A DNA stretch of 64,000 bases from Lysobacter gummosus (GTDB lineage Bacteria; Pseudomonadota; Gammaproteobacteria; Xanthomonadales; Xanthomonadaceae), in contig NZ_CP011131.1 of assembly GCF_001442805.1 (NCBI RefSeq), positions 4,278,001 to 4,342,000 on the forward strand, given 5' to 3'. This document shows, piece after piece, positions 1 through 64,000 of this stretch (position 1 is its first letter; each line of letters opens with the position of its first letter). Position numbers and translations under genes: made by a program. The notes under the pieces were generated by a model. That model did not search any database. It was not told the DNA's origin and worked only from the letters and a program-made list of their open reading frames with translations.

Positions 1-1216
1 TCCCGGCGCCGTAGTTGGAGAAGCTGGAACGCGCGCCGCTCGAGGTGGTGGAGGCCACCGAAATGACCGTGCCGCAGTTGGTCATCGTATAGCCCACCGC
101 CGCGCCGGAGGTGTCGGTGGCGGTAAGCGTATCCTGATCGCTGTTGCCGGCCGCGACCACCACGATGCTGCCGCGCGCGGCCGCCGCGCTCAGCGCGTCC
201 TTGTAGATCTGCGGGCAGGCGGCCGGCTGTGAGCCGCCGAGGCTCATATTGATCACATCGGCCGGGTTGGGATTGGCCGGGATACCCGGCACGCTGCCGC
301 CGGACGCCCAGATGATCGCATCGGCGATATCCGAACCATAGCCGCCGCACTTGCCGAGCACGCGCACCGGCACGACCTTGGCGGCCGGCGCGGTGCCGGC
401 CACGCCCTTGGCGTTGTTGGTTACCGCCGCGACGGTGCCGCTGACATGGGTGCCGTGCCAGGTCGAGGAACCGTAGCGGCAGTACTTTTGCAAAGTTGCG
501 TTGGAGAAGTATTCGCTGAAGCTGATCCCGTCGCCCGGATCGGCCGGATTGGCGTCGCGCCCGTTGCCGTCGTTGGCGACGTAGTAGGGATGCGGCAGGG
601 CATCGGCCGGATCATCGCCGCTGATCATGTCGTAGCCGCCGATCACGTTGGCGTTGAGGTCGCTGTGATTGGTGATGCCGGTATCGATCACCGCCACCAC
701 CGCGCCAGCGCCTTGGGTCACGTCCCAGGCCTGGGTGGCGCGAATGCCGCCGGCACCGGTGCCGAAGCCGAACTGATCCTTGAACTTGGGATCGTTGGGG
801 GTGAGATACGGCACCATCCGGATGTCGTTGCTCACCGCCAGCACGTTTTCGTCGGCGGCGATTTCCTTCATCACGGTGATCGCTTCATCGCGGCTCAGCG
901 CGCGGTTGCTCAGCACCACGTCGGTGCCTCCGGCGGTGCGGCGCAGGCGCTTGAGTTGCACCGTGTTGTCGCCGCCGCCCAGGCGGTTGCTGGCCGCGCT
1001 CGCGGCCGCGCCGATCGCCTTGTTGAAACTGACGGCGTCGCGACGCGGCGCGGTACCGGGCTTGTAGGTCACCAGCAGGCGGCCGAAGCTCTGGCTGCCG
1101 TCGGCGTGGAGGCTGCTCAGATCGACGCGGCCGGCGGCGGATGCGGAACCGGCGGCGCACAGCGCGAGCGCCATGGCGGCGGCGAGTGCGTTGAAAGTGT
1201 TGGAACGGATGGACAT
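1..1216 (-). CDS. Secreted S8 (subtilisin-like) serine protease, C-terminus beyond window edge
   Basis: The product should be an exported endoprotease that digests extracellular protein. The start codon is ATG at 1216, with AGGGAG about 9 nt upstream. Visible in order: a signal peptide (residues 1-28, MSIRSN then a hydrophobic run ending ASA), an I9-like propeptide (about 30-130), and the start of the S8 domain with Asp in VIDTGITNHSD (about 178) and His in WHGTHVSGT (about 254). The frame is open to the window edge, which falls in SSFSNYGAG, so the catalytic Ser and any C-terminal domain lie outside. It is the first of three paralogues in the same orientation (others at 2562-4370 and 5570-7345). 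Partial only because of the window boundary. Confidence 0.93.
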   Translation of the reverse strand, partial: MSIRSNTFNALAAAMALALCAAGSASAAGRVDLSSLHADGSQSFGRLLVTYKPGTAPRRDAVSFNKAIGAAASAASNRLGGGDNTVQLKRLRRTAGGTDVVLSNRALSRDEAITVMKEIAADENVLAVSNDIRMVPYLTPNDPKFKDQFGFGTGAGGIRATQAWDVTQGAGAVVAVIDTGITNHSDLNANVIGGYDMISGDDPADALPHPYYVANDGNGRDANPADPGDGISFSEYFSNATLQKYCRYGSSTWHGTHVSGTVAAVTNNAKGVAGTAPAAKVVPVRVLGKCGGYGSDIADAIIWASGGSVPGIPANPNPADVINMSLGGSQPAACPQIYKDALSAAAARGSIVVVAAGNSDQDTLTATDTSGAAVGYTMTNCGTVISVASTTSSGARSSFSNYGAG

Positions 1217-1407
1217 CGATGCAGCTCCCTTGGTGTCATTAAGCCGCGATGGCAGCGACGGAGCGGATCCGACCGCGCGGAACATTCCATGCGGCAACGA
1301 TCCGGATACGGTGCCGGCCACGATGTCGGCGATGGCCTGGCCCAGTCACGCTAAGGCGACTTAGAACTCGATGGAGATGCGATCGATACCGCAGCGTGGC
1401 GGTCAAG

Positions 1408-1423
1408 TGTTAACCCCATCACA
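1408..1423 (-). promoter_or_regulatory. Possible CRP/Clp-like binding site upstream of S8 protease 1
   Basis: On the plus strand TGTTA-N6-TCACA (minus: TGTGA-N6-TAACA), 9 of 10 matches to the CRP-family consensus TGTGA-N6-TCACA. It is centred about 200 bp upstream of the ATG at 1216. The third protease has a similar element at nearly the same distance. Clp control of extracellular enzymes is known in Xanthomonas and Lysobacter; its use here is inferred. Confidence 0.4.
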
Positions 1424-1434
1424 CGCCATTTGGA

Positions 1435-1450
1435 TTAGGACAAGTCCTAA
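1435..1450. promoter_or_regulatory. Inverted repeat TTAGGAC-AA-GTCCTAA, possible operator
   Basis: Perfect 7-bp arms with a 2-bp spacer, about 220-235 bp upstream of the first protease start and just beyond the Clp-like site. No known regulator was recognised for it. Confidence 0.3.
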
Positions 1451-1539
1451 ATCGCCGATGCCGATCGCGCCGCGACGGGCGACGATCCATTCGGCGGCGG
1501 CATCGCCGGTCCCGAGCCCATCGCGTCGAAGCCGCGCAA

Positions 1540-1735
1540 AACGCAGGCTCGCGTTCCGGTCGCAGCCGGAAGCTGCGGCCCTTGTTCCAACACACGCAGG
1601 AAACTGCGCCTGATATGTGCCGTTTCGCCGACTTCGCCGCGGCCCATCGCACCGCCGCAGCCGATGCGACGACGGGTTCCCCGGACTTCCAGCCGTGGCC
1701 AGAAGTCCGGGCCCGCCTCCCCACTTGAGTTTTCG
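1540..1735. repeat. Palindrome-bearing repeat, copy 1 (family C)
   Basis: It contains CCCGGACTTC (1680-1689) and its complement GAAGTCCGGG (1702-1711), followed by a GCCTCC tail. The left part (gccggaagctgcgg, ttccaacacacgcagga) resembles the corresponding part of the 4940-5125 copy (ctccaacaccacgcagga). The outer borders are approximate. Confidence 0.5.
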
Positions 1736-1793
1736 CCGCCTCACGCGCGGCGTTGGATCAATACGAGTCGCTTGCGTCCGGCACCGCCGCGGC

Positions 1794-2198
1794 CTAGGCC
1801 TTGCCGTTGAGCAACACGTATTCGATTTGCGGATCGCGGGCCAGGCGGCGCATCAACGCGAGCGCCTCGGCGCGGTCGAGCGGGCGATCGGCGCGGATCA
1901 GATCGGCGCCGGTGGCGAGGCGGCGCACGCGGCGCAGACTGGCGGCCTGGACGAAGCCGGCTTCGGCGTCCCGCAAGGCGCGATGCAGGCGGTCTATGTC
2001 GCGGCGCGCGTGGCGGCCGCCGCGATATTTCACGATGAACTCTTGCATGGTCTGGCCGTGCGAAGCCGACGCATCGTCCATGCCCACGCCGGGCATCGCG
2101 ACCGTATCGCCGCCGCTCAAGCCGACGACGGCGGCGATCGTGGAGATCGCCGCGCACGACACCGGCCTGCGGGAACGAGGCGATGGAAGAACCGGCAT
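1794..2198 (-). CDS. Stand-alone subtilase-propeptide-like (I9-like) secreted protein
   Basis: A protein of about 134 residues whose second half resembles only the propeptide of the neighbouring S8 proteases: FIVKYRGG, then a basic helix, a LRRVRRLATGADLIRA segment, and an ending DRAEALALMRRLARDPQIEYV. The flanking proteases have FIVKYKNGS ... NRDEAEAVMRQIASDSNVEFV and FIVKYRDGS ... DRAEAESLMRQIAADPNVEFV at the same positions. It stops where the protease domain would start. ATG 2198 gives an N-terminus MPVLPSPRSRR plus a hydrophobic stretch resembling a signal peptide; a start at 2348 is possible but adds non-signal sequence. It could be an in-trans inhibitor or folding helper for the proteases, or a remnant of a fourth protease gene. 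The frame and the propeptide motifs are intact. Confidence 0.6.
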   Translation of the reverse strand: MPVLPSPRSRRPVSCAAISTIAAVVGLSGGDTVAMPGVGMDDASASHGQTMQEFIVKYRGGRHARRDIDRLHRALRDAEAGFVQAASLRRVRRLATGADLIRADRPLDRAEALALMRRLARDPQIEYVLLNGKA

Positions 2199-2561
2199 GG
2201 TTTCGATTCCGAAAGCGGCCGCGTCGGCGGCGTTGCCCTGCGCGCCTTGGCGAAGGGAGTGCGCTGCGGATGGAAGTCCTGGCTGCCATCCTCGGAACCA
2301 ATTTATCCAGCGCGTCGCGGTGGAGCCATCAGACGCGTCCGAAAGCACGTTAATAGCACTGAATACCGGCGTGTCCGGGATCGAATTCGTTTACCGATAT
2401 GCGCCGCGCACTGGCCGCTCGGCCGCACGGCCATGTCCCGACGCGCCGCCGACGACACAAAAAAGAAACCCCGACCGAAGCCGGGGTTCCGCCGCATTCC
2501 CTTGCCGCCGCGCAGGCGGCGTGCGCGCGGCCGGATCGCTCCGGCCGTGCGCGTCCGATCA
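2199..2561. other. Intergenic region between the propeptide-like gene and S8 protease 2
   Basis: It holds the terminator of the upstream protease (2459-2488). Nothing else was recognised. Confidence 0.6.
2459..2488 (-). terminator. Rho-independent terminator of S8 protease 2
   Basis: On the minus strand, stem AACCCCG/CGGGGTT (2482-2488 with 2467-2473) with a short loop, followed by TTCTTTTTT. It lies about 75 nt after the stop at 2562. Confidence 0.88.
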
Positions 2562-4370
<1,809 letters not shown>

Positions 4371-4591
4371 GTGGTGGAAACCCCAAGTAAGCGCCGGCGT
4401 GCGGCGAAGTGGAACGTTCTTCCGGCGAATCCCGGTGTTGCCAGCAGCCCGGAGAACGCTGCGATGGACGCGGACGACGCCGCGAAGCCTGGTTCCAAAC
4501 TAACGGTTCGGAAAAATCCGCGGCAAGGCGTCTTGGGAAAATTAATGCGCTTGCAAGCCGCCTGCCGTCACACATCTACACACTGATTTTG

Positions 4592-4607
4592 TGTGAGAGG
4601 CGACAAC
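4592..4607. promoter_or_regulatory. Degenerate CRP/Clp-like element upstream of S8 protease 2
   Basis: TGTGAGAGGCGACAAC: one perfect TGTGA half-site followed by GAGGCG, closely matching TGTGAGAGGTGTCGCA upstream of the third protease, but with a poor second half. It lies about 225 bp upstream of ATG 4370. TCACAC at 4568-4573 and GTGTGA at 4591-4596 also form an inverted repeat. Confidence 0.3.
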
Positions 4608-4939
4608 GAAAAAACGCGAAACCACCCTACCCTTGTGCGAATTATTCGTTGAATTATCACGGTCGCGAGTAGCCGATGGTGGATGCTGGCGAGGACTTCC
4701 ACTGATCGAGTGGTTACTGATGCTATCGATGGCACATGTCACGTGCATCGGAAGTCGTGTGCGTCGAATGGTTCGCGCTGCTCCGATGGCGCAGGCGATC
4801 GTGATCGCTATGGCTGTGTCGATGTCGATGTCGATGTCGAAGCCGAAGGCTAAGGTGGCGTGAGCGTGAGCGTTGCGCAGGCGGAATATCCTGCCGGCGA
4901 CTGACTTCGGCTCGCTGTCCGCCGGCCATCGCGGCAGCG

Positions 4940-5125
4940 GAAACGGATACCCGAACTTCGGCTGTAACCGAAGTCCGGGTCCGTCCTCCAACACCACGCA
5001 GGAGCCTGTTCGGTCTGTTGTTTCCGCGGCGCGACGCTGATCGACGCGCCGCATGGGCTCGAGGCCAACGCAGTCCCGGACTTCCGACCCCCGCCGGAAG
5101 TCCGGGTGCGCCTCCACACCATGAG
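4940..5125. repeat. Palindrome-bearing repeat, copy 2 (family C)
   Basis: Two hairpins: ACCCGAACTTCGG (4949-4961) with CCGAAGTCCGGGT (4968-4980), and CCCGGACTTCCG (5075-5086) with CGGAAGTCCGGG (5095-5106). The segment between them and the GCCTCCACACCATGAGTT tail resemble the copy at 1540-1735. Both copies sit upstream of an S8 gene in the same orientation. Confidence 0.55.
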
Positions 5126-5200
5126 TTGTATCGGGACAAAGAGCTAAGAGCCTGGGCCACTGCTCCGGTTGTTCCGGTTGCTCCGCCTCTGCTTTTTGCC

Positions 5201-5311
5201 CGTCATTCCCGCGAACGCGGGCTCTGCTTTACTTCGGCGGAGCCGAACATCCAGGGCCTTTCGTGCGAGAACGTTTGAAGTCGCTGGACTCCCGCTTTCG
5301 CGGGAATGACG
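5201..5311. repeat. REP-like palindromic repeat (family A)
   Basis: It starts CGTCATTCCCGCGAACGCGGG and ends CGCGGGAATGACG, with TTTACTTCGGCGGAGCCGAA and AACATCCAGGGCC between. The same building blocks recur at 7817, 17954, 18161, 45410 and 57453. Confidence 0.85.
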
Positions 5312-5495
5312 AACGAAGGTTTTTCCGAAACTCTGAAGCCGCTCCAAGCCACCGTCCTTGCGATCAAAGTTACGCAACACCTCTCCGCGACACCATCAGA
5401 CGTGTCTGAAAGCACACTCAATACACCCTAAACGCGAGTGTCCGCTCTCGACACCGCATGACGATTCGGCAGCCTCGCCTTCGCCGCATCGCATC

Positions 5496-5529
5496 GCAAA
5501 AAACAAAACCCCGGCCGAAGCCGGGGTTT
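5496..5529 (-). terminator. Rho-independent terminator of S8 protease 3
   Basis: On the minus strand, a perfect 10-bp stem AAACCCCGGC/GCCGGGGTTT (5520-5529 with 5506-5515) and a 4-nt loop, followed by TGTTTTTT. It lies about 40 nt after the stop at 5570. Confidence 0.92.
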
Positions 5530-5569
5530 CGTGGAATCCAAAGCGGCCGCGAACGGCCGCCGGCCGGAT

Positions 5570-7345
5570 TCAGAACGTGATGCTCCAGGTATCGATACGG
5601 CCCACGTCCACCGCCGCGGCATCGACCGCACGCAGCTTCCACGCGCCGTTGAGCGCTTCGCTCGACAGATTGATGGTGAAGGTACCGGTCACATTGTCGG
5701 CGCTGCTGCCGGTGCGGTTGTGGATGTTGTAGACCGAGCCGTCCGGCGCGATCAGATCGACCTTCAAGTCGCCCTTGTACGGATGGATGATGTTGACCGA
5801 AACCGAGGCATTGCTCGGCGCGTTGCCGGTGCGGCCCGACACGGTGATGGTGCTCGACACGCCGGTGGTGTTGTTGTCCGGGATGTTGTAGTCGGTGCCG
5901 TTGGTGTAGGTCTGCGTGCCGGGGTTCGGCGTGCCGCTAAGCGAATCCAGCGCCGCCTTGGCGTTGACGATGCCCACGCCGATCGGCTGGTCGGGCGTGG
6001 CCGGGAACGCGCGCGCGGTGTTCTTCAGGATGGTCTCGATCTCGGCGGGCGTCTTCGGCGTCGTCGCCTTGGCCTGGAGCAGCGCGACCACGCCGGCCAC
6101 GTGCGGCGTCGCCATCGAGGTGCCACCGTAGGAGGCGTAGCTCTCCGCGCCCGGCGTGGTGGTGCCGGCGTTGAGCGTGGACAGGATGTTCGAACCCGGC
6201 GCGGCCACATCGACCACGGCGCCGTAGTTCGACTTCTGCGTGCTGCTCCACACCGAACGCGCACCGTTGCTGTCGACCGCGCCGACGGTGATTACGCCGG
6301 TGCAGTTGGCCGGACGCGCGTTGGAGGCGTTGCCGTTGTTGTTGCCGGCGGCCACGACCACGGTCACGCCGCGCGACACCGCGCCGTCGATCGCGGTCTG
6401 GTAGGTCGAACCGCACAAACCGCTGCCGCCCAGGCTCATGTTGATGACTTCGGCCGGATTCGGATTGGCCGGGATGCCCGACACGGTGCCGCCGGAAGCC
6501 CAGGTGATGGCGTCGGCGATGTCGGCCAGGGTGCCGCCGCAACGGCCGAGCACGCGCACCGGAACCACCTTGGCGTTGTAGGCCGTGCCCGACACGCCCT
6601 TGGCGTTGTTGGTCACCGCGGCGATGGTGCCGGCGACGTGGGTGCCGTGCCAGCTGGAGTTGCTGTTGTAGGTCACGCCGCAATCGGAGCCGACGAACCA
6701 GTCGCCCTGGTCGGCGGGGTTGGAATCGCGGCCGTTGCCGTCGCGCGCGGCGGTGGCGTCGCTGATGAAGTCGTAGCCGCCGATGATGTTCGCGTTGAGA
6801 TCGCTGTGCGAGGTGATGCCGGTGTCGATCACCGCCACGACCACGCCGGTGCCGGTGCTCACGTCCCAGGCCTGGGTCGCATTGATGCCCGAGGCGGTAT
6901 AGCCCCATTGCTCGGCGAAGCGGGTGTCGTCCGGGGTGAAGAACGCGGTCATGCGCGCGTTGGGCTCGACGAACTCGACGTTCGGGTCGGCGGCGATCTG
7001 GCGCATCAGCGATTCGGCTTCGGCGCGGTCGAGCTTGCGCGCGGCGCGCACGAGGTCGGCGCCGATCGAGGTGCGGCGCACGTGCTTGAGACCCAGCGCG
7101 CGGCCCTTGCCGGAGAAACCGGTGGAGGCGGCGCTGAGCGAGCTTTGCAGGGTGGCTTCGTTGCTGCGCGCGGCGCTGCCGTCGCGATACTTGACGATGA
7201 ACTCATCCTGCTGGCTTGCGTTGGCCAGCGCGGACAGGTTGATGCGGTCGGCTGCGTAGGCCGATACGGCTACGCAGGACAGGGCGGTCACGGTGGCAGC
7301 GGCAAGCGCATGCTTGCGCAGTGCGCGCATGGAGCGGTCGGACAT
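5570..7345 (-). CDS. Secreted S8 serine protease with C-terminal P domain
   Basis: Extracellular endoprotease of 591 residues from ATG 7345. The frame stays open to 7516, but the extra 57 residues lack signal-peptide character, whereas MSDRSMRALRKHA plus a hydrophobic run ending VSAYA is a typical signal peptide. Propeptide about 35-130 (FIVKYRDGS, DRAEAESLMRQIAADPN); S8 domain about 155-470 with Asp174 (AVIDTGI), His233 (WHGTHVAGT), oxyanion Asn335 (AAGNNNG) and Ser410 (GGTSMATPHVAG); P-domain about 478-591 ending DTWSITF. All catalytic residues are present. A terminator follows immediately and a Clp-like site lies about 200 bp upstream. Paralogue of the gene at 2562-4370, almost identical in the P-domain and divergent in the protease domain. 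Confidence 0.96.
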   Translation of the reverse strand: MSDRSMRALRKHALAAATVTALSCVAVSAYAADRINLSALANASQQDEFIVKYRDGSAARSNEATLQSSLSAASTGFSGKGRALGLKHVRRTSIGADLVRAARKLDRAEAESLMRQIAADPNVEFVEPNARMTAFFTPDDTRFAEQWGYTASGINATQAWDVSTGTGVVVAVIDTGITSHSDLNANIIGGYDFISDATAARDGNGRDSNPADQGDWFVGSDCGVTYNSNSSWHGTHVAGTIAAVTNNAKGVSGTAYNAKVVPVRVLGRCGGTLADIADAITWASGGTVSGIPANPNPAEVINMSLGGSGLCGSTYQTAIDGAVSRGVTVVVAAGNNNGNASNARPANCTGVITVGAVDSNGARSVWSSTQKSNYGAVVDVAAPGSNILSTLNAGTTTPGAESYASYGGTSMATPHVAGVVALLQAKATTPKTPAEIETILKNTARAFPATPDQPIGVGIVNAKAALDSLSGTPNPGTQTYTNGTDYNIPDNNTTGVSSTITVSGRTGNAPSNASVSVNIIHPYKGDLKVDLIAPDGSVYNIHNRTGSSADNVTGTFTINLSSEALNGAWKLRAVDAAAVDVGRIDTWSITF

Positions 7346-7543
7346 GGATGAAACCCCCAAAAACTGAAGTGCCGCGTTACGGCGTCTACGCGTGGTGGTC
7401 TGGGTGGCCACGTCCCTGTCTGCACACCACAGCGTCCACGCTGTTTGTGTACGGACTCGATGCTGTCCCGGCCCGCCGTAACACGCTACGGCGACAGTTG
7501 TAGTGCCAACAAGCACTCAACACTGTTCATACAGAGGGTTATA

Positions 7544-7559
7544 TGTGAGAGGTGTCGCA
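7544..7559. promoter_or_regulatory. Possible CRP/Clp-like binding site upstream of S8 protease 3
   Basis: TGTGA-GAGGTG-TCGCA, 9 of 10 matches to TGTGA-N6-TCACA, centred about 205 bp upstream of ATG 7345. The spacing agrees with the site at 1408-1423 relative to the first protease. Confidence 0.45.
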
Positions 7560-7618
7560 CATTTAGATTTTTTTGGACGATGCGGTTCGGGCAGGCATCG
7601 GGCATGCGCCGTTTGTTG

Positions 7619-7700
7619 CGGCGCACTAAAAGTGCGCCGTCTCGGATGACTGAGTGTGCGGATGGACGCGGTTTTGTTTTCCTACGTTTCTAGTAGGAAA
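7619..7700. other. Two hairpins of unknown role
   Basis: CGGCGCACT-AAA-AGTGCGCCG (7619-7639) and TTTCCTAC-N7-GTAGGAAA (7678-7700). Neither follows a gene end directly, and neither matches the dispersed repeat families. Confidence 0.4.
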
Positions 7701-7816
7701 TTGGCTTTATGGGCGAAGTTGCAGAGCAACAACACGGGCGCCGGACGGCATGCTCACGGCCGGCTGCCGAGTCAGGACCTGTTCTGTCCCATAACTGCGT
7801 TTCGGGTGCTTTTGCT

Positions 7817-8210
7817 CGTCATTCCCGCGAACGCGGGCTCTGCTTTACTTCGGCGGAGCCGAACATCCAGGGCCTTTCGTGCGAGAACGCCTGAAGTCAC
7901 TGGATTCCCGCGTTCGCGGGAATGACGATCTGGAGGGATGGCGCTGAAGTCCCTGGATTCCCGCCTTCGCGGGAATGACGGACTGGAAGGATGGCGCTGA
8001 AGTCCCTGGATGTTCGGCTCCGCCGAAGTAAAGCAGAGCCCGCTTTCGCGGGAATGACGGACTGGAAAGATGGCGCTGAAGTCTCTGGATGTTCGGCTCC
8101 GCCGAAGTAAAGCAGAGCCCGCCTTCGCGGGAATGACGGACTGGGAAGATGGCGCTGAAGTTCTGGATGCCCGGCTCCACCGAAGTGAAGCGCAGCCCAC
8201 CTTCGCGGGA
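7817..8210. repeat. Compound array of family A palindromic repeats
   Basis: About five consecutive units. Each has a half ending GCGGGAATGACG, then a spacer of the type GGCGCTGAAGTCCCTGGAT, then either a CCCGC arm or the longer TTCGGCTCCGCCGAAGTAAA arm. The last unit (about 8165-8210) is degenerate. Neighbouring units are nearly identical, indicating recent tandem expansion. Confidence 0.85.
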
Positions 8211-8239
8211 TAACGAGCCCAGAGACCTCGAACAGCCCC

Positions 8240-8791
8240 TCAGAGCATCCCGGTCTCGAGCCGCGCCGCCTCGGACATCATGTTGCGGTTCCACGGCGGG
8301 TCGAACACCAGCTCGACGTCGGCCTCGACCACGGTCGGAATCATCTCGAGCTTGCTGCGCACGTCATCGACCAGGATGTCGCCCATGCCGCAGGCCGGCG
8401 CGGTCAGGGTCATGCGCACCTCGACCAGGCGCTGGCCGTCGTCGCGATGCTTGACCACGGCCTCGTAGACCAGGCCCAACTCGACCACGTTGATCGGGAT
8501 TTCCGGATCGAAGCAGGTGCGCAGTTGCTTCCACACCAGTTGCTCGACCGCGTCGTCGTCGGCGCCGGCGGGCAGTTCCAGCGGCTCGGGCGGTTCTTTG
8601 CCGATCGCGTCGGCATCCAGGCCGGAGATGCGGAACAGATTGCCTTCGACGAAGACGGTGTAGCTGCCGCCCAGCGCCTGGGTGATATAGCCCACGCTGC
8701 CCGCGGGCAGGTTGACCTGCTCGCCTTGCGGCACGAGGACGGCGGCGCAATCGCGCTCGAAACGGACGGGTTCGCTGCTGCGGGAATACAT
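8240..8791 (-). CDS. sufT: Fe-S cluster assembly protein SufT
   Basis: 183 residues, the usual size for the family. The MIP18/DUF59 core has DPEIPINVVELGLVYE (residues 95-110) and the conserved cysteine segment TAPACGMGD (130-138), preceded by the N-terminal extension typical of the SufT group. Such proteins help mature Fe-S proteins in the cytoplasm. ATG 8791 lies at the family's usual N-terminus. It stands alone: no other suf gene is in the window, and the next gene is divergent. Confidence 0.9.
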   Translation of the reverse strand: MYSRSSEPVRFERDCAAVLVPQGEQVNLPAGSVGYITQALGGSYTVFVEGNLFRISGLDADAIGKEPPEPLELPAGADDDAVEQLVWKQLRTCFDPEIPINVVELGLVYEAVVKHRDDGQRLVEVRMTLTAPACGMGDILVDDVRSKLEMIPTVVEADVELVFDPPWNRNMMSEAARLETGML

Positions 8792-8892
8792 GGCGGAAAG
8801 ATGGGGATGCCGTGCCGCAGCACAAGTCGCGACATTCTACCGGTCGCGGCCGGCTATGCTGTAGGGCTTGCCCCGTCCACAGTGTTCCGTCC

Positions 8893-9333
8893 ATGACCGT
8901 CGCCCCGCCCGAACGCTCCGCCGCCACGCCCGCCCGCGGCCGTTTGAGCCTGTTTTCGTGGCTGATGCTGGCGCTGGGCACGTTCGGCTTCGCCGCGTTC
9001 TGGGTGCTGCTGTCGCTGGCCTTCGACCGCCAGTACCACTGGATGGCGGTGATCGGCGCCCTCGATATCGCCTGGATGCTGCGCCTGGCCGGCTGGCGGC
9101 CGGGCCCCAGGCGGGCGCTGGCGGCGCTGGTCGCGACCGTGCTGATCGTCGTCACCGCCAACTGGGGCATCGCCGCGGGCCAGATCGGCGTGCTGATGGG
9201 CCTGGATCCGGTGGCCTCGGCGGCCAAGCTGGGGCCGAATTTCTTCTGGAACCTGTTCCAACTGGCCAACAGCGGCCTGGAACTGGTGTGGCTGGCGATC
9301 GCGCTGGCGGTGGCGGCGCTGGCTTCGCGCTGA
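8893..9333 (+). CDS. Small hypothetical membrane protein
   Basis: 146 residues from ATG 8893 (MTVAPPERSAATP). An upstream in-frame start at 8812 would add a Cys/Arg-rich segment overlapping the sufT promoter region and was not chosen. At least three hydrophobic segments (about 18-40, 45-62, 72-90) and a fourth at the C-terminus (LELVWLAIALAVAALA) suggest a four-helix inner-membrane protein. No catalytic motif was seen and no family recognised. Divergent from sufT, with a roughly 100-bp shared upstream region, and convergent with the MocR gene. Confidence 0.7.
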   Translation: MTVAPPERSAATPARGRLSLFSWLMLALGTFGFAAFWVLLSLAFDRQYHWMAVIGALDIAWMLRLAGWRPGPRRALAALVATVLIVVTANWGIAAGQIGVLMGLDPVASAAKLGPNFFWNLFQLANSGLELVWLAIALAVAALASR

Positions 9334-9347
9334 AGCCGCGGCCGCCC

Positions 9348-10802
9348 TCAGACCGCCGCGTCCTCGAACGCCATCTCCTGCAGGCAACTGGCGAACAACT
9401 TCGCCGCCTCCTCGATCTCGGCCACCGACAAGGCGCCGTAGCCGAACAGCAGCCCGGCCCGCTCCAGCGGGTGGACGTAATAGGGCGCGATCGAATACAG
9501 ACCCAGGCCGCGGCCTTGCGCATAGTCGATGAAGGCCTCGCCCTCGGCCGCGTTGCGCCCGCGCAGCCACACCACCAGGTGCATGCCGGCATGCGAGTCG
9601 TCGATCTGCACGCCGTCGCCGGCCAGGCGCCGTAGCGCGCCCAGCAGCGCGTCGCGGCGCTGCTTCAAGGTCTTGGCGGTGCGGCGCAGATGGCGTTCGA
9701 AGCCGCCGTCGGCGAGGAAATGCGCGAGCGCGGTCTGCTCGATGCCGGGCGAGCCGAAATCGTCCACCCACTTGGCGCTGACGAAATCGTCGCGCAATCC
9801 CGGCGGCGCCACGATGTAGCCCAGCCGCAGCGACGGAAACAGCACTTTCGAGAAGGTGCCGGCGTAGATCACCCGGCGGCTGTCGTCGAGTCCGCACAGC
9901 GCCGCGTGCGGCTGCGCGTCGTAGCGGAATTCGCCGTCGTAGTCGTCCTCGAAGATCCAGCAATCGTGGCGGTTGGCGTAGTCGAGCAGCGCGCGCCGGC
10001 GCGGCAGCGACATCAACGCGCCGGTCGGGAACTGGTGCGAGGGCGTCACGCAGATCAACCGCGGCGGCCGCTCGGGCAGCAGCTCGGTGCGCAGGCCGTC
10101 GCCGTCCACCGCCACCGGCACCAGCTTGGCGCCGTGGATCTGCAGCGCTTCGCGCACGGCGAAGTACTGCGGGTCTTCGATCACCACCTCTTCGCCTTCG
10201 TCGAGCACCACCCGCGCGGTCAGGCTGATCGCCTGCTGGGTGCCGGCGACGATGATCACGTCCTCCGGCGCGGCCTGCACGCCACGGCGCAGCGACAGGT
10301 ATTCGCACACCGCCGCGCGCAGCACCGGCAGGCCCTGCGCGGTCGGGTAATTGGGCGGCGTGTAGGCGGCCGCGTGCGACAGCGCGCGCGCCCAGGCCGA
10401 GGTCAGCAGCGGATTGGTGAAGGGCACGCCGTACTGGAAGCTGTGCAGGGTGCCCGGCGCGCGCCGGCCGGGGATGTTGGCGTGGTCGTGATAGCGCCGC
10501 AGCCGCCGCGAGTAGGCGCTCTGCGCGACGATCCGCTGCGGCGGTTCGGTGCGCATCTGCACCGGCGAGCCCGGCAGGGCGACGAAACTGCCCGATCCCA
10601 CCCGCGCCTGCATGAAGCCTTCCGCGCGCAGCTGCTCGTAGGCGGCCAGCACGGTATTGCGCGACAGGCCCAGTTGTTGCGCCAGCAGCCGGGTCGGCGG
10701 AAACCGCACCCCGGCCGGCAGGCGGCCCCCCAGCACGGCGTCTTTGAGCGAGCGGACCAATTGGCCGTGCAAGGGCCCCCGGCCGTCCAACGGCAGATAC
10801 AT
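9348..10802 (-). CDS. MocR-family transcriptional regulator (GntR wHTH fused to aminotransferase-like domain)
   Basis: 484 residues. N-terminal GntR winged helix (about 1-75: GPLHGQLVRSLKDAVLGG, FPPTRLLAQQLGLSRNTV) joined to a fold-type I aminotransferase domain (about 105-484). The PLP-lysine context TFSKVLFPSLRLGY (Lys319) and EDDYDGEFRY (285-294) are present, so PLP binding is expected. MocR proteins sense PLP or aminated metabolites and regulate nearby genes. It is divergent from an AraC-type regulator, and the 275-bp gap between them carries repeated ATTGGC motifs that could be its operator. The regulated pathway is not evident from the neighbours. Confidence 0.92.
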   Translation of the reverse strand: MYLPLDGRGPLHGQLVRSLKDAVLGGRLPAGVRFPPTRLLAQQLGLSRNTVLAAYEQLRAEGFMQARVGSGSFVALPGSPVQMRTEPPQRIVAQSAYSRRLRRYHDHANIPGRRAPGTLHSFQYGVPFTNPLLTSAWARALSHAAAYTPPNYPTAQGLPVLRAAVCEYLSLRRGVQAAPEDVIIVAGTQQAISLTARVVLDEGEEVVIEDPQYFAVREALQIHGAKLVPVAVDGDGLRTELLPERPPRLICVTPSHQFPTGALMSLPRRRALLDYANRHDCWIFEDDYDGEFRYDAQPHAALCGLDDSRRVIYAGTFSKVLFPSLRLGYIVAPPGLRDDFVSAKWVDDFGSPGIEQTALAHFLADGGFERHLRRTAKTLKQRRDALLGALRRLAGDGVQIDDSHAGMHLVVWLRGRNAAEGEAFIDYAQGRGLGLYSIAPYYVHPLERAGLLFGYGALSVAEIEEAAKLFASCLQEMAFEDAAV

Positions 10803-10815
10803 GGCGTGGCTCCGG

Positions 10816-11035
10816 ATTGGCCCCCTCGGGCCCGGTGTCGCGCCGAGTGTGCCAAGCCAATCGGCGAGTTGCGAGACGGCGCCTGCGAGTCGGTCGTTCC
10901 CGGCACATCGACGGCGCGAGACCGGCGCAATGCCGGATTGAGACGGCGATCCACGCCGAATCCGATTGGCTCCTTCGAGGCCGGGGTAATTGGCCCTCCT
11001 GATGACAGCTCCAGATGGCTAGCTTAGGGGCCAAC
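10816..11035. promoter_or_regulatory. Repeated ATTGGC motifs between divergent regulators
   Basis: ATTGGCCCCCTC (10816-10827), ATTGGCTCCTTC (10965-10976) and ATTGGCCCTCCT (10989-11000) are direct repeats; GGGGCCAAC (11027-11035) is the inverted form. The 24-bp spacing of the middle pair fits the widely spaced direct repeats bound by MocR dimers. Function is inferred. Confidence 0.4.
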
Positions 11036-11077
11036 CGATGTGGTTCCCCCCAGCCGCTATCCCCCGACGAGGGCCGC

Positions 11078-11950
11078 ATGAGCCTGCATCACCACCGGAT
11101 TCACTTCGCCGAACACCTGGATCTTTCCGCCGCCCGCCCGGGCCTGCACCTGATCCGCGCCTCCGGCCGCGCGGTCCAGTTGGACCTGCCGGCCGGCTGG
11201 ATGTCGCTGTGGCTGCCGCTGCGCGGCCCGCTGCGGCTGGAATCGACCGACAGCACCTGGGAGCTGGCCCCCGGCCACCTGCAGATCTGGCGCGACGGCC
11301 GCCTGCGCACCAGCGCGCGCCTGCCGTGCTGGTGGCTGTGCCTGAGCGGCCCGGAGCAGGCCTGGCGCCCGCACGTGCTCAACGGCCCGGACGAGCAGAA
11401 CAACGACCTGTTCCCGTGGGAAGGCGCGGCGCCGCGCGACGTGCAGCGGCTGATGGTGCGCCTGGCGCGGCTGGTCTCGCAGCCGGCCGAGCTGGCCGCC
11501 AACGGCGCCGCGCTGGTGCGCACGCTGTGCTCGCTGCTGCTGGAACAGCAACGCGAACTGCAGGCGCGGCTGCCGCGCTGCAGCGGCCGCACTCAGCGCC
11601 GGCGCCAGCAGACACTGCTGCGACTGCTGCGGGTGCAACATCTGATCCGCCGTCACCCGGAAATCCGCCTCGACCTCAACCGTCTGGCGCGCAGCGCCAA
11701 CTACTCGCCCTGCCACCTGATCCGCATCTACCGCGAAGTGTTCGACGAAACCCCGACCGAATTCGCCGCGCGCCTGCGCTCGGATCGTGCCTGGCGCATG
11801 GTCCGCGAGACCCGCATGCCGGTGTGCGAGATCACCGAAGCGCTGGGCTTCGAGAGCCAGAGCGCGTTCTGCCGCGCGTTCAAGAACTCGTTCGGACTGA
11901 CCGCGACCCAGGCGCGGCGGATGGAACGGCCGCAGGTGCGCGCGGCCTGA
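11078..11950 (+). CDS. AraC-family transcriptional regulator
   Basis: 290 residues from ATG 11078, preceded by GAGGG. The N-terminal half is an AraC-binding-like cupin domain (LPAGWMSLWLPLRGPLRL). The C-terminal about 100 residues hold two helix-turn-helix motifs: LDLNRLARSANYSPCHLIRIYRE region, then MPVCEITEALGFESQSAFC with the AraC signature FGLTATQARR. Divergent from a MocR regulator and sharing its upstream region, so cross-regulation is possible. The inducer is unknown. Confidence 0.88.
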   Translation: MSLHHHRIHFAEHLDLSAARPGLHLIRASGRAVQLDLPAGWMSLWLPLRGPLRLESTDSTWELAPGHLQIWRDGRLRTSARLPCWWLCLSGPEQAWRPHVLNGPDEQNNDLFPWEGAAPRDVQRLMVRLARLVSQPAELAANGAALVRTLCSLLLEQQRELQARLPRCSGRTQRRRQQTLLRLLRVQHLIRRHPEIRLDLNRLARSANYSPCHLIRIYREVFDETPTEFAARLRSDRAWRMVRETRMPVCEITEALGFESQSAFCRAFKNSFGLTATQARRMERPQVRAA

Positions 11951-12179
11951 GTCGCGCGTTCCGGTCGCTGCGCCGCATAGCCGCATCATCCGTGGGGCAT
12001 TGGCCGGGGTGACCAATGGGAGAGGCCCGCGCCGCGGCGATACGGCGAAATCGCAGGCATTCGCCTTCCGCAACGATGCCGCCGCTCCCAGCCGGCGACA
12101 GCAAGGCTTCATCGCAGTGGCCACGTCCCGCGCCGCAGCCCCGACGCATCCGTCCCTCCTCTCATTCACGAGACCCGCC

Positions 12180-12680
12180 ATGAACTACGCCGCACGCTCC
12201 ACCCGCTCGTTGCCGTTGTGGACCGCGATCGGCGGCCTGATCGCGGGCACGCTCGACATCGGTTACGCGATCACCTACTGGGGCGTGACCGCGCATGTGC
12301 CGGCGCAACGCATCCTGCACAGCGTCGCCTCCGGCCTGATCGGCCGCGAAGCGGCGCTGGCCGGCGGCGCATCGACCGCTGCGCTGGGCTTGTTCCTGCA
12401 CTACTTCATCGCCCTGGCGATGGCGGCGGTGTACGCCTTCGCCGCGACCCGGCTGGCGTGGATGCGCCAGCGCCCGTGGCTGGCGTCGACCTTGTACGGG
12501 CTGTGGCTGTTCGTGGCGATGAACTTCATCGTCGTGCCGCTCTCGCGCGCCGGCGGCAAGGGCCTGCCGGACGATGTGGTGTGGATCGTGCTCAGCATCG
12601 CCGTACACGTGGTCTTCGTCGCCTGGCCGATCGCCTGGGCGGTCAATCGCGCGATGAAGGGGGCTTCGAATGCGCGCTGA
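12180..12680 (+). CDS. Hypothetical inner-membrane protein
   Basis: 166 residues from ATG 12180, with four hydrophobic segments (about 14-36, 68-90, 100-122, 132-155). The frame remains open upstream to 12000, but that part has no coding character. Its stop overlaps the start of the P460-type gene by 11 bp, suggesting a translationally coupled pair. No specific family was recognised. Confidence 0.75.
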   Translation: MNYAARSTRSLPLWTAIGGLIAGTLDIGYAITYWGVTAHVPAQRILHSVASGLIGREAALAGGASTAALGLFLHYFIALAMAAVYAFAATRLAWMRQRPWLASTLYGLWLFVAMNFIVVPLSRAGGKGLPDDVVWIVLSIAVHVVFVAWPIAWAVNRAMKGASNAR

Positions 12681-13287
12681 CCCACGCGATCGCGCTTCGC
12701 ACGGGCAAGGCGCGCGCGGCTACGGCTTCGATCTCGGCGACGCGGTGCTGGTCGCCGCGGTCGCCCTCGCCGTCGCGGTCGGCTGCATCGCCCAGGCCGC
12801 CGCCGCGCCGCCGCCGGCGCAGAGCACGGCCGCCGGCAAGGACGCACCCGCCATCGCCTACCCCAGCGGCTACGCGATGTGGACCCACATCAAGAGCGGC
12901 CTGATCACCTCCGCCCATGCCGCCTACCCGCGCTTCGGCGGCCTGCACCACGTCTACGGCAACGCCGCCGCGCTACAAGGCTTCCGCAGCGGCAACTACC
13001 CCGACGGCGCGGTGCTGGTCTACGACCTGTTCGAAACCCGCGATCACGGCGACGGCATCATCGACCAGGGCCCGCGTCGGCATATCGACGTGATGGTCAA
13101 GGACAGCCGCCGTTTCGCCGCCACCGCCGGCTGGGGCTACGCCGAATTCGCCGCCGGCCAGCGCAGCGACCGGCTGAAAACCGCCGAACGCGACGGCTGC
13201 GCCGCCTGCCACGCGAGCCGCCGCCAGCACGGCGATGTCTTCAGCGAATGGGCCAACCAGGCCGAATCGGCCGCGACCGGGTCCTGA
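12670..13287 (+). CDS. Cytochrome P460-family haem protein
   Basis: 205 residues. An N-terminal hydrophobic segment (about 25-48, ending AQAAAA) acts as a signal peptide or anchor. The mature part resembles cytochrome P460: YAMWTHIKSGLI, GGLHHVYGNAAAL, GAVLVYDLFETRDHGDG, and a C-terminal c-type haem site CAACH (about residues 177-181). Family members sit in the periplasm; some oxidise hydroxylamine, many are uncharacterised. Overlaps the upstream membrane-protein gene by 11 bp. Whether the lysine-haem cross-link is present cannot be judged here. Confidence 0.78.
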   Translation: MRADPRDRASHGQGARGYGFDLGDAVLVAAVALAVAVGCIAQAAAAPPPAQSTAAGKDAPAIAYPSGYAMWTHIKSGLITSAHAAYPRFGGLHHVYGNAAALQGFRSGNYPDGAVLVYDLFETRDHGDGIIDQGPRRHIDVMVKDSRRFAATAGWGYAEFAAGQRSDRLKTAERDGCAACHASRRQHGDVFSEWANQAESAATGS

Positions 13288-13568
13288 GATTCACGCGTTT
13301 CGCCCGGACTGCGCGCAGTCCGGGCGCCCGTTCGGGCCGCCGCCCGAGCGCCTGCCCGCCCCTGGCCGTCGAGGCCGATCCGCCCGGACCTCGCCCGAAA
13401 TGCGAGAATCCGCGTTCACCGACCGCCCCGATCCGCCCCGAAGCCTCCGCCGGGCGCCGCATCGACGACGGCATCGCAGAACGAACGGCCCCGCGCATCG
13501 CGCTCGGGGTCCGCAGGCATCACCACCGGCGCCACGGCCCGGCCCGGCTCGGCTCGGCAGGACAGACC

Positions 13569-14042
13569 ATGATCAACAACGATGTATTGCGCAGCATCCG
13601 CTACATGCTCGATCTGAGCGACAACAAAGTCGTGGAGATCGTCCATCTGGCCGACGCCGGCTTCCCGCTCGAGAAAGCCGACGTGCAGGCCTTCCTCAAG
13701 AAAGACGAAGACGAAGGCTACGCGCCCTGCGACGATGCGGTGCTGGCGCGCTTTCTCGACGGACTGGTGTTCCATTACCGCGGCCGCGACGAAAGCCTGC
13801 CGCCGCGGCCGCTGGAAAAACGCGTCAGCAACAACCTGGTGCTGAAGAAACTGCGCGTGGCCTTCGAGCTGAAGGACGTGGACATGCATCAGGCCTTCGC
13901 CGACGCCGGCTTCCCGGTGTCCAAGCCGGAGTTGAGCGCGCTGTTCCGCCAGCCCGACCACAAGAATTTCCGCCTGTGCGGCGATCAGATGCTGCGCAAT
14001 TTCCTCAAGGGCCTGACGCTGCGCATTCGCGGCGGCAACTGA
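13569..14042 (+). CDS. DUF1456 family protein (YehS-like)
   Basis: 157 residues from ATG 13569 (MINNDVLRSIRYMLDLSD). Two copies of the DUF1456 repeat are visible: MINNDVLRSIRYMLDLSDNK ... GYAPCDDAVLARFLDGL, and VSNNLVLKKLRVAFELKDVD ... NFRLCGDQMLRNFLKGL. Each resembles a small helical cytoplasmic module of unknown function. The much longer open frame extending upstream belongs to the previous gene's region and lacks DUF1456 sequence. Convergent with pntB. Confidence 0.85.
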   Translation: MINNDVLRSIRYMLDLSDNKVVEIVHLADAGFPLEKADVQAFLKKDEDEGYAPCDDAVLARFLDGLVFHYRGRDESLPPRPLEKRVSNNLVLKKLRVAFELKDVDMHQAFADAGFPVSKPELSALFRQPDHKNFRLCGDQMLRNFLKGLTLRIRGGN

Positions 14043-14090
14043 CGGCCGCCGCGGGCGCGAATCCCGCGCCCGCCGGACCGCGACGGCGGC

Positions 14091-15524
14091 TCAATGCCCG
14101 CCGTCGAGCCCCTTCAATTCCGACACCAGCGCGCTGGCCATCTCGGCGCCGTCGCCGTACAGCATGCGGGTATTGTCGGCGTAGAACAGCGCGTTCTCGA
14201 TGCCGGCGAAACCGGTGCCCTTGCCGCGCTTGATCACGATGGTGTTCTTCGAGTTGACCACGTCCAGAATCGGCATGCCGTAGATCGGCGAGGACGGATC
14301 GGTCTTGGCCACCGGATTGACCACGTCGTTGGCGCCGATCACCAGCGACACGTCGGTGTTGGCGAATTCGGGATTGATGTCGTCCATGTCGGCGATCAGG
14401 TCGTAAGGCACGCCGGCCTCGGCCAACAGCACGTTCATGTGCCCGGGCATGCGGCCGGCGACCGGATGGATCGCGAACTTCACCTTGACCCCGCGATCCA
14501 TCAGCTTCTGCGCCAGCTCCCAGATCTTGTGCTGCGCCTGCGCCACCGCCAGGCCGTAGCCCGGCACGATCACCACGCGTTCGGCGAAGGCCATCATCGC
14601 CGCCACGTCGCCGGCTTCGATGGGCTTTTGCGTGCCGCTGATTTCCTGCGCCTGCCCGCCGCCGCCGAAGTTGGAGAACAGCACGCCGCTGATCGGCCGG
14701 TTCATGGCCTTGGCCATCAAGCGCGTCAGCAACATGCCGGCCGCGCCGACCATGGTGCCGGCGATGATCAAGGCCTCGTTGCCGAGCACATAACCCTCGA
14801 ACGCCACCGCCAGACCGGTGAAGGCGTTGTACAGCGAGATCACCACCGGCATGTCGGCGCCGCCGATCGGCAAGGTCATCAACACGCCCAGCGCGAGCGC
14901 GGCGATGAAGAAGGCGATGATCACCGGCACATTGAGAGTCATGAACGCCGCGATGCCGAGCACCAGCACCGCCAGCGCCACGATCGCGTTGAAGATCTGC
15001 TGGCCCGGGAACACCACGCGCCGGTCCAGGCGGCCGTCGAGCTTGGCCCAGGCGATCACCGAACCCGACAGCGAAATCGCGCCGATGGCCGCGCCGATCA
15101 CCGCCAGCACCAGGCCCACGGTCGGGGTCTGCATCGCGATCACGCCGCGTTCGATCTGCGCCTGCAGCGGATCGGCCGGCATCTGCCCGGACAGGCGCAG
15201 CAGTTCGACCGCGCCGATCGCCGCCGCCGAGCCGCCGCCCATGCCGTTGTACAACGCAACCATCTGCGGCATGTCGGTGATGGCGACTTTCTTGCCCGAG
15301 ACCCACGCCAGGATCGTGCCGATGCCGACGGCGAGCACGATCAGCGCCAGATTGTGCAGGCCCGGCAGGAAGAACGTCGCCACCGTGGCGATGACCATGC
15401 CGGCGCCGGCCCAGCGGATGCCGCTGCGCGCGGTGACCGGCGAGGCCATGCGTTGCAGGCCCAGCAGGAACAGCGTCGCCGCGACCAGATAGCTGGACTT
15501 GACCAGAATCGATAAGACATCCAT
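14091..15524 (-). CDS. pntB: NAD(P) transhydrogenase subunit beta
   Basis: 477 residues from ATG 15524. Inner-membrane beta subunit of the proton-translocating transhydrogenase (NADH + NADP+ to NAD+ + NADPH, driven by the proton gradient). About eight or nine membrane segments (residues 1-270) precede the NADP-binding domain III (GYGLAVAQAQHKIWELA, HPVAGRMPGHMNVLLAEA, GANDVVNPVA, KRGKGTGFAGIENALFY). A TTG at 15659, overlapping the pntAB stop as TTGA, is in frame and would add 45 residues including a further hydrophobic helix, so the true start is uncertain. Downstream of pntAB; pntAA lies about 3.8 kb away. Confidence 0.94.
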   Translation of the reverse strand: MDVLSILVKSSYLVAATLFLLGLQRMASPVTARSGIRWAGAGMVIATVATFFLPGLHNLALIVLAVGIGTILAWVSGKKVAITDMPQMVALYNGMGGGSAAAIGAVELLRLSGQMPADPLQAQIERGVIAMQTPTVGLVLAVIGAAIGAISLSGSVIAWAKLDGRLDRRVVFPGQQIFNAIVALAVLVLGIAAFMTLNVPVIIAFFIAALALGVLMTLPIGGADMPVVISLYNAFTGLAVAFEGYVLGNEALIIAGTMVGAAGMLLTRLMAKAMNRPISGVLFSNFGGGGQAQEISGTQKPIEAGDVAAMMAFAERVVIVPGYGLAVAQAQHKIWELAQKLMDRGVKVKFAIHPVAGRMPGHMNVLLAEAGVPYDLIADMDDINPEFANTDVSLVIGANDVVNPVAKTDPSSPIYGMPILDVVNSKNTIVIKRGKGTGFAGIENALFYADNTRMLYGDGAEMASALVSELKGLDGGH

Positions 15525-15655
15525 CAGCGCGCGCGCTCCATAGAACGACAGCTGCCCGAGCGGCAGCAGGTAACCGAAGAAAGCAGGAGCGGCGAGCAGC
15601 CCCAGACCGGCGAGAACGGCCGCGGCGGCCGCGGCGTATCGAATGAGGCGACCAT

Positions 15656-15961
15656 TCAACCGCCCGCCTTGCCGGCCGGCTTCTTGCTGGACTTGAACAT
15701 CTCCAGCATGCGTTCGGTCACCACGTAGCCGCCGGCGGCATTGCCCGCGCCGAGCAGCACGGCGACGAAGCCGATGGCTTTCTCCAAGGTGGTGTCGGCG
15801 TGGCCGAGCACCATGATCGCGCCGATCAGCACGATCCCGTGGATGAAGTTGGAACCCGACATCAGCGGTGTGTGCAGGATTACCGGCACCCGCGAGATGA
15901 TCACGTGGCCGGCGATACCCGCCAGCATGAAGATGTACAGCGCCACGAACCCGTCGCTCAT
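15656..15961 (-). CDS. pntAB: NAD(P) transhydrogenase subunit alpha part 2 (membrane part)
   Basis: 101 residues from ATG 15961 (MSDGFVALYIFMLAG), with GGGGAAAG upstream; an in-frame start at 15976 is also possible. It is the membrane segment found at the C-terminus of one-piece alpha subunits: three helices with GHVIISRVPVILHTPLMSGSNF, HGIVLIGA and FVAVLLGAGNAAGGYVVTERML. It contributes to the proton channel with PntB. Ends 3-4 bp from a possible upstream pntB start. Confidence 0.93.
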   Translation of the reverse strand: MSDGFVALYIFMLAGIAGHVIISRVPVILHTPLMSGSNFIHGIVLIGAIMVLGHADTTLEKAIGFVAVLLGAGNAAGGYVVTERMLEMFKSSKKPAGKAGG

Positions 15962-16185
15962 CCGATCTTTCCCCATGCGGTGTCATCCGCATCATAACCG
16001 TCCGTGAATACGGCGCCACCGCTGTCAACCGATCCAGGGCGGGGACGTTTCCGGTTTGTGTAAGCGCCGCACATTCCGGTGCAGGTAAATGCCGATGCCG
16101 AACGCGACGAACCGTCATAAGCGCCCCGCCCGTCCACCCGGCCGTCGTTGAGGGTCCCCAGGTGCTGCTACCGCCTAGCGCCCGT

Positions 16186-16968
16186 ATGCTGGAGGCCGTG
16201 AGCGTCGAAAACGACCCGCTGCCGCCGAGCGACCCGCTCGATCACCGCTACGACCAGCGGCGGAACGGGCGCGTGCGCGAGGGCGGGCCGGCCGAACCGG
16301 GCGCCGTCGGGCCGCCGCAGGGCGTCCCGTCCGAGAACAGGCCGCGCGACCGCGCGCCGCCGGACGGATCGGCCTCGGACCCGGCCTGGCATGACGACGC
16401 GGCGCTGGAAGCCTCCAGCGAACTCGAGCCCGAAGCGGCCGCGCCGGCGGCGCGCCTGCCGGCGACGATCGAGGAATTCCTCGCCGGCCTGGGCACGCGC
16501 GCGTTCCGTTTCGCCGAACTGGGCCTGCGCCATCGCGAAGACGCGCTGGACGCAGTGCAGGACGCGATGATGAAGATGCTCGGCTACCGCGAGCGCCCCG
16601 CCTCGGAGTGGACGCCGCTGTTCTGGAGCATCCTGCGCAGCCGGATCGTCGATATCCAGCGCCGCCGCACTTTCCGTCTGCGCTGGCTGATGCCGGCCCC
16701 GCGCGACGACGACGATGCGCCGATGGACTGGGCCGACGACGGCCCCGACCCGCAGCGCACCCACGACGGCCGCGAGGCCTACAGCAAACTCGCCGGCGCG
16801 CTGGGCAAACTGCCGCGCCGGCAACGCGAGGCGTTTTCGTTGCGGATTCTGGAAGAACTCGACGTCGCCACGACTGCGCGGGCGATGGGTTGCAGCGAAG
16901 GCGCGGTGAAAACCCATCTGTCGCGCGCGCGCGAAACCCTGCAGCGGCAATTGGAGGAATGGCGATGA
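16186..16968 (+). CDS. RNA polymerase sigma factor, ECF-like, with long acidic/Pro-rich N-terminal extension
   Basis: 260 residues from ATG 16186 (GTG 16162 is also open). Residues 1-95 are low-complexity and Pro/Ala/Asp-rich, unusual for ECF factors. Sigma2 lies at about 95-155 (FRFAELGLRHREDALDAVQDAMMKML, LFWSILRSRIVDIQRRR) and sigma4 at about 205-260 (LGKLPRRQREAFSLRILEEL, MGCSEGAVKTHLSRARETL). The stop overlaps the next gene by 4 bp (ATGA), whose product has one membrane helix and may be its anti-sigma factor. The true start may lie closer to sigma2. Confidence 0.85.
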   Translation: MLEAVSVENDPLPPSDPLDHRYDQRRNGRVREGGPAEPGAVGPPQGVPSENRPRDRAPPDGSASDPAWHDDAALEASSELEPEAAAPAARLPATIEEFLAGLGTRAFRFAELGLRHREDALDAVQDAMMKMLGYRERPASEWTPLFWSILRSRIVDIQRRRTFRLRWLMPAPRDDDDAPMDWADDGPDPQRTHDGREAYSKLAGALGKLPRRQREAFSLRILEELDVATTARAMGCSEGAVKTHLSRARETLQRQLEEWR

Positions 16969-17405
16969 ACACCCACGAACACTCTCGGCACCGCGCAAGC
17001 CCGCCTGCGGATGCGGACGCGCGCTTCGACGCCGCCATGCGCGACTTGCACGCGCAGGCCGTCGAACGCGTCAGCCCGCAGATCCGCGCCCGCCTGCGCA
17101 CGATCCGCAGCGAGGCCGCCGCCCAGCCGCATCGGCGCGGCGGCCTCCTCGGCTGGACCCTGGCCAGTTCCGGCGTGGCCGCGGTCGCGCTCGCGCTGGG
17201 CCTGCAGTTCGCCGGCAGCGGCGCTCCGTCCGGCGGCGCGCCTGCGGCGACCAGCCCGGCCGTCGTCGTCGCGTCCAGCGCCGTCGCGCCGGCCGACACC
17301 GGCTACGACCCGGACACCGCGGTCGCCGCGCTCGACGAAAATCCCGATCTTTACCTGTGGCTGGCGTCCAACACCGACGCTCTGCCCCGGACTCACACGG
17401 AGTAA
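16965..17405 (+). CDS. DUF3619-like membrane protein, possible anti-sigma factor
   Basis: 146 residues. A cytoplasmic N-terminus (about 1-58: RFDAAMRDLHAQAVERVSPQ) is followed by one membrane helix (about 62-86, LLGWTLASSGVAAVALALGL) and an Ala/Ser-rich outer part ending NPDLYLWLASNTDALP. That ending (ENPDLYLWLA) is characteristic of DUF3619 proteins. Start overlaps the sigma gene stop. The single-pass topology next to an ECF-type sigma gene suggests anti-sigma function, but no zinc-binding anti-sigma motif is present. Confidence 0.7.
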   Translation: MNTHEHSRHRASPPADADARFDAAMRDLHAQAVERVSPQIRARLRTIRSEAAAQPHRRGGLLGWTLASSGVAAVALALGLQFAGSGAPSGGAPAATSPAVVVASSAVAPADTGYDPDTAVAALDENPDLYLWLASNTDALPRTHTE

Positions 17406-17411
17406 ACCGCC

Positions 17412-17927
17412 ATGCGCCGCTTCGCCACGCTACGCCGCGCCGGATTGGCACTCGCCCTGGGCGCGCTCGCGCTGCCCGCCGTGCTCGCCCCGGCCTGGGC
17501 GGCCCCGCCGCCGCCGGGTCCGGCCGCCAAGAGTGCGGTCAATCTGCCGTCCTGGGACCAGCTCAGTCAGGCCCAACGCGAGCAACTGATCGCACCGATG
17601 CGCGACCGTTGGAACAGCTCGCCCGAAGAGCGCCCGCGCATGCTCGAACACGCGCGCCGCTGGCAGCAGATGACGCCTGAAGAGCGCCAGGACGCGCGCC
17701 GCGGCATGAAGCGCTGGGAGCATCTGAATCCGGAAGAGCGCGGCCAGATGCGCGCGCTGTTCGGCCACATGCGCGGCCTGGACGACAACGCCCGCCGCGC
17801 GCTGATGGAGAAGTGGCGCACGATGACGCCGGAACAACGCCGCGCATGGGTGCAGGCCAATCCGCCGCCGCCGAAGCCTGAGCGGTCGGATCGGCCGGAT
17901 CGCGGGCCGATGCCGCCTCGGGATTGA
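17412..17927 (+). CDS. DUF3106 domain exported protein
   Basis: 171 residues. Signal peptide about 1-30 (MRRFATLRRAG then a hydrophobic run ending PAWA). The mature part carries degenerate repeats of the type MTPEERQDARRGMKRWEHLNP, LDDNARRALMEKWRTMTPEQ, the DUF3106 signature of charged helical repeats; the C-terminus is Pro-rich. Starts 6 bp after the preceding gene, third in the sigma/DUF3619/DUF3106 unit. Periplasmic, role unknown; possibly the sensory or output partner of the sigma module. Confidence 0.82.
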   Translation: MRRFATLRRAGLALALGALALPAVLAPAWAAPPPPGPAAKSAVNLPSWDQLSQAQREQLIAPMRDRWNSSPEERPRMLEHARRWQQMTPEERQDARRGMKRWEHLNPEERGQMRALFGHMRGLDDNARRALMEKWRTMTPEQRRAWVQANPPPPKPERSDRPDRGPMPPRD

Positions 17928-17953
17928 TGGGCTTCAGCGTCATCGTTCCAGGT

Positions 17954-18064
17954 CGTCATTTGCTAGAACGCGGGCTCCGCTTTACTTCGGCGGTGCCGAA
18001 CATCCAGTGACTTCAAGCGTTCTCGCACGAAGAGCCCTGGATTCCCGCCTTCGCGGGAATGACG
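17954..18064. repeat. REP-like palindromic repeat (family A)
   Basis: A degenerate left end (CGTCATTTGCTAGAACGCGGG), then TTTACTTCGGCGGTGCCGAA, ending CTTCGCGGGAATGACG. Confidence 0.75.
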
Positions 18065-18160
18065 AGCAAAAACAAACACAGAACGCGGCAAAACGCAGCA
18101 GAACGCAGAACAAAACCAGCGCAATCGCCAACCGCAGCGCCAAGCCGCTCCAAGCTCCAC

Positions 18161-18242
18161 CGTCATCCCCGCGAAGGCGGGGATCCAGGGCTTCATCGGG
18201 GCAGGACCATGAAGCCTGCGGATCCCCGCTTTCGCCGGGACT
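18161..18242. repeat. REP-like palindromic repeat (family A variant)
   Basis: CGTCATCCCCGCGAAGGCGG at the left, GATCCCCGCTTTCGCCGGGA at the right. The CCCC variant and the GGGGATCC junction distinguish it from the other copies. Confidence 0.65.
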
Positions 18243-18311
18243 TCAAGCACTCGCCGACTCATCGCACGACACAGCGCACCGCCGCGCGCTACTTCAGCGC
18301 ACCGCACCGCC

Positions 18312-18578
18312 CTACTTCAACTCATCCTCGCTCCGAGGCGCATCCGGCCGTTGCCGGTCCAGCGACTCGCGATAGCGTACGCAGCCGCGCAGAAACGCCG
18401 GCCATTGCGGCACCGCGATCTGCGGTTCAATGCGTTCGGGCAACAGATTCCAAAGCTGCGGGTGATGCCAGCACAACTCGTGCCCGCTGCTGTCGCGATG
18501 CGCGCGGATGCCGGCGCGCAGGCGCCGCACTTGCTCGCGCAACTCCTCCGCGCTCATCGATTGCAGGTCTTCGTCCAT
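18312..18578 (-). CDS. Small hypothetical protein
   Basis: 88 residues from ATG 18578, with GAGG upstream; GTG 18584 is also in frame. An acidic helical N-terminus (MDEDLQSMSAEELREQVRRL) that can form a coiled coil is followed by HELCWHHPQLWNLLPE and VPQWPAFLRGCVRYRESL. No family recognised. Downstream of another hypothetical gene and pntAA in the same direction. Coding composition is good and the RBS supports it. Confidence 0.65.
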   Translation of the reverse strand: MDEDLQSMSAEELREQVRRLRAGIRAHRDSSGHELCWHHPQLWNLLPERIEPQIAVPQWPAFLRGCVRYRESLDRQRPDAPRSEDELK

Positions 18579-18687
18579 CGCCACCGCCTCGCCGTCGCTG
18601 ACCTGGACGCGAGCCTGCGGCCTGCCGCGTTAATTCCATGCGTGCCGCGCATGAGCGCCGCGTAAGCCGCACCGATGCGGCGGCGCC

Positions 18688-19359
18688 TCAGCCCTTGCCG
18701 TCGAGGCGATGCCTGGCCCAGGGAAATTCGCGCGCGTGCAGGGCGAAATACGGACTCGGCAGATTCACCCCGACCCCGGCCAGACCGTCGTGCAAGGCAT
18801 GGCGGATGGCTTCGTCGCCCGGCTCGGGCGGCTTGGTCAGGAACAGCGCCTCGTGCGGGCGATAGCACAGGCTGTATTCGTACTCGACCGCGCCGCCCCA
18901 GAAGAACGCCGAGTGGTACAGCACCGGCACCGACAGCTGCGCCGACAATTCGCCCAGATAACGGCGCAGCGACGGCGGCGGCAGCGAATCGACATCGTCG
19001 GCCAGGTCATCGGCCGACGGCGGCTCGCCGGTGGTGCATTCGAGCAAGTAAGCCGCCAGGCGCCGGCCGATCCGATCCGGCTCCGGGCCCTGATTCTCGC
19101 GCGGCTGCAGGCGTGACCAGTCCAGCGACGGCACGCCGTACCAGGAATCGTCTTCGTCGTCGCTGCGCGTGTCGCGCACCGGACGAATCGCGATCAGGCC
19201 GCCCTCGGGCAGCTCGTGGCGATGCTCGTCGGCGAACCAGTCGTGTCCGTCCAGATCGCGCACCCAGTACGCATACGGCGCCAGCAGCGGATCGCCGGAC
19301 ACCCGCGCGAGCGCTTGCGCGGTGGCCGGCAGCAGGATTTCGTCGGCGAACCAGGTCAT
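18688..19359 (-). CDS. Hypothetical protein downstream of pntAA
   Basis: 223 residues, predicted soluble, acidic and Trp-rich (MTWFADEILLPATAQALARV, YAYWVRDLDGHDWFADEHRH, HSAFFWGGAVEYEYSLCY). No signal peptide, membrane helix or catalytic motif recognised. Starts 6 bp after pntAA ends, so it is almost certainly cotranscribed with it, but homology to transhydrogenase partners was not seen. Confidence 0.7.
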   Translation of the reverse strand: MTWFADEILLPATAQALARVSGDPLLAPYAYWVRDLDGHDWFADEHRHELPEGGLIAIRPVRDTRSDDEDDSWYGVPSLDWSRLQPRENQGPEPDRIGRRLAAYLLECTTGEPPSADDLADDVDSLPPPSLRRYLGELSAQLSVPVLYHSAFFWGGAVEYEYSLCYRPHEALFLTKPPEPGDEAIRHALHDGLAGVGVNLPSPYFALHAREFPWARHRLDGKG

Positions 19360-19365
19360 GCGCGC

Positions 19366-20469
<1,104 letters not shown>

Positions 20470-20864
20470 GCTCCGCTCCGTGCCTCGTTCGATGCATCCT
20501 AGCGGAATGATCGGGGCGCGTGCGATCTTCGATCGATGACGATGCGCCGGGGGATGTCGCGGAAACGGATTGGGGTCACAGCGCGGCGGGGGACAGGTCG
20601 GCTCCGGGGACCGGTGTCCGCCGCCTGCGGGCACAGAAGTCTTTTTGCGAGAGGGGCGCTTTTGTGGGAGGGGCTTCAGCCCCGATGCTGTTCGCTCAGG
20701 TCGCTGCAGGATCAGGGCATCTGATCGGGAAGCATCGGGGCTGAAGCCCTCCCACAAAAGCCCCGCAAAAGCACGCCCACAAAATATCCCCTGCCACAAA
20801 CGACTTCGGGGCTTTCGCCCCGATTCGTGTTCATGCCTATGCGCGCATCCGATCGCCCGAAGGC
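20470..20864. other. Intergenic region with a long inverted repeat
   Basis: Promoter side of pntAA and end of the DUF1631 gene. Holds the family B palindrome at 20659-20760; no gene seen. Confidence 0.6.
20659..20760. repeat. Family B palindromic repeat
   Basis: The left arm (20659-20689, CTTTTGTGGGAGGGGCTTCA then GCCCCGATGCT) pairs with the right arm (20731-20760) with a single extra G, giving a 30-bp near-perfect stem and a 41-nt loop. A related copy lies at 49164-49256 and a half copy at 51137-51170. Confidence 0.85.
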
Positions 20865-23207
20865 TCAGATCACCCGATCCAGATGCCGCCGCACCTGCCG
20901 CATCGCCTCGTCGAAGGCGGTGCGTTCGGCGCCGACCAGCAGCCGGCCGGACGCGGCCAGGATCGCCAGTTCTTCGGCCGAGGCCACCAGGGCGCGCACG
21001 CCGCGTCGGTTCACCAGCAGGAAACGCGAGGTCAGCGGGCTAACCCAGGCGACCTTCACCGCTATGGTCTCGCCCTGGATGTTGGTCAATCGCAGCCAGT
21101 CGCCCGGTTCGAGCTGACGCATGCGCTCGGCCAGCAGCGGATCGTGCGCGACCTGGGCGCTGCCGCTGGCCAGGTACAGGCGGCGCTCCTCAGCCACGTC
21201 TTCTTCGATGTCGGACGCGCTCGGCAAGGGATGCTCGCTGCGTTCCTTGTCCGGCGTGGACAAGGCGCGCACCAGGCCGGCCATGCCGTGCTGGGCGGCG
21301 CTGTCGTCGAGTCCGGAACTGGCCAGGCACTGGACGATGATCGGCTGCAAGGCGAGCAGTTGATCGGCCAGTTCGCGGCCGCGATTTTCCGCCGCCAGCT
21401 TGTCGGCCATCACCAGCGCGTCGCCCAGCGCCATCGCCTGGGCGCGGCGCTTGGGATCGTCGTTTTCGCGCAGCATCACCTGGACCAGATGATGGCGCCA
21501 CGGCGTGGCGATGAAGTCCGCCACCGCCTGGGTCAGGCGCGATTCGCCGATGCGTTCGCGCACGGCCTGATCGGCCTGACTGCGCGCCGCGCCCAGGCGC
21601 TCGCGGCCGTAGGTGGCCTTGGCCGCGCGCTGTTCCTGCAATTCGATCCGGCGCCGGTGCTGCGCCAGCATGGCGTCGAGCTCGGCATGGGCCAGCTCGA
21701 ACACGGCCAGGTCTTCGTTGTAGTCGCAGACGATGCGCTGCGAAATCTCCGAGGCGCGCTCCAGCAGATCGCGATCCTGCGGGGTTTCGCCGTCGTTGCC
21801 TTCGCAGGCCTCGGTGATCGCGTCCAGCAGGCGCCGCGCCGGATGCTCGCGCTTGACGAACACCGCGTTGTCGGTCAGAGCGACCTTCACGTAAGGCATC
21901 ACCAGCCGCGCATACACGCGCCGGGCGCGGTCCTGCAGGGCGTGATTGCGGAACAGCGAGTCGAACAGCAACGCGACCAGATCGATGGCGTCGTCTTCTT
22001 CCGCGCTGAAACAGGTCTGGTCCGGATTGAAGCCCAGGCGCCGGGCGCCGTCGTAGAGCTGATCGCGGATGGTTTCGCCCAGGCGGCCGGACACGGCCAG
22101 CGCGCGCGCGTACGCGTCCGGCGGCTCGGGCTGCAGCAGCGAAGCCATGCCGAGCACTTCTTCCACCCGCAGCTCGCGCCGCGGCGCCATCGAGCGCTGC
22201 GGCTGTTGATGCGTCGGCGGCAGGCCTCCGGCCTTGATCAGGCCTTCGCGCCAGGCGTGCAGTTGCGAGCGCAGTTCGGCCAATTCGCTGGCCATCGCGG
22301 CGACATCGGCCTGCGAGGCCTGCTGCTGCGCGCCGTAACCCGCGCCTGCGTGAGCGGCGCGCGGATCGCCGCCGTAACCGGCGCCGGGCGCGCCGTTGTA
22401 GTCATGGGGCACGGACGCGGCAGCCTCGCGATGCGGAACGGTGTCGAACACGTCGTCGAGCGTATTGCGATCGCGGCGTTCCTCGGCCGCGCGCGCCGGC
22501 GCGTTGGGCGCCGCGCCGCCGGCCATGCCGACGCCGTAGCCGGCGGTGGCCAGCAGATTGTTGATGCGCGCGTACAGGTCGCCGAGCACGCGCGACAGCT
22601 CGAATTCGTATTGGCGGAACAGCCGCAGGCGCAGGCTTTCGTTGACCTGGGCATCGCTGTACAGCGCGGTGAACGCGCGCACCAGGCGATACGGTCCCGA
22701 CGGGTTGGCGCCGGCGGGCGCGCCGATGGCCTGCGACAGCATCTTCAGGCGGCCGTCGAGCATTTCCAGCGGGCGCAGATAGCGCTGTTCCAGCGCTTCG
22801 GTCAGACGCTCGCCGTCGAGGTCGAACGCCAGTTGCTGTTCGCCGACCAGTTGCAGCGGCGAACCGCCCAGGCCGCCGACCGCCGAGCCTGGCGAGCGGA
22901 ACGCCTCGAAGCCCAGGCCGACGTGCTGGCGAAACGCCATGACATGGCTGGCCTGTTGCTGGCGCAGCACCCACAATGCGGCCTGATCTTCGAAATGGTG
23001 ATTGCGACCGTCGCCCTTGAGCGAATCGGCCTTGAGGGCTTCCTCGATCGGTCCGTACAGGGTGCCAGGCAGCCCCCCGAGTTGCTCGAGCGTCTGTCGT
23101 TTGATTTCTTCGAGCACGCGCGACGGATCGGTGCGCGTGGTCTGAACGACGCCGTGCAAGTGACCGGACACGTACGGAGTTCCCCCTGGTGAATACGGCA
23201 TGTCCAT
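20865..23207 (-). CDS. DUF1631 family protein
   Basis: 780 residues, the length typical of DUF1631 proteins, with no signal peptide. Recognisable blocks: EIKRQTLEQLGGLPGTLYGP (N-terminus), a long Gln/Ala-rich helical middle, LVALLFDSLFRNHALQDRAR, YVKVALTDNAVFVKREHPAR, and a C-terminal small domain GDWLRLTNIQGETIAVKVAW ... RFLLVNRRGVRALVASAEEL, resembling PilZ-type beta-barrel sequence. Cytoplasmic, function not established. Single gene with its own intergenic regions on both sides. Confidence 0.85.
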   Translation of the reverse strand: MDMPYSPGGTPYVSGHLHGVVQTTRTDPSRVLEEIKRQTLEQLGGLPGTLYGPIEEALKADSLKGDGRNHHFEDQAALWVLRQQQASHVMAFRQHVGLGFEAFRSPGSAVGGLGGSPLQLVGEQQLAFDLDGERLTEALEQRYLRPLEMLDGRLKMLSQAIGAPAGANPSGPYRLVRAFTALYSDAQVNESLRLRLFRQYEFELSRVLGDLYARINNLLATAGYGVGMAGGAAPNAPARAAEERRDRNTLDDVFDTVPHREAAASVPHDYNGAPGAGYGGDPRAAHAGAGYGAQQQASQADVAAMASELAELRSQLHAWREGLIKAGGLPPTHQQPQRSMAPRRELRVEEVLGMASLLQPEPPDAYARALAVSGRLGETIRDQLYDGARRLGFNPDQTCFSAEEDDAIDLVALLFDSLFRNHALQDRARRVYARLVMPYVKVALTDNAVFVKREHPARRLLDAITEACEGNDGETPQDRDLLERASEISQRIVCDYNEDLAVFELAHAELDAMLAQHRRRIELQEQRAAKATYGRERLGAARSQADQAVRERIGESRLTQAVADFIATPWRHHLVQVMLRENDDPKRRAQAMALGDALVMADKLAAENRGRELADQLLALQPIIVQCLASSGLDDSAAQHGMAGLVRALSTPDKERSEHPLPSASDIEEDVAEERRLYLASGSAQVAHDPLLAERMRQLEPGDWLRLTNIQGETIAVKVAWVSPLTSRFLLVNRRGVRALVASAEELAILAASGRLLVGAERTAFDEAMRQVRRHLDRVI

Positions 23208-23294
23208 TTGCGACTGCCGACGTCAGGATAGTGCCTAGATGCGACCATTTATGTGTCGCCGTTCATTTTTGTGACCAGAGTTCAACTTACTTAA

Positions 23295-23879
23295 ATGGCC
23301 ATCCCCCAACCCGACTTGCTGACCGCCCTAGACAGCCGCCGCTCGATCCCCGCCAAGCAGCTTTCGGCGCCTGGACCGGACGAATCCACCCTCAACCGTA
23401 TGTTGACCTCCGCCGTGCGCGTGCCCGATCACGGCAAGCGCGTGGCGTTCCGCTTCCTGACCATCCAGGGCGACGCGCGCCACACCCTGGGCGAACGCCT
23501 GGCCGCGCGCGGCATGGAAAAATTCCCCGACGCCGGCGCGGCGGCGGTGGAAAAAGACCGCGGCCGCTTCTCGTATGCGCCCTTGATCGTCACCGTGATC
23601 GCCCAGCTCGGCCCGGACGAGAAAATCCCCGAGTTCGAGCGCACCCTGACCGCCGGCTGCGTCTGCTTCGCCCTGCTGCAGGCCGCGCAGGCCTTCGGTT
23701 TCGGCGCGGTCTGGCTGACCGGCTGGCCTGCCTACGACGAACAGGTCGCCCGTTGGCTGGGGCTGCAGGCGGATGAGCATGTGGCGGGATTCATCCATAT
23801 TGGTACGGCGAAGATCGACGCGCCCGAGCGGGAACGCCCGGATGTGGCGACGCTGCTTAGCGAGTGGTCGCCGGTTTGA
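23295..23879 (+). CDS. Nitroreductase family protein
   Basis: 194 residues, an FMN-dependent NAD(P)H oxidoreductase of the small YdjA type. LDSRRSIPAKQLSAPGPDES at the N-terminus carries the FMN-binding R-R-S; AVRVPDHGKRVAFRFLTIQG and GAVWLTGWPAYDEQVARWLG are family blocks. Substrate unknown. Ends 24 bp before the next gene, with which it may be cotranscribed. Confidence 0.85.
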   Translation: MAIPQPDLLTALDSRRSIPAKQLSAPGPDESTLNRMLTSAVRVPDHGKRVAFRFLTIQGDARHTLGERLAARGMEKFPDAGAAAVEKDRGRFSYAPLIVTVIAQLGPDEKIPEFERTLTAGCVCFALLQAAQAFGFGAVWLTGWPAYDEQVARWLGLQADEHVAGFIHIGTAKIDAPERERPDVATLLSEWSPV

Positions 23880-23903
23880 GCGGCCGCGTGTTTGAATGAG
23901 CGC

Positions 23904-24833
23904 ATGAACGACGCACCGCGCACGCCGCTGTATCTGGTCGATGCCAGCCTGTACGTATTCCGGGCCTGGCATTCGATTCCCGACGACTTCCAGGACGCCG
24001 AAGGCTGGCCGAGCAACGCCGTGCACGGCTTCGCCCGCTTCTTGCTGGAACTGATCGAACGCGAGAAGCCGCGCCACATCGCCATCGCCTTCGACGAAGC
24101 GCTGGATTCGTGCTTCCGCAACGAGTTGTATCCGGCCTACAAGGCCAACCGCGAACCCGCGCCGGACGCGCTCAAGCGCCAGTTCGGCCATTGCAAGGCG
24201 CTGTGCAGCGCGCTGGGCCTGTCGGTGCTGGCCGATGTGCAGTACGAGGCCGACGATCTGATCGGCAGCGCGATCGTGGCCATGCGCGGCCACGGCTATC
24301 GCGGCGTGATCGTCTCGGCCGACAAGGATCTGTCGCAGTTGCTGGTCGATAGCGACGAGCAATGGGACTTCGCCCGCGGCGTGCGCTGGACCGCCGACGG
24401 CGTGCCCGCGCGGCAGGGCGTGCTGGCGCGGCAGGTCGCGGACTACCTGGCCCTGACCGGCGATGCGGTCGACAACATTCCCGGCGTGCCCGGCATCGGC
24501 GCCAAGACCGCCGCCGCCCTGCTCGGCCACTTCGACACCCTGGACGCGTTGCTGGCGCGGGTGGAAGAAGTGCCGTTCCTGCGCCTGCGCGGCGCCGCCA
24601 GTGCCGCGGCGCGGCTGCGCGAACATCGCGCCCAGGCGCTGCTGTGCCGGCAGCTGACCACGATCGCGGTGGACGCGCCGCTCGGCGACAGCAGCGGACA
24701 CTTCGTGCGCGGTCCGGCCGACGCGGCGAACCTGCAGGCATTGTGCGACCGCCTGCGCTTCGGCCCGATGACCCGGCGCCGGCTGTTCGACGCGGTCGGG
24801 CTCGACTTCGCCGCGTCACAGGTTCCGTCGTAG
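23904..24833 (+). CDS. Stand-alone 5'-3' exonuclease (PolA N-terminal/FEN-like)
   Basis: 309 residues from ATG 23904; TTG 23892 is in frame but less likely. Matches the 5'-nuclease domain of DNA polymerase I without the polymerase: VDASLYVFRAWHS, IAFDEALDSCFRNELYPAYK, YEADDLIGSAIVAM (metal-binding acidic residues), IVSADKDLSQLL and the H3TH motif GDAVDNIPGVPGIGAKTAAA. It would trim 5' flaps during repair or replication, similar to the Xni/ExoIX group. Longer than Xni (about 250 residues) because of its C-terminal part. Confidence 0.88.
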   Translation: MNDAPRTPLYLVDASLYVFRAWHSIPDDFQDAEGWPSNAVHGFARFLLELIEREKPRHIAIAFDEALDSCFRNELYPAYKANREPAPDALKRQFGHCKALCSALGLSVLADVQYEADDLIGSAIVAMRGHGYRGVIVSADKDLSQLLVDSDEQWDFARGVRWTADGVPARQGVLARQVADYLALTGDAVDNIPGVPGIGAKTAAALLGHFDTLDALLARVEEVPFLRLRGAASAAARLREHRAQALLCRQLTTIAVDAPLGDSSGHFVRGPADAANLQALCDRLRFGPMTRRRLFDAVGLDFAASQVPS

Positions 24834-25023
24834 CATCGGGGCCAGCGGCCCGGGCCCCGAGCGCATTGCCGCCCGCGCCGGCCGGACGCGATAGGCTTGC
24901 ACGGCGAGCGCAGCGTACATCGCTCCGGCCAGACCGGCCCGCCGTGTGCGGACCGGCCGACATCGAACACACCATCAAGCGCAGCGGGCCCCGCGCCCGC
25001 GACGCGACCCCGCGAGGAACGCA

Positions 25024-25590
25024 ATGACGCCAGCAGATCACGCCGCACACGACCAACCGGTCGAAACCATCTACACCGGCCAATGGCTGCGCATGATGCG
25101 CCGGGGTCACTGGGAATACGCCGAGCGCACCCACGGCAAGGGCATGGCGGTGATCATCATCGCCGTCACCCCCGACGACAACATCCTGTTCGTCGAGCAA
25201 TACCGCGTGCCGCTGGCCGCGCGCACCATCGAAATGCCGGCCGGTCTGGTCGGCGACGACCACGCCCACGACACCCTGGAATCGGCCGCCCAGCGCGAGC
25301 TGGTCGAAGAAACCGGCTGGAACCCGGCCCGCGTCGAAGTGCTGCTGACCGGCCCGACCTCGGCCGGCATGAGCAGCGAACGCATCGCCTTCGTGCGCGC
25401 CAGCGAACTGAGCAAAGTCGGCGCCGGCGGCGGCGTCGCTGGCGAGGACATCATCGTCCACGAAGTCCCGCGCGCGCAGGCGCCGGCGTGGCTGATGCAG
25501 AAGCAGGCGGAGGGTTTCGAGCTGGATTTGAAGCTTTGGGCGGGGCTTTGGATGATCGAGCGCAATCCGGATGGGTCGATGGTGGGCTGA
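25024..25590 (+). CDS. Nudix hydrolase (ADP-ribose pyrophosphatase-like)
   Basis: 188 residues from ATG 25024, with GAGGAACGCA upstream. Nudix box: G of MPAGLVGDDHAHDTLESAA followed by QRELVEETGW, matching GX5EX7REUXEEXGU. Also TIYTGQWLRMMRRGHWEYAE, typical of the ADP-ribose diphosphatase (NudF) group; substrate inferred. The last codons carry the left copy of a 22-bp direct repeat whose second copy lies just beyond the far end of the glycan cluster. Convergent with galE. Confidence 0.88.
   Translation: MTPADHAAHDQPVETIYTGQWLRMMRRGHWEYAERTHGKGMAVIIIAVTPDDNILFVEQYRVPLAARTIEMPAGLVGDDHAHDTLESAAQRELVEETGWNPARVEVLLTGPTSAGMSSERIAFVRASELSKVGAGGGVAGEDIIVHEVPRAQAPAWLMQKQAEGFELDLKLWAGLWMIERNPDGSMVG
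25550..25571 (+). repeat. 22-bp direct repeat, left copy (3' end of Nudix gene)
   Basis: Identical over 22 bp to 35976-35997 in the same orientation; the left copy encodes W-MIERNP near the Nudix C-terminus. Similarity continues imperfectly for some 10-15 bp on the right. The two copies bracket the glycan operon. Confidence 0.7.
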
Positions 25591-25644
25591 ACTGGCCCGT
25601 GGAATGAGTCCACCCATCCGTTCGCCTCGGCGCGATGGCGGCTG

Positions 25645-26661
25645 TCAGCGATAGCCGTCTGGATTCAACTGCTGCCAACGCCAACTGTCGGCGCACATCT
25701 CGGCGATGGAACGAGTCGCCTGCCAGCGCAGAAACTCACGCGCCTTGGCGATGTCGGCCCAGCAAGAGGCGACATCGCCCTGGCGCCGCGCCGCGATCGC
25801 GAACGGAATCGCGCGGCCGCAGGCGAGTTCGTACTGGCGGAGCATCTCCAGGACCGACGTACCGCGGCCGGTGCCCAGGTTGACGTTGATCAGTCCCGGG
25901 TTGTCCGCCAGATACCTCAACGCCGCGACGTGCCCTTCGGCTACGTCCAGCACATGCACGTAATCGCGCACCCCGGTGCCGTCGGCGGTCGGATAATCGT
26001 CGCCGAAGATCGTCAGCCGCTCTCTTCGCCCGATCGCCACCTGCGCGATAAACGGAACGAGATTGTTCGGAGTGCCCGTCGGATCCTCGCCGATCAGACC
26101 ACTGGCATGCGCTCCAACCGGATTGAAGTAGCGCAGCGCGGCGATGCGCCAGCTGGGATCGGTGTGGCACAAGTCGCCGAGAATTTCCTCGACCATCAGC
26201 TTGGTGCGCCCGTAAGGGCTCGTCGCGGCGCGCGGCGAGCTCTCGATCAAAGGCATACTCGCCTCCTGCGCATACACTGTCGCCGATGAAGAAAAGACCA
26301 ACTTGGTGACCCGGCATCGCTGCATCGACTTGAGCAGATTCACCGTGCCGCATACGTTGTTGTCGTAATACTTCAGCGGCCGCTGCGAAGACTCCCCCAC
26401 CGCCTTCCAGCCGGCGAAGTGGATCACCGAATCGATATCGCCGCCCATAAGCAGCGCGTCCAGAGCCTTGGCGTCGTTTATATCCGCATCCACGACATCG
26501 ACCCGGGCACCGGTGATGCGTTCCAGTCGCTCCAGCACGCGCGCCGAACTATTGCTGAAATTGTCCAGGATCAGGCACGCGAAGCCCGCCTCGCGCAGCG
26601 CCACGTAGGTGTGCGAGCCGATGTATCCGGCGCCGCCTGTGATCAGGACCTTGCCGCTCAC
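25645..26661 (-). CDS. galE: UDP-glucose 4-epimerase
   Basis: 338 residues from GTG 26661, with GAAGG 6 nt upstream; the frame is open to 26709 without signal. Interconverts UDP-glucose and UDP-galactose, supplying sugar nucleotide for glycan synthesis. NAD-binding VLITGGAGYIGSHT at the N-terminus, VIHFAGWKAVGES, FSSSATVYA, catalytic YGRTK (Y-x3-K), ALRYFNPVGAHASGLIGEDP, and DYVHVLDVAEGHVAALRYL. Last gene of the surface-glycan operon. The LicD-like gene starts upstream at 27630. Confidence 0.95.
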   Translation of the reverse strand: MSGKVLITGGAGYIGSHTYVALREAGFACLILDNFSNSSARVLERLERITGARVDVVDADINDAKALDALLMGGDIDSVIHFAGWKAVGESSQRPLKYYDNNVCGTVNLLKSMQRCRVTKLVFSSSATVYAQEASMPLIESSPRAATSPYGRTKLMVEEILGDLCHTDPSWRIAALRYFNPVGAHASGLIGEDPTGTPNNLVPFIAQVAIGRRERLTIFGDDYPTADGTGVRDYVHVLDVAEGHVAALRYLADNPGLINVNLGTGRGTSVLEMLRQYELACGRAIPFAIAARRQGDVASCWADIAKAREFLRWQATRSIAEMCADSWRWQQLNPDGYR

Positions 26662-26715
26662 GACACAGCCTTCGGACGGAACACCACCTGGCGACGCATC
26701 CGGCCCCAAGCGAGG

Positions 26716-27630
26716 TCAGGTGATGTCGGCATACTGGGAATAGTTCCATTGGTGTTGCCAACCGGCCTGCGGCGTGCGCCAACTGGGTCCGTAGACATGA
26801 CCGAGATAGATCTCAGGCTGGGCCGGAAGCGCAAGCGCCACGCCGAACAGCGCCCGCTCGCTGGACGGAAATACCGATTCCCAGGCAATGGCGGACCTGG
26901 GGCCTGGAATCGCCGCGAGCATCCCGCCTTCGTTCAAGCCGATAAAAACGTCGATGTCCGCGCTCATGTCCGGCTTGCCGACTTTGAGAAACGCGGGCCA
27001 ACGCCCGATCACCTCGTAACCGTGCGCGACAAGGAAATCGCCGACATCCGCCACGCCCGCGCCGAAAGTCGGATAACGCTCCATGTTCAAACCCACCAGC
27101 ACATCCAGATCGTCGTCGTGCGGCGACAGATCGTCACTGCGAACGCACGACAGCGTCGCTCCATAAGCAAGGCAGGCGTTGCCGTAGCGGTCGCGGAGCA
27201 GTTCCAGTACCGCGGCGGCGTTCTTCAGATACTCGACCTTCTCCATCCGGCTCCAGAATCGGAACGAACGCACCAGGCCGTGACTGGTGATCTCCACGCC
27301 CGCGCCGAGAACATAGAATTCGTTGATATGCGAAAGAACGGCGCGGACCTGCTTGTTGTCCATTCCGAGCGCACAAGCCTCTCCCAGCTTCTCGCTCAGA
27401 TTCAGGCGTTCGTCTCGCATAAGGCCACCGATGACCGAACGGAAGAACGCGACTTCCACGAACTCGGCCAGGCCGAAGTCGCGTATCAGCGCATCGATCT
27501 GCTCCAGATAGCCTGTCGCATCGCCGCCGACGACCAGCCTCCCCGCGAAAGGAACCTCCTTCGGCGACAAGCTCATCGCGAACCGATGGAAGAGCGCCGG
27601 CACCTCATGAAAAAAGTCGGCGAGGTTCAT
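26716..27630 (-). CDS. LicD-like nucleotidyl/phosphotransferase family protein
   Basis: 304 residues from ATG 27630; GTG 27660 overlaps the methyltransferase stop as GTGA and is an alternative start. The core LAYGATLSCVRSDDLSPHDD followed by DLDVLV matches the LicD pattern (G-x-LL-x-R ... D-D-D-I/L-D) of enzymes that transfer phosphorylcholine or similar phospho-substituents to surface glycans; here probably a glycan modification. The N-terminal about 110 residues are distinct and of unknown role. Follows the methyltransferase directly, so likely cotranslated. Acceptor and donor cannot be read from the sequence. Confidence 0.75.
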   Translation of the reverse strand: MNLADFFHEVPALFHRFAMSLSPKEVPFAGRLVVGGDATGYLEQIDALIRDFGLAEFVEVAFFRSVIGGLMRDERLNLSEKLGEACALGMDNKQVRAVLSHINEFYVLGAGVEITSHGLVRSFRFWSRMEKVEYLKNAAAVLELLRDRYGNACLAYGATLSCVRSDDLSPHDDDLDVLVGLNMERYPTFGAGVADVGDFLVAHGYEVIGRWPAFLKVGKPDMSADIDVFIGLNEGGMLAAIPGPRSAIAWESVFPSSERALFGVALALPAQPEIYLGHVYGPSWRTPQAGWQHQWNYSQYADIT

Positions 27631-27656
27631 GGCCGAGCCCGTGCCCACGGCCGTCG

Positions 27657-28304
27657 TCACGCAGCCGCCGCCCGGGTGCACACCAACCGCGCGGTATGCG
27701 CGTCGTCTGCGCGGTATTTCGCATAGCCGAAGCCTTCCACCAGGTAATCGACTTGGAGACCGCTCGCGCCCAACCGGGCGACCAATCTCGCCGGCTCGAT
27801 ATAGCGCCTGAAATGGCCTGGCGTTTCCTTTCGCAACATGCTGTCGCGATGGGTCCGGAATTCGACGGCGAGTATCGAACGCTCGCAGACCAGCTCGCTG
27901 GCGATCTTGATGAACGAGGCCTCCGCCTCCTCGTCGATCGCGTGCAGAAAAAACCGCGCATAGACGACGACAGGACCGCCGTTCAGATGGGCGCGCAGGG
28001 TTTCGGACAAGCTCGCCGATCCGACCTCGTCGCACACGAACGCGGCACGGTCCGACAGGCCCAGTTCGTCGCGCCGGCGCAAACACAACTCCACCGCGAC
28101 CGGCGAGGCGTCCACGCCCACCACCCGGCATCCGTGCCTGGCGAAGAACAAGGCATCGCGCCCCGTCCCGCAGCCCACGTCCACGATCGTTCGTCCAGTG
28201 CCGATCTCGCCGATGACGAAAGCGGCGAATTGCGAAGGAGATTCGGAAACCACGCCGGAGGCTGCGTCGTAGTACGAATTCCAATAGAGGTTGCCTTGAT
28301 TCAT
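27657..28304 (-). CDS. Class I SAM-dependent methyltransferase
   Basis: 215 residues. SAM-binding motif I VDVGCGTGRDALFFARHG (about residues 41-58), followed by VVGVDASPVAVELC. VVVYARFFLHAIDEEAEASF is the post-motif region. The N-terminus NQGNLYWNSYYDAA resembles methyltransferases of O-antigen and capsule clusters, where the chain end is methylated. Upstream AAGGG at moderate spacing. Stop overlaps a possible start of the next gene. Confidence 0.88.
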   Translation of the reverse strand: MNQGNLYWNSYYDAASGVVSESPSQFAAFVIGEIGTGRTIVDVGCGTGRDALFFARHGCRVVGVDASPVAVELCLRRRDELGLSDRAAFVCDEVGSASLSETLRAHLNGGPVVVYARFFLHAIDEEAEASFIKIASELVCERSILAVEFRTHRDSMLRKETPGHFRRYIEPARLVARLGASGLQVDYLVEGFGYAKYRADDAHTARLVCTRAAAA

Positions 28305-28386
28305 GCGGATCGAGCCCTTGAAGCGATGCCGAAAGAAGCGACACGAGCGCCGTGCCTGCCGTTGAAACCGACCGGATCGATCCGCT

Positions 28387-31209
28387 TCATGGACGGCACG
28401 CCACTTCGATCAGATCGTCGGCGCCGACATCCAGCTTGCAGTCCTGCAGGATCGACGCGATTCGCCCGATGCTGTCGAAGCCGCCGCGGCCTTCGCGCAG
28501 GCCGAACAACGCGTAGTGCTCCGCGCCCCGGCCGATCAGACCCGCATCGACGGCGTTCGCCACGTCGGCGTACATGGACAGGTATGCCGCTTCGTCGGCC
28601 GCCACGATCTCGCGCAGCGCATTGACCGGCACGCTGCGACCGGACATGTATTCCAGCGAAGCCAGCAGAACCCGCGCATCCAGAACCTGCGCCTTGGGCA
28701 CGCGCTTGGACGACAGCGCCAGATTCAACTCGCGGTACTGGGCCACATGGACGCTGGAGTCGGTGCGCCTGAGCACTTCGAAGGCGACCTGGTAGAAGTC
28801 CTGCGCCAGGCTGCGCGTGTCCTTGACGAAGCCGATCAGCTTGTCCAGCGCGAGATCTCCGCGGCCCAATGCCGCTTCCAGCTTGATATCCGCCAGCCGC
28901 GGGTCGTATATCGGAACGGTCGATTCGCAAGGCCGTGCGGCCTGCACATGCAAGCTGACCAGATCGCCGTCCTCGAACTCGTGCCGGGGCGCCGTAGACG
29001 AACGCAGGTCTTCCGCGAACGCCATGGCGATGCGTTGATTGCCTTCCGATTGCGCCAATCGGATCAGCAGCGACAGCGCGTCCTCGCGAGACAGGCTGTG
29101 CGACATCAACTGGTGCCGCAGATCGGAGGTTGGCAACAAGGAGTACTGCCACCACAGCCGGTTGTGCGCATCGACCGCGACCTTCTTGCCGAGAATCAAC
29201 GACAACAAGTCGCGAGCCACCGGGCTGTCGGGCGGCAGTTCGCAAGCGTCGAAGCAGCGACGGAAGTTTTTCACCATGCTGGTGCGCGACAGCATGCTGG
29301 GGCGGCCGACCTCGTACAGATACAGAGGCTTGGGCACGATCTCGATCTTCATCCCGGCCTGGAGCATGCGCAGGAACAACTCGTAGTCTTCGTGGCCGAC
29401 GCCCTTGATTTCGGTGTAGCCGCCGATCGACCGCAGCGCGCTGGTCCGGATCAACGCGGTCGCCGCGCCCAGGCTGTTCTCGGACACCGCGATCGACAGC
29501 GGTCCTGCGATGGGGACATAACAGACCTTCGGCTCCGCCCCGCCCAGGCCCGCGATCAATTCCGGACGGTTGGATTCGGGCATGAAGGAGTTCAGGCAAT
29601 TGATCACGTCCGCGTCGGTGGCGACCGCGGCCTCGACCAGGTGCTCGATCAGGTTCGGGAACGCGTAATCGTCGTCGTCGAGAAAACAGATGTACTCCGC
29701 GTCGGTCGCGGCCAATGCGGTATTTCGCGCCGCGCCGAGGTAGCCGTTCTCGCGCCGGATCAGGCGCGCGCCGATGCGCGAAATGAACGGCTCCAGCTGG
29801 GCCAGGGCGTTTATCGTGGCCTCGCTCCGGGAGCCGTCATCGACGAGGATGATTTCGATATTCGAATAAGACTGGCGGACGACCGAGATCAGCGCGTCCA
29901 CCAGCTTCGACGGGCGCTCGTAGTGGGTGATCGCGAACGCGACCTTGGGCTGCCGCGTCTTGCCCGGCTTCCGGGGCTTGACCTGCTGGCGATGGAACTC
30001 CAGCCAGGCGTCTTCGATTTCGCCCAGCGACTGCGCGGCGCGCGGCGCCTCGAGCCCATTCTCGATCGCCCAGCGAATCTTCTGCGCCAGCGCCGCTGCT
30101 TCGATTTCGCACAACCCCGGATAGTCCGGTTCGAGCAGTTCCGGGCCGCCGCCGTCCACGGAGGAAATCAACGGCACTCCGATGGCGACCGTTTCCAGCA
30201 CGGTATAAGGGCTGTTCTCGAACGGCGACGGCACCACCACCATCGGCGCGCGCAACGACGCCAGGTACGCGGCCACGCCGGAGCGATCGCATCCGGTCCT
30301 GACCTTGCAACCGAACGACCACTTGCGGCTGCGATCGATCAGATACACGCCGGACGGCTGCGAATCCACCATCCCGAACTTGCCCATGAACGTCACGCCG
30401 ATGTTGCGGCCGGCCAGAAAGCCGTCGAGGCGATCGAGCGCGTCGCAGAACACCGCGAATCCCTTGCGATCCTCATGACGGGCGAACATCACCAGGTCGG
30501 TGACGGGCCCGGAACCTGCGCCCATGGTGTCGGCCTGCAGTTCGCGAACGATGTTCGAACACACGTTCTTGAGCACCACGACGCGCTCGACCGGCGGCAG
30601 TTCGAAATCGTTCTCGCGCAGCCACTGCACCAGATAGGCGCTGGGGCTGACCACGTAGTCGGCATTGCGGATCGAAACCCGTTCCAGATGGTCGATCTTG
30701 AGCTGATCTTCGTGGACGAAGAAGGTCTTGTTCGCTTCGATCGTCCAGCGCGTGGGCCCGTGCAGCTGCACCACCAACAACGATGTCTCGAAGGCCAGCC
30801 CCTGCTTCTTCGCATTGACGCAGAAGAAGCCCAGCCCTTTGTAGTCGTGGAAATGGATGAAATCGTAGCGACGCGCCGCTTCGATCTGCCGATAGACCGC
30901 ATAGGCGCGGCGCTCGTGCGATACCGGACCATCGACATAGCGATTCATGTCGAGAAAGCTGATCTTGATCGATTTGTCGCGGAATTTTTCCTGTAGCCGG
31001 ACCATCTCCGCATCCGACAGCGGCGACAACGGGCAGAACAGGATGTCCACCAGCGCCCCGCGCGCGGCCAGCAGCAAGGCCAGCTCATGGAAGGCCGCGC
31101 CAATTCCTCCGCAACCGCCGACTCCGGGCAGTTCCTCGGTCACCAGGCACACGGCGGGCCGCTCGGGCAGCAGGCTGATCTTTTGCATTACATTCACTTT
31201 CTTCCCCAT
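28387..31209 (-). CDS. Bifunctional glycosyltransferase (GT4-like plus GT2) with C-terminal extension
   Basis: 940 residues, two transferase domains in one chain. N-terminal GT-B domain (about 15-410): VCLVTEELPGVGGCGGIGAA at the start, FIHFHDYKG, and the GT4 E-x7-E signature ENSPYTVLETVAIGVPLISS. GT-A/GT2 domain (about 420-720): IEIILVDDGS (451-460), ENGYLGAARNTA, FLDDDDYAFPN (509-519). The rest is helical, ending in a module DEAAYLSMYADVANAVDAGL ... HYALFGLREGRGG, resembling the DP-x-YL-x-x-NPDV-type repeats found in some glycan enzymes. Probably adds successive sugars to a surface polysaccharide in the cytoplasm. ATG 31209 used; ATG 31188 is an alternative. Confidence 0.88.
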   Translation of the reverse strand: MGKKVNVMQKISLLPERPAVCLVTEELPGVGGCGGIGAAFHELALLLAARGALVDILFCPLSPLSDAEMVRLQEKFRDKSIKISFLDMNRYVDGPVSHERRAYAVYRQIEAARRYDFIHFHDYKGLGFFCVNAKKQGLAFETSLLVVQLHGPTRWTIEANKTFFVHEDQLKIDHLERVSIRNADYVVSPSAYLVQWLRENDFELPPVERVVVLKNVCSNIVRELQADTMGAGSGPVTDLVMFARHEDRKGFAVFCDALDRLDGFLAGRNIGVTFMGKFGMVDSQPSGVYLIDRSRKWSFGCKVRTGCDRSGVAAYLASLRAPMVVVPSPFENSPYTVLETVAIGVPLISSVDGGGPELLEPDYPGLCEIEAAALAQKIRWAIENGLEAPRAAQSLGEIEDAWLEFHRQQVKPRKPGKTRQPKVAFAITHYERPSKLVDALISVVRQSYSNIEIILVDDGSRSEATINALAQLEPFISRIGARLIRRENGYLGAARNTALAATDAEYICFLDDDDYAFPNLIEHLVEAAVATDADVINCLNSFMPESNRPELIAGLGGAEPKVCYVPIAGPLSIAVSENSLGAATALIRTSALRSIGGYTEIKGVGHEDYELFLRMLQAGMKIEIVPKPLYLYEVGRPSMLSRTSMVKNFRRCFDACELPPDSPVARDLLSLILGKKVAVDAHNRLWWQYSLLPTSDLRHQLMSHSLSREDALSLLIRLAQSEGNQRIAMAFAEDLRSSTAPRHEFEDGDLVSLHVQAARPCESTVPIYDPRLADIKLEAALGRGDLALDKLIGFVKDTRSLAQDFYQVAFEVLRRTDSSVHVAQYRELNLALSSKRVPKAQVLDARVLLASLEYMSGRSVPVNALREIVAADEAAYLSMYADVANAVDAGLIGRGAEHYALFGLREGRGGFDSIGRIASILQDCKLDVGADDLIEVACRP

Positions 31210-31267
31210 TGTTTAGCTGCAACGGCCGTCAGCGCGCCCCCTGCGCCCCAGACAGCCAGTAGACCGG

Positions 31268-32398
31268 TCAGGCCGCTTCCACGATTCCGCCCGCCACCAT
31301 CTGCAGTGGCGCGCCCAGACGGTTGCGGGCCATTCCCGCGGACACGCGCAGCCGCACGGCGATGTCGGCCGGATCGGCGCTATCCGGATGGCCCAGGGCG
31401 AAACGGAAACCGAAGCGTCCGGAGCGCTTGGCGGTCGCGCGCAGCACGTCGTCGCGTTCGACCCGGTCGAAGCGCTCCAGGAACCGGCTTTCGCCGTCGA
31501 TCTCAACGCACAGGACTTCGACCTCGCGGCCGCGATCGCCGATCGCCCAACCCTCGACCTCGATCAGGCCTTCGCGCAAACGTATCTTTTCCACGAAGCC
31601 GCTGATATCGCCGAACAACAGCGGATCGCGGGCCGCGACTTGTTCGCGCAACCTGCCGCCGGCTTGCGACACCATTTCGCGGTAGACGGACAAACCTTCC
31701 TCGACCGCGCCGAAATAGCGCATGCGGCCGGCTTCCAGAACCAGCGCCTTGTTGCACAAGGTTCGATGCAGATCGGAACTGTGTCCGGCCAGCACCACGA
31801 TCCGGCTGCCGTGGAAGCGGTCCTTCATGCGGTCCTGGGCGCGGCTCAGGAAGGCACCGTCGCCGGCGCTGATCCATTCGTCCATCAACAGGATGTCGGG
31901 CTGCACCGCGGTGGAAATGGCGAAGCCCAGACGCGTTTTCTGGCCGGCCGACAGGGTGTTCAAGCGGTGATTCGCGCGATCGTGCAGTCCGGCGAACTCC
32001 AGTATTCCGGCCAGGGCGCTCTGCAGCTGGCGCCGGCGCAGGCCCATGGCGGTGCCGCGCAGGAATACGTTCTCGCTGACCGAGGCATGCTCGGCGAAGC
32101 CTAGGGTCGGACTGAGCAGAGACTGCATGCGGCCGCGGCTTTCGACCACGCCACGGGTCGGAATAAAGGCGCCGTTGAGCACCCGCAGCAATGTGGTCTT
32201 GCCGGCGCCGTTGAGCCCGATAAGCGCGATGCGGTCGCCTTCTTCGGCGGCGAAGTCGATCGACGAAAGCACGGTCGAGTAACGACGCGTGGTTCCGCTC
32301 AGGCTGGAACGCAGTCCGATCGGTCTGCCGCCGGACAGGTTCTGCATGTCCACCGGCAGTTCCAGCGACACATGGTGCGCGCGCAGACAGGTCGTCAT
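31268..32398 (-). CDS. ABC transporter ATP-binding protein for polysaccharide export (Wzt-like)
   Basis: 376 residues from ATG 32398. Walker A GLNGAGKTT, signature LSAGQKTRLGFA, Walker B ILLMDEW, and H-loop LAGHSSD. The N-terminal ABC domain (about 1-240) is of the Wzt/TagH polysaccharide type (VLSSIDFAAEEGDRIALIGL). A C-terminal domain of about 130 residues (GFVEKIRLREGLIEVEGWAI) may bind the glycan end, as Wzt C-domains do, but no canonical Wzt_C was recognised. Starts 12 bp after the permease gene; together they form an ABC-2 exporter. Confidence 0.9.
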   Translation of the reverse strand: MTTCLRAHHVSLELPVDMQNLSGGRPIGLRSSLSGTTRRYSTVLSSIDFAAEEGDRIALIGLNGAGKTTLLRVLNGAFIPTRGVVESRGRMQSLLSPTLGFAEHASVSENVFLRGTAMGLRRRQLQSALAGILEFAGLHDRANHRLNTLSAGQKTRLGFAISTAVQPDILLMDEWISAGDGAFLSRAQDRMKDRFHGSRIVVLAGHSSDLHRTLCNKALVLEAGRMRYFGAVEEGLSVYREMVSQAGGRLREQVAARDPLLFGDISGFVEKIRLREGLIEVEGWAIGDRGREVEVLCVEIDGESRFLERFDRVERDDVLRATAKRSGRFGFRFALGHPDSADPADIAVRLRVSAGMARNRLGAPLQMVAGGIVEAA

Positions 32399-32409
32399 CG
32401 GTCCCGGCC

Positions 32410-33195
32410 TCACAGCCACACCGCGACGCGACGTGCGTACAGCCGGTAGGTCACCGCCGCAGCGATCAGGCCGGTCACGGTCATCACCGGCAGATAGACC
32501 CAGCTCGAAGCGTCGATGGTTTCGCCGAGCAGCGGCGCGCGGATCGCCAGCAACAGATGATGAAAAGGGTTGGCTCGCATGAACACGCCCGAGGCGGTGT
32601 CTTCCGGCGCGGCCTGCGGATACCAGACCACCGGGGTGATCAGGAATGCGGCCATCATGATGCTGCCCATCAATTCGGACAGGTCGGGGAATCGCGCCCC
32701 GGCGATGGACAGCACCACCGAGAACGAAAACAGATTGACCAGCACCACGGCCAGCCCCGCCACCGCCAGCGGGATGCCGGCCAGATCGAAATCCGGCGAT
32801 GCGATCGCCACCGCCATCACCAGCGGCATGGTGAGCAGGAAGTAATAGAACGAGCGCGCGAGATTGCGCAGGATGAAATCGGTCAGCCGCTGGTTGCCGT
32901 CGTAGATGAAGTACTGATAGCCCGCGAACACCGAGGTGGCGTCGCTCATCACCGCCGCCACCATGCGGAATATGGTGTAGCCGATACCGATATGAGCGAA
33001 GAAACGCGCCTTGTCGATGCCAGGCTGCATCGACACCAGGAAGCCGCCGATCACCCAGATATAGACCACCGTCGGGATCAGCAGCCACAGCATCCCCAGC
33101 CGCATCTTCCGGTACCGAACGACCGTATCGAGCCAACTCCCGTACAGCCAATGATCCGGCTTGCGGACGCTTTGCATGAAGTGATTGAACAACAT
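32410..33195 (-). CDS. ABC-2 type polysaccharide export permease (Wzm-like)
   Basis: 261 residues from ATG 33195 (MLFNHFMQSVRKPDHWLYGS). Six hydrophobic segments and a typical Wzm/KpsM start with an amphipathic helix before the first membrane span (MRLGMLWLLIPTVVYIWVIG). Others include SFYYFLLTMPLVMAVAIA, VNLFSFSVVLSIAGARFPDL and MMAAFLITPVVWYP. Forms the membrane part of the exporter with the 31268-32398 ATPase. Starts 10 bp after the GT2 gene. Confidence 0.92.
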   Translation of the reverse strand: MLFNHFMQSVRKPDHWLYGSWLDTVVRYRKMRLGMLWLLIPTVVYIWVIGGFLVSMQPGIDKARFFAHIGIGYTIFRMVAAVMSDATSVFAGYQYFIYDGNQRLTDFILRNLARSFYYFLLTMPLVMAVAIASPDFDLAGIPLAVAGLAVVLVNLFSFSVVLSIAGARFPDLSELMGSIMMAAFLITPVVWYPQAAPEDTASGVFMRANPFHHLLLAIRAPLLGETIDASSWVYLPVMTVTGLIAAAVTYRLYARRVAVWL

Positions 33196-33205
33196 ACTCA
33201 CGAGT

Positions 33206-35521
33206 TCACCTTGATTGCGTCCAGCACTTCCCCACCGCCACTCGGCTTGCGAGCGACCGCGGCGGGAAGGCCAGTTCGAAATGGACGCTGTCCAGCGACA
33301 GGTTCGGGTTATAGGCCGGATCGTTGAGCAGGGTTTCGCCCCAACGGTGCAGCATCGTCTGCGCCTCGATCCGGAAGCGTTCGCGTTTTTCCACGGTGTT
33401 TTCCGCGCCGCGACTGGCCGATTCGTGGTGGTAGAGCTCCGCGAACGGCGTCCACACATTGCGGTAACCGCGAGCGCTCACTCTCAGGCACAGATCCACG
33501 TCGTTGAACGCGACCGCCAGGCTCTCGTCCATGCCGCCGACTTCTTCGAACACCTCACGCCGGATCGCCAGGCACGCGCCGGTCACGGCCGCCATGTTGT
33601 GCGCCACGCCGGCGCGGCCGAGATAGCCGTTGCTGCCGCGTCGCAAATGCCCGTGGGCATGACCCGCCACGCCGCCCACGCCCAGGATCACCCCGGCATG
33701 CTGGATCGTGTCGCCCGGGTAATACAGCATCCCGCCGACCGCGCCGACTTCCTTGCGGATCGCGTGCGAGACCATCTCGTCGAGCCAGTCCGGCGCGATC
33801 ACTTCGGTGTCGTTGTTGAGCAGGCACAGCACCGAGCCTGCGGCATTGCGCACACCGTCGTTGATGATCGCGGAGAAGTTGAACGGCCCGGGGCGCGCGA
33901 TCACCCGCACTTGTTCGTGTCGGCGCAACTCATCCAGGTAAGCCAGGGCCTCGGGTTCGCTGGAACCGTTGTCCATCACCAGCACTTCGAACGGCCGGTA
34001 GGCGGTGCGCACCAGCACGCTGTCCAGGCAAGTGCGCAGCAGGTTCGCGCGGTCGCGCGTGGGCACGATCAGCGACACCAGCGGCCGGTTCCTGAGTTCG
34101 CGCACGGTGCGGTAATAGCCGTGCGGCGTAATCTCCACGCGCGCCAGCACGCCGGTACGGCCCAGATGGTCTTCGATCGCGCGCCGCCCGGCCTCCAGCG
34201 CGTACGACTTGTTGCCGCCCGATTGCGCGGTCGAGTGCGAGCTGATGCGCCAGTGGTACAGCACCCGCGGGATGTGCACGATCTGGTGCTCCTGCAGGCG
34301 TTCGGCGCAACGCAGCAGCAAGTCGTGGTCCTGCGCGCCTTCGTAGCCGGGCCGCAATCCGCCCAGCGCGCGCACCAGTTCGGTGCGGATCACGGTGAAG
34401 TGGCAGATGTAGTTCTGCGAACGCAGCAGGTCGGGATTCCAGGCCGGCTTGAAATTGGGTTCGGTGCGGCGGCCGCTTTCGTCGATCTTGTCTTCGTCGG
34501 AATACAGCAGTTGCGCCTCGGGATGCTCCTGGATCGCCCGCGCCATTTCCGCCAGCGCTTCCTCGCCGAGTTCGTCGTCGTGATCGAGGAAGCCGAGGTA
34601 GTCGCCGCAGGCCAGCTCGATCGCGCTGTTGCTGGCCTCGCAGATATGCCCATGGTTTTCGCGGAAATGGACCTGGATGCGCGAGTCGCGCGCGGCGTAC
34701 TCGCGCAGCGCGCGCTTGACCGCGCCGGAATGCGAAACATCGTCGGCGATGCACAGCTGCCAATACGGATAGCTTTGCCCGATCACGCTGTCGATGCAGC
34801 GCCGCAACCACGCCAGCGGCGGGTCGCGCACCGGCAGGACGATGGAAATCAGCGGCGCCTGCGGCGGGGGGGCGGCGGGTTCGCGCGGGCGATCCTCGCG
34901 CCGCTCGAAGCGCGCCATCCAGTGCTGGTAGGAATTCGCGCCCTGGCGCAAGCTGCGGCGATAGCGCTGCAACAGCGTCTTGCCGCCCGCCATCAACTGC
35001 CCGCGCACGGCATCGCGCGCGAACGCGATGCCGGCGGCGATCGCGTCCTCCCACAGCAAGGCGCGGGTCGCGCGTTGAATGCCGCGCAGCATTTCCCAGA
35101 CCGCGCGCGGGCGGGAAATACGGCGCAAGCGGAAGCGATCGAGCGAGAAACGCGCCGTCGATTCGGTCGGATCGAAGCGCAGGCCGCGCAGCGGCGAACC
35201 GATCAGCACCACGGTGTCCGAGCGGCCCTTCGCAGACGGCTCGGCGAGCGCGATGCGCAAGGCCTCGGAGTAGCCGCCGCCGTAATCCGGGTACAGACAC
35301 GGCGCGACGATCGCGCCTTCATCCAGGCCGAAGCGCATCGTCAGCAGATACCAGCCCGGCGCCGGCAGCGCGGCGGCGCTGGAGGCACGCAGTTCGAACT
35401 GCGGATCGTCGCCGTCCGTCCGGTATTCGCAACGCGCCTGCGTGCGCTGGGCTTGCAACTGGTGCACGGGCACCAGTTGCAGTTGCCCGTCTTGCGCATC
35501 TACCAAACCTTCGTCCCCCAT
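33206..35521 (-). CDS. Tandem GT2 glycosyltransferase
   Basis: 771 residues from ATG 35521. This start has an excellent SD (GGAGG, 6 nt spacing), whereas the frame extends to a GTG at 35656 without one. An N-terminal region (about 1-230, LVPVHQLQAQ, GDDPQFELRAS) precedes two GT-A domains: first PLISIVLPVRDPPLAWLRRC ... YLGFLDHDDELGEEAL, second PLVSLIVPTRDRANLLRTCL ... VLVMDNGS, LCLLNNDTEVIAPDWL. Both GT-A metal-binding D-x-D-type motifs (DHDD, NNDTE) are present. Two-domain transferases of this kind build O-antigen or capsular chains. First gene of the glycan operon, directly upstream of the exporter. Confidence 0.9.
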   Translation of the reverse strand: MGDEGLVDAQDGQLQLVPVHQLQAQRTQARCEYRTDGDDPQFELRASSAAALPAPGWYLLTMRFGLDEGAIVAPCLYPDYGGGYSEALRIALAEPSAKGRSDTVVLIGSPLRGLRFDPTESTARFSLDRFRLRRISRPRAVWEMLRGIQRATRALLWEDAIAAGIAFARDAVRGQLMAGGKTLLQRYRRSLRQGANSYQHWMARFERREDRPREPAAPPPQAPLISIVLPVRDPPLAWLRRCIDSVIGQSYPYWQLCIADDVSHSGAVKRALREYAARDSRIQVHFRENHGHICEASNSAIELACGDYLGFLDHDDELGEEALAEMARAIQEHPEAQLLYSDEDKIDESGRRTEPNFKPAWNPDLLRSQNYICHFTVIRTELVRALGGLRPGYEGAQDHDLLLRCAERLQEHQIVHIPRVLYHWRISSHSTAQSGGNKSYALEAGRRAIEDHLGRTGVLARVEITPHGYYRTVRELRNRPLVSLIVPTRDRANLLRTCLDSVLVRTAYRPFEVLVMDNGSSEPEALAYLDELRRHEQVRVIARPGPFNFSAIINDGVRNAAGSVLCLLNNDTEVIAPDWLDEMVSHAIRKEVGAVGGMLYYPGDTIQHAGVILGVGGVAGHAHGHLRRGSNGYLGRAGVAHNMAAVTGACLAIRREVFEEVGGMDESLAVAFNDVDLCLRVSARGYRNVWTPFAELYHHESASRGAENTVEKRERFRIEAQTMLHRWGETLLNDPAYNPNLSLDSVHFELAFPPRSLASRVAVGKCWTQSR

Positions 35522-35648
35522 CGTGCCCTCCACACGCCCGACGGACATCGGGACGTCCGCCAGCTCCGTGTCGCGCGGCGTGGCATTCGCCGCGGCGCGT
35601 GCTTCCCCTGTCTCAATCGGTGAAGTGACCCAAATAAATCCCAATTGG

Positions 35649-35678
35649 AGAATCACACTCTGATCAGAAAACTGTCAA
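35649..35678 (-). promoter_or_regulatory. Candidate sigma-70 promoter of the glycan operon
   Basis: On the minus strand a perfect TTGACA (35673-35678) and an 18-bp spacer to GATTCT (35649-35654), a weak -10. About 128 bp upstream of ATG 35521. The palindrome TCTGATCAGA lies in the spacer and may be an operator. Confidence 0.35.
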
Positions 35679-35975
35679 GCGCGCGAAAACCGCCCGATCG
35701 CGGGTCTGCGAGCGCGGCTCGCCGTGGAAAACCTTGGTGTGGTTTGCGTCCGCCCGAGCGGATGGCGTATTGGGCGTGCCCTGAACCGGCGCAAAGTACT
35801 TGGCTATCCGGCCATTATTTATGCACGCCGAAACGATGACGGCGGTGCGGGCCACTCGATTGCGCGCGATCGAAAAGCCGCCGGCCGGCTGCGCTCAACG
35901 GAATCGACATCGGGAACGCAGCCATCCTGATCAGAAAATGTGCCTTCGGATGACGTCCACGCTGTGGGCGGCTTC

Positions 35976-35997
35976 GGATGATCGAGCGCAATCCGGA
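35976..35997 (+). repeat. 22-bp direct repeat, right copy
   Basis: Identical to 25550-25571 and still encoding MIERNP when read in the corresponding frame, though not part of a gene here. Suggests a fragment of the Nudix 3' end at the right border of the glycan cluster. Confidence 0.7.
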
Positions 35998-36052
35998 CTG
36001 GTCGGCGGCGATTCAAGTCGCCCACACCGGCGAGCCAACGCGATGACGCGGA

Positions 36053-36667
36053 TCAGGGTTTATCCGTCGGCGCCGGCAATCGCGCCAAGCGATAGGACAA
36101 GGCGCCAAGCACATCGCCGTCGTGATACGAATCATGGCAACGCAAGCAATCCGGCTGCGCACGCAAACCACCGAGCGCGCGCCGGCCGTCGCCGTCTGCC
36201 GCGCCGGCCACCTCCAACCCGCGCTTCGCGATCAACTGCGCCAATGCCGTGCGCTCGAAATCGTCGAGCGCACGCGTCCGGCTGTGGTTGTTGTGCACGT
36301 CGAGATCGATTCCGACACCGGCGACCAGCACGCCGGACCGCGCGTCCGTGTCGGAGGACTTGAGGCCGGCGTAGGCGACCGGCTGTTCATGCCGGGCCAC
36401 TCCGATCAGGTCTATTGCGGTAATGCGATATCGGACGCCGTCGACGCTGAGCGTCTTGCGCCAATCGCGCAACGGCTTGACGGGAAGCCGGTTGGGGCCA
36501 AAGCCGGAGGCTTCGATGAAACCGCGCTCGTACTGGCGGTGCATCGCTTCGGCCGATGACCAGTGCCCTGCCGCCTCATCGCGCGGCGCCTCTACCGCGG
36601 CCGCGATCCAGGCCGAGCCGGCCAGTACGACCACCAATACAACGCTCGCGATTCCACGACGCCCCAT
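36053..36667 (-). CDS. Exported c-type haem-binding protein
   Basis: 204 residues. Signal peptide/anchor about 1-26 (MGRRGIASVVLVVVLAGSAW). Near the C-terminus a c-type haem motif CLRCHDSYHDGDVLGALSYR (about 173-192). The CxxCH ... GD-x-LGA-S pattern is that of DUF3365/Tll0287-like haem domains. The middle shows RLPVKPLRDWRKTLSVDGVR. Likely periplasmic, possibly a redox or signal protein; no electron-transfer partner is adjacent. ATG 36667 starts a clean signal peptide. Confidence 0.75.
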   Translation of the reverse strand: MGRRGIASVVLVVVLAGSAWIAAAVEAPRDEAAGHWSSAEAMHRQYERGFIEASGFGPNRLPVKPLRDWRKTLSVDGVRYRITAIDLIGVARHEQPVAYAGLKSSDTDARSGVLVAGVGIDLDVHNNHSRTRALDDFERTALAQLIAKRGLEVAGAADGDGRRALGGLRAQPDCLRCHDSYHDGDVLGALSYRLARLPAPTDKP

Positions 36668-36779
36668 GACAATCTCCCTTTGCCTTCGCCGGCTGCCTGC
36701 AAGGCGGCCGCTACGCCGGAACTATAAGACGCGGCGGCCACGACGCAGCGCGCCGCCGGCCGCCGCATTGCCGGCGGGT

Positions 36780-37721
36780 TCAGGCGAAACGGTCGGTCGC
36801 CTTGACCAGCGCGTCCACGTTTTCGTCCTCGAACGCCGAATGCCCCGAGGCCGGAGTGATGGTCAGTTCCGCCTTCGGCCAGGCCTGCTTGAGTTCCCAC
36901 GCGTTCTGCACCGGGCAGACCACGTCGTAGCGGCCGTGCACGATCACCCCGGGGATGTCCGCGATCTTGTGCGCGTCGCGCAGCAACTGGTCTTCCACTT
37001 CGAAGAAGCCGCCGTTGACGAAGTAGTGGTTCTCGATGCGGGCGAAGGCCAGGGCGAACCGGGGGTCTTCGTGGCCGCTGACGAAATCCTGGTCCACGTG
37101 CAGGAAGCTGGTCGCGCCTTCCCACACGCTCCACGCGCGCGCCGCGTCCAGGCGGGTCTTTTCGTCTTCGCTGGTGAGGCGGCGATGGAAGGCGCTGATC
37201 AGGTCGTGGCGCTCGACCGGCGGAATCGCCTTGAGGTAGTGCTCCCACGCGTCGGGGAACAGGCGCGAGGCGCCTTCCTGATAGAACCATTCCAGCTCCC
37301 AGCGACGCAGCATGAAGATGCCGCGCAGAACCAGCTCGGTGACGCGCTGCGGATGGGTTTGCGCGTAGGCCAGCGCCAGGGTCGAACCCCAGGAGCCGCC
37401 GAACACCTGCCAGCGTTCGATGCCGAGCTTGGCGCGCAGCTTTTCGATATCGGCCACCAGTTCCCAGGTGCCGTTGCCGACCAGGTCCGCGTGCGGCGTG
37501 GAACGGCCGCTGCCGCGCTGATCGAACAGCACGATGCGGTACTTGGCCGGATCGTGGAACCGCCGCATCTTCGGGCTGCAGCCCGCGCCGGGACCGCCGT
37601 GCAGCAGCACCACCGGCTTGCCGTCGGGATTGCCGCACTGCTCGTAGTACAAGGTGTGGCGGTCATCGACCTTGATCGTGCCGGTGTCGAAGGGTTCGAT
37701 ATCGGGATAGAGCGTGCGCAT
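36780..37721 (-). CDS. pip: Prolyl iminopeptidase
   Basis: 313 residues from ATG 37721 (MRTLYPDIEPFDTGTIKVDD), the normal family length and N-terminus. Alpha/beta-hydrolase removing N-terminal proline from peptides, in the cytoplasm. HGGPGAGCSP (oxyanion region, 41-50), nucleophile Ser110 in GGSWGS, acid in HGRYDVVCPV, and His in ASGHSAFE. The long open frame above 37721 lacks similarity. A role in recycling peptides released by the secreted proteases is plausible but inferred. Confidence 0.95.
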   Translation of the reverse strand: MRTLYPDIEPFDTGTIKVDDRHTLYYEQCGNPDGKPVVLLHGGPGAGCSPKMRRFHDPAKYRIVLFDQRGSGRSTPHADLVGNGTWELVADIEKLRAKLGIERWQVFGGSWGSTLALAYAQTHPQRVTELVLRGIFMLRRWELEWFYQEGASRLFPDAWEHYLKAIPPVERHDLISAFHRRLTSEDEKTRLDAARAWSVWEGATSFLHVDQDFVSGHEDPRFALAFARIENHYFVNGGFFEVEDQLLRDAHKIADIPGVIVHGRYDVVCPVQNAWELKQAWPKAELTITPASGHSAFEDENVDALVKATDRFA

Positions 37722-37876
37722 CGGAAGCCTCTTGTGCGGGATAGCGCGCAGTCTAATCAAGGCCGGCGCGGCTTGCTGTGCACGCGGCCGGGCGAACCCT
37801 TTGATGCGGCGAGCTACGGCGCGGCGAATGTCCGACTTTGCGCAATCGGCGCAATGGTCGCGGAGCGCCGCCGCCG

Positions 37877-38752
37877 CTAGGGCGCGGCCGCGGGCATGCG
37901 CGCCAGGGTGACCCGGTCCCGGTCTTCCCAATCGCGCTCGGTCGCCGCATCGACCAGTCCGGCGGCGAGCAACAGCGCGCGCACCGCCGCGCCCTGCTCC
38001 CAACCGTGTTCGATCAGCAGCCATCCGCCCGGACGCAGGTGCGCGGGCGCGCCGCCGGCGATGGCGCGGATCGCATCGAGCCCGTCGGCGCCCGAGGCCA
38101 GCGCGCTGAGCGGTTCGTAACGCAGATCGCCCTGGCGCAGATGCTCGTCGCGTTCTTCGATATACGGCGGGTTGCTCGCGATCAGATCGAAACGCTGGCC
38201 GGCCAGCGGCGCCCACCAATCGCCTTCGCGGAACTCGACATTGGCCAAGCCCAGCGTGCGCGCATTGCCGCGCGCGATCTCCAGCGCCGCGGCGCTGACA
38301 TCCACCGCGATCACCATCGCCCGCGGCCGCTCAGACGCCAACGCCAGGGCGATCGCGCCGCTGCCGGTGCCCAGGTCGGCCACGCTCAGCTCGCGCTCTT
38401 GCGGCAGCCGCTGCAGCGCCAGTTCGACCAGCCGCTCGGTTTCCGGACGCGGGATCAAGGTTGCCGGAGTCACATGCAGGTCGAAGCGCCAGAAGCCGCG
38501 GTGGCCGATCAGATACGCGACCGGCTCGCCTTCGATGCGGCGTTCCAGCAGATCGCGGAAACCTCGCGCCGCTTCCCCATCCAGGCGGTAATCGTCGTGC
38601 GCGAACAACCAGCTGCGCGAACGGCCCAGCACGTGGGCGAGCAAAATTTCGGCCTCGGCCGGATCGATGCGGCTACGCGCCTCGCGCAGGACCGCCGCCA
38701 CCGGCAGCGGGGAAAACGCGGCATCGCGCAGGGAGTCTGGGTCGGAAATCAT
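37877..38752 (-). CDS. prmC: Peptide chain release factor N5-glutamine methyltransferase
   Basis: 291 residues from ATG 38752 (GTG 38758 in frame). Methylates the GGQ glutamine of release factors. N-terminal helical RF-binding domain ([34 protein letters not shown]), then SAM domain: [20 protein letters not shown] (126-132), [18 protein letters not shown] and catalytic NPPY (194-197). Single gene between pip and a 0.5-kb noncoding region. Confidence 0.95.
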
Positions 38753-39263
38753 CGCCACATGCTACCGGAGCCCGACCGGCAGCGGCCCCGCAAGCCGCCT
38801 GTCCGGGGTTCGAGGCCTCTCGGCCGGGCCGGAATCGCGCCCACGCCGCGAGCCCGCATCCAATGTGCTTGGAACCGCCATTTCGCGCTGCGTCTTCATC
38901 GCTGACGCGTGCTGCATCGCAATATCGAATGTGCTTACAGATAGCCGCGGGCGATTACGCAAACCAGTAAACCGACAGGACACGCAAGCCGCATTCACCC
39001 CCGCGGCGATCACAGATTTGTGAATAAAACCGACGTTGCGTCACCGAATCCGCCGAATCGGCGGCGATGAAATAAGTCGTGCGCAGGCTCGGTTGCGGCG
39101 CGCAAAACCGCGTGCTAACCACGGCTTGGGTACATCGCGGTTTATGCCGTCCCTCGCGCCGGCCGCCGCCGCGATGCGCTCCGTCTTCGCTCGCCGCGTT
39201 CATCGCGACGGTCGCCGGCGCTGTTTCACACATGATGAGTTCACTCAACCAAGGAATGTTTTC
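38753..39263. other. Upstream region of the small-peptide gene
   Basis: About 510 bp without a credible gene. Contains an inverted repeat TCACA-N4-TGTGA (39010-39023) and lower-GC patches around 38920-38960 and 39020-39070. The SD AAGGA of the peptide gene lies at the right end. Confidence 0.55.
39010..39023. promoter_or_regulatory. Inverted repeat TCACA-GATT-TGTGA upstream of the peptide gene
   Basis: Perfect 5-bp arms about 245 bp upstream of ATG 39264. The half-sites are oriented opposite to the CRP/Clp consensus, so a Clp role is not claimed; it may still be an operator. Confidence 0.3.
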
Positions 39264-39365
39264 ATGAAGAAGATTTCGATCCTCAAAGTGCAGAAGCTGA
39301 AGACCACCTCCGTTGCCGCGTATCCGATCTGGGTCTGCCTGCCGTTCCCCTGGCCGCGCTTCTGA
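39264..39365 (+). CDS. 33-residue peptide, candidate precursor of a modified or processed peptide
   Basis: ATG 39264 has an excellent SD (AAGGA, 8 nt spacing). The N-terminal half is a basic leader-like stretch (MKKISILKVQKLKTTS); the C-terminal half is hydrophobic and aromatic/proline-rich, AYPIWVCLPFPWPRF, with one Cys, two Trp, two Phe before the last residues and four Pro. Too short for routine gene calling. It lies 242 bp upstream of a membrane M50-type peptidase with a PqqD-like domain and a TPR protein, the typical arrangement of a precursor and its maturation genes. No homologue is known to me. Antisense or shadow origin is unlikely given the SD and composition unlike the neighbours. 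Product and modifications are inferred. Confidence 0.7.
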   Translation: MKKISILKVQKLKTTSVAAYPIWVCLPFPWPRF

Positions 39366-39539
39366 CCTGAGCCGGGCGCCCGGCCACGGCGGTTCCGCCG
39401 TAGCGGGCGCACTGTCTTGAACTCCGCCAGGGATGGGCGGACATCCCCTCCTTCCTAGCGCATCGCGTCGGCCGCCGTTTCGCGGCTGCATGCGCGGCGC
39501 GCGCCCCTGGACAGCTCTCGACAGCCACCAGATGTGGTT

Positions 39540-39567
39540 GCGGGCCGGCGTTCGTTCGCCGGCCCGC
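39540..39567 (+). other. Strong hairpin between peptide gene and M50 peptidase gene
   Basis: GCGGGCCGGCG (39540-39550), 6-nt loop TTCGTT, CGCCGGCCCGC (39557-39567): 11 perfect base pairs, no U-tract. It could act as a partial terminator, an attenuator or an mRNA stabiliser, giving more peptide than enzyme. Two weaker GC palindromes lie closer to the peptide stop (about 39371-39385 and 39388-39402). Confidence 0.6.
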
Positions 39568-39607
39568 TTACGCCCATCGCAACGACCGTCCCATCGAGCA
39601 TCCCGCA

Positions 39608-40807
39608 ATGCCAAAGCACGACGAGCAGACGTACTTCGTCATTCCGCTATCGGTTCAGCCCGAAGGCGATGGCTATTACATCGGCAACGCCGAGCTCAAC
39701 GAGTTCTACGAGTTCCCCGAAGACGGTCTGCGCATCATCCAGATGCTGCGCAAGGGCGACAGCGCCGAGCAGATCAAGGCCGCGCTGGCCGCGCAGTCCG
39801 ACGAAACCCTGGACGTTGACGACTTCATCGAGCAGCTCGTCGAAATCGGCTTCATCCATCGCCAGCAGGATCAACACCGCTACGACGAACAGTTGGCCGA
39901 ATCGACCGCCGGCGACAAGCGTCTTTCGTTCAAGGGCAACCTGGCATTGGCGCGCGCGCTGTTCTCGCCGCTGTCGCTGGCGATCTACCTGGGCGTGATC
40001 GGCTATGCCGCCCTCAGCGCGTATCAGGACCCGCGCCTGCGCCTGAATCTGCAGGCGTTCTATCTCGAACAACACCTGACCCTGACCCTGGTCACGCTGC
40101 TGGTGCTGTACTTCCTCGCCACCATGCTGCACGAACTGGGCCACATGATGGCCGCGGCGCGCTACGGCGTGCATTCGCGGCTGGGCATCGGCAATCGCCT
40201 GTGGGATCTGGTCGCCGAAGCCGACCTGACCGGCATCCTGTCTCTGCCGCGCTCGCAGCGCTATCTGCCGCTGATGGCCGGCATGATGGTGGACGTGCTC
40301 AACATCGCCTTGCTGACGCTCGCCATCGGCTGGTTGATCGATCACAGCGGCAACGCCTTCCTGATCCAGCTGCTGCAAGCGCTGATCCTGCAGCTGCTGA
40401 TCACGATCTCGTGGCAATTCAATATTTTCCTGCGCACCGACATGTACTACGTCGTGTGCAATTTCTTCGGCAATCCGGACCTGGACCGGCAGGCGCGGAT
40501 CTATCTGCGCGACCGCATGCACCGGATCAGCTTCGGGCGTTTCGGCGAAGCCGCCGAAGCGATCGATCACCGCAACATCGGCGTGCTGCGCGCGTTCTCG
40601 CTGCTATGGGTGATCGGGCGGATTTCCGCGCTGATATTCCTCGCCTTCGTGCTGATCCCGACACTCTCGCGCTACGTGCGCAAGGCCTACGACAGTTTCG
40701 CCAGCCCGCAGGCGACCCAGGCCACCGCGATGGACGCCGCCGGCTTCGCCGCGATCTCGGTGGCCCTGTTCGCCGGCGGCATGTATCTGTGGCTGCGCCG
40801 GCGCTGA
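39608..40807 (+). CDS. Membrane M50-type peptide zinc metalloprotease with N-terminal PqqD-like domain
   Basis: 399 residues. N-terminus (about 8-85) looks like a PqqD/RRE winged-helix domain: LNEFYEFPEDGLRIIQMLRK, DSAEQIKAALAAQ, LDVDDFIEQLVEIGFIH. Membrane part (about 118-400) has several helices; zinc motif HELGH (175-179) and NIFLRTDMYYVVCNFFGNPD, matching the N-x4-x-D-G/M-YY motif of YydH-like peptide zinc metalloproteases (third ligand Asp278). RRE domains bind leader peptides, so the upstream 33-mer is the natural substrate candidate. It would act in the inner membrane, perhaps cutting the leader during export. No radical-SAM or ABC-exporter partner is adjacent. Confidence 0.85.
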   Translation: MPKHDEQTYFVIPLSVQPEGDGYYIGNAELNEFYEFPEDGLRIIQMLRKGDSAEQIKAALAAQSDETLDVDDFIEQLVEIGFIHRQQDQHRYDEQLAESTAGDKRLSFKGNLALARALFSPLSLAIYLGVIGYAALSAYQDPRLRLNLQAFYLEQHLTLTLVTLLVLYFLATMLHELGHMMAAARYGVHSRLGIGNRLWDLVAEADLTGILSLPRSQRYLPLMAGMMVDVLNIALLTLAIGWLIDHSGNAFLIQLLQALILQLLITISWQFNIFLRTDMYYVVCNFFGNPDLDRQARIYLRDRMHRISFGRFGEAAEAIDHRNIGVLRAFSLLWVIGRISALIFLAFVLIPTLSRYVRKAYDSFASPQATQATAMDAAGFAAISVALFAGGMYLWLRRR

Positions 40808-40861
40808 AGGCGCCCGGCGCAGCCGCTCATTTCACCGACCCGAATGCATAAGGAGATTGCA

Positions 40862-42736
40862 ATGAACCTCGCCGTCGGCGACACCGGACTGCAGCGGCTG
40901 CTCCGACTCCATCCGGCCAACGCCGGCCCCGCCGCCGCGAACCCGGCGCGGGTGCTGGAGATCGACGCCGACTTCGCCCGCGACGGCACCTGGGCCGGCG
41001 CGCGCGAACTGGCCGAGCGCGCTTACCTCGAACTGCTGGAACACGGCCGCGAGGATCTGATCGACGCGCACAACGCCGAACTGCACATGGCCTTGCCGCT
41101 GCATCGCGAGCGCATACCGCTCAAGTACGCCTGCCTGACCGATACCGCACGCGACGCCGAGCGCACGCGCAATTTCCCGCTCGATCGCGCCTATCGCCTG
41201 GTCCACGGCCTGGTCGGCCTGGTGCTGGACTGGAAGCAGGCGGTCGCGCCGGGCGAGTCGTGGCTGGTGCTGGTACGCCAGTACGACCACGCCCAGCATT
41301 TGGCGACGCGCTTGTTCGCCGAACTGGCCCGGCGCGCGGCGCGGCGCGGCGAAATCGCGGTGATCATCGACAGCGCGCTCGATCACGCCGAACTGGGTCG
41401 GCGCGCGCCTGGCTTACAAACCTCGCTCGCGAGCGATGAGCTGCGCGCACGTCCGGCGCCGTCGCGCGCCGGCGCGCCGGGCGAAGCCGAAGGCGCCGCG
41501 CTCGAAGCCGAACTCGCCCGCGGCGGCGCGCTGGACTGGGAAATCAACGCGCCGCGCCTGCTGGCGCACCACCTCAGCCGCGGCGAATCGCTGGCGGCGG
41601 CGCAGGTCGCGCTGCGCGCGCTGTGCCTGTGCAATCACTACGGCTACTACCACGAGTCGGCCAGCTTCGCCGACACCGTGCTGCCGCATTTCGACGAGAT
41701 GGTCGGCGACGACGAAGACGCGCGCTGGAACTACCTGGGCAATATTTTCCAGGGCATGGTCACCACCGACGCCGAAGTGCGCGCGCTGCGCCTGATCCTG
41801 GATCTGGCCGAGCCCCGGCTGACCCGGCGCGAGCTGCGGGCGAAGATGCATTACCTGCTGTCGATGATCTACCTGCGCTATTCGAAAAAGCCCGATCTGG
41901 CACTGGCCGAGCACTACATCCTGCTCGCCGCCGCCGACATCGACGCCGCCCGCGGCGAAATCCCCGATGCCGATCAGACTTTCCTCAAGGTGTTCATCGA
42001 CAACGGCCTGGCCTTCCTGCGCGTGCGCCAGGGCCGGCCGCAGGACGCGCTGGCGCTGTGCCAGGAGGGTTACGCCCTGCTCACGCGCGAACTCGGCGAA
42101 GATCGCCACACCCTGCATCGCTCGGTGCTGCAGTACAACACCGCGCAGGTCTACGTGATGCTCGACCGCACCGAAGACGCGCTGGTGCATTACCGCAAGT
42201 CGATCGAGATGGACCCGTACTACTCCGAGTACTACAACGAAAGCGCCAACATCCTGCAGCGCGAAGAGCGCTTTGAGGAAGCGCTGGAGCTGTACGAATC
42301 GGCCGCGCGCTACAGCGCGCCGTATCCGGAGGTGCATTTCAATCGCGGCGTCTGCCATTCGCGCCTGAGCGAATGGGAGCAGGCGCTGGCGTTCTTCGAA
42401 CTGAGCCTGGAACTCAATCCGGCGCAGCCGGAGATCCATGTGCTGCGCGCGGAAATCCACGAGGAACTCGACGACGCCGAGCGCGCGCTGGCCGATTACG
42501 ACGCGGCGATCGCGCTTGCGGCCGATTCGGTGCCGGCGCGGGTCAACCGCGCGGTGATGCATTTCGGTCGCGGCCGTTACGATCTGGCGCTGTCGGACAT
42601 GGATCACGTGATCGCGATCGATGGCGGACAGGCCGGTCATTACGAGAACCGTGCCGAGATCCACAAGGCCATGCGTCAGGACGAGTTGTACCGGCTCGAT
42701 CTCGATCGCGCCGAGGCCTGTCGCGAAACGGCTTGA
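40862..42736 (+). CDS. TPR protein linked to the M50/peptide cassette
   Basis: 624 residues from ATG 40862, with AGGAG. The C-terminal half (about 290-620) has at least five tetratricopeptide repeats: NTAQVYVMLDRTEDALVHYR, NESANILQREERFEEALELY, NRGVCHSRLSEWEQALAFFE, LRAEIHEELDDAERALADYD, NRAVMHFGRGRYDLALSDMD. The N-terminal about 200 residues (WLVLVRQYDHAQHLATRLFA, EIAVIIDSALDHAELG) match nothing recognised; they may be a degenerate nucleotide-binding domain, without a clear P-loop. 54 bp after the peptidase gene, same strand, so probably one operon. Likely a scaffold or adaptor. No signal peptide. Confidence 0.8.
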   Translation: MNLAVGDTGLQRLLRLHPANAGPAAANPARVLEIDADFARDGTWAGARELAERAYLELLEHGREDLIDAHNAELHMALPLHRERIPLKYACLTDTARDAERTRNFPLDRAYRLVHGLVGLVLDWKQAVAPGESWLVLVRQYDHAQHLATRLFAELARRAARRGEIAVIIDSALDHAELGRRAPGLQTSLASDELRARPAPSRAGAPGEAEGAALEAELARGGALDWEINAPRLLAHHLSRGESLAAAQVALRALCLCNHYGYYHESASFADTVLPHFDEMVGDDEDARWNYLGNIFQGMVTTDAEVRALRLILDLAEPRLTRRELRAKMHYLLSMIYLRYSKKPDLALAEHYILLAAADIDAARGEIPDADQTFLKVFIDNGLAFLRVRQGRPQDALALCQEGYALLTRELGEDRHTLHRSVLQYNTAQVYVMLDRTEDALVHYRKSIEMDPYYSEYYNESANILQREERFEEALELYESAARYSAPYPEVHFNRGVCHSRLSEWEQALAFFELSLELNPAQPEIHVLRAEIHEELDDAERALADYDAAIALAADSVPARVNRAVMHFGRGRYDLALSDMDHVIAIDGGQAGHYENRAEIHKAMRQDELYRLDLDRAEACRETA

Positions 42737-43259
42737 GGTTTCGGCCCGGGCGCTCGGGCTTCGGGCCTGAGCGCCTCTCTCGCAAGTGCGGTTCGGGTCT
42801 GTCCATCGGAAGCGATGGCGCCCTGTCGCGCCATCTCATAACGGCGTGGCTCGAAAGCGGGATCGCCATTCCGACTCCACACCCGCCCCACTCCTTGCAT
42901 CGCGCGCGGACACCGCGCGCGAATACGACTCCGCGTCGCCTCAATCGCGCAGCGGCTTGCTGCGCCGCAACGCGTGGCCAGCGCAATCCGTGCGCGGGTT
43001 CGGATTTCGCCATCGCCGCGCGAATCCATGCAGCGCCTTGATTGCTCGGGGAAAACCTCGACGGCGCGCCGGGTTTAAACGTTTTTACCTGTTTTAAATC
43101 GATCTAAATATTGACATGCCGGAATCGGCGCTCGCACTGTCAGCGCGTCGCCGGGCTTGGCGACGAGCGCGCATTGCCGGACCGCGAACCTCATCGCGGC
43201 ACTCCGATGCGCATTACCGCCATTGCGTCGCCTTGACGCCCACCGCAGGGGATCGCTCC
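42737..43259. other. Intergenic region, AT-rich at right
   Basis: No gene seen. The segment 43070-43120 is markedly AT-rich (GTTTAAACGTTTTTACCTG) and carries an operator-like palindrome and a perfect TTGACA, probably the promoter of the secreted glycosidase. Confidence 0.55.
43093..43116 (+). promoter_or_regulatory. Operator-like palindrome and -35 box upstream of the GH18-like gene
   Basis: TTTAAATCGATCTAAA (43093-43108, one mismatched pair around ATCGAT) followed by TTGACA (43111-43116). No good -10 was found 16-18 bp downstream, so a helper regulator is likely. About 145-165 bp upstream of ATG 43260. Confidence 0.35.
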
Positions 43260-44867
43260 ATGTCGAAGCAGTCGAACCAGAAACCGTCCGCGGCCTCGCG
43301 CCGCCTGATGCCGGCGCTCGCCGCGCTGAGTCTCGCCCTCGCCGCGCCGGCCGCGGTCGGCGGCGAATCGGCGATCTTCGGCGGAGGCCCGTTCTATTCC
43401 GGCGGCCAGACCGTCATCAACGACCTGCGCGATTCGGGCTTCACCACAGTGTTCCTGTGGAGCATCCACATCGAGGACAACGGCGACCTGGTCTACAACG
43501 ACATCCCGGTGGTCAAGAACGGCGCCTACGCCGGCGCCGACGCCGATTGGCCGGCGCGACTGGCCTCGCTGAAGACCGCGCCGACCTCGGTCAAGCGCGT
43601 GGAAGTCTCGATCGGCGCCTGGGGCGTACCCGACTTCGAGCGCATGGCCAAACTGGCCAACGGCACCGCCGCCGGCTGCGGCACCACCATCGTCTGCGGT
43701 ACCGGCAGCACCAGCATCCTGTACCGCAATTTCCAGGCGCTGAAGACCGCCACCGGCGCCGACGCGGTCAACTTCGACGACGAGAGCCATTACAACGTCG
43801 CCGACACCACCACCTTCGGCCAGATGCTGGTCGGGCTGGGCTACAAGATCACCTTCGCGCCGTACACCAATCAATCGTTCTGGAAGGGCGTCAAGGACAA
43901 CCTGGGTAGCTCGGTCGATCGCATCTACCTGCAGGTGTACGACGGCGGCGCCGGCAACGATCCGGCGAACTGGAATACCGCGATGGGCATGACCGTCATG
44001 CCCGGCCTGTGGACCAAGCACGGCAGCGGCTGCACCTCGGGCGACAGCCCCTCGCAGGTGCAGACGCGCATGGCCGGCTGGAAGACCAGCGCCGGCATCA
44101 GCGGCGGTTTCCTGTGGTTGTACGACGACATCCAGAAGTGCTGGGCGCAGGGCACCACCGCGCAATACGCTTCCGCGATCAATGCCGCCGTCAGCGGCAA
44201 CACTCCGCCGGTGGCGAACTTCGGCGTCAGCATCAGCGGCCTGACCGCGAACTTCAGCGATTCCTCCAGCGATGCCGACGGCAGCATCGCTTCGCGCAGC
44301 TGGAATTTCGGCGACAGCGGCACCTCCACCGCGACCAATCCCAGTCACGCCTATGCCAGCGCCGGCAACTACACCGTCACCCTCACCGTGACCGATAACG
44401 GCGGCGCCACCAACACCAAGACCTCGACCGTGTCGGTCGGCGCGGGCAACGTCAACCTCGCGCTCAACAAACCGACCACGAGTTCGACCGCGTGCAACAG
44501 CAACGAATCGGGGGCCAAGGCGGTCAACGGCAGCGTCTCGGGCGGCAACACGGACAAGTTCTGTTCGTTGACCTCGCCGTCGTGGCTGCAGGTCGATCTG
44601 GGCTCGGCGCAGACCGTCAGCAGCTTCACCGTCAAGCACGCCGGCGCGGGCGGCGAATCGGCGACGTGGAACAGCAAGGCTTTCACCATCCAGACTTCGA
44701 GCAACGGCACGTCCTGGAGCACGCCGGTGACGATCACCAACAACACCGGCAATTCCTCCACGCACTCGATCACGGCGACTTCGGCGCGGTACGTGAAGCT
44801 CAATGTGACTACGCCTACGCAGAACACGGATCCGGCTACTCGGATTTATGAGTTCGAGGTCAGGTGA
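43260..44867 (+). CDS. Secreted GH18-like glycosidase with PKD and F5/8-type carbohydrate-binding domains
   Basis: 535 residues from ATG 43260. Signal peptide about 1-34 (SAASRRLMPALAALSLALAA). Catalytic-like domain (about 36-310): IFGGGPFYSGGQTVINDLRD, VEVSIGAWG, and GADAVNFDDESHYN (166-179), resembling the D-x-x-D-x-D-x-E active-site strand of GH18 TIM barrels in altered form; SGGFLWLYDD is the last strand. PKD domain about 315-393 (SWNFGDSGTSTATNPSHAYA). F5/8 type C (CBM32-like) about 398-535 (NLALNKPTTSS, WLQVDLGSAQTV, YEFEVR). Probably acts on chitin- or peptidoglycan-like glycans outside the cell; substrate is inferred. A terminator follows at 44937-44978. Confidence 0.78.
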   Translation: MSKQSNQKPSAASRRLMPALAALSLALAAPAAVGGESAIFGGGPFYSGGQTVINDLRDSGFTTVFLWSIHIEDNGDLVYNDIPVVKNGAYAGADADWPARLASLKTAPTSVKRVEVSIGAWGVPDFERMAKLANGTAAGCGTTIVCGTGSTSILYRNFQALKTATGADAVNFDDESHYNVADTTTFGQMLVGLGYKITFAPYTNQSFWKGVKDNLGSSVDRIYLQVYDGGAGNDPANWNTAMGMTVMPGLWTKHGSGCTSGDSPSQVQTRMAGWKTSAGISGGFLWLYDDIQKCWAQGTTAQYASAINAAVSGNTPPVANFGVSISGLTANFSDSSSDADGSIASRSWNFGDSGTSTATNPSHAYASAGNYTVTLTVTDNGGATNTKTSTVSVGAGNVNLALNKPTTSSTACNSNESGAKAVNGSVSGGNTDKFCSLTSPSWLQVDLGSAQTVSSFTVKHAGAGGESATWNSKAFTIQTSSNGTSWSTPVTITNNTGNSSTHSITATSARYVKLNVTTPTQNTDPATRIYEFEVR

Positions 44868-44936
44868 GTGGTGTGAGGGGGATCTGATCGGCGCTAGGGC
44901 GCCGGTTTTGGGGTTGGGGTGTGAGGGGAGATCGGG

Positions 44937-44978
44937 GCCACCGTCATGCAACGCATGGCGGTGGCTTTTTTGTTTTGG
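44937..44978 (+). terminator. Rho-independent terminator of the GH18-like gene
   Basis: GCCACCGTCATGC pairs with GCATGGCGGTGGC (one mismatch), followed by TTTTTTGTTTTGG, about 70 nt after the stop. Confidence 0.8.
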
Positions 44979-45008
44979 CCTGGATGCGCCATAGAATCCG
45001 CCGCCGCC

Positions 45009-45077
<69 letters not shown>

Positions 45078-45124
45078 AAGATTTTGCTTCGCTTCGCCTT
45101 TGTTTTTGTAGTTGCTGGGCGTCG

Positions 45125-45353
45125 CTAGTAACTCGCGAGACCAGGGACACCCGGAGGGCGGCGCACATGGACGTGCGCCGGGTGCCACCTTGGGCAGGAT
45201 GCCCAATGTGGCACCTGCCTGCGCAAGCACCGTACTCGTGGCTTTTGACTCGAAACAGCCCAAAGCCCTTTCTTTGGTTACTTTCTTTGTGGCTTTGGAC
45301 AAAGAAAGTGACCCGCCGCTCCATGGCGGAAGCTTTAAGCGTTAGATCTTGCT
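45125..45353 (+). repeat. Left arm of large inverted repeat
   Basis: About 228 bp nearly identical in reverse complement to 45568-45794. Inside the arm are hairpins: GGCGCACATGGACGTGCGCC (about 45160), GCCAC-TTGGGCA with TGCCCAA-GTGGC (about 45184-45212), and ACTTTCTTTG with CAAAGAAAGT (45280-45309). Looks like a structured mobile or RNA-like repeat element, not a gene. Confidence 0.88.
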
Positions 45354-45392
45354 CTCGCCCTTGCTCTCGCTCTCGCTCTCGCTCTCGCTTGA
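45354..45392. repeat. Hexanucleotide tandem repeat (CTCTCG)
   Basis: About six units at the inner end of the left arm. Confidence 0.85.
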
Positions 45393-45409
45393 GGCTTCTG
45401 CTTTTTGCT

Positions 45410-45494
45410 CGTCATTCCCGCGAACGCGGGAATCCAGTGCCTTTCGTGCGAGAACGCTTGAAGTCGCTGGATTCCCGCGTTCGCGGGAATGACG
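45410..45494. repeat. REP-like palindromic repeat (family A) in the loop
   Basis: CGTCATTCCCGCGAACGCGG ... GCGTTCGCGGGAATGACG. A short-form copy lying between the two inverted arms. Confidence 0.85.
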
Positions 45495-45567
45495 GTAGGA
45501 GGGAGTGCGCAGATCTGGTTGTTTCGATCAAGGACATCAGGTTCCTTAGAAGCCTTAGAAGCCACAA

Positions 45568-45794
45568 GCAAGATCAAACGCTAAACGCTTCCGCCATAAA
45601 GCGGCGGGTCACTTTCTTTGTCCAAAGCGACAAAGAAAGTAACCAAAGAAAACGCATTGGCTGTTTCGAGTCAAAAGCCACGAGTACGGTGCTTGCGCAG
45701 GCAGGTGCCACATTGGGCATCCTGCCCAAGGTGACACCCGGCGCACGTCCATGTGCGCCGCCCTCCGGGTGTCCCTGGTCTCGCGAGTTACTAG
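45568..45794 (-). repeat. Right arm of large inverted repeat
   Basis: Reverse complement of the left arm with a handful of differences (for example CTTT/CCAT before GGCGGAAGC), which excludes a simple assembly fold-back artefact. Confidence 0.88.
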
Positions 45795-45837
45795 CTGCGC
45801 CAAGCCAGAGCTGAAGCAAAGACGAAGCAAATCACGG

Positions 45838-45945
45838 CAACAGCAACAGCAGCAAAAACAGCAAAAACTACAACTACAACTACAACTAACACTACAACAG
45901 CGACAGCGACAGCGACAGCAACAGCAACAGCAACAGGAAGATAAC
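45838..45945. repeat. Mixed hexanucleotide tract (CAACAG, CAACTA, CGACAG)
   Basis: Period-6 repeats running from the outer end of the right arm almost to the ahpD terminator, with changes of unit along the tract. Confidence 0.9.
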
Positions 45946-45950
45946 GCCCC

Positions 45951-45983
45951 CCAAAACGAAAATCGCCGGCTTTCGCCGGCGAT
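45951..45983 (-). terminator. Rho-independent terminator of ahpD
   Basis: On the minus strand, 9-bp stem ATCGCCGGC/GCCGGCGAT with a 4-nt loop, followed by TTTTCGTTTTGG, 34 nt after the ahpD stop. Confidence 0.88.
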
Positions 45984-46017
45984 CCCGTACAACCATGCCA
46001 TCGGCCAAATCAACCGA

Positions 46018-46545
46018 TCACATCTGCTCCAACGTCACCGCCACCGCATGCACCACCGCGCCGATCTTGAGCGCGCTCTGCACGCCCTGCGCGCTGATCT
46101 CATGCTTGCGCAACACCTTCTCGTGCGAGTCCATGCAGGCACCGCAACCGTTGATCGCCGACACCGCCAGCGACGCCAGCTCGAAGGTCATCTTGTCGAT
46201 GCCCGGATTCGCCATCACGTTCATGCGCAAACCCGCGCGCAACTGGCCGTACTCTTCGTTCTGGATCAGATGGGTGGCGCGGTAGTAGATGTTGTTCATC
46301 GCCATCACCGCCGCCGCGGCCTTGGCGCCGTTGATCTCTTCCGGCGACAGCTTCTCGGCGGCGAATTCCTCCACCGCCGCGGCGAACGGCTTGTAGCGCG
46401 AGGCGATCGCGCAGGCCAGCGCTATCGCGCGGATCTGCTTGGCGTCCACGCCCGGCGAACCGGCGTCGCTGAGCACGCTGTCGAGGTTGAGCTTGAGGTC
46501 CTTGGCGTAATCGGGCAGCGAATTGCGAAGTTCGGAAAGGCTCAT
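46018..46545 (-). CDS. ahpD: Alkylhydroperoxidase AhpD
   Basis: 175 residues from ATG 46545, with AGGAG upstream; the frame is open further but without signal. Carboxymuconolactone-decarboxylase fold with the redox motif NGCGACMDSHE (Cys134, Cys137, His141), the AhpD arrangement. It reduces AhpC as in mycobacteria, where it couples to lipoamide. Downstream of ahpC with 363 bp between; same orientation. A strong terminator closes the unit. Probably under OxyR control through the ahpC promoter or its own. Confidence 0.95.
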   Translation of the reverse strand: MSLSELRNSLPDYAKDLKLNLDSVLSDAGSPGVDAKQIRAIALACAIASRYKPFAAAVEEFAAEKLSPEEINGAKAAAAVMAMNNIYYRATHLIQNEEYGQLRAGLRMNVMANPGIDKMTFELASLAVSAINGCGACMDSHEKVLRKHEISAQGVQSALKIGAVVHAVAVTLEQM

Positions 46546-46908
46546 CGAAAACTCCTGAAATCTGCGGAAACCATCCGTCGGGCGACGGACACGCGTCAAC
46601 GCCTGGCGGGCATGCGCAAGCGCACGGCTGGCTGGGATGACGATAAGAAAGGCGCCTGCGCTGACACGCATGCGCGAGTAAGTGCGGCCGGAGCGAACCC
46701 CGGCCGCGGGGCACATCCCGCACGGGAGGGAGGGGGGCCGGTACGACCGGCCGCATGCGGGTGTTGCCGAAAAAACCTGCGCTGGCGGCTCAGGCCGACA
46801 GCGCAGCAGAACCAGAGGGGAGCCGGGTCACGGAATCCGGCTCCGCCGGAGATCACTCCGGGCCGATCATCGCTACGAACTGTCCGTTGCCGGACGGTCT
46901 CGGACGAA
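46546..46908. other. Spacer between ahpC and ahpD
   Basis: No gene seen. GC-rich, with the self-complementary segment GGAATCCGGCTCCGCCGGAG near 46840, which could attenuate transcription from ahpC into ahpD. Confidence 0.5.
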
Positions 46909-47448
46909 TCAAGCGACCTTGAGGGTGCTCTCGCCCTGGCTCCAGTTGCACGGGCACAGCTCGTCGGTCTGCAGGGCGTCCAGCACGCGCAGCACTTCCT
47001 GCGGGTTGCGGCCGACCGAACCGTCGGTGACGTAGACGAAGCGGATGATGCCGTCCGGATCGACCAGGAAGGTGGCGCGCTGAGCGACGCCGTCGTCGGT
47101 CAGGATGCCCAGCGCCGAGGTCAGGTCCTTCTTGATGTCGGCCAGCATGGGGAACGGCAGGTCGCGCAGATCCTTGTGATCCTTGCGCCACGCCAGATGC
47201 ACGAACTCGCTGTCGGTGGACGCGGCCAGTACCTGGCAGTCGCGGTCCAGGAACTGCTGGTTCAGGTCGCCGAAACCCTTGATCTCGGTCGGGCAGACGA
47301 AGGTGAAGTCCTTCGGGTAGAAGAACACCAGCAGCCACTTGCCCTTGTAGGTGTCGTTGTCGATGTCGGCGAACGCGCTATCGAGACTGTCGATACCGAC
47401 CGTGGCCTTGACCTTGAACTTGGGGAACTTTTCGCCGATCGAAAGCAT
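46909..47448 (-). CDS. ahpC: Alkyl hydroperoxide reductase / peroxiredoxin AhpC
   Basis: 179 residues. Peroxidatic Cys52 in DFTFVCPTEI and a C-terminal DELCPCNW with Cys165 and Cys167, which is the AhpC variant paired with AhpD rather than AhpF. No ahpF is present in the window. Reduces H2O2 and organic peroxides in the cytoplasm. Divergent from oxyR with a 155-bp gap that holds a candidate OxyR operator. Confidence 0.95.
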   Translation of the reverse strand: MLSIGEKFPKFKVKATVGIDSLDSAFADIDNDTYKGKWLLVFFYPKDFTFVCPTEIKGFGDLNQQFLDRDCQVLAASTDSEFVHLAWRKDHKDLRDLPFPMLADIKKDLTSALGILTDDGVAQRATFLVDPDGIIRFVYVTDGSVGRNPQEVLRVLDALQTDELCPCNWSQGESTLKVA

Positions 47449-47553
47449 GCGTATGACTCCTTGAGGGGATGGGATGGGTGGAAATCGGGTTGGGTGTAGC
47501 CGATGGGTACAACCTATGCCGTGTATGTTGCATCACAGCATTTGATTAATGAA

Positions 47554-47590
47554 ATGAATTGTTCCTATTATGCCGATAGCCATCCTCAAT
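47554..47590. promoter_or_regulatory. Candidate OxyR operator between ahpC and oxyR
   Basis: Core CTAT-TATGCCG-ATAG (47565-47579) is the exact CTAT-N7-ATAG centre of the OxyR consensus; flanks ATGA...  and ...CAAT are weaker outer half-sites. It lies 14 bp before the oxyR ATG and about 105 bp upstream of ahpC, suited to autoregulation and peroxide induction. Confidence 0.6.
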
Positions 47591-47603
47591 TGACAGCCGT
47601 CGT

Positions 47604-48548
47604 ATGAATCTTCGTGATCTTAAATATCTGGTCGCCCTGGCCGATCACAAGCACTTCGGCCGGGCCGCGGCGGCGAGTTTCGTCAGCCAGCCGACGCTGT
47701 CCACCCAGATCAAGAAGCTGGAGGAAGAACTGGGCGTATCGCTGGTCGAACGCGCGCCGCGGCGGGTCATGCTGACGCCGGTCGGACGCGATATCGCCGA
47801 ACGCGCGCGCAAGGTCATCGCCGATGTCGAGCAGATGAGCGAGATCGCCCGCCGCAGCCAGGACCCGGAAGCCGGCACGGTGCGCCTGGGCCTGTTCCCG
47901 ACGCTGGGGCCGTACCTGCTGCCGCACGTGGTGCCGGGCCTGCGCAAGCGCTTCCCGCGCCTGGAGTTGCTGCTGGTGGAAGAGAAGACCGACCAGATCC
48001 TCGCCCGCCTGCGCGACGGCCGCCTCGACGCCGGCCTGCTGGCGCTGCCGATCCACGACGACCAACTGCATGTGGAGCCCTTGTTCGACGAACCCTTCCT
48101 GCTGGCGGTGCCGCAGCAGCATCCGATGGCCGGGCGCGACTCGCTGGATCTGCACGACCTGGACGATCAGCACCTGTTGCTGCTGGAAGAAGGCCACTGC
48201 CTGCGCGAACAGGCCCTGGACGTATGCCGCCTGTCCGGCGCCGACGAACGCGACGGGTTCCGCGCCACCAGCCTGGAAACGCTGCGGCAGATGGTCGCCG
48301 CCGGCGTGGGCATCACCTTGTTGCCGATGCTGGCGGTGCAGCCGCCGGTGCCGCCCTCGCCGGACATCCACCTGCTGAGCTTCAACGGCGAATCCCCGCA
48401 CCGCGAAGTCGGCATGCTGTGGCGGCGCAGCTCGGCGATGTCGGATTTCCTGATGCAGTTGGCCGATGAGTTGCGCAAGTTGCCGGCCTCGCTGCTGCAG
48501 CGACCGCCCACCAGCGCGGAACGCAAAAGTTTGCGCGAGCCGCACTGA
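47604..48548 (+). CDS. oxyR: Hydrogen peroxide-sensing LysR-type regulator OxyR
   Basis: 314 residues. LysR helix-turn-helix (about 1-60: NLRDLKYLVALADHKHFGRA, SQPTLSTQIKKLEEELGVSL). Redox cysteines Cys199 and Cys208 in EEGHCLREQALDVC occupy the same positions as in E. coli OxyR (GHCLRDQ-x3-x-C). Oxidation by H2O2 forms the disulfide and activates transcription of ahpC and others. Divergent from ahpC. Confidence 0.97.
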   Translation: MNLRDLKYLVALADHKHFGRAAAASFVSQPTLSTQIKKLEEELGVSLVERAPRRVMLTPVGRDIAERARKVIADVEQMSEIARRSQDPEAGTVRLGLFPTLGPYLLPHVVPGLRKRFPRLELLLVEEKTDQILARLRDGRLDAGLLALPIHDDQLHVEPLFDEPFLLAVPQQHPMAGRDSLDLHDLDDQHLLLLEEGHCLREQALDVCRLSGADERDGFRATSLETLRQMVAAGVGITLLPMLAVQPPVPPSPDIHLLSFNGESPHREVGMLWRRSSAMSDFLMQLADELRKLPASLLQRPPTSAERKSLREPH

Positions 48549-48765
48549 GCTTCGCGCGCGGCCGGCCCCGGCGGAATCAGCGAAAAGACCCGGGGTTTCG
48601 CCCGGTTCACCCGACATCCATCGCGCGCCGTCGCGCCGATTCGCAATCGCGGCTTGAAACTGATTGCGCCGCCGGCCGCTGTTTCGGCCTTGACCGCATT
48701 CCTACAGTGACAACCAGACCGCGGGCGCTCCAGCGCCCCGGCTCCCATCCCTGAGGACTACGAAC

Positions 48766-49077
48766 ATGCCGGCGCAAACCGAAACCACCCCCGTGATCAA
48801 CATCGCCGTGCTGAAGGCCCGCCCCGGCCAACGCGTCGCGCTCGCTGCGGCACTGATCGAACTGGTCGCCCCCACTCGCGACGAGCAAGGCTGCCTCGAC
48901 TACACCTTGTTCGAACTGGCCGATGAGCCCGGCACGTTCTATATGCGCGAATCCTTCGCCGATCAGGGCGCCTTCCAGGTCCACATCGCCACGCCGCACT
49001 TCAAGGCGTTTCAACGCCGTTTCGACGAATTGCTGGGCGCGCCCCTGCGGCTGATCGGGCTGCGCAAACTCGCTTAG
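48766..49077 (+). CDS. Antibiotic biosynthesis monooxygenase-family protein (putative quinol monooxygenase)
   Basis: 103 residues. Single ABM ferredoxin-like fold: INIAVLKARPGQRVALAAAL, PTRDEQGCLDYTLFELADEP, FYMRESFADQGAFQVHIATP HF-like block. Members such as YgiN oxidise quinols or remove reactive species; specific substrate not determinable. Sits in the oxidative-stress neighbourhood downstream of oxyR with a 217-bp gap. ATG follows GAGGACTACGAAC. Confidence 0.85.
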   Translation: MPAQTETTPVINIAVLKARPGQRVALAAALIELVAPTRDEQGCLDYTLFELADEPGTFYMRESFADQGAFQVHIATPHFKAFQRRFDELLGAPLRLIGLRKLA

Positions 49078-49423
49078 CCGTTGCCTCCTCTCCCGCAGGC
49101 GAGAGAAGGATGGGTTCGAGGCCGTGCAAACCGACTCAGCCCCCGGCATGAACGCGCCGAAGTCTTTTGCGGGAGGGGCTTCAGCCCCGAGGCCTCTCGA
49201 TCAGATCACTGCCCCGTAGCGAACAGCATCGGGGCTGAAGCTGCTCCTGCAAAAAGGACCGACGAACTGAGGCATCCGTCGCAGGATTGCCCGCATCGCG
49301 CCACACGCGCACCTTGCCGCCTCGCACTCGAAGCCGGAAGCTCGGAACCGCCCCGCCCATCGCGGTGCCGCCGCATTCCGCGGCTCTCGCCATGGCCCTC
49401 CCTCCGCTTACGAGATCACCCAC
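49078..49423. other. Intergenic region with family B repeat
   Basis: Holds the 49164-49256 palindrome; the rest has no recognisable signal. Confidence 0.55.
49164..49256. repeat. Family B palindromic repeat
   Basis: CTTTTGCGGGAGGGGCTTCA (49164) ... GCATCGGGGCTGAAGCTGCT ending GCAAAAAG (49226-49256): inverted arms with a few mismatches, related to 20659-20760. Confidence 0.8.
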
Positions 49424-51064
49424 ATGCGATCACGCCTACCCTCGCGCCTGTCCGCCGCCGCGCTCGGCCTGCTGTGCCTCAGCGCCGCGCCGGTGTTCGC
49501 CGCCGACGAATTCGGCAGCGACTGGGACGACCCGCGCACCGCCGACCCGCCGGTGGCCCGCCCGGATACGCGCAGTTGCACCGTCGAAGTACTGGACACC
49601 GCGTTCGCCGATTTCGAATGGCACCTGGGCGCGATCGCGCCGCCGGCCGCCTGCCCCGGCCCGTGGAGCAAGGTGGTGCTGGAAATGGACGGCCAGGTGA
49701 AAGGCGTGCAGTTCGATCGCCTGGGCTATCTGCAGATCGGCGGCATGACCGTGCTGTCGACCAGCACCCCGGAGCCCTCGCGCGACGGCATCGGCTGGCA
49801 TGTCGAAAAAGACATCAGCGCCTACGCGGCGCTGCTGAAATCGCCGCAGCAGGTGCGCATGTACCTGGGCAACGTGGTCAACCAGACCTACACCGGCGTG
49901 ATCTACGTGCAGGCGCGGGTCGTGTTCTACAACGCCGACCGCCGCCACCCGGCGCCGGACAGCGCCGATGCGGTCGCGCCGTTGAGCAATGAACGCCGCG
50001 ACGGCAGCGATCTGATCGGCGACTACACCCTGCCCGCCAACGCCACGCGCTGGATCGGCGAGGTCTACGCCACCGGCTCGGGCGGCGGCTGCGAAGAGTT
50101 CTGGTACTTCACCGCGCCGCCGGAGGCGAACTACTCCTGCCCCGCCCAGCACGGCCCGTATCGCGAAGTGCAGGTGCTGATCGACGGCCGCGTCGCCGGC
50201 ATCGCCATGCCGTATCCGCACATCTACACCGGCGGCTGGTCGAATCCGTTCCTGTGGTACGTGCTACCGGCGTCGCGCGCGTTCAATATCGAGCCGATCC
50301 GCTACGACCTGTCGCCCTTCATCGGCGCGGTCAACGACGGCCGCGCGCACGAAGTGCGGTTTCGCGTGGCCAACCTGCCCGACGGCGCCTCCGGCTGGAC
50401 CTTGCAGCCGAACCTGCAAGCCTGGACCGACGCGCGCCGCGCCGCCACCGGCGGGCGTCTGCTCAGTTACGAGTTGACTCCGCTTGCGGCCGAGTCGAAA
50501 TACAGCGCGTCGCCGGACGGAACGTTCCAGGTCGATACCCGCGGCGGCCATCGTCTGCGCGCGAGCGGTTACGTCGATACCTCGAAGGGCCGCGAATACA
50601 CCACGGTCGAGCGCATCGTCGGCAACACCAATCTGCACGGCTGGGGCGCGGACGAGAACCCCGATGGCATCCAGGGCGAATGGAACGACACTCAAACCGT
50701 CACTCGCCTGGGCCGCGGCCTGCCGAGCGTGTCGAGGCAATCGCAGCGCTTCGGCGTGGACGGCTCGATCAGCGTGCAGCCTTCGGGCACGGCGCAGCGC
50801 ATCGTCACCAGGATGAAGATCTCCGACGAGGCCAACATCTTGCAGACCCCGGCCCCGGGCCAGCCGGCGCTCGCGCAGATCAAGCGCAACCGCTTCGAAG
50901 GCGAAGCCGGCTGGAACTACGGCGTGCCGCGGCCGGAGCGGCATGCGACCGGGCATTCGACACAGCGCCACCGCAGCATCGGCACGCAGGGTTGCTACGA
51001 CCACGAGATTTCGCAGAGCAACGGCTTCATCGCGACCGATCGCTATCGCTGCGGACAGCCCTGA
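49424..51064 (+). CDS. Secreted peptide-N-glycosidase A-like protein (PNGase A family)
   Basis: 546 residues. Signal peptide about 1-26 (MRSRLPSRLSAAALGLLCLS ... FAAD). N-terminal PNGase A-type domain (about 50-300): WSKVVLEMDGQVKGVQFDRL, GGMTVLSTSTPEPSRDGIGW, HVEKDISAYAALLKSPQQVR, MYLGNVVNQTYTGVIYVQAR. These blocks match the plant and fungal PNGase A family, which cleaves the glycan-asparagine bond. Further YVLPASRAFNIEPIRYDLSP. No CBM was recognised. Outside the cell it would deglycosylate eukaryotic glycoproteins, fitting a fungus-attacking bacterium. The C-terminal 200 residues are less typical. Confidence 0.82.
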   Translation: MRSRLPSRLSAAALGLLCLSAAPVFAADEFGSDWDDPRTADPPVARPDTRSCTVEVLDTAFADFEWHLGAIAPPAACPGPWSKVVLEMDGQVKGVQFDRLGYLQIGGMTVLSTSTPEPSRDGIGWHVEKDISAYAALLKSPQQVRMYLGNVVNQTYTGVIYVQARVVFYNADRRHPAPDSADAVAPLSNERRDGSDLIGDYTLPANATRWIGEVYATGSGGGCEEFWYFTAPPEANYSCPAQHGPYREVQVLIDGRVAGIAMPYPHIYTGGWSNPFLWYVLPASRAFNIEPIRYDLSPFIGAVNDGRAHEVRFRVANLPDGASGWTLQPNLQAWTDARRAATGGRLLSYELTPLAAESKYSASPDGTFQVDTRGGHRLRASGYVDTSKGREYTTVERIVGNTNLHGWGADENPDGIQGEWNDTQTVTRLGRGLPSVSRQSQRFGVDGSISVQPSGTAQRIVTRMKISDEANILQTPAPGQPALAQIKRNRFEGEAGWNYGVPRPERHATGHSTQRHRSIGTQGCYDHEISQSNGFIATDRYRCGQP

Positions 51065-51136
51065 TCGCATCGCGGCACGCCTTGCCCCGCGTTTCGGCGC
51101 GGGGCAAGGGTGAGGCTGCGGTTGGGTCGGATCGAA

Positions 51137-51170
51137 AGACGTCGGGGCTAAGCCCCTCTCACATAAGCGC
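51137..51170. repeat. Half copy of family B repeat
   Basis: GACGTCGGGGCTAAGCCCCT followed by CTCACATAAGC: one arm with no partner. It lies at the convergent ends of the PNGase and EamA genes. Confidence 0.55.
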
Positions 51171-51181
51171 AAGCAGAAAAC

Positions 51182-52138
51182 TTATGTGGACGAATCCTCA
51201 GCTTCGCCGGCGTCCTTGCGCGGGCCGAACAAGGGCTGATCGCCGCGCGCCAATCCCAGGAAGATGCCTGCCAGCGACAAGGCGATGCCGATCAGTTCGA
51301 CCCCGCCCAATCGCTTATGGAAGAACAGCACATCCCAGACATAAGCCAACAGCGGCTGCAGCAACAGGCACAGGCCGACCACGCCCGCGGGCAGCTTCGG
51401 CATGGCGCGGCCGATCACCAGCCAGCCCAGCACCTGCGCGATCGCGGCGTAGGCGGTCAGGATCATCCAGTCGCGCGCGCTCGCCGGCAGCAGGGTCTCG
51501 CCGCCGAACGGCACGATCGCGCCGAGCATCGCCGCCGATCCCAGGCACAGCCACCACTGCAGGGCCTCGTTCGGCGTCTTTCCGCGACGCGCCTGCGCGG
51601 CGCGGAACGCGAGCAGGAAGCCGCCATACAACAAGGCCGCGGCCAGCGCGAACGCCACGCCGATGCGAAAACGCGCGTCCATGTGCTCCCAGCCCGGCGC
51701 CAGCAGCAGGGCCAACCCGACCAGGGCCATGCTCAGGCCCAGCCACAGCTTCCAGCCGGCGCGTTCGCCCAGCCAGATCGCGCCGACGCCGGCCAGCACG
51801 AACACCTGGAAATTCGCCAGCAAGGTCGATAGGCCGACGCCGACGTAAAGGATGCTGCGGTGCCACAGCCACAGGTCCAGCGCCAGGAACGCCGCGCCCA
51901 GCATGACCAGCCCGAGCACCCGGCCCTCGGGCCGCCAATGGCGCAGGCGACCGCGCCGCCACGGCTGGCCGAGCAGCACCAGCAGGATCACCGCCGCCAG
52001 CGCCATGCGCCAGAACGCGGAGGCGGCCGGGCCGATCTGCACCAGTTTGACGAACACCGCCGAGCTGCTGATGACACTGGCGCCCAGCAGCATCTGCAAC
52101 AGCGCGCCGCGCGAGGAGGCTTGAGAGGAGGCGTTCAT
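51182..52138 (-). CDS. EamA/DMT-family membrane transporter
   Basis: 318 residues from ATG 52138 (MNASSQASSRGALLQMLLGA). Ten hydrophobic helices in two EamA repeats: SSSAVFVKLVQIGPAASAFW, FVLAGVGAIWLGERAGWKLW, and FALAAALLYGGFLLAFRAAQ, LVIGRAMPKLPAGVVGLCLL. DMT exporters move metabolites or amino acids; substrate unknown. Upstream an imperfect GC hairpin (about 52218-52266) lies in the leader. Confidence 0.9.
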   Translation of the reverse strand: MNASSQASSRGALLQMLLGASVISSSAVFVKLVQIGPAASAFWRMALAAVILLVLLGQPWRRGRLRHWRPEGRVLGLVMLGAAFLALDLWLWHRSILYVGVGLSTLLANFQVFVLAGVGAIWLGERAGWKLWLGLSMALVGLALLLAPGWEHMDARFRIGVAFALAAALLYGGFLLAFRAAQARRGKTPNEALQWWLCLGSAAMLGAIVPFGGETLLPASARDWMILTAYAAIAQVLGWLVIGRAMPKLPAGVVGLCLLLQPLLAYVWDVLFFHKRLGGVELIGIALSLAGIFLGLARGDQPLFGPRKDAGEAEDSST

Positions 52139-52402
52139 GCGCGCCCCCGGAAACACAGTCGTATCGATCGCATCGCGAAAACTCCGGTCGATCCGCCCAC
52201 GGCTTGGCCCTGGACGGGGCGCCGCGTCGCGGCGGCCGGCACCGGGCCGGTCGCGCCGCGACGGGCGCTTCAATGGGGATAGGTTGATTGGGTCGGGTCG
52301 GGACCCGGCCCGGTCCGCAGCTTCAGATCGCGGACCCGTGGCGCCTTGGCGCCGCGGCCGAACCGCCGGCAAACCCGGGCCGCGAGGCCCGAAACGCGGC
52401 GT

Positions 52403-52675
52403 TCAGGCCGGAAGCCAGCCCGGCGGCGGCATCGCCGCGAGCGGTTCCGGCTCGGCCGGCGGCGGCTCGCCCAGCGACAATTGCTGGACCACCTCGCGCG
52501 CCTGCGGCCAGACGATTTCCGGCACGCACACCTGCACCGCGCCGAACAGCGGCAACTCGCCGAGCCCGCCGACCAGCGCTTCGCCGCGCAGAAACACCGG
52601 AATCCCGGCGTCTTCCAGCGCGTGCCGGACCAGATGGGCGTCGATCAGATGGGCGGCTTCGTAGACGACTTTCAT
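52403..52675 (-). CDS. DUF2007 family small protein
   Basis: 90 residues from ATG 52675 (MKVVYEAAHLIDAHLVRHAL). The DUF2007 ferredoxin-like fold is evident: EDAGIPVFLRGEALVGGLGE, FGAVQVCVPEIVWPQAREVV. A putative signal-transducing or PII-like fold domain; C-terminus Pro-rich. Divergent from glnS. Confidence 0.85.
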   Translation of the reverse strand: MKVVYEAAHLIDAHLVRHALEDAGIPVFLRGEALVGGLGELPLFGAVQVCVPEIVWPQAREVVQQLSLGEPPPAEPEPLAAMPPPGWLPA

Positions 52676-52867
52676 CGTCGCTGTCCTTCGGCCTGCGCGG
52701 CCTTGCGAGTCTGCGGCCAGCATACGCCGCCGCGCCGCGGCGGGCGCGCCCGCCGCCGAAACAGCCATCCGGGCAAGCTCGCCCTGGCCTGCGCGGACCG
52801 CCTCGCACGGGCAAGCCGGCCCGGCACCGGCTAAACTCCCGATTCTCTCTTTCTCAAGATGCATTGC

Positions 52868-54633
<1,766 letters not shown>

Positions 54634-54637
<4 letters not shown>

Positions 54638-55209
54638 GTCCGAAAATCTCCTATCAGCTGACCGGCGCGGTGCAGTTGGCCCTGCCGGACTGGATCGATG
54701 AAGCGGTCGACCGTCAGCGCGCTTATCCCGGCGATGAGGACAAGGTCGCATTGGCGGTCGAATTGTCCCGGCGCAACATCGAGCTGGGCACCGGCGGCCC
54801 GTTCGGCGCGGCGGTGTTCGACAGCAACGGCCTGGTGATCGGCGTAGGCGTCAATCGCGTGGTGCCGCAGAACTGCTCGGTCGCCCACGCCGAGATGATG
54901 GCCTTCATGTGCGCGCAGGCGGCGCTGAGCGCGTTCCGGCTCAACGACATCGGGCCGATGACCCTGGCCACCTCGGCGCAGCCGTGCTGCATGTGCTACG
55001 GCGCCAGCTTCTGGGCCGGCATCGACCATCTGCTGATCGGCGCGCGCTCGGAAGACGTGATGCGCCTGACCGAATTCGACGAAGGCCCGCTGCCGGCGGA
55101 CTGGATCGGCGAACTGGAACGCCGCGGCATCGCCGTGCGCCGCGACCTGCATCGCGACGCCGCCTGCGAGGTGCTGCGCCGTTACGGCGAGAGCGGCATT
55201 TCGTACTGA
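54634..55209 (+). CDS. Nucleoside/cytidine deaminase-family protein
   Basis: 191 residues. Zinc motifs HAE (85-87, SVAHAEMMAF) and PCCMC (117-121, AQPCCMCYGA), with catalytic Glu87. GTGGPFGAAVFDSNG precedes. The guanine deaminase/tadA-like group is suggested by LGTGGPFGAAVF and PCCMCYGA; substrate not fixed. Overlaps glnS stop by 4 bp, so translationally coupled. Confidence 0.88.
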
Positions 55210-55338
55210 TCCGACGTTTCAAGGGCTAGACGCGGCGCGAGCCGCGGCGACGCTCCTGCAATCCACCGCGCCGGTTCGCGAATCGGCGCGGTCGCGGTTC
55301 GCGCCGCTCCTACCCTTTGCTTCCGCGAGTGTCCCACG

Positions 55339-56409
55339 ATGACCGACTCCGCCCTGTTGTGTTGGTGCCGCGCCGGCTTCGAACCCGAACTCGCCGCCGA
55401 ATTGAGCGAACGCGCCGCGCTCGCCGGCCATCCCGGTTATGCGCGCACCCAGCGCAACAGCGGCTACGTCGAATTCATCGTCGAAGACGCCGCCGCGCTG
55501 TCGCGCGCGCTGCCGTGGTCGAAACTGATCTTCGCCCGGCAGAAGCTGGTGCGCCTGGCCGATCTGCCCAACTTGAATCCGACCGACCGCATCACCCCGA
55601 TGCTGGCCGCGCTCGATGCGCTGGGCGGCTCGGGCCTGAACGTGTCGATGTTCGGCGAACTGTGGGTCGAGCATCCCGACTCCGACGACGGCAAGCCGCT
55701 GGCCGGTCTGGCGCGCAGCTTCGGCAACGCGCTGCGCCCGGCGCTGCGCAAGGCCGGATGGCTGAGCAAGGCCGACGACGCGCGCCGGCCGCGCCTGCAC
55801 GTGGCGTTCCTGGCCGGCGATCACGCCGTGCTGGCGATGTCCGAGCCGTACGACAGCGCGCCGTGGCCGCTGGGCATCGCGCGCCTGCGCATGCATCCCG
55901 ACGCGCCCAGCCGCTCCGCGCTCAAGCTCGAAGAAGCGCTGCTGACCCTGCTCGACGACGAAGAACGCGAACGCCGCGTGCGCGACAACATGCAGGCCGC
56001 CGACCTGGGCGCCGCGCCCGGCGGCTGGACCTGGGTGCTGATGCGCAACGGCATGAAGGTCACCTCGGTCGATAACGGCCCCTTGAAGCAGGCGCTGCTC
56101 GACAGCGGCCGCGTCGATCATCTGCGCGCCGACGGTTTCACCTGGCAGCCCAAGCGCACGCTGGACTGGATGGTTTGCGACATGGTCGAGTCGCCCGCGC
56201 GCGTGGCCGAGCGCATGGCCACCTGGTTCCGCGAGAACTGGTGCCGGCAGGCGATCTTCAATCTCAAGCTGCCGATGAAGAAGCGCTGGGAAGAAACGCG
56301 CATCTGCCTGGAAGCATTCGAACATCAGGCGCATCGTCCGATGATCGTGCGCGCGCGCCAGCTGTATCACGATCGCGAAGAGATCACGGTGTTCGCTACG
56401 CCCAAGTAA
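55339..56409 (+). CDS. rlmM: 23S rRNA (cytidine-2'-O-) methyltransferase RlmM
   Basis: 356 residues, the family's size. N-terminal THUMP-like part (LLCWCRAGFEPELAAELSER), middle SMFGELWVEHPDSDDGKPLA, SAM domain with DLGAAPGGWTWVLMRNGMKV and the catalytic K-D-K-E type residues in DWMVCDMVESPARV and FNLKLPMKKRWEE. Modifies C2498 of 23S rRNA in E. coli. 130 bp after the deaminase gene. Confidence 0.94.
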   Translation: MTDSALLCWCRAGFEPELAAELSERAALAGHPGYARTQRNSGYVEFIVEDAAALSRALPWSKLIFARQKLVRLADLPNLNPTDRITPMLAALDALGGSGLNVSMFGELWVEHPDSDDGKPLAGLARSFGNALRPALRKAGWLSKADDARRPRLHVAFLAGDHAVLAMSEPYDSAPWPLGIARLRMHPDAPSRSALKLEEALLTLLDDEERERRVRDNMQAADLGAAPGGWTWVLMRNGMKVTSVDNGPLKQALLDSGRVDHLRADGFTWQPKRTLDWMVCDMVESPARVAERMATWFRENWCRQAIFNLKLPMKKRWEETRICLEAFEHQAHRPMIVRARQLYHDREEITVFATPK

Positions 56410-56633
56410 GCGGCGCATTCGCCTGCGATGGCTGCGGTTCATCGCGGTGATGCGCAGGTGATGTGCGCTTGCTGCGCATGCATATCCCGGTCGATTCCAC
56501 ACGGCAGCGCGATGTCGCCGTAGTTCGCGTCGTCGCGGTGACGCCGCGCCGTTCAGCGCGGGTTTCGAAGATTGACATCCGATTGATCCGCACAGGGCTA
56601 GCGTCGGGCCTCTCCCCAGCGCGAGGCTCCGCC

Positions 56634-57326
56634 ATGAAGCAGCACGCGAACCAACGACACTCCCTGCTCGCCTTGACCCTGCTGGCCGCGATGGCGAGCG
56701 CTGGCGCCGCATCGGCGCAGGTTCCGGCCAAGGTCGAATCCAAGCACGAAGCGATCGAGAAAGCCGACATCGCCGCGGCGCAGGCGCAAGCCGCGCGTCA
56801 GGACGCGGCAAGCGCGCAGACGGCGGCGCGCGCGGCGGCCGACACCCGCGACCAGGGCGCGATCAGCGCACGCGGCGCGGTAGCGGCGCAAATCACCGCC
56901 GAACAAGCCAAGAGTTCGGCCATCGATGCGCAAACCGCCGCGCGCCAGGCCGTGCGCGCCTCCGAAGCCGCGCGTTCGGCGCAGGCCGCCGCGGTCTCCG
57001 GCAGCAACCCGACCGGCGCGGCGATCCAAGCCCAGGCGGCCATGAGCGAAGCACGCACCGCGAACGCGATCGCCACCGATGCCACCAGCGTGGCGCAGGC
57101 CGCGGCTGCGGCGACCGCGGAAGCCAATCAGCTGCCGGCGACTGTAGTGGCTCCGCCGTCGGATGGACGCAATGTCAATTTCGTCGCACTCGATGTCGAT
57201 GCCGATGGGACCTTGACGCGCAGCGAGGCACGCGCGTTCACGCCGCTCAGCGCTAATTTCATCGCGGTGGATGTCAATGCCGACGGGGTGTTGAGTGCTA
57301 GCGAGATTGCGGGGTGGAGGCGGTAA
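56634..57326 (+). CDS. Exported Ala/Gln-rich protein with C-terminal EF-hands
   Basis: 230 residues from ATG 56634; the frame extends to 56463 without signal. Signal peptide about 1-28 (SLLALTLLAAMASAGAASAQ). The middle (about 35-165) is an Ala/Gln/Asp-rich coiled coil with repeated AQxAARQDAA/AQTAARAA elements. C-terminus holds two EF-hands, DVDADGTLTRSEARAF and DVNADGVLSASEIAGW, with the calcium-loop residues D-x-D-x-D/N-G. Periplasmic or extracellular calcium-binding, function unknown. Confidence 0.82.
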   Translation: MKQHANQRHSLLALTLLAAMASAGAASAQVPAKVESKHEAIEKADIAAAQAQAARQDAASAQTAARAAADTRDQGAISARGAVAAQITAEQAKSSAIDAQTAARQAVRASEAARSAQAAAVSGSNPTGAAIQAQAAMSEARTANAIATDATSVAQAAAAATAEANQLPATVVAPPSDGRNVNFVALDVDADGTLTRSEARAFTPLSANFIAVDVNADGVLSASEIAGWRR

Positions 57327-57452
57327 GCGTCGGCACGGCAGGGGGCCGTCGTTCCTGCGGGAAGGCGGCCTCGCCTCTTCAATTCGTAAAAGCCAGATAC
57401 GCCGCGGCCTAGAAGCCGAATACACCGAGCCTTTAGCAGCACCTCACCAGAC

Positions 57453-57559
57453 CGTCATTCCCGCGAAGGCGGGCTCCGCCTTACTTCGGCGAAGCCGAAC
57501 ATCCAGAGACTTCAGCGTCACCTCTCCAGGCCGTCATTCCCGCGAACGCGGGAATGACG
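57453..57559. repeat. REP-like palindromic repeat (family A)
   Basis: CGTCATTCCCGCGAAGGCGG ... CTTCGGCGAAGCCGAACATC ... GCGGGAATGACG. Confidence 0.85.
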
Positions 57560-57615
57560 GATACAAAATTCTGCGGGATTGATCCGTAATGCGCTAAGCA
57601 GATCGCCTCCCCCAC

Positions 57616-59529
57616 TCAGAACGTAGCCCCCACCGCAACACTAGCGAAATCATGATCCGCCAGCGGATCGTAACGCGCACTGCCGGCATAGTCGGTATAG
57701 CTGACACTGGCGAAGTAGTTCTTGCCGTACTTCGCCAGCAACCCCAAAGTCAGCTGCCGACGATCCTCAACCAGCTGATTGTCGATCGCATAACCGCGCA
57801 CGTCGTGGCCGAAACTCAGGCTGGGTGACAACATCCAGGCACCGCCCGGCATATAGTCCAGTTGCGCGCGCAACCGATAGCCCCAGGCATTGCGCGTATA
57901 GAACCCTTCATCGATACAGCCGCGCGGATTCTGCACCGGCGGACACACGCCGCCGTAGCCTTCCGGTGAGAAGCCCCAATGGAAGCCGCGCCCATAGCGC
58001 GCCTGGCTCAACGCGGGCAAATCGGCGTGGCTATAGGCCACTTCGCCCGATACCGACGCCTGTTGCGCGCCCAGCACGCCGGTGAAGCTGCGTTGGAAAT
58101 TCAGCAGCAACTGGCTCTTGCCGACCCGGTCATAGCCGCGCAACACCGCGCTCGGCGGCAATACCGCGTTGCGCTGGCCGATCGGTCCGCCGTTGCTGGT
58201 CAGGGCGCGGAACATGTCCGCGGTATTGAGTTGCACCGGCTGGTCCTGCGTATGCGACAACTCGGCGCCGAGCTTCCAGCCTTTGACGCGCGCATCGAAA
58301 CTCAGGCCGAAAATGCGGATGTCGTCGGGGTATTCCCACGACACACGGATGGTCGAAAGCCGCGCCGACAGTTGCGCGTAACTCGTCGGCACGCCGGCCG
58401 CGATCAGCCGCGGCGCCAGGGTCGGATCGGTAAGCGCGGGGTCCATCGTGATCGCGTCCAGATACGGCGCGCGCGAATTGATCCGCAGGTAGTACGCGCC
58501 CCAACCCAGTCCACGCGGTTCGTCGCGATAACGCAGCGCCAGACCCCATTGCCCCGAATCGCTGCCATAGCGGTCGCGATCGCGCGGCAGGATCGCGCCC
58601 ATCGATTGCATGAAGCCGTCGCTGAGCCACGGCCCCGCGTCGGGCGATGCGCTGTTGATCGGGTAGTAGGCATTGGTCTGGATGCCGGCGCAGCCGCGAT
58701 CGAAGCCCAGATCGCTGCCGGAGAAGAACGTGCCGCACGGATCGTATTCCGACGCGCGCCAGTTCCATTGCCAGAACCCTTCCAGGCTCAACCTGGAATC
58801 GAGCGTCCATTTCGCCCACAGCATCTCGACCGGAATCTGCGCTTCGCTGGCCGCATCGGTGCCGGGCCGGCGCAAGCTCGTGTAGTCGATCGGATTGACC
58901 TGATTGACGCCCTGCAGGAACAGGCTGTTGCCCCACTTCACGCTTTGCTTGCCCACGCGCAGATCCAGCGCGCTGTCTTCGTCCAGTTTCAGGTGTCCGT
59001 AAACATAGGCGTTGAGCCACAGGAACCCGGAGAACTTGTTCGAGCGCGACAAGCCGGCATCGTTGAGCGGCGCGCGCGCATCGAACCCGTTCGGCACGTT
59101 GCCCTGCGCGACTTCGCGAGTGTCGAGCGTGGCGTCGTACCAGGTGCGCGCGCTCAGGTTCACACCGACGTCGCGGTATTTCAGATCGACCGATTGCACG
59201 ATCTTGAACAAGGTCGAAAACGCATCGCCACGGTCGAAATTCAGATTGCCGTCGTCGGCGGTATCGGCGCCGTTGCCGCCCTTGGCGCGGCCGTCGGAGG
59301 CAAAGCCCTTGCCTAGCAGATGCGGTTTTGGCTTGCCGGTGCGCACCGAAGTGCCGGCGACGATGCGGGTGTTCCATTGGCCCTGAATGCGGCCGTCGGC
59401 GAGTTCGAATTCGGCCGCGCGTGCGGCCGGCGACGACAGGATCAGGGCGAGCGTGGCCGGCAGAACCGCGATGACCGGCACGTGCGCGCGCAAGGCGGCA
59501 AGCGCGCCTGAAGAGGGAGAAGAGAACAA
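57616..59529 (-). CDS. DUF1302 family outer-membrane beta-barrel protein
   Basis: 637 residues from TTG 59529, the only plausible start before an in-frame stop. Signal peptide (ATLALILSSPAARAAEFELA). DUF1302 features: FELADGRIQGQWNTRIVAGT, SALDLRVGKQSVKWGNSLFL, QGVNQVNPIDYTSLRRPG, and alternating beta-strand segments to a C-terminal Phe (ASVAVGATF), as in outer-membrane barrels. Such genes often accompany DUF1329 or RND-type exporters; none is here. Divergent from the MFS gene. Confidence 0.85.
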   Translation of the reverse strand: MFSSPSSGALAALRAHVPVIAVLPATLALILSSPAARAAEFELADGRIQGQWNTRIVAGTSVRTGKPKPHLLGKGFASDGRAKGGNGADTADDGNLNFDRGDAFSTLFKIVQSVDLKYRDVGVNLSARTWYDATLDTREVAQGNVPNGFDARAPLNDAGLSRSNKFSGFLWLNAYVYGHLKLDEDSALDLRVGKQSVKWGNSLFLQGVNQVNPIDYTSLRRPGTDAASEAQIPVEMLWAKWTLDSRLSLEGFWQWNWRASEYDPCGTFFSGSDLGFDRGCAGIQTNAYYPINSASPDAGPWLSDGFMQSMGAILPRDRDRYGSDSGQWGLALRYRDEPRGLGWGAYYLRINSRAPYLDAITMDPALTDPTLAPRLIAAGVPTSYAQLSARLSTIRVSWEYPDDIRIFGLSFDARVKGWKLGAELSHTQDQPVQLNTADMFRALTSNGGPIGQRNAVLPPSAVLRGYDRVGKSQLLLNFQRSFTGVLGAQQASVSGEVAYSHADLPALSQARYGRGFHWGFSPEGYGGVCPPVQNPRGCIDEGFYTRNAWGYRLRAQLDYMPGGAWMLSPSLSFGHDVRGYAIDNQLVEDRRQLTLGLLAKYGKNYFASVSYTDYAGSARYDPLADHDFASVAVGATF

Positions 59530-59689
59530 AATACAGCTCTGCGGGGGAACGGAGACCCTGTGTTTCTAGCATCGGCCGCGCAGGCGCCGCACTACTACTT
59601 TAGGCCGGATCGCACGTCCTGTGACTTGCGTCGGCCCGGGGTTGCGGCATAGTGCCTTGCCTCCCCCGTCCGCCGACACGCCGCACGCC

Positions 59690-60994
59690 ATGACCGCCAC
59701 AACGATCGTTCCCGACGCCGCTCGCCCACTGAATCGCAGCGACATCCGCACCTTGCTGCTGTCCGCGCTCGGCGGCGCGTTGGAGTTCTACGATTTCGTC
59801 ATCTTCGTGTTCCTGACCGAGACTTTGCGGCAGTTGTTCTTTCCGCCGGACATGCCGACCTGGCTCGGCACCTTGCAGGTCTACGGCATCTTCGCCGCCG
59901 GTTATCTGGTGCGGCCGATCGGCGGCATCATCATGGCCCACTTCGGCGACCGCTCCGGACGCAAGCGCATGTTCACGCTCAGCGTGTTCCTGATGGCGCT
60001 GCCGACGCTGTTCATCGGCCTGTTGCCGGTGTACGCGCAGATCGGCATCGCCGCGCCGCTGTTGCTGCTGGCGCTGCGCATCGTGCAGGGCATCGCGATC
60101 GGCGGGGAAGTGCCGGGCGCGTGGACCTTCGTCGCCGAGCACGCGCCGCGCGGTCGCGTCGGCTTCGCCTGCGCCACGCTGTCGGCGGGACTCACCGCCG
60201 GCATCCTGATCGGTTCGCTGATCTCCACCGCGATCAACACCTGGTTCACACCCGAACAAGTGCTGGGCGGGGTCTGGCGCGCGCCGTTCGTGATCGGCGG
60301 CGTGTTCGGTTTCCTGGCGGTGTATCTGCGCCGCTGGCTCAGCGAGACGCCGGTGTTCGCGGCGATGCGCGCCAGCCGCCAACTGGTGCAGGAATTGCCG
60401 CTCAAGCAGGTGCTGCGCAATCACCTGGACGGCGTGGTGCTGTCGATGCTGGTGACGTGGCTGCTGACCGCGGCGATCGTGGTGATCATCCTGATGACGC
60501 CGACCATCGTGCAGCAGAAGTTCGGCATTGAACCGGCGCGCGCGTTTCTCGGCAATTCCCTGGCGGCGTTCTTCCTGACTCTGAGCGCGGTCGGCGGCGG
60601 CCTGCTGGTGGATAAGCTCGGCCGCGGCAAGGCGCTGTTGATCGGCTCGCTGGGCGTGCTGGCCAGCAGCTTCGCGCTGTATTACGACCTCAACCACGGC
60701 GCGCACAACTTCCTGCCGCTGTATGCGCTGGCGGGCGTGTTCGTCGGCGTGGTCGGGGTGATCCCGGCGGTGATGGTGGCCTCGTTCCCGGCGCCGGTGC
60801 GGTTCTCGGGCTTGTCGTTCTCGTACAACGTCGCCTACGCCGTATTCGGCGCGCTGACGCCGCCGCTGATCGGCTACATGGCCTCGCATCTGGGCGGCAT
60901 GGCGCCGGCGTATTACGTGATGGGCGTGGCGGTGGTCGGGATGCTGGTGTCGGTGTATCTGCTCAATACCCGGCAGCGCTTCCACGAAGACTGA
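59690..60994 (+). CDS. MFS transporter, metabolite:H+ symporter (MHS/ProP-like)
   Basis: 434 residues from ATG 59690 (MTATTIVPDAARPLNRSDIR). Twelve helices, with ALEFYDFVIFVFLTETLRQL after helix 1 and the MHS loop motif FGDRSGRKRMFTLSVFLM; GGEVPGAWTFVAEHAPRGRV is the family block around helix 5. Probably imports a carboxylate or osmolyte; the substrate is not determinable. Confidence 0.9.
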   Translation: MTATTIVPDAARPLNRSDIRTLLLSALGGALEFYDFVIFVFLTETLRQLFFPPDMPTWLGTLQVYGIFAAGYLVRPIGGIIMAHFGDRSGRKRMFTLSVFLMALPTLFIGLLPVYAQIGIAAPLLLLALRIVQGIAIGGEVPGAWTFVAEHAPRGRVGFACATLSAGLTAGILIGSLISTAINTWFTPEQVLGGVWRAPFVIGGVFGFLAVYLRRWLSETPVFAAMRASRQLVQELPLKQVLRNHLDGVVLSMLVTWLLTAAIVVIILMTPTIVQQKFGIEPARAFLGNSLAAFFLTLSAVGGGLLVDKLGRGKALLIGSLGVLASSFALYYDLNHGAHNFLPLYALAGVFVGVVGVIPAVMVASFPAPVRFSGLSFSYNVAYAVFGALTPPLIGYMASHLGGMAPAYYVMGVAVVGMLVSVYLLNTRQRFHED

Positions 60995-61004
60995 TCCGGC
61001 CGGA

Positions 61005-61324
61005 TCAACACACCATCACGAATCCGTTGACGAACACGAACAGGCCGAGCACCCACGATCCCAGCATCGCCACCGCCGCCAGGATCAGCAGCGGCACGCG
61101 CCGGGTCCAGCGCTGAGCGCGCGTGGCGCGCACCGCGCCGATCACGATGGCCACAGCCCCAACAGCAGGAACAGGCCGAACACGCTCCAGCCCGCGGCCC
61201 AGAACAGCGTGGATTTCTCCCCGCTTCCCGGCGGGCACTGGCGGGTGGCACCGGCCGCGCCCGACACCGCCACGCACAGCGCGGCCCCGCAGCGCGCGAC
61301 CCATCGTCCGCTCGACTCAGACAC
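61005..61324 (-). pseudogene. Small membrane protein gene with one-base frameshift
   Basis: From GTG 61324 the frame reads MSESSGRWV, a hydrophobic segment, CPPGSGEKSTLFWAAGWSVF, GLFLLLGLWPS and stops at 61142. In the other frame the hydrophobic protein continues: AVAIVIGAVRATRAQRWTRR, then LILAAVAMLGSWVLGLFVFV to a stop at 61005. Inserting one C at the run 61157-61160 (four C on plus, four G on minus) restores LLLGAVAIVIGA, a smooth transition. So it is a homopolymer indel, either a sequencing error or a real frameshift. Overlaps the UbiH-family stop by 8 bp. Confidence 0.6.
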
Positions 61325-62516
61325 CCGCTGCGCGGCGCCAGAAATAATGCGTCAACGGCGGCAACTTGCCGGCCAGGCCGAGCATCGGCCCGCGCAGCAT
61401 CGTCGCGGCGAAATCGTCGTTCGAGAACAGTTTGTTCAAGCCGTCGAAGCCGTACGCGGCCAGGGCGTTTTCGCTGCGACGTTCGCGCGCCCAGCGCGCC
61501 AGGCGCGTGGGCGAACCCGGATCGAGTCCGCGCTTGCGCGCCTGTGCCAACGTTTCGCGCAGACCGGCGATGTCGCGCAAGCCCAGGTTGACGCCCTGCC
61601 CGGCCAGCGGATGCACCACGTGCGCGGCGTCGCCGGCGACGACGACGCGGCCGGCGACGTAGCGCTCGGCCAGCTGACGGCGCAACGGAAACGCGGCGCG
61701 CTTGGACGCCAGAGTCAGCGCACCGAGACGGCCGGCGAAGGCGCGTTCGAGCGCGTTCGCGAATGCGTCCTCGTCCAGACCGAGCAGGCGATCGGCTTCG
61801 TTCGCCGGCAAGGTCCACACGATCGAACTGCGCCGGTCGCGCGCGCCTTCTTCGCCCTGCGCCGGCAGGAACGCCAGCGGCCCGCTCGGCAGGAATCGCT
61901 GCCAACAGGTCGCCTCGTGGCTCAGTTCGCTGTCGATGTAAGCGACCAGACCGCGTTGGCCGTAGTCGTGCGCCGGCGCCTGTATGCCGGCCAGTTCGCG
62001 CAGTCTGGATTCGGCGCCGTCGGCGGCGATCAACAACCGCGCGCGCAGGCGACGGCCGCCGGCCAGCACCACGCCGACGCTGTCGGGCGCATCGAGTTCC
62101 AGCGCTTCGACTTGATCGGGGCAATACAACTGCACGCCCGCCGCCGGCAGCGCCGACCACAGGCGATCGACCAGCAGGCCGTGTTCGACGATCCAACCCA
62201 GCTCGCGCCGGCCGAAGGTGTCGGCATCGAAATGCAGCTCGCCGCCGCCGGCCGCGTCCCACACGCGCATCGTGCGGTAGGGCTGCGCGCGCGCGTCGCG
62301 CACCGACGGCCACACGCCCAGGTTGTCCAGCAGCGCGGCGTTGTCCGGCGCGAATGCATACACGCGCAGGTCGGACTGTTGCGGCGACCACGGCGCGGGC
62401 TCGCGCGCTTCGACCAGAGCCACCTCGAAACCGTCCCGGGCGAACGCCAGCGCCGCCGCCGCGCCGACCACGCCGGCGCCGACCACGACGATGTCCAACA
62501 TCTCGCGCCGGCTCAT
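61317..62516 (-). CDS. UbiH/UbiF/VisC-family FAD-dependent hydroxylase (ubiquinone biosynthesis)
   Basis: 399 residues from ATG 62516, overlapping the ubiH stop by 4 bp (ATGA). FAD motif DIVVVGAGVVGAAAALAF, DG motif ARLLIAADGAESRLRELAGI and the GD motif VVVAGDAAHVVHPLAGQGVN. A ubiquinone ring hydroxylase (UbiI/UbiF/VisC-like); which carbon is hydroxylated cannot be told. Forms an operon with the upstream ubiH. Confidence 0.9.
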   Translation of the reverse strand: MSRREMLDIVVVGAGVVGAAAALAFARDGFEVALVEAREPAPWSPQQSDLRVYAFAPDNAALLDNLGVWPSVRDARAQPYRTMRVWDAAGGGELHFDADTFGRRELGWIVEHGLLVDRLWSALPAAGVQLYCPDQVEALELDAPDSVGVVLAGGRRLRARLLIAADGAESRLRELAGIQAPAHDYGQRGLVAYIDSELSHEATCWQRFLPSGPLAFLPAQGEEGARDRRSSIVWTLPANEADRLLGLDEDAFANALERAFAGRLGALTLASKRAAFPLRRQLAERYVAGRVVVAGDAAHVVHPLAGQGVNLGLRDIAGLRETLAQARKRGLDPGSPTRLARWARERRSENALAAYGFDGLNKLFSNDDFAATMLRGPMLGLAGKLPPLTHYFWRRAAGV

Positions 62517-63904
62517 GCGCGGCCTCCCGCGCCCCAGGCATCCACACCGGCTTCGCCGCGGCACAGCGCCGGGACGTCGCCGCGATACCCCATCGCGCCG
62601 CCGACCAGCATCGATTGCGCGGTCGGCAGCCGGTCCAGCGCCAGCAATCCCAGGCTGCGCAGCGGACGCAGCAAGGGCGTGGCGTTGGAGGCGATGCGCG
62701 CCAGCGAGTCGGAGAAGTTGACCGTGCGCTCGCGGTCTTCGGCGCGACGGCGCGCGTAGCGTTCGAGCAGATCGGCGCTGCCGCAATCGGCCTGCGCCGC
62801 GTTCGCACTCAAGTCGTGCTCGATCAGTTCGGCCAGGGTCATCGCGTCGCGCAGTCCCAGATTGAAACCCTGCGCGCCGATCGGGTGGATGGTCTGCGCG
62901 GCATTGCCGACCAGCACCGCGCGGCGCGCGGTGGTGCGGCGCGCCAGCACCCGGATCGCCGGATGCATGCCGCGCGCGCCACAGGCGACGAAGCGGCCGG
63001 CGCGCCAGCCGAAGGCTTCCTGCACGCGCGCCAGGAAGCCGGCCTCGTCGAGCGCGGCGACCGCGTCGGCTTCGGCGTTGGCGACGCCGTGGATCAGACC
63101 GTAATGGCGATCGCCGCGCGGCAGCAGCGCGGTCGGGCCTTCGTCGCCCAGGCGCTCGTAGGCGGTGCCGTCGGGCGCGCGTTCGCAGCGCAGACGTGTG
63201 ATGAACAAGGTCTGCCCGTAGTCGTATTCGTCCGCGCCGATGTCCAGCGCCTCGCGCACGCCGCTGCGGGTGCCGTCGGCGGCGATCAACAGGCGCGCGC
63301 GCAGCACGCGTTCGCCGGCGCCGTCGGCGACGCGGATCGCGCGCCACCCCAACCCCGCGCCAGTCGCAACGCCTACCTCGCGCCGAGACGACGCATCCAC
63401 ATCACGCGCCTGAGTTTCATCGGCTGAACCGACATCGCGCTCACACGTTTCGTCGGCCAGACCCACAAACCTTACCGGCCGATAGCGCTGCAGCCGCGGC
63501 AACTCGGCCAGGCGCGCTTCCAGCGCTTCGCCGAAGTCGCGCGCGACCACGATGCGGCCGAACTCTTCGCGGCCATAGCGCTGCGCGTCGAGCAGGGCGC
63601 GGCCGAAATCGCCGCGGCGGCTGATGTGGATGCGGCGGATCGAGCCGGTCGGCGCGCGCAGTTTCTGCAGCACGCCCAGCGCGCTCAACGCGTTGACGGT
63701 GGCTTCGGCGAAGCTGAGGTTGCGCTCGTCGAACACCGCCGGCAGCGCGCCGGGCGGCGCGGCTTCGATCAGGCCCACGTCCAGGCCGATCCGGTCCAGG
63801 GCGATGGCGAGACTGGCGCCGACCAGTCCGCCGCCGACGATCAGGACATCGTGGCTGGCGTGGACGGCGGCGTGCGGAGACTGCTGCGTGGCGTCGGAAG
63901 TCAT
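62513..63904 (-). CDS. ubiH: 2-octaprenyl-6-methoxyphenyl hydroxylase (UbiH)
   Basis: 463 residues. FAD motif DVLIVGGGLVGASLAIAL, DERNLSFAEATVNALSALGV (UbiH-like), ARLLIAADGTRSGVREALDI and AVLVGNAAQTIHPIGAQGFN. It hydroxylates the ubiquinone precursor ring. Longer than the usual about 400 residues because of an insertion around 147-190 (LADETCERDV, SADETQARDV), which contains an internal repeat. First of the ubi pair. Confidence 0.88.
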   Translation of the reverse strand: MTSDATQQSPHAAVHASHDVLIVGGGLVGASLAIALDRIGLDVGLIEAAPPGALPAVFDERNLSFAEATVNALSALGVLQKLRAPTGSIRRIHISRRGDFGRALLDAQRYGREEFGRIVVARDFGEALEARLAELPRLQRYRPVRFVGLADETCERDVGSADETQARDVDASSRREVGVATGAGLGWRAIRVADGAGERVLRARLLIAADGTRSGVREALDIGADEYDYGQTLFITRLRCERAPDGTAYERLGDEGPTALLPRGDRHYGLIHGVANAEADAVAALDEAGFLARVQEAFGWRAGRFVACGARGMHPAIRVLARRTTARRAVLVGNAAQTIHPIGAQGFNLGLRDAMTLAELIEHDLSANAAQADCGSADLLERYARRRAEDRERTVNFSDSLARIASNATPLLRPLRSLGLLALDRLPTAQSMLVGGAMGYRGDVPALCRGEAGVDAWGAGGRA

Positions 63905-64000
63905 GCGTTCATGATACGGCGGCGTCCGTGCAGCGTCTGTTCGGATCGGGTTGAATGGATATCGGTGGCTGATCGAAGAGCACCGGGCCTGAAGGCCCTG
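63905..64000. other. Partial intergenic end
   Basis: Upstream side of ubiH. It ends in CGGGCCTGAAGGCCCTG, possibly the start of a family B repeat cut by the window edge. Confidence 0.35.

Follow-up and report, generated by a model that had tools for sequence, protein, structure and literature searches.

A three-gene set in Lysobacter gummosus that looks like an undescribed way to make a small peptide

Introduction

Is a 33-codon reading frame of the soil bacterium Lysobacter gummosus the precursor of a peptide that is processed by the membrane metallopeptidase encoded downstream of it, and what role could a TPR protein encoded behind both play? The three genes are located in the window, i.e., the 64,000-nt stretch of DNA that was analyzed (NZ_CP011131.1, 4,278,001-4,342,000), and all coordinates (Table 1) refer to positions in this window. 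In the open-licence literature no description of the three-gene set was recognised, and it looks like an undescribed way to make a small peptide. On balance, the set is probably a minimal peptide-processing operon, in which a short Cys/Pro/aromatic peptide would be released by RRE-guided intramembrane cleavage and would be served by a pseudo-STAND/TPR partner.

Table 1. Features of the three-gene locus, in window coordinates.
Feature	Position	Strand	Remarks
Precursor ribosome-binding site AAGGA	39251..39255	+	8 nt 5' of ATG; read from sequence
Precursor peptide gene, 33 codons + stop	39264..39365	+	product MKKISILKVQKLKTTSVAAYPIWVCLPFPWPRF
Leader and core of the precursor			leader MKKISILKVQKLKTTSVAA, codons ~1-19, conserved; core YPIWVCLPFPWPRF, codons ~20-33, variable
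Hairpin 5' of the M50 gene, behind the precursor gene; GC stem of 11 bp without mismatch	39540..39567	+	shared by three Lysobacter genomes
RRE-M50 intramembrane metallopeptidase gene, 399 aa	39608..40807	+	
RRE (PqqD-like) domain, residues 7-85	39626..39862	+	
HELGH zinc motif, residues 175-179	40130..40144	+	H, E, H invariant in 31/31 aligned homologues
Asp278, candidate third zinc ligand, site-2-protease type	40439..40441	+	invariant with T277 in 31/31
TPR-gene ribosome-binding site AAGGAG	40850..40855	+	read from sequence
TPR protein gene, 624 aa	40862..42736	+	residues ~12-200 degenerate STAND/AAA_16-like; ~240-624 TPR superhelix

Results

The short reading frame and its Shine-Dalgarno sequence, from which a preliminary description of this DNA had started, were confirmed. 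Sequence comparison of the copies revealed a conserved, basic leader of the pattern MKKIS..KVQKLKTT, followed by a short, variable core, which is enriched in aromatic residues and proline and keeps a Cys-x-Pro (10 of 10 Proteobacterial copies) while the adjacent residues vary. In an alignment of the Lysobacter loci the leader is conserved, but the core and the flanking DNA are not. A ribosomal precursor with a conserved leader and a variable core, the general mark of RiPPs, is hence present. Two loci (L011 and L012) even carry the precursor gene in two tandem copies, each preceded by an SD-like sequence.

A search with the peptide against 395 genomes of the host's family yielded six matches at E ≤ 0.01. 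Four of them were strong (E 2e-18 to 8e-8) and located in four of the five genomes with a full M50+TPR pair; the fifth pair-carrying genome (G204) contains a divergent copy, which was recognised by reading the open reading frames. The remaining two matches were weak (E ~0.004), no M50 or TPR match was found in the stretches fetched around them, and they were left out of the counts (G030 and G167; one of them lies in a different frame over an apparent uvrC-like gene). Within the family, peptide and pair co-occur more than by chance. The preliminary description had made its proposal depend on a conserved small reading frame in front of M50/TPR homologues, and such a frame of the same family precedes the M50 gene in all eight Proteobacterial loci that were fetched with the full pair. 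A locus from Streptomyces (L024) was counted apart, because its peptide is loosely similar and the annotated start lies further upstream. Conservation and co-occurrence thus support the 33-mer as candidate substrate of the M50 protein.

For the M50 protein, the zinc motif and Asp278 pointed out earlier proved to be invariant, as H175, E176, H179, T277 and D278 are identical in each of the 31 aligned homologues, which were picked among the best 120 of 172. Asp278 presumably acts as zinc ligand, a role known for the site-2-protease family. An HExxH in a membrane helix and a distal Asp, as in M50/site-2 proteases, are thus both present, and an M50-like fold was found for the catalytic part. The N-terminus, for which a PqqD/RRE-like domain had been predicted, indeed exhibited an RRE-like, PqqD-like winged-helix fold. 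The closest named sequence model for 17 of the 31 homologues (E ≤ 0.001) was that of the daptide proteases (NF041824), whereas the YydH/LiaK model (NF058609) matched just two of them (E ≤ 0.001).

The TPR part of the third protein was described correctly from the beginning. Its N-terminal domain, in contrast, which had been regarded as unrecognised, can be tentatively assigned via wider relatives to the AAA_16/STAND type. Of 32 such relatives, 13 match the AAA_16 profile at E ≤ 0.01 (best 2.2e-6), while the window's TPR protein itself had no match to it (Pfam), nor had any of 11 N-terminal pieces. A Walker A motif (GxxxxGK[ST]) was found in none of 73 relatives within the first 80 residues (two being truncated there). 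Judged by these sequence comparisons, the front domain is probably of AAA_16-like ancestry and has no Walker A. No AAA fold appeared among the fold matches listed for the TPR protein, where TPR folds fill the lists, and a comparison of the N-terminus with PDB sequences found nothing. As to the features of RRNPP regulators, the TPR part is present, no HTH was detected by Pfam, and Rap/NprR chains are present among many TPR folds. The most likely start of the gene is ATG 40862 rather than that of the longer reading frame at 40844, as a close homologue has the same MNLAVGDT start and the AAGGAG precedes this ATG.

According to a family search, the three genes are flanked by prmC on the opposite strand, which is the sole adjacent methyltransferase gene in the window, and by a gene for a PKD/F5_F8 protein. 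The preliminary description had noted the absence of neighboring radical-SAM, YcaO, lanthionine and exporter genes; this holds for these two flanking genes and for 14 flanking open reading frames, of many more, in five relatives, which were likewise covered by family search; the rest of the window was viewed as ORF lists. The only proteins that recur in all eight loci are M50 and TPR.

The distribution of the set is patchy, with three of 20 genomes of the genus and, in a sample of the phylum, only one of 398, the window's own. Five weaker M50 matches of the family (L006-L010), on stretches of ~3.5 kb without a TPR match, were left out of the counts. Among viral contigs the search pattern matched 46 stretches, of which none was a true relative. 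Plasmids yielded 27 records, with 25-34% identity among the 20 listed, mostly from Streptomyces, and none for the TPR N-terminus. Overall, at least 172 M50 and at least 275 TPR protein clusters were found, with named members from Lysobacter, Sphingomonas, Duganella and Pseudoalteromonas (Sphingomonas by the names of listed M50/TPR clusters). For 40 of the 120 M50 clusters listed, the longest contig has the same size as that of a listed TPR cluster, which lends indirect support to a linkage of M50 and TPR.

Discussion

The favored reading draws directly on the gene set and its conservation, on the leader/core pattern, on the RRE-like and M50-like folds and on the AAA_16-like front of the TPR protein. 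The RRE domain would bind the leader of the precursor, and the membrane-embedded zinc center of the site-2 type would cleave between leader and core, by which a peptide of ~9-18 residues would be freed into or across the membrane. Such a release would explain how the set can do without an exporter gene. The degenerate STAND/TPR protein may be the dedicated cytoplasmic partner of the peptide, more likely as a sensor/regulator or delivery scaffold than as a modifying enzyme, and we lean towards a signaling peptide as the product. If this is true, a widespread set makes an undescribed small-peptide family by leader recognition and membrane cleavage alone, RiPP leader biology is joined to peptide pheromone biology, and a possible role emerges for STAND/TPR proteins without a nucleotide site. 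With three genes, the set is small enough for reconstruction in a laboratory strain. A more far-reaching and tentative idea is a new class of Gram-negative peptide communication, in which one RRE-guided intramembrane protease would be responsible for both maturation and release of a short, Cys-containing peptide that stays unmodified, neither an ABC exporter nor a tailoring enzyme being involved, with the STAND/TPR protein lacking a nucleotide site as cytoplasmic receptor or gatekeeper, a three-part logic that would reach from Proteobacteria to Streptomyces.

Known systems resemble parts of this set. The preliminary description had claimed that the enzyme set differs from well-known RiPP classes. 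The daptide protease MpaP/DapP, however, is already an intramembrane site-2 protease with an RRE at its N-terminus (PMC10036551), so the fusion itself is not new. Daptides also have short precursor genes, often several (PMC10036551). Unlike in daptides (PMC10036551), the precursors lack the ELExMEAP motif and, in 11 of 11 listed copies, the C-terminal Thr (the window's core ends with PRF); oxidative decarboxylase, aminotransferase and methyltransferase are neither common to the eight loci nor encoded in the 14 flanking reading frames; a TPR partner is present; and the window's protease scores 29.1 bits against NF041824, far under the curated cut-off of 300. In epipeptide systems (YydFGHIJ), a short peptide is likewise processed by an M50 membrane protease, EpeP/YydH (NF058609), which may also export it (PMC10885120), but the protein described here bears an RRE domain, and a radical-SAM gene is not common to the eight loci and was not found among the 14 flanking reading frames. 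The logic of small precursor, metallopeptidase and STAND-type/TPR protein is shared with actinobacterial FxSxx-type systems with an AP-ATPase/TPR protein, whose peptide was proposed as toxin or signal (PMC7159879). These have a zincin-like protease instead of RRE-M50 and other precursors (PMC7159879), whereas here the STAND-like domain lacks Walker A and no vWA/MoxR gene is common to the loci. SHP/Rgg pheromones matured by Eep also combine a short hydrophobic peptide, a transmembrane zinc metalloprotease and a cytoplasmic TPR protein (PMC7564271), but differ from the present set by its STAND-like TPR front without HTH (Pfam), its RRE and its Proteobacterial host. In TMcins, a site-2-protease-like enzyme, TmcP, makes a peptide product in the membrane (PMC13252029, preprint); TmcP belongs to PF11667/DUF3267 and its precursor contains a transmembrane helix, in contrast to M50 with RRE and a short core.

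It appears unlikely that the set is a full RiPP pathway, in which a modifying enzyme from another part of the genome acts on the core, e.g., on its conserved Cys or aromatic residues, before release by M50. RREs are typical of RiPP enzymes (PMC7470986), the retained Cys-x-Pro would fit, and the window's genome encodes both YcaO and SPASM genes. Yet no modifying enzyme is common to the eight loci, and YcaO and SPASM genes, each present in six of eight carrier genomes, are missing from different ones, so that, given sufficiently complete assemblies, neither is a universal partner.

Even less probable is an antagonistic peptide, such as a small bacteriocin or a membrane peptide of the epipeptide kind; the TPR protein would then serve for self-protection or regulation. 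EpeX, an M50-processed epipeptide, is antimicrobial (PMC10885120), cores that differ between species behind a constant leader would suit this function, and so would the patchy distribution. On the other side, no immunity-type membrane protein is common to the eight loci, no PADLOC model matched, and several cores would have just ~9 residues and low charge.

With respect to non-coding signals, a scan for terminators and promoters gave no excess over shuffled sequences, Rfam no match, and the first hairpin 3' of the stop a folding z of only -1.7. The hairpin in the 242-nt gap between precursor and M50 gene is more conspicuous, as its pattern matched once in the window and never in 100 shuffles, with a folding z of -5.7 in the window and -4.3 in L013 (-1.0 in L011 and -0.5 in L012). 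That the 33-mer is a regulatory upstream reading frame, i.e., an attenuator or translation-arrest peptide controlling the M50 gene instead of being its substrate, is very improbable, since, despite this distance, the strong hairpin and the abundant Pro and Trp beside the stop codon, conservation is N-terminal and variation lies beside the stop, the opposite of the pattern in arrest peptides, while tandem copies with their own SD-like sequences occur in the very loci that lack the hairpin signal and the downstream enzyme has a domain of the leader-binding type. The hairpin itself is a possible expression attenuator.

Precursor peptide

The conserved small ORF that the preliminary description had looked to ahead of M50 homologues was found: a family peptide lies upstream, in the same orientation, in all eight fetched Proteobacterial loci with the M50+TPR pair (the window, L011–L016 and L048). 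The 33-codon ORF of the window is real. The copies were located by M50 protein searches and inspection of the upstream DNA, with the peptide itself not serving as query. They read MKKISILKVQKLKTTSVAAYPIWFCLPWPRL in L013, the same leader followed by AAYPIWLCLPWWPQL in L014, MKKISVVKVQKLKTTAVAMYPICRCFPDFPGCPVIDR in L015 and MKKISIIKVQKLKTTAVALYPIYECWPW in L048; L011 and L012 each carry tandem double copies, one of those in L011 being MKKISAIKVQKLKTTAVAMYPIFACWPFPL. The peptide of L016 is divergent (MKKFAIREVETVKTTAALYECRACFPDWFCDWIDMAA), and M50 identity at this locus is just 29%. A Streptomyces plasmid (L024) encodes an M50 relative as well as a TPR protein, both after an ORF ending MRKISVRRTEPIKVTSAPFSHQPAIVPV; this locus was counted apart from the eight loci, as its peptide match is looser and its inner start has no clear SD.

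Features of the peptide locus in the window
Feature	Position	Strand	Location	Basis or occurrence
Precursor peptide ORF, 33 codons	39264-39365	+		sequence
Perfect 11-bp hairpin	39540-39567		between precursor and protease gene	common to three Lysobacter genomes
Membrane metallopeptidase M50, 399 residues	39608-40807	+		sequence
TPR protein, 624 residues	40862-42736	+		sequence

Conservation of the peptide follows a leader/core pattern. The first 22 codons of the window share 62/66 nucleotides with each of L013 and L014, whereas DNA identity is 25/36 and 24/36 over the remainder of the ORF, 32/85 and 34/85 over the stretch from -100 to -16, and 140/242 and 143/242 over the gap to the M50 gene. 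Within these 22 codons, four synonymous and no amino-acid changes separate the window from either locus, with corresponding counts of ten and four for L011, six and three for L048, and three and four for L015, so that a purifying pattern is clear for some pairs, not for all. In the core, Cys-x-Pro is present in all ten Proteobacterial copies amid variable residues.

Folding z is -5.7 for the hairpin of the window and -4.3 for that of L013; a comparable signal is absent from L011 and L012 (z -1.0 and -0.5). It may keep the precursor in excess over the protease.

TPR protein

The three genes of the window share one orientation on the + strand. AAGGAG precedes the TPR gene start at 40862, and the resulting MNLAVGDT start also occurs in a close homologue; the closest named match among the protein database matches listed is 98% identical, which places the host near Lysobacter gummosus. 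The predicted structure is confident (pLDDT 92), and by fold comparison the C-terminal part is an ordinary TPR superhelix, over which the TPR protein of the Streptomyces locus L024 shows 29% identity.

The N-terminal domain had been described as unrecognised. This holds for the window copy, which has no meaningful Pfam match, but not for some of its wider relatives: a region search with the longer version encoded by L016 gave 73 proteins, L016 included, and AAA_16 was matched by 13 of 32 scanned at E<=0.01 (best 2.2e-6). Their consensus runs ivEA.rG.aRr.wle ... GGpWAG ... ERVRSYPvDRAYRLlHGLIDLL ... lvlvCDdFD, and a Walker A motif was found in the first 80 residues of none of the 73, two of which start later. 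The front domain is read as a STAND-type ATPase domain whose nucleotide site has been lost, the window copy being linked to these relatives by shared alignment. This degenerate-STAND/TPR family (L016, P0241–P0313) is broad, with named members from Tahibacter, Thermoanaerobaculia, Acidobacteriota and Stigmatella.

Proposed mechanism and placement

The basic leader would be held by the RRE of the M50 protein, whose active site would cut the precursor within the membrane, and the short core would then leave. Leader removal has a precedent in the daptide protease MpaP, described as an RRE-dependent intramembrane peptidase (PMC10036551), and core release in EpeP, for which exporter-free peptide release was proposed (PMC10885120). 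Further precedents are actinobacterial systems that couple precursor, metallopeptidase and STAND/TPR protein, with the peptide proposed to be a toxin or a signal (PMC7159879), and TPR sensing of an Eep-matured peptide in SHP/Rgg (PMC7564271). TMcin is another membrane-made peptide, but its protease is site-2-like and differs from the M50 protein studied here (PMC13252029). For the present system we lean towards a role in signalling.

Each part of the locus (peptide, RRE-M50, STAND/TPR) is already known in kind; a description of their combination was not recognised in a search of open-licence papers. Since the locus did not show the features tested for membership of the daptides or of the epipeptides, it was filed as a new variant among RRE-guided, membrane-protease peptide systems.

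Distribution and neighbouring genes

The M50 query matched 10 of 395 family genomes at E<=0.001; five contain a long M50 match with a TPR match alongside, and the other five weaker M50 proteins with no TPR match on the fetched stretch. No second M50 match was found in the window's genome at this threshold. The peptide query matched six of the 395 at E<=0.01, four strongly, all in genomes carrying the pair, and two weakly; the stretches fetched for these two showed neither an M50 nor a TPR match. To judge from these matches, occurrence of peptide and pair is coupled. The distribution is patchy: the gene set occurs in 3/20 genomes of the genus, in 3/247 among relatives of a Pseudoduganella genome (that genome counted), and in a phylum sample of 398 only in the window's own genome. 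With 8000 candidates scored per search, the protein database yielded at least 172 M50 and at least 275 TPR clusters.

The M50 and TPR proteins are the only ones common to 8/8 loci. One further group, in 7/8, is a mix of other reading frames over these two genes and two small downstream ORFs; local synteny is additionally common to three Lysobacter genomes. Downstream of the TPR gene, L011 (11038-13824 region) and L048 (3491-5758 region) carry a peptidase S46 gene; in L011 a SnoaL-like gene, which overlaps the stop of the TPR gene, lies in between. ORFs of L012 resemble both L011 genes in size and place, the SnoaL-like counterpart also in sequence. In the L011/L048 lineage, peptidase S46 is a possible trimming peptidase. 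YcaO and SPASM are each present in 6/8 carrier genomes and absent from different ones, so that, provided the assemblies are sufficiently complete, neither can be a trans-acting partner common to all carriers.

In Nonomuraea and Streptomyces records (L022, L023, L025), a related M50 protein directly follows a ThiF-type adenylyltransferase and lies near a BTAD/AfsR-type regulator. These records have no TPR partner, and a search for peptides starting M[KR]K[IFLVY] found none; the arrangement is possibly a second peptide system.

In the window, the gene set is flanked upstream by a prmC-type methyltransferase gene on the opposite strand and downstream by a gene for a PKD + F5/8-type domain protein. 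The latter (43260-44867) is syntenic across three Lysobacter genomes and encodes a probable secreted protein with an N-terminal part lacking a Pfam match. Intergenic low-complexity short repeats occupy ~44900-45900, with Ala/Arg/Gly/Gln runs in ORF translations.
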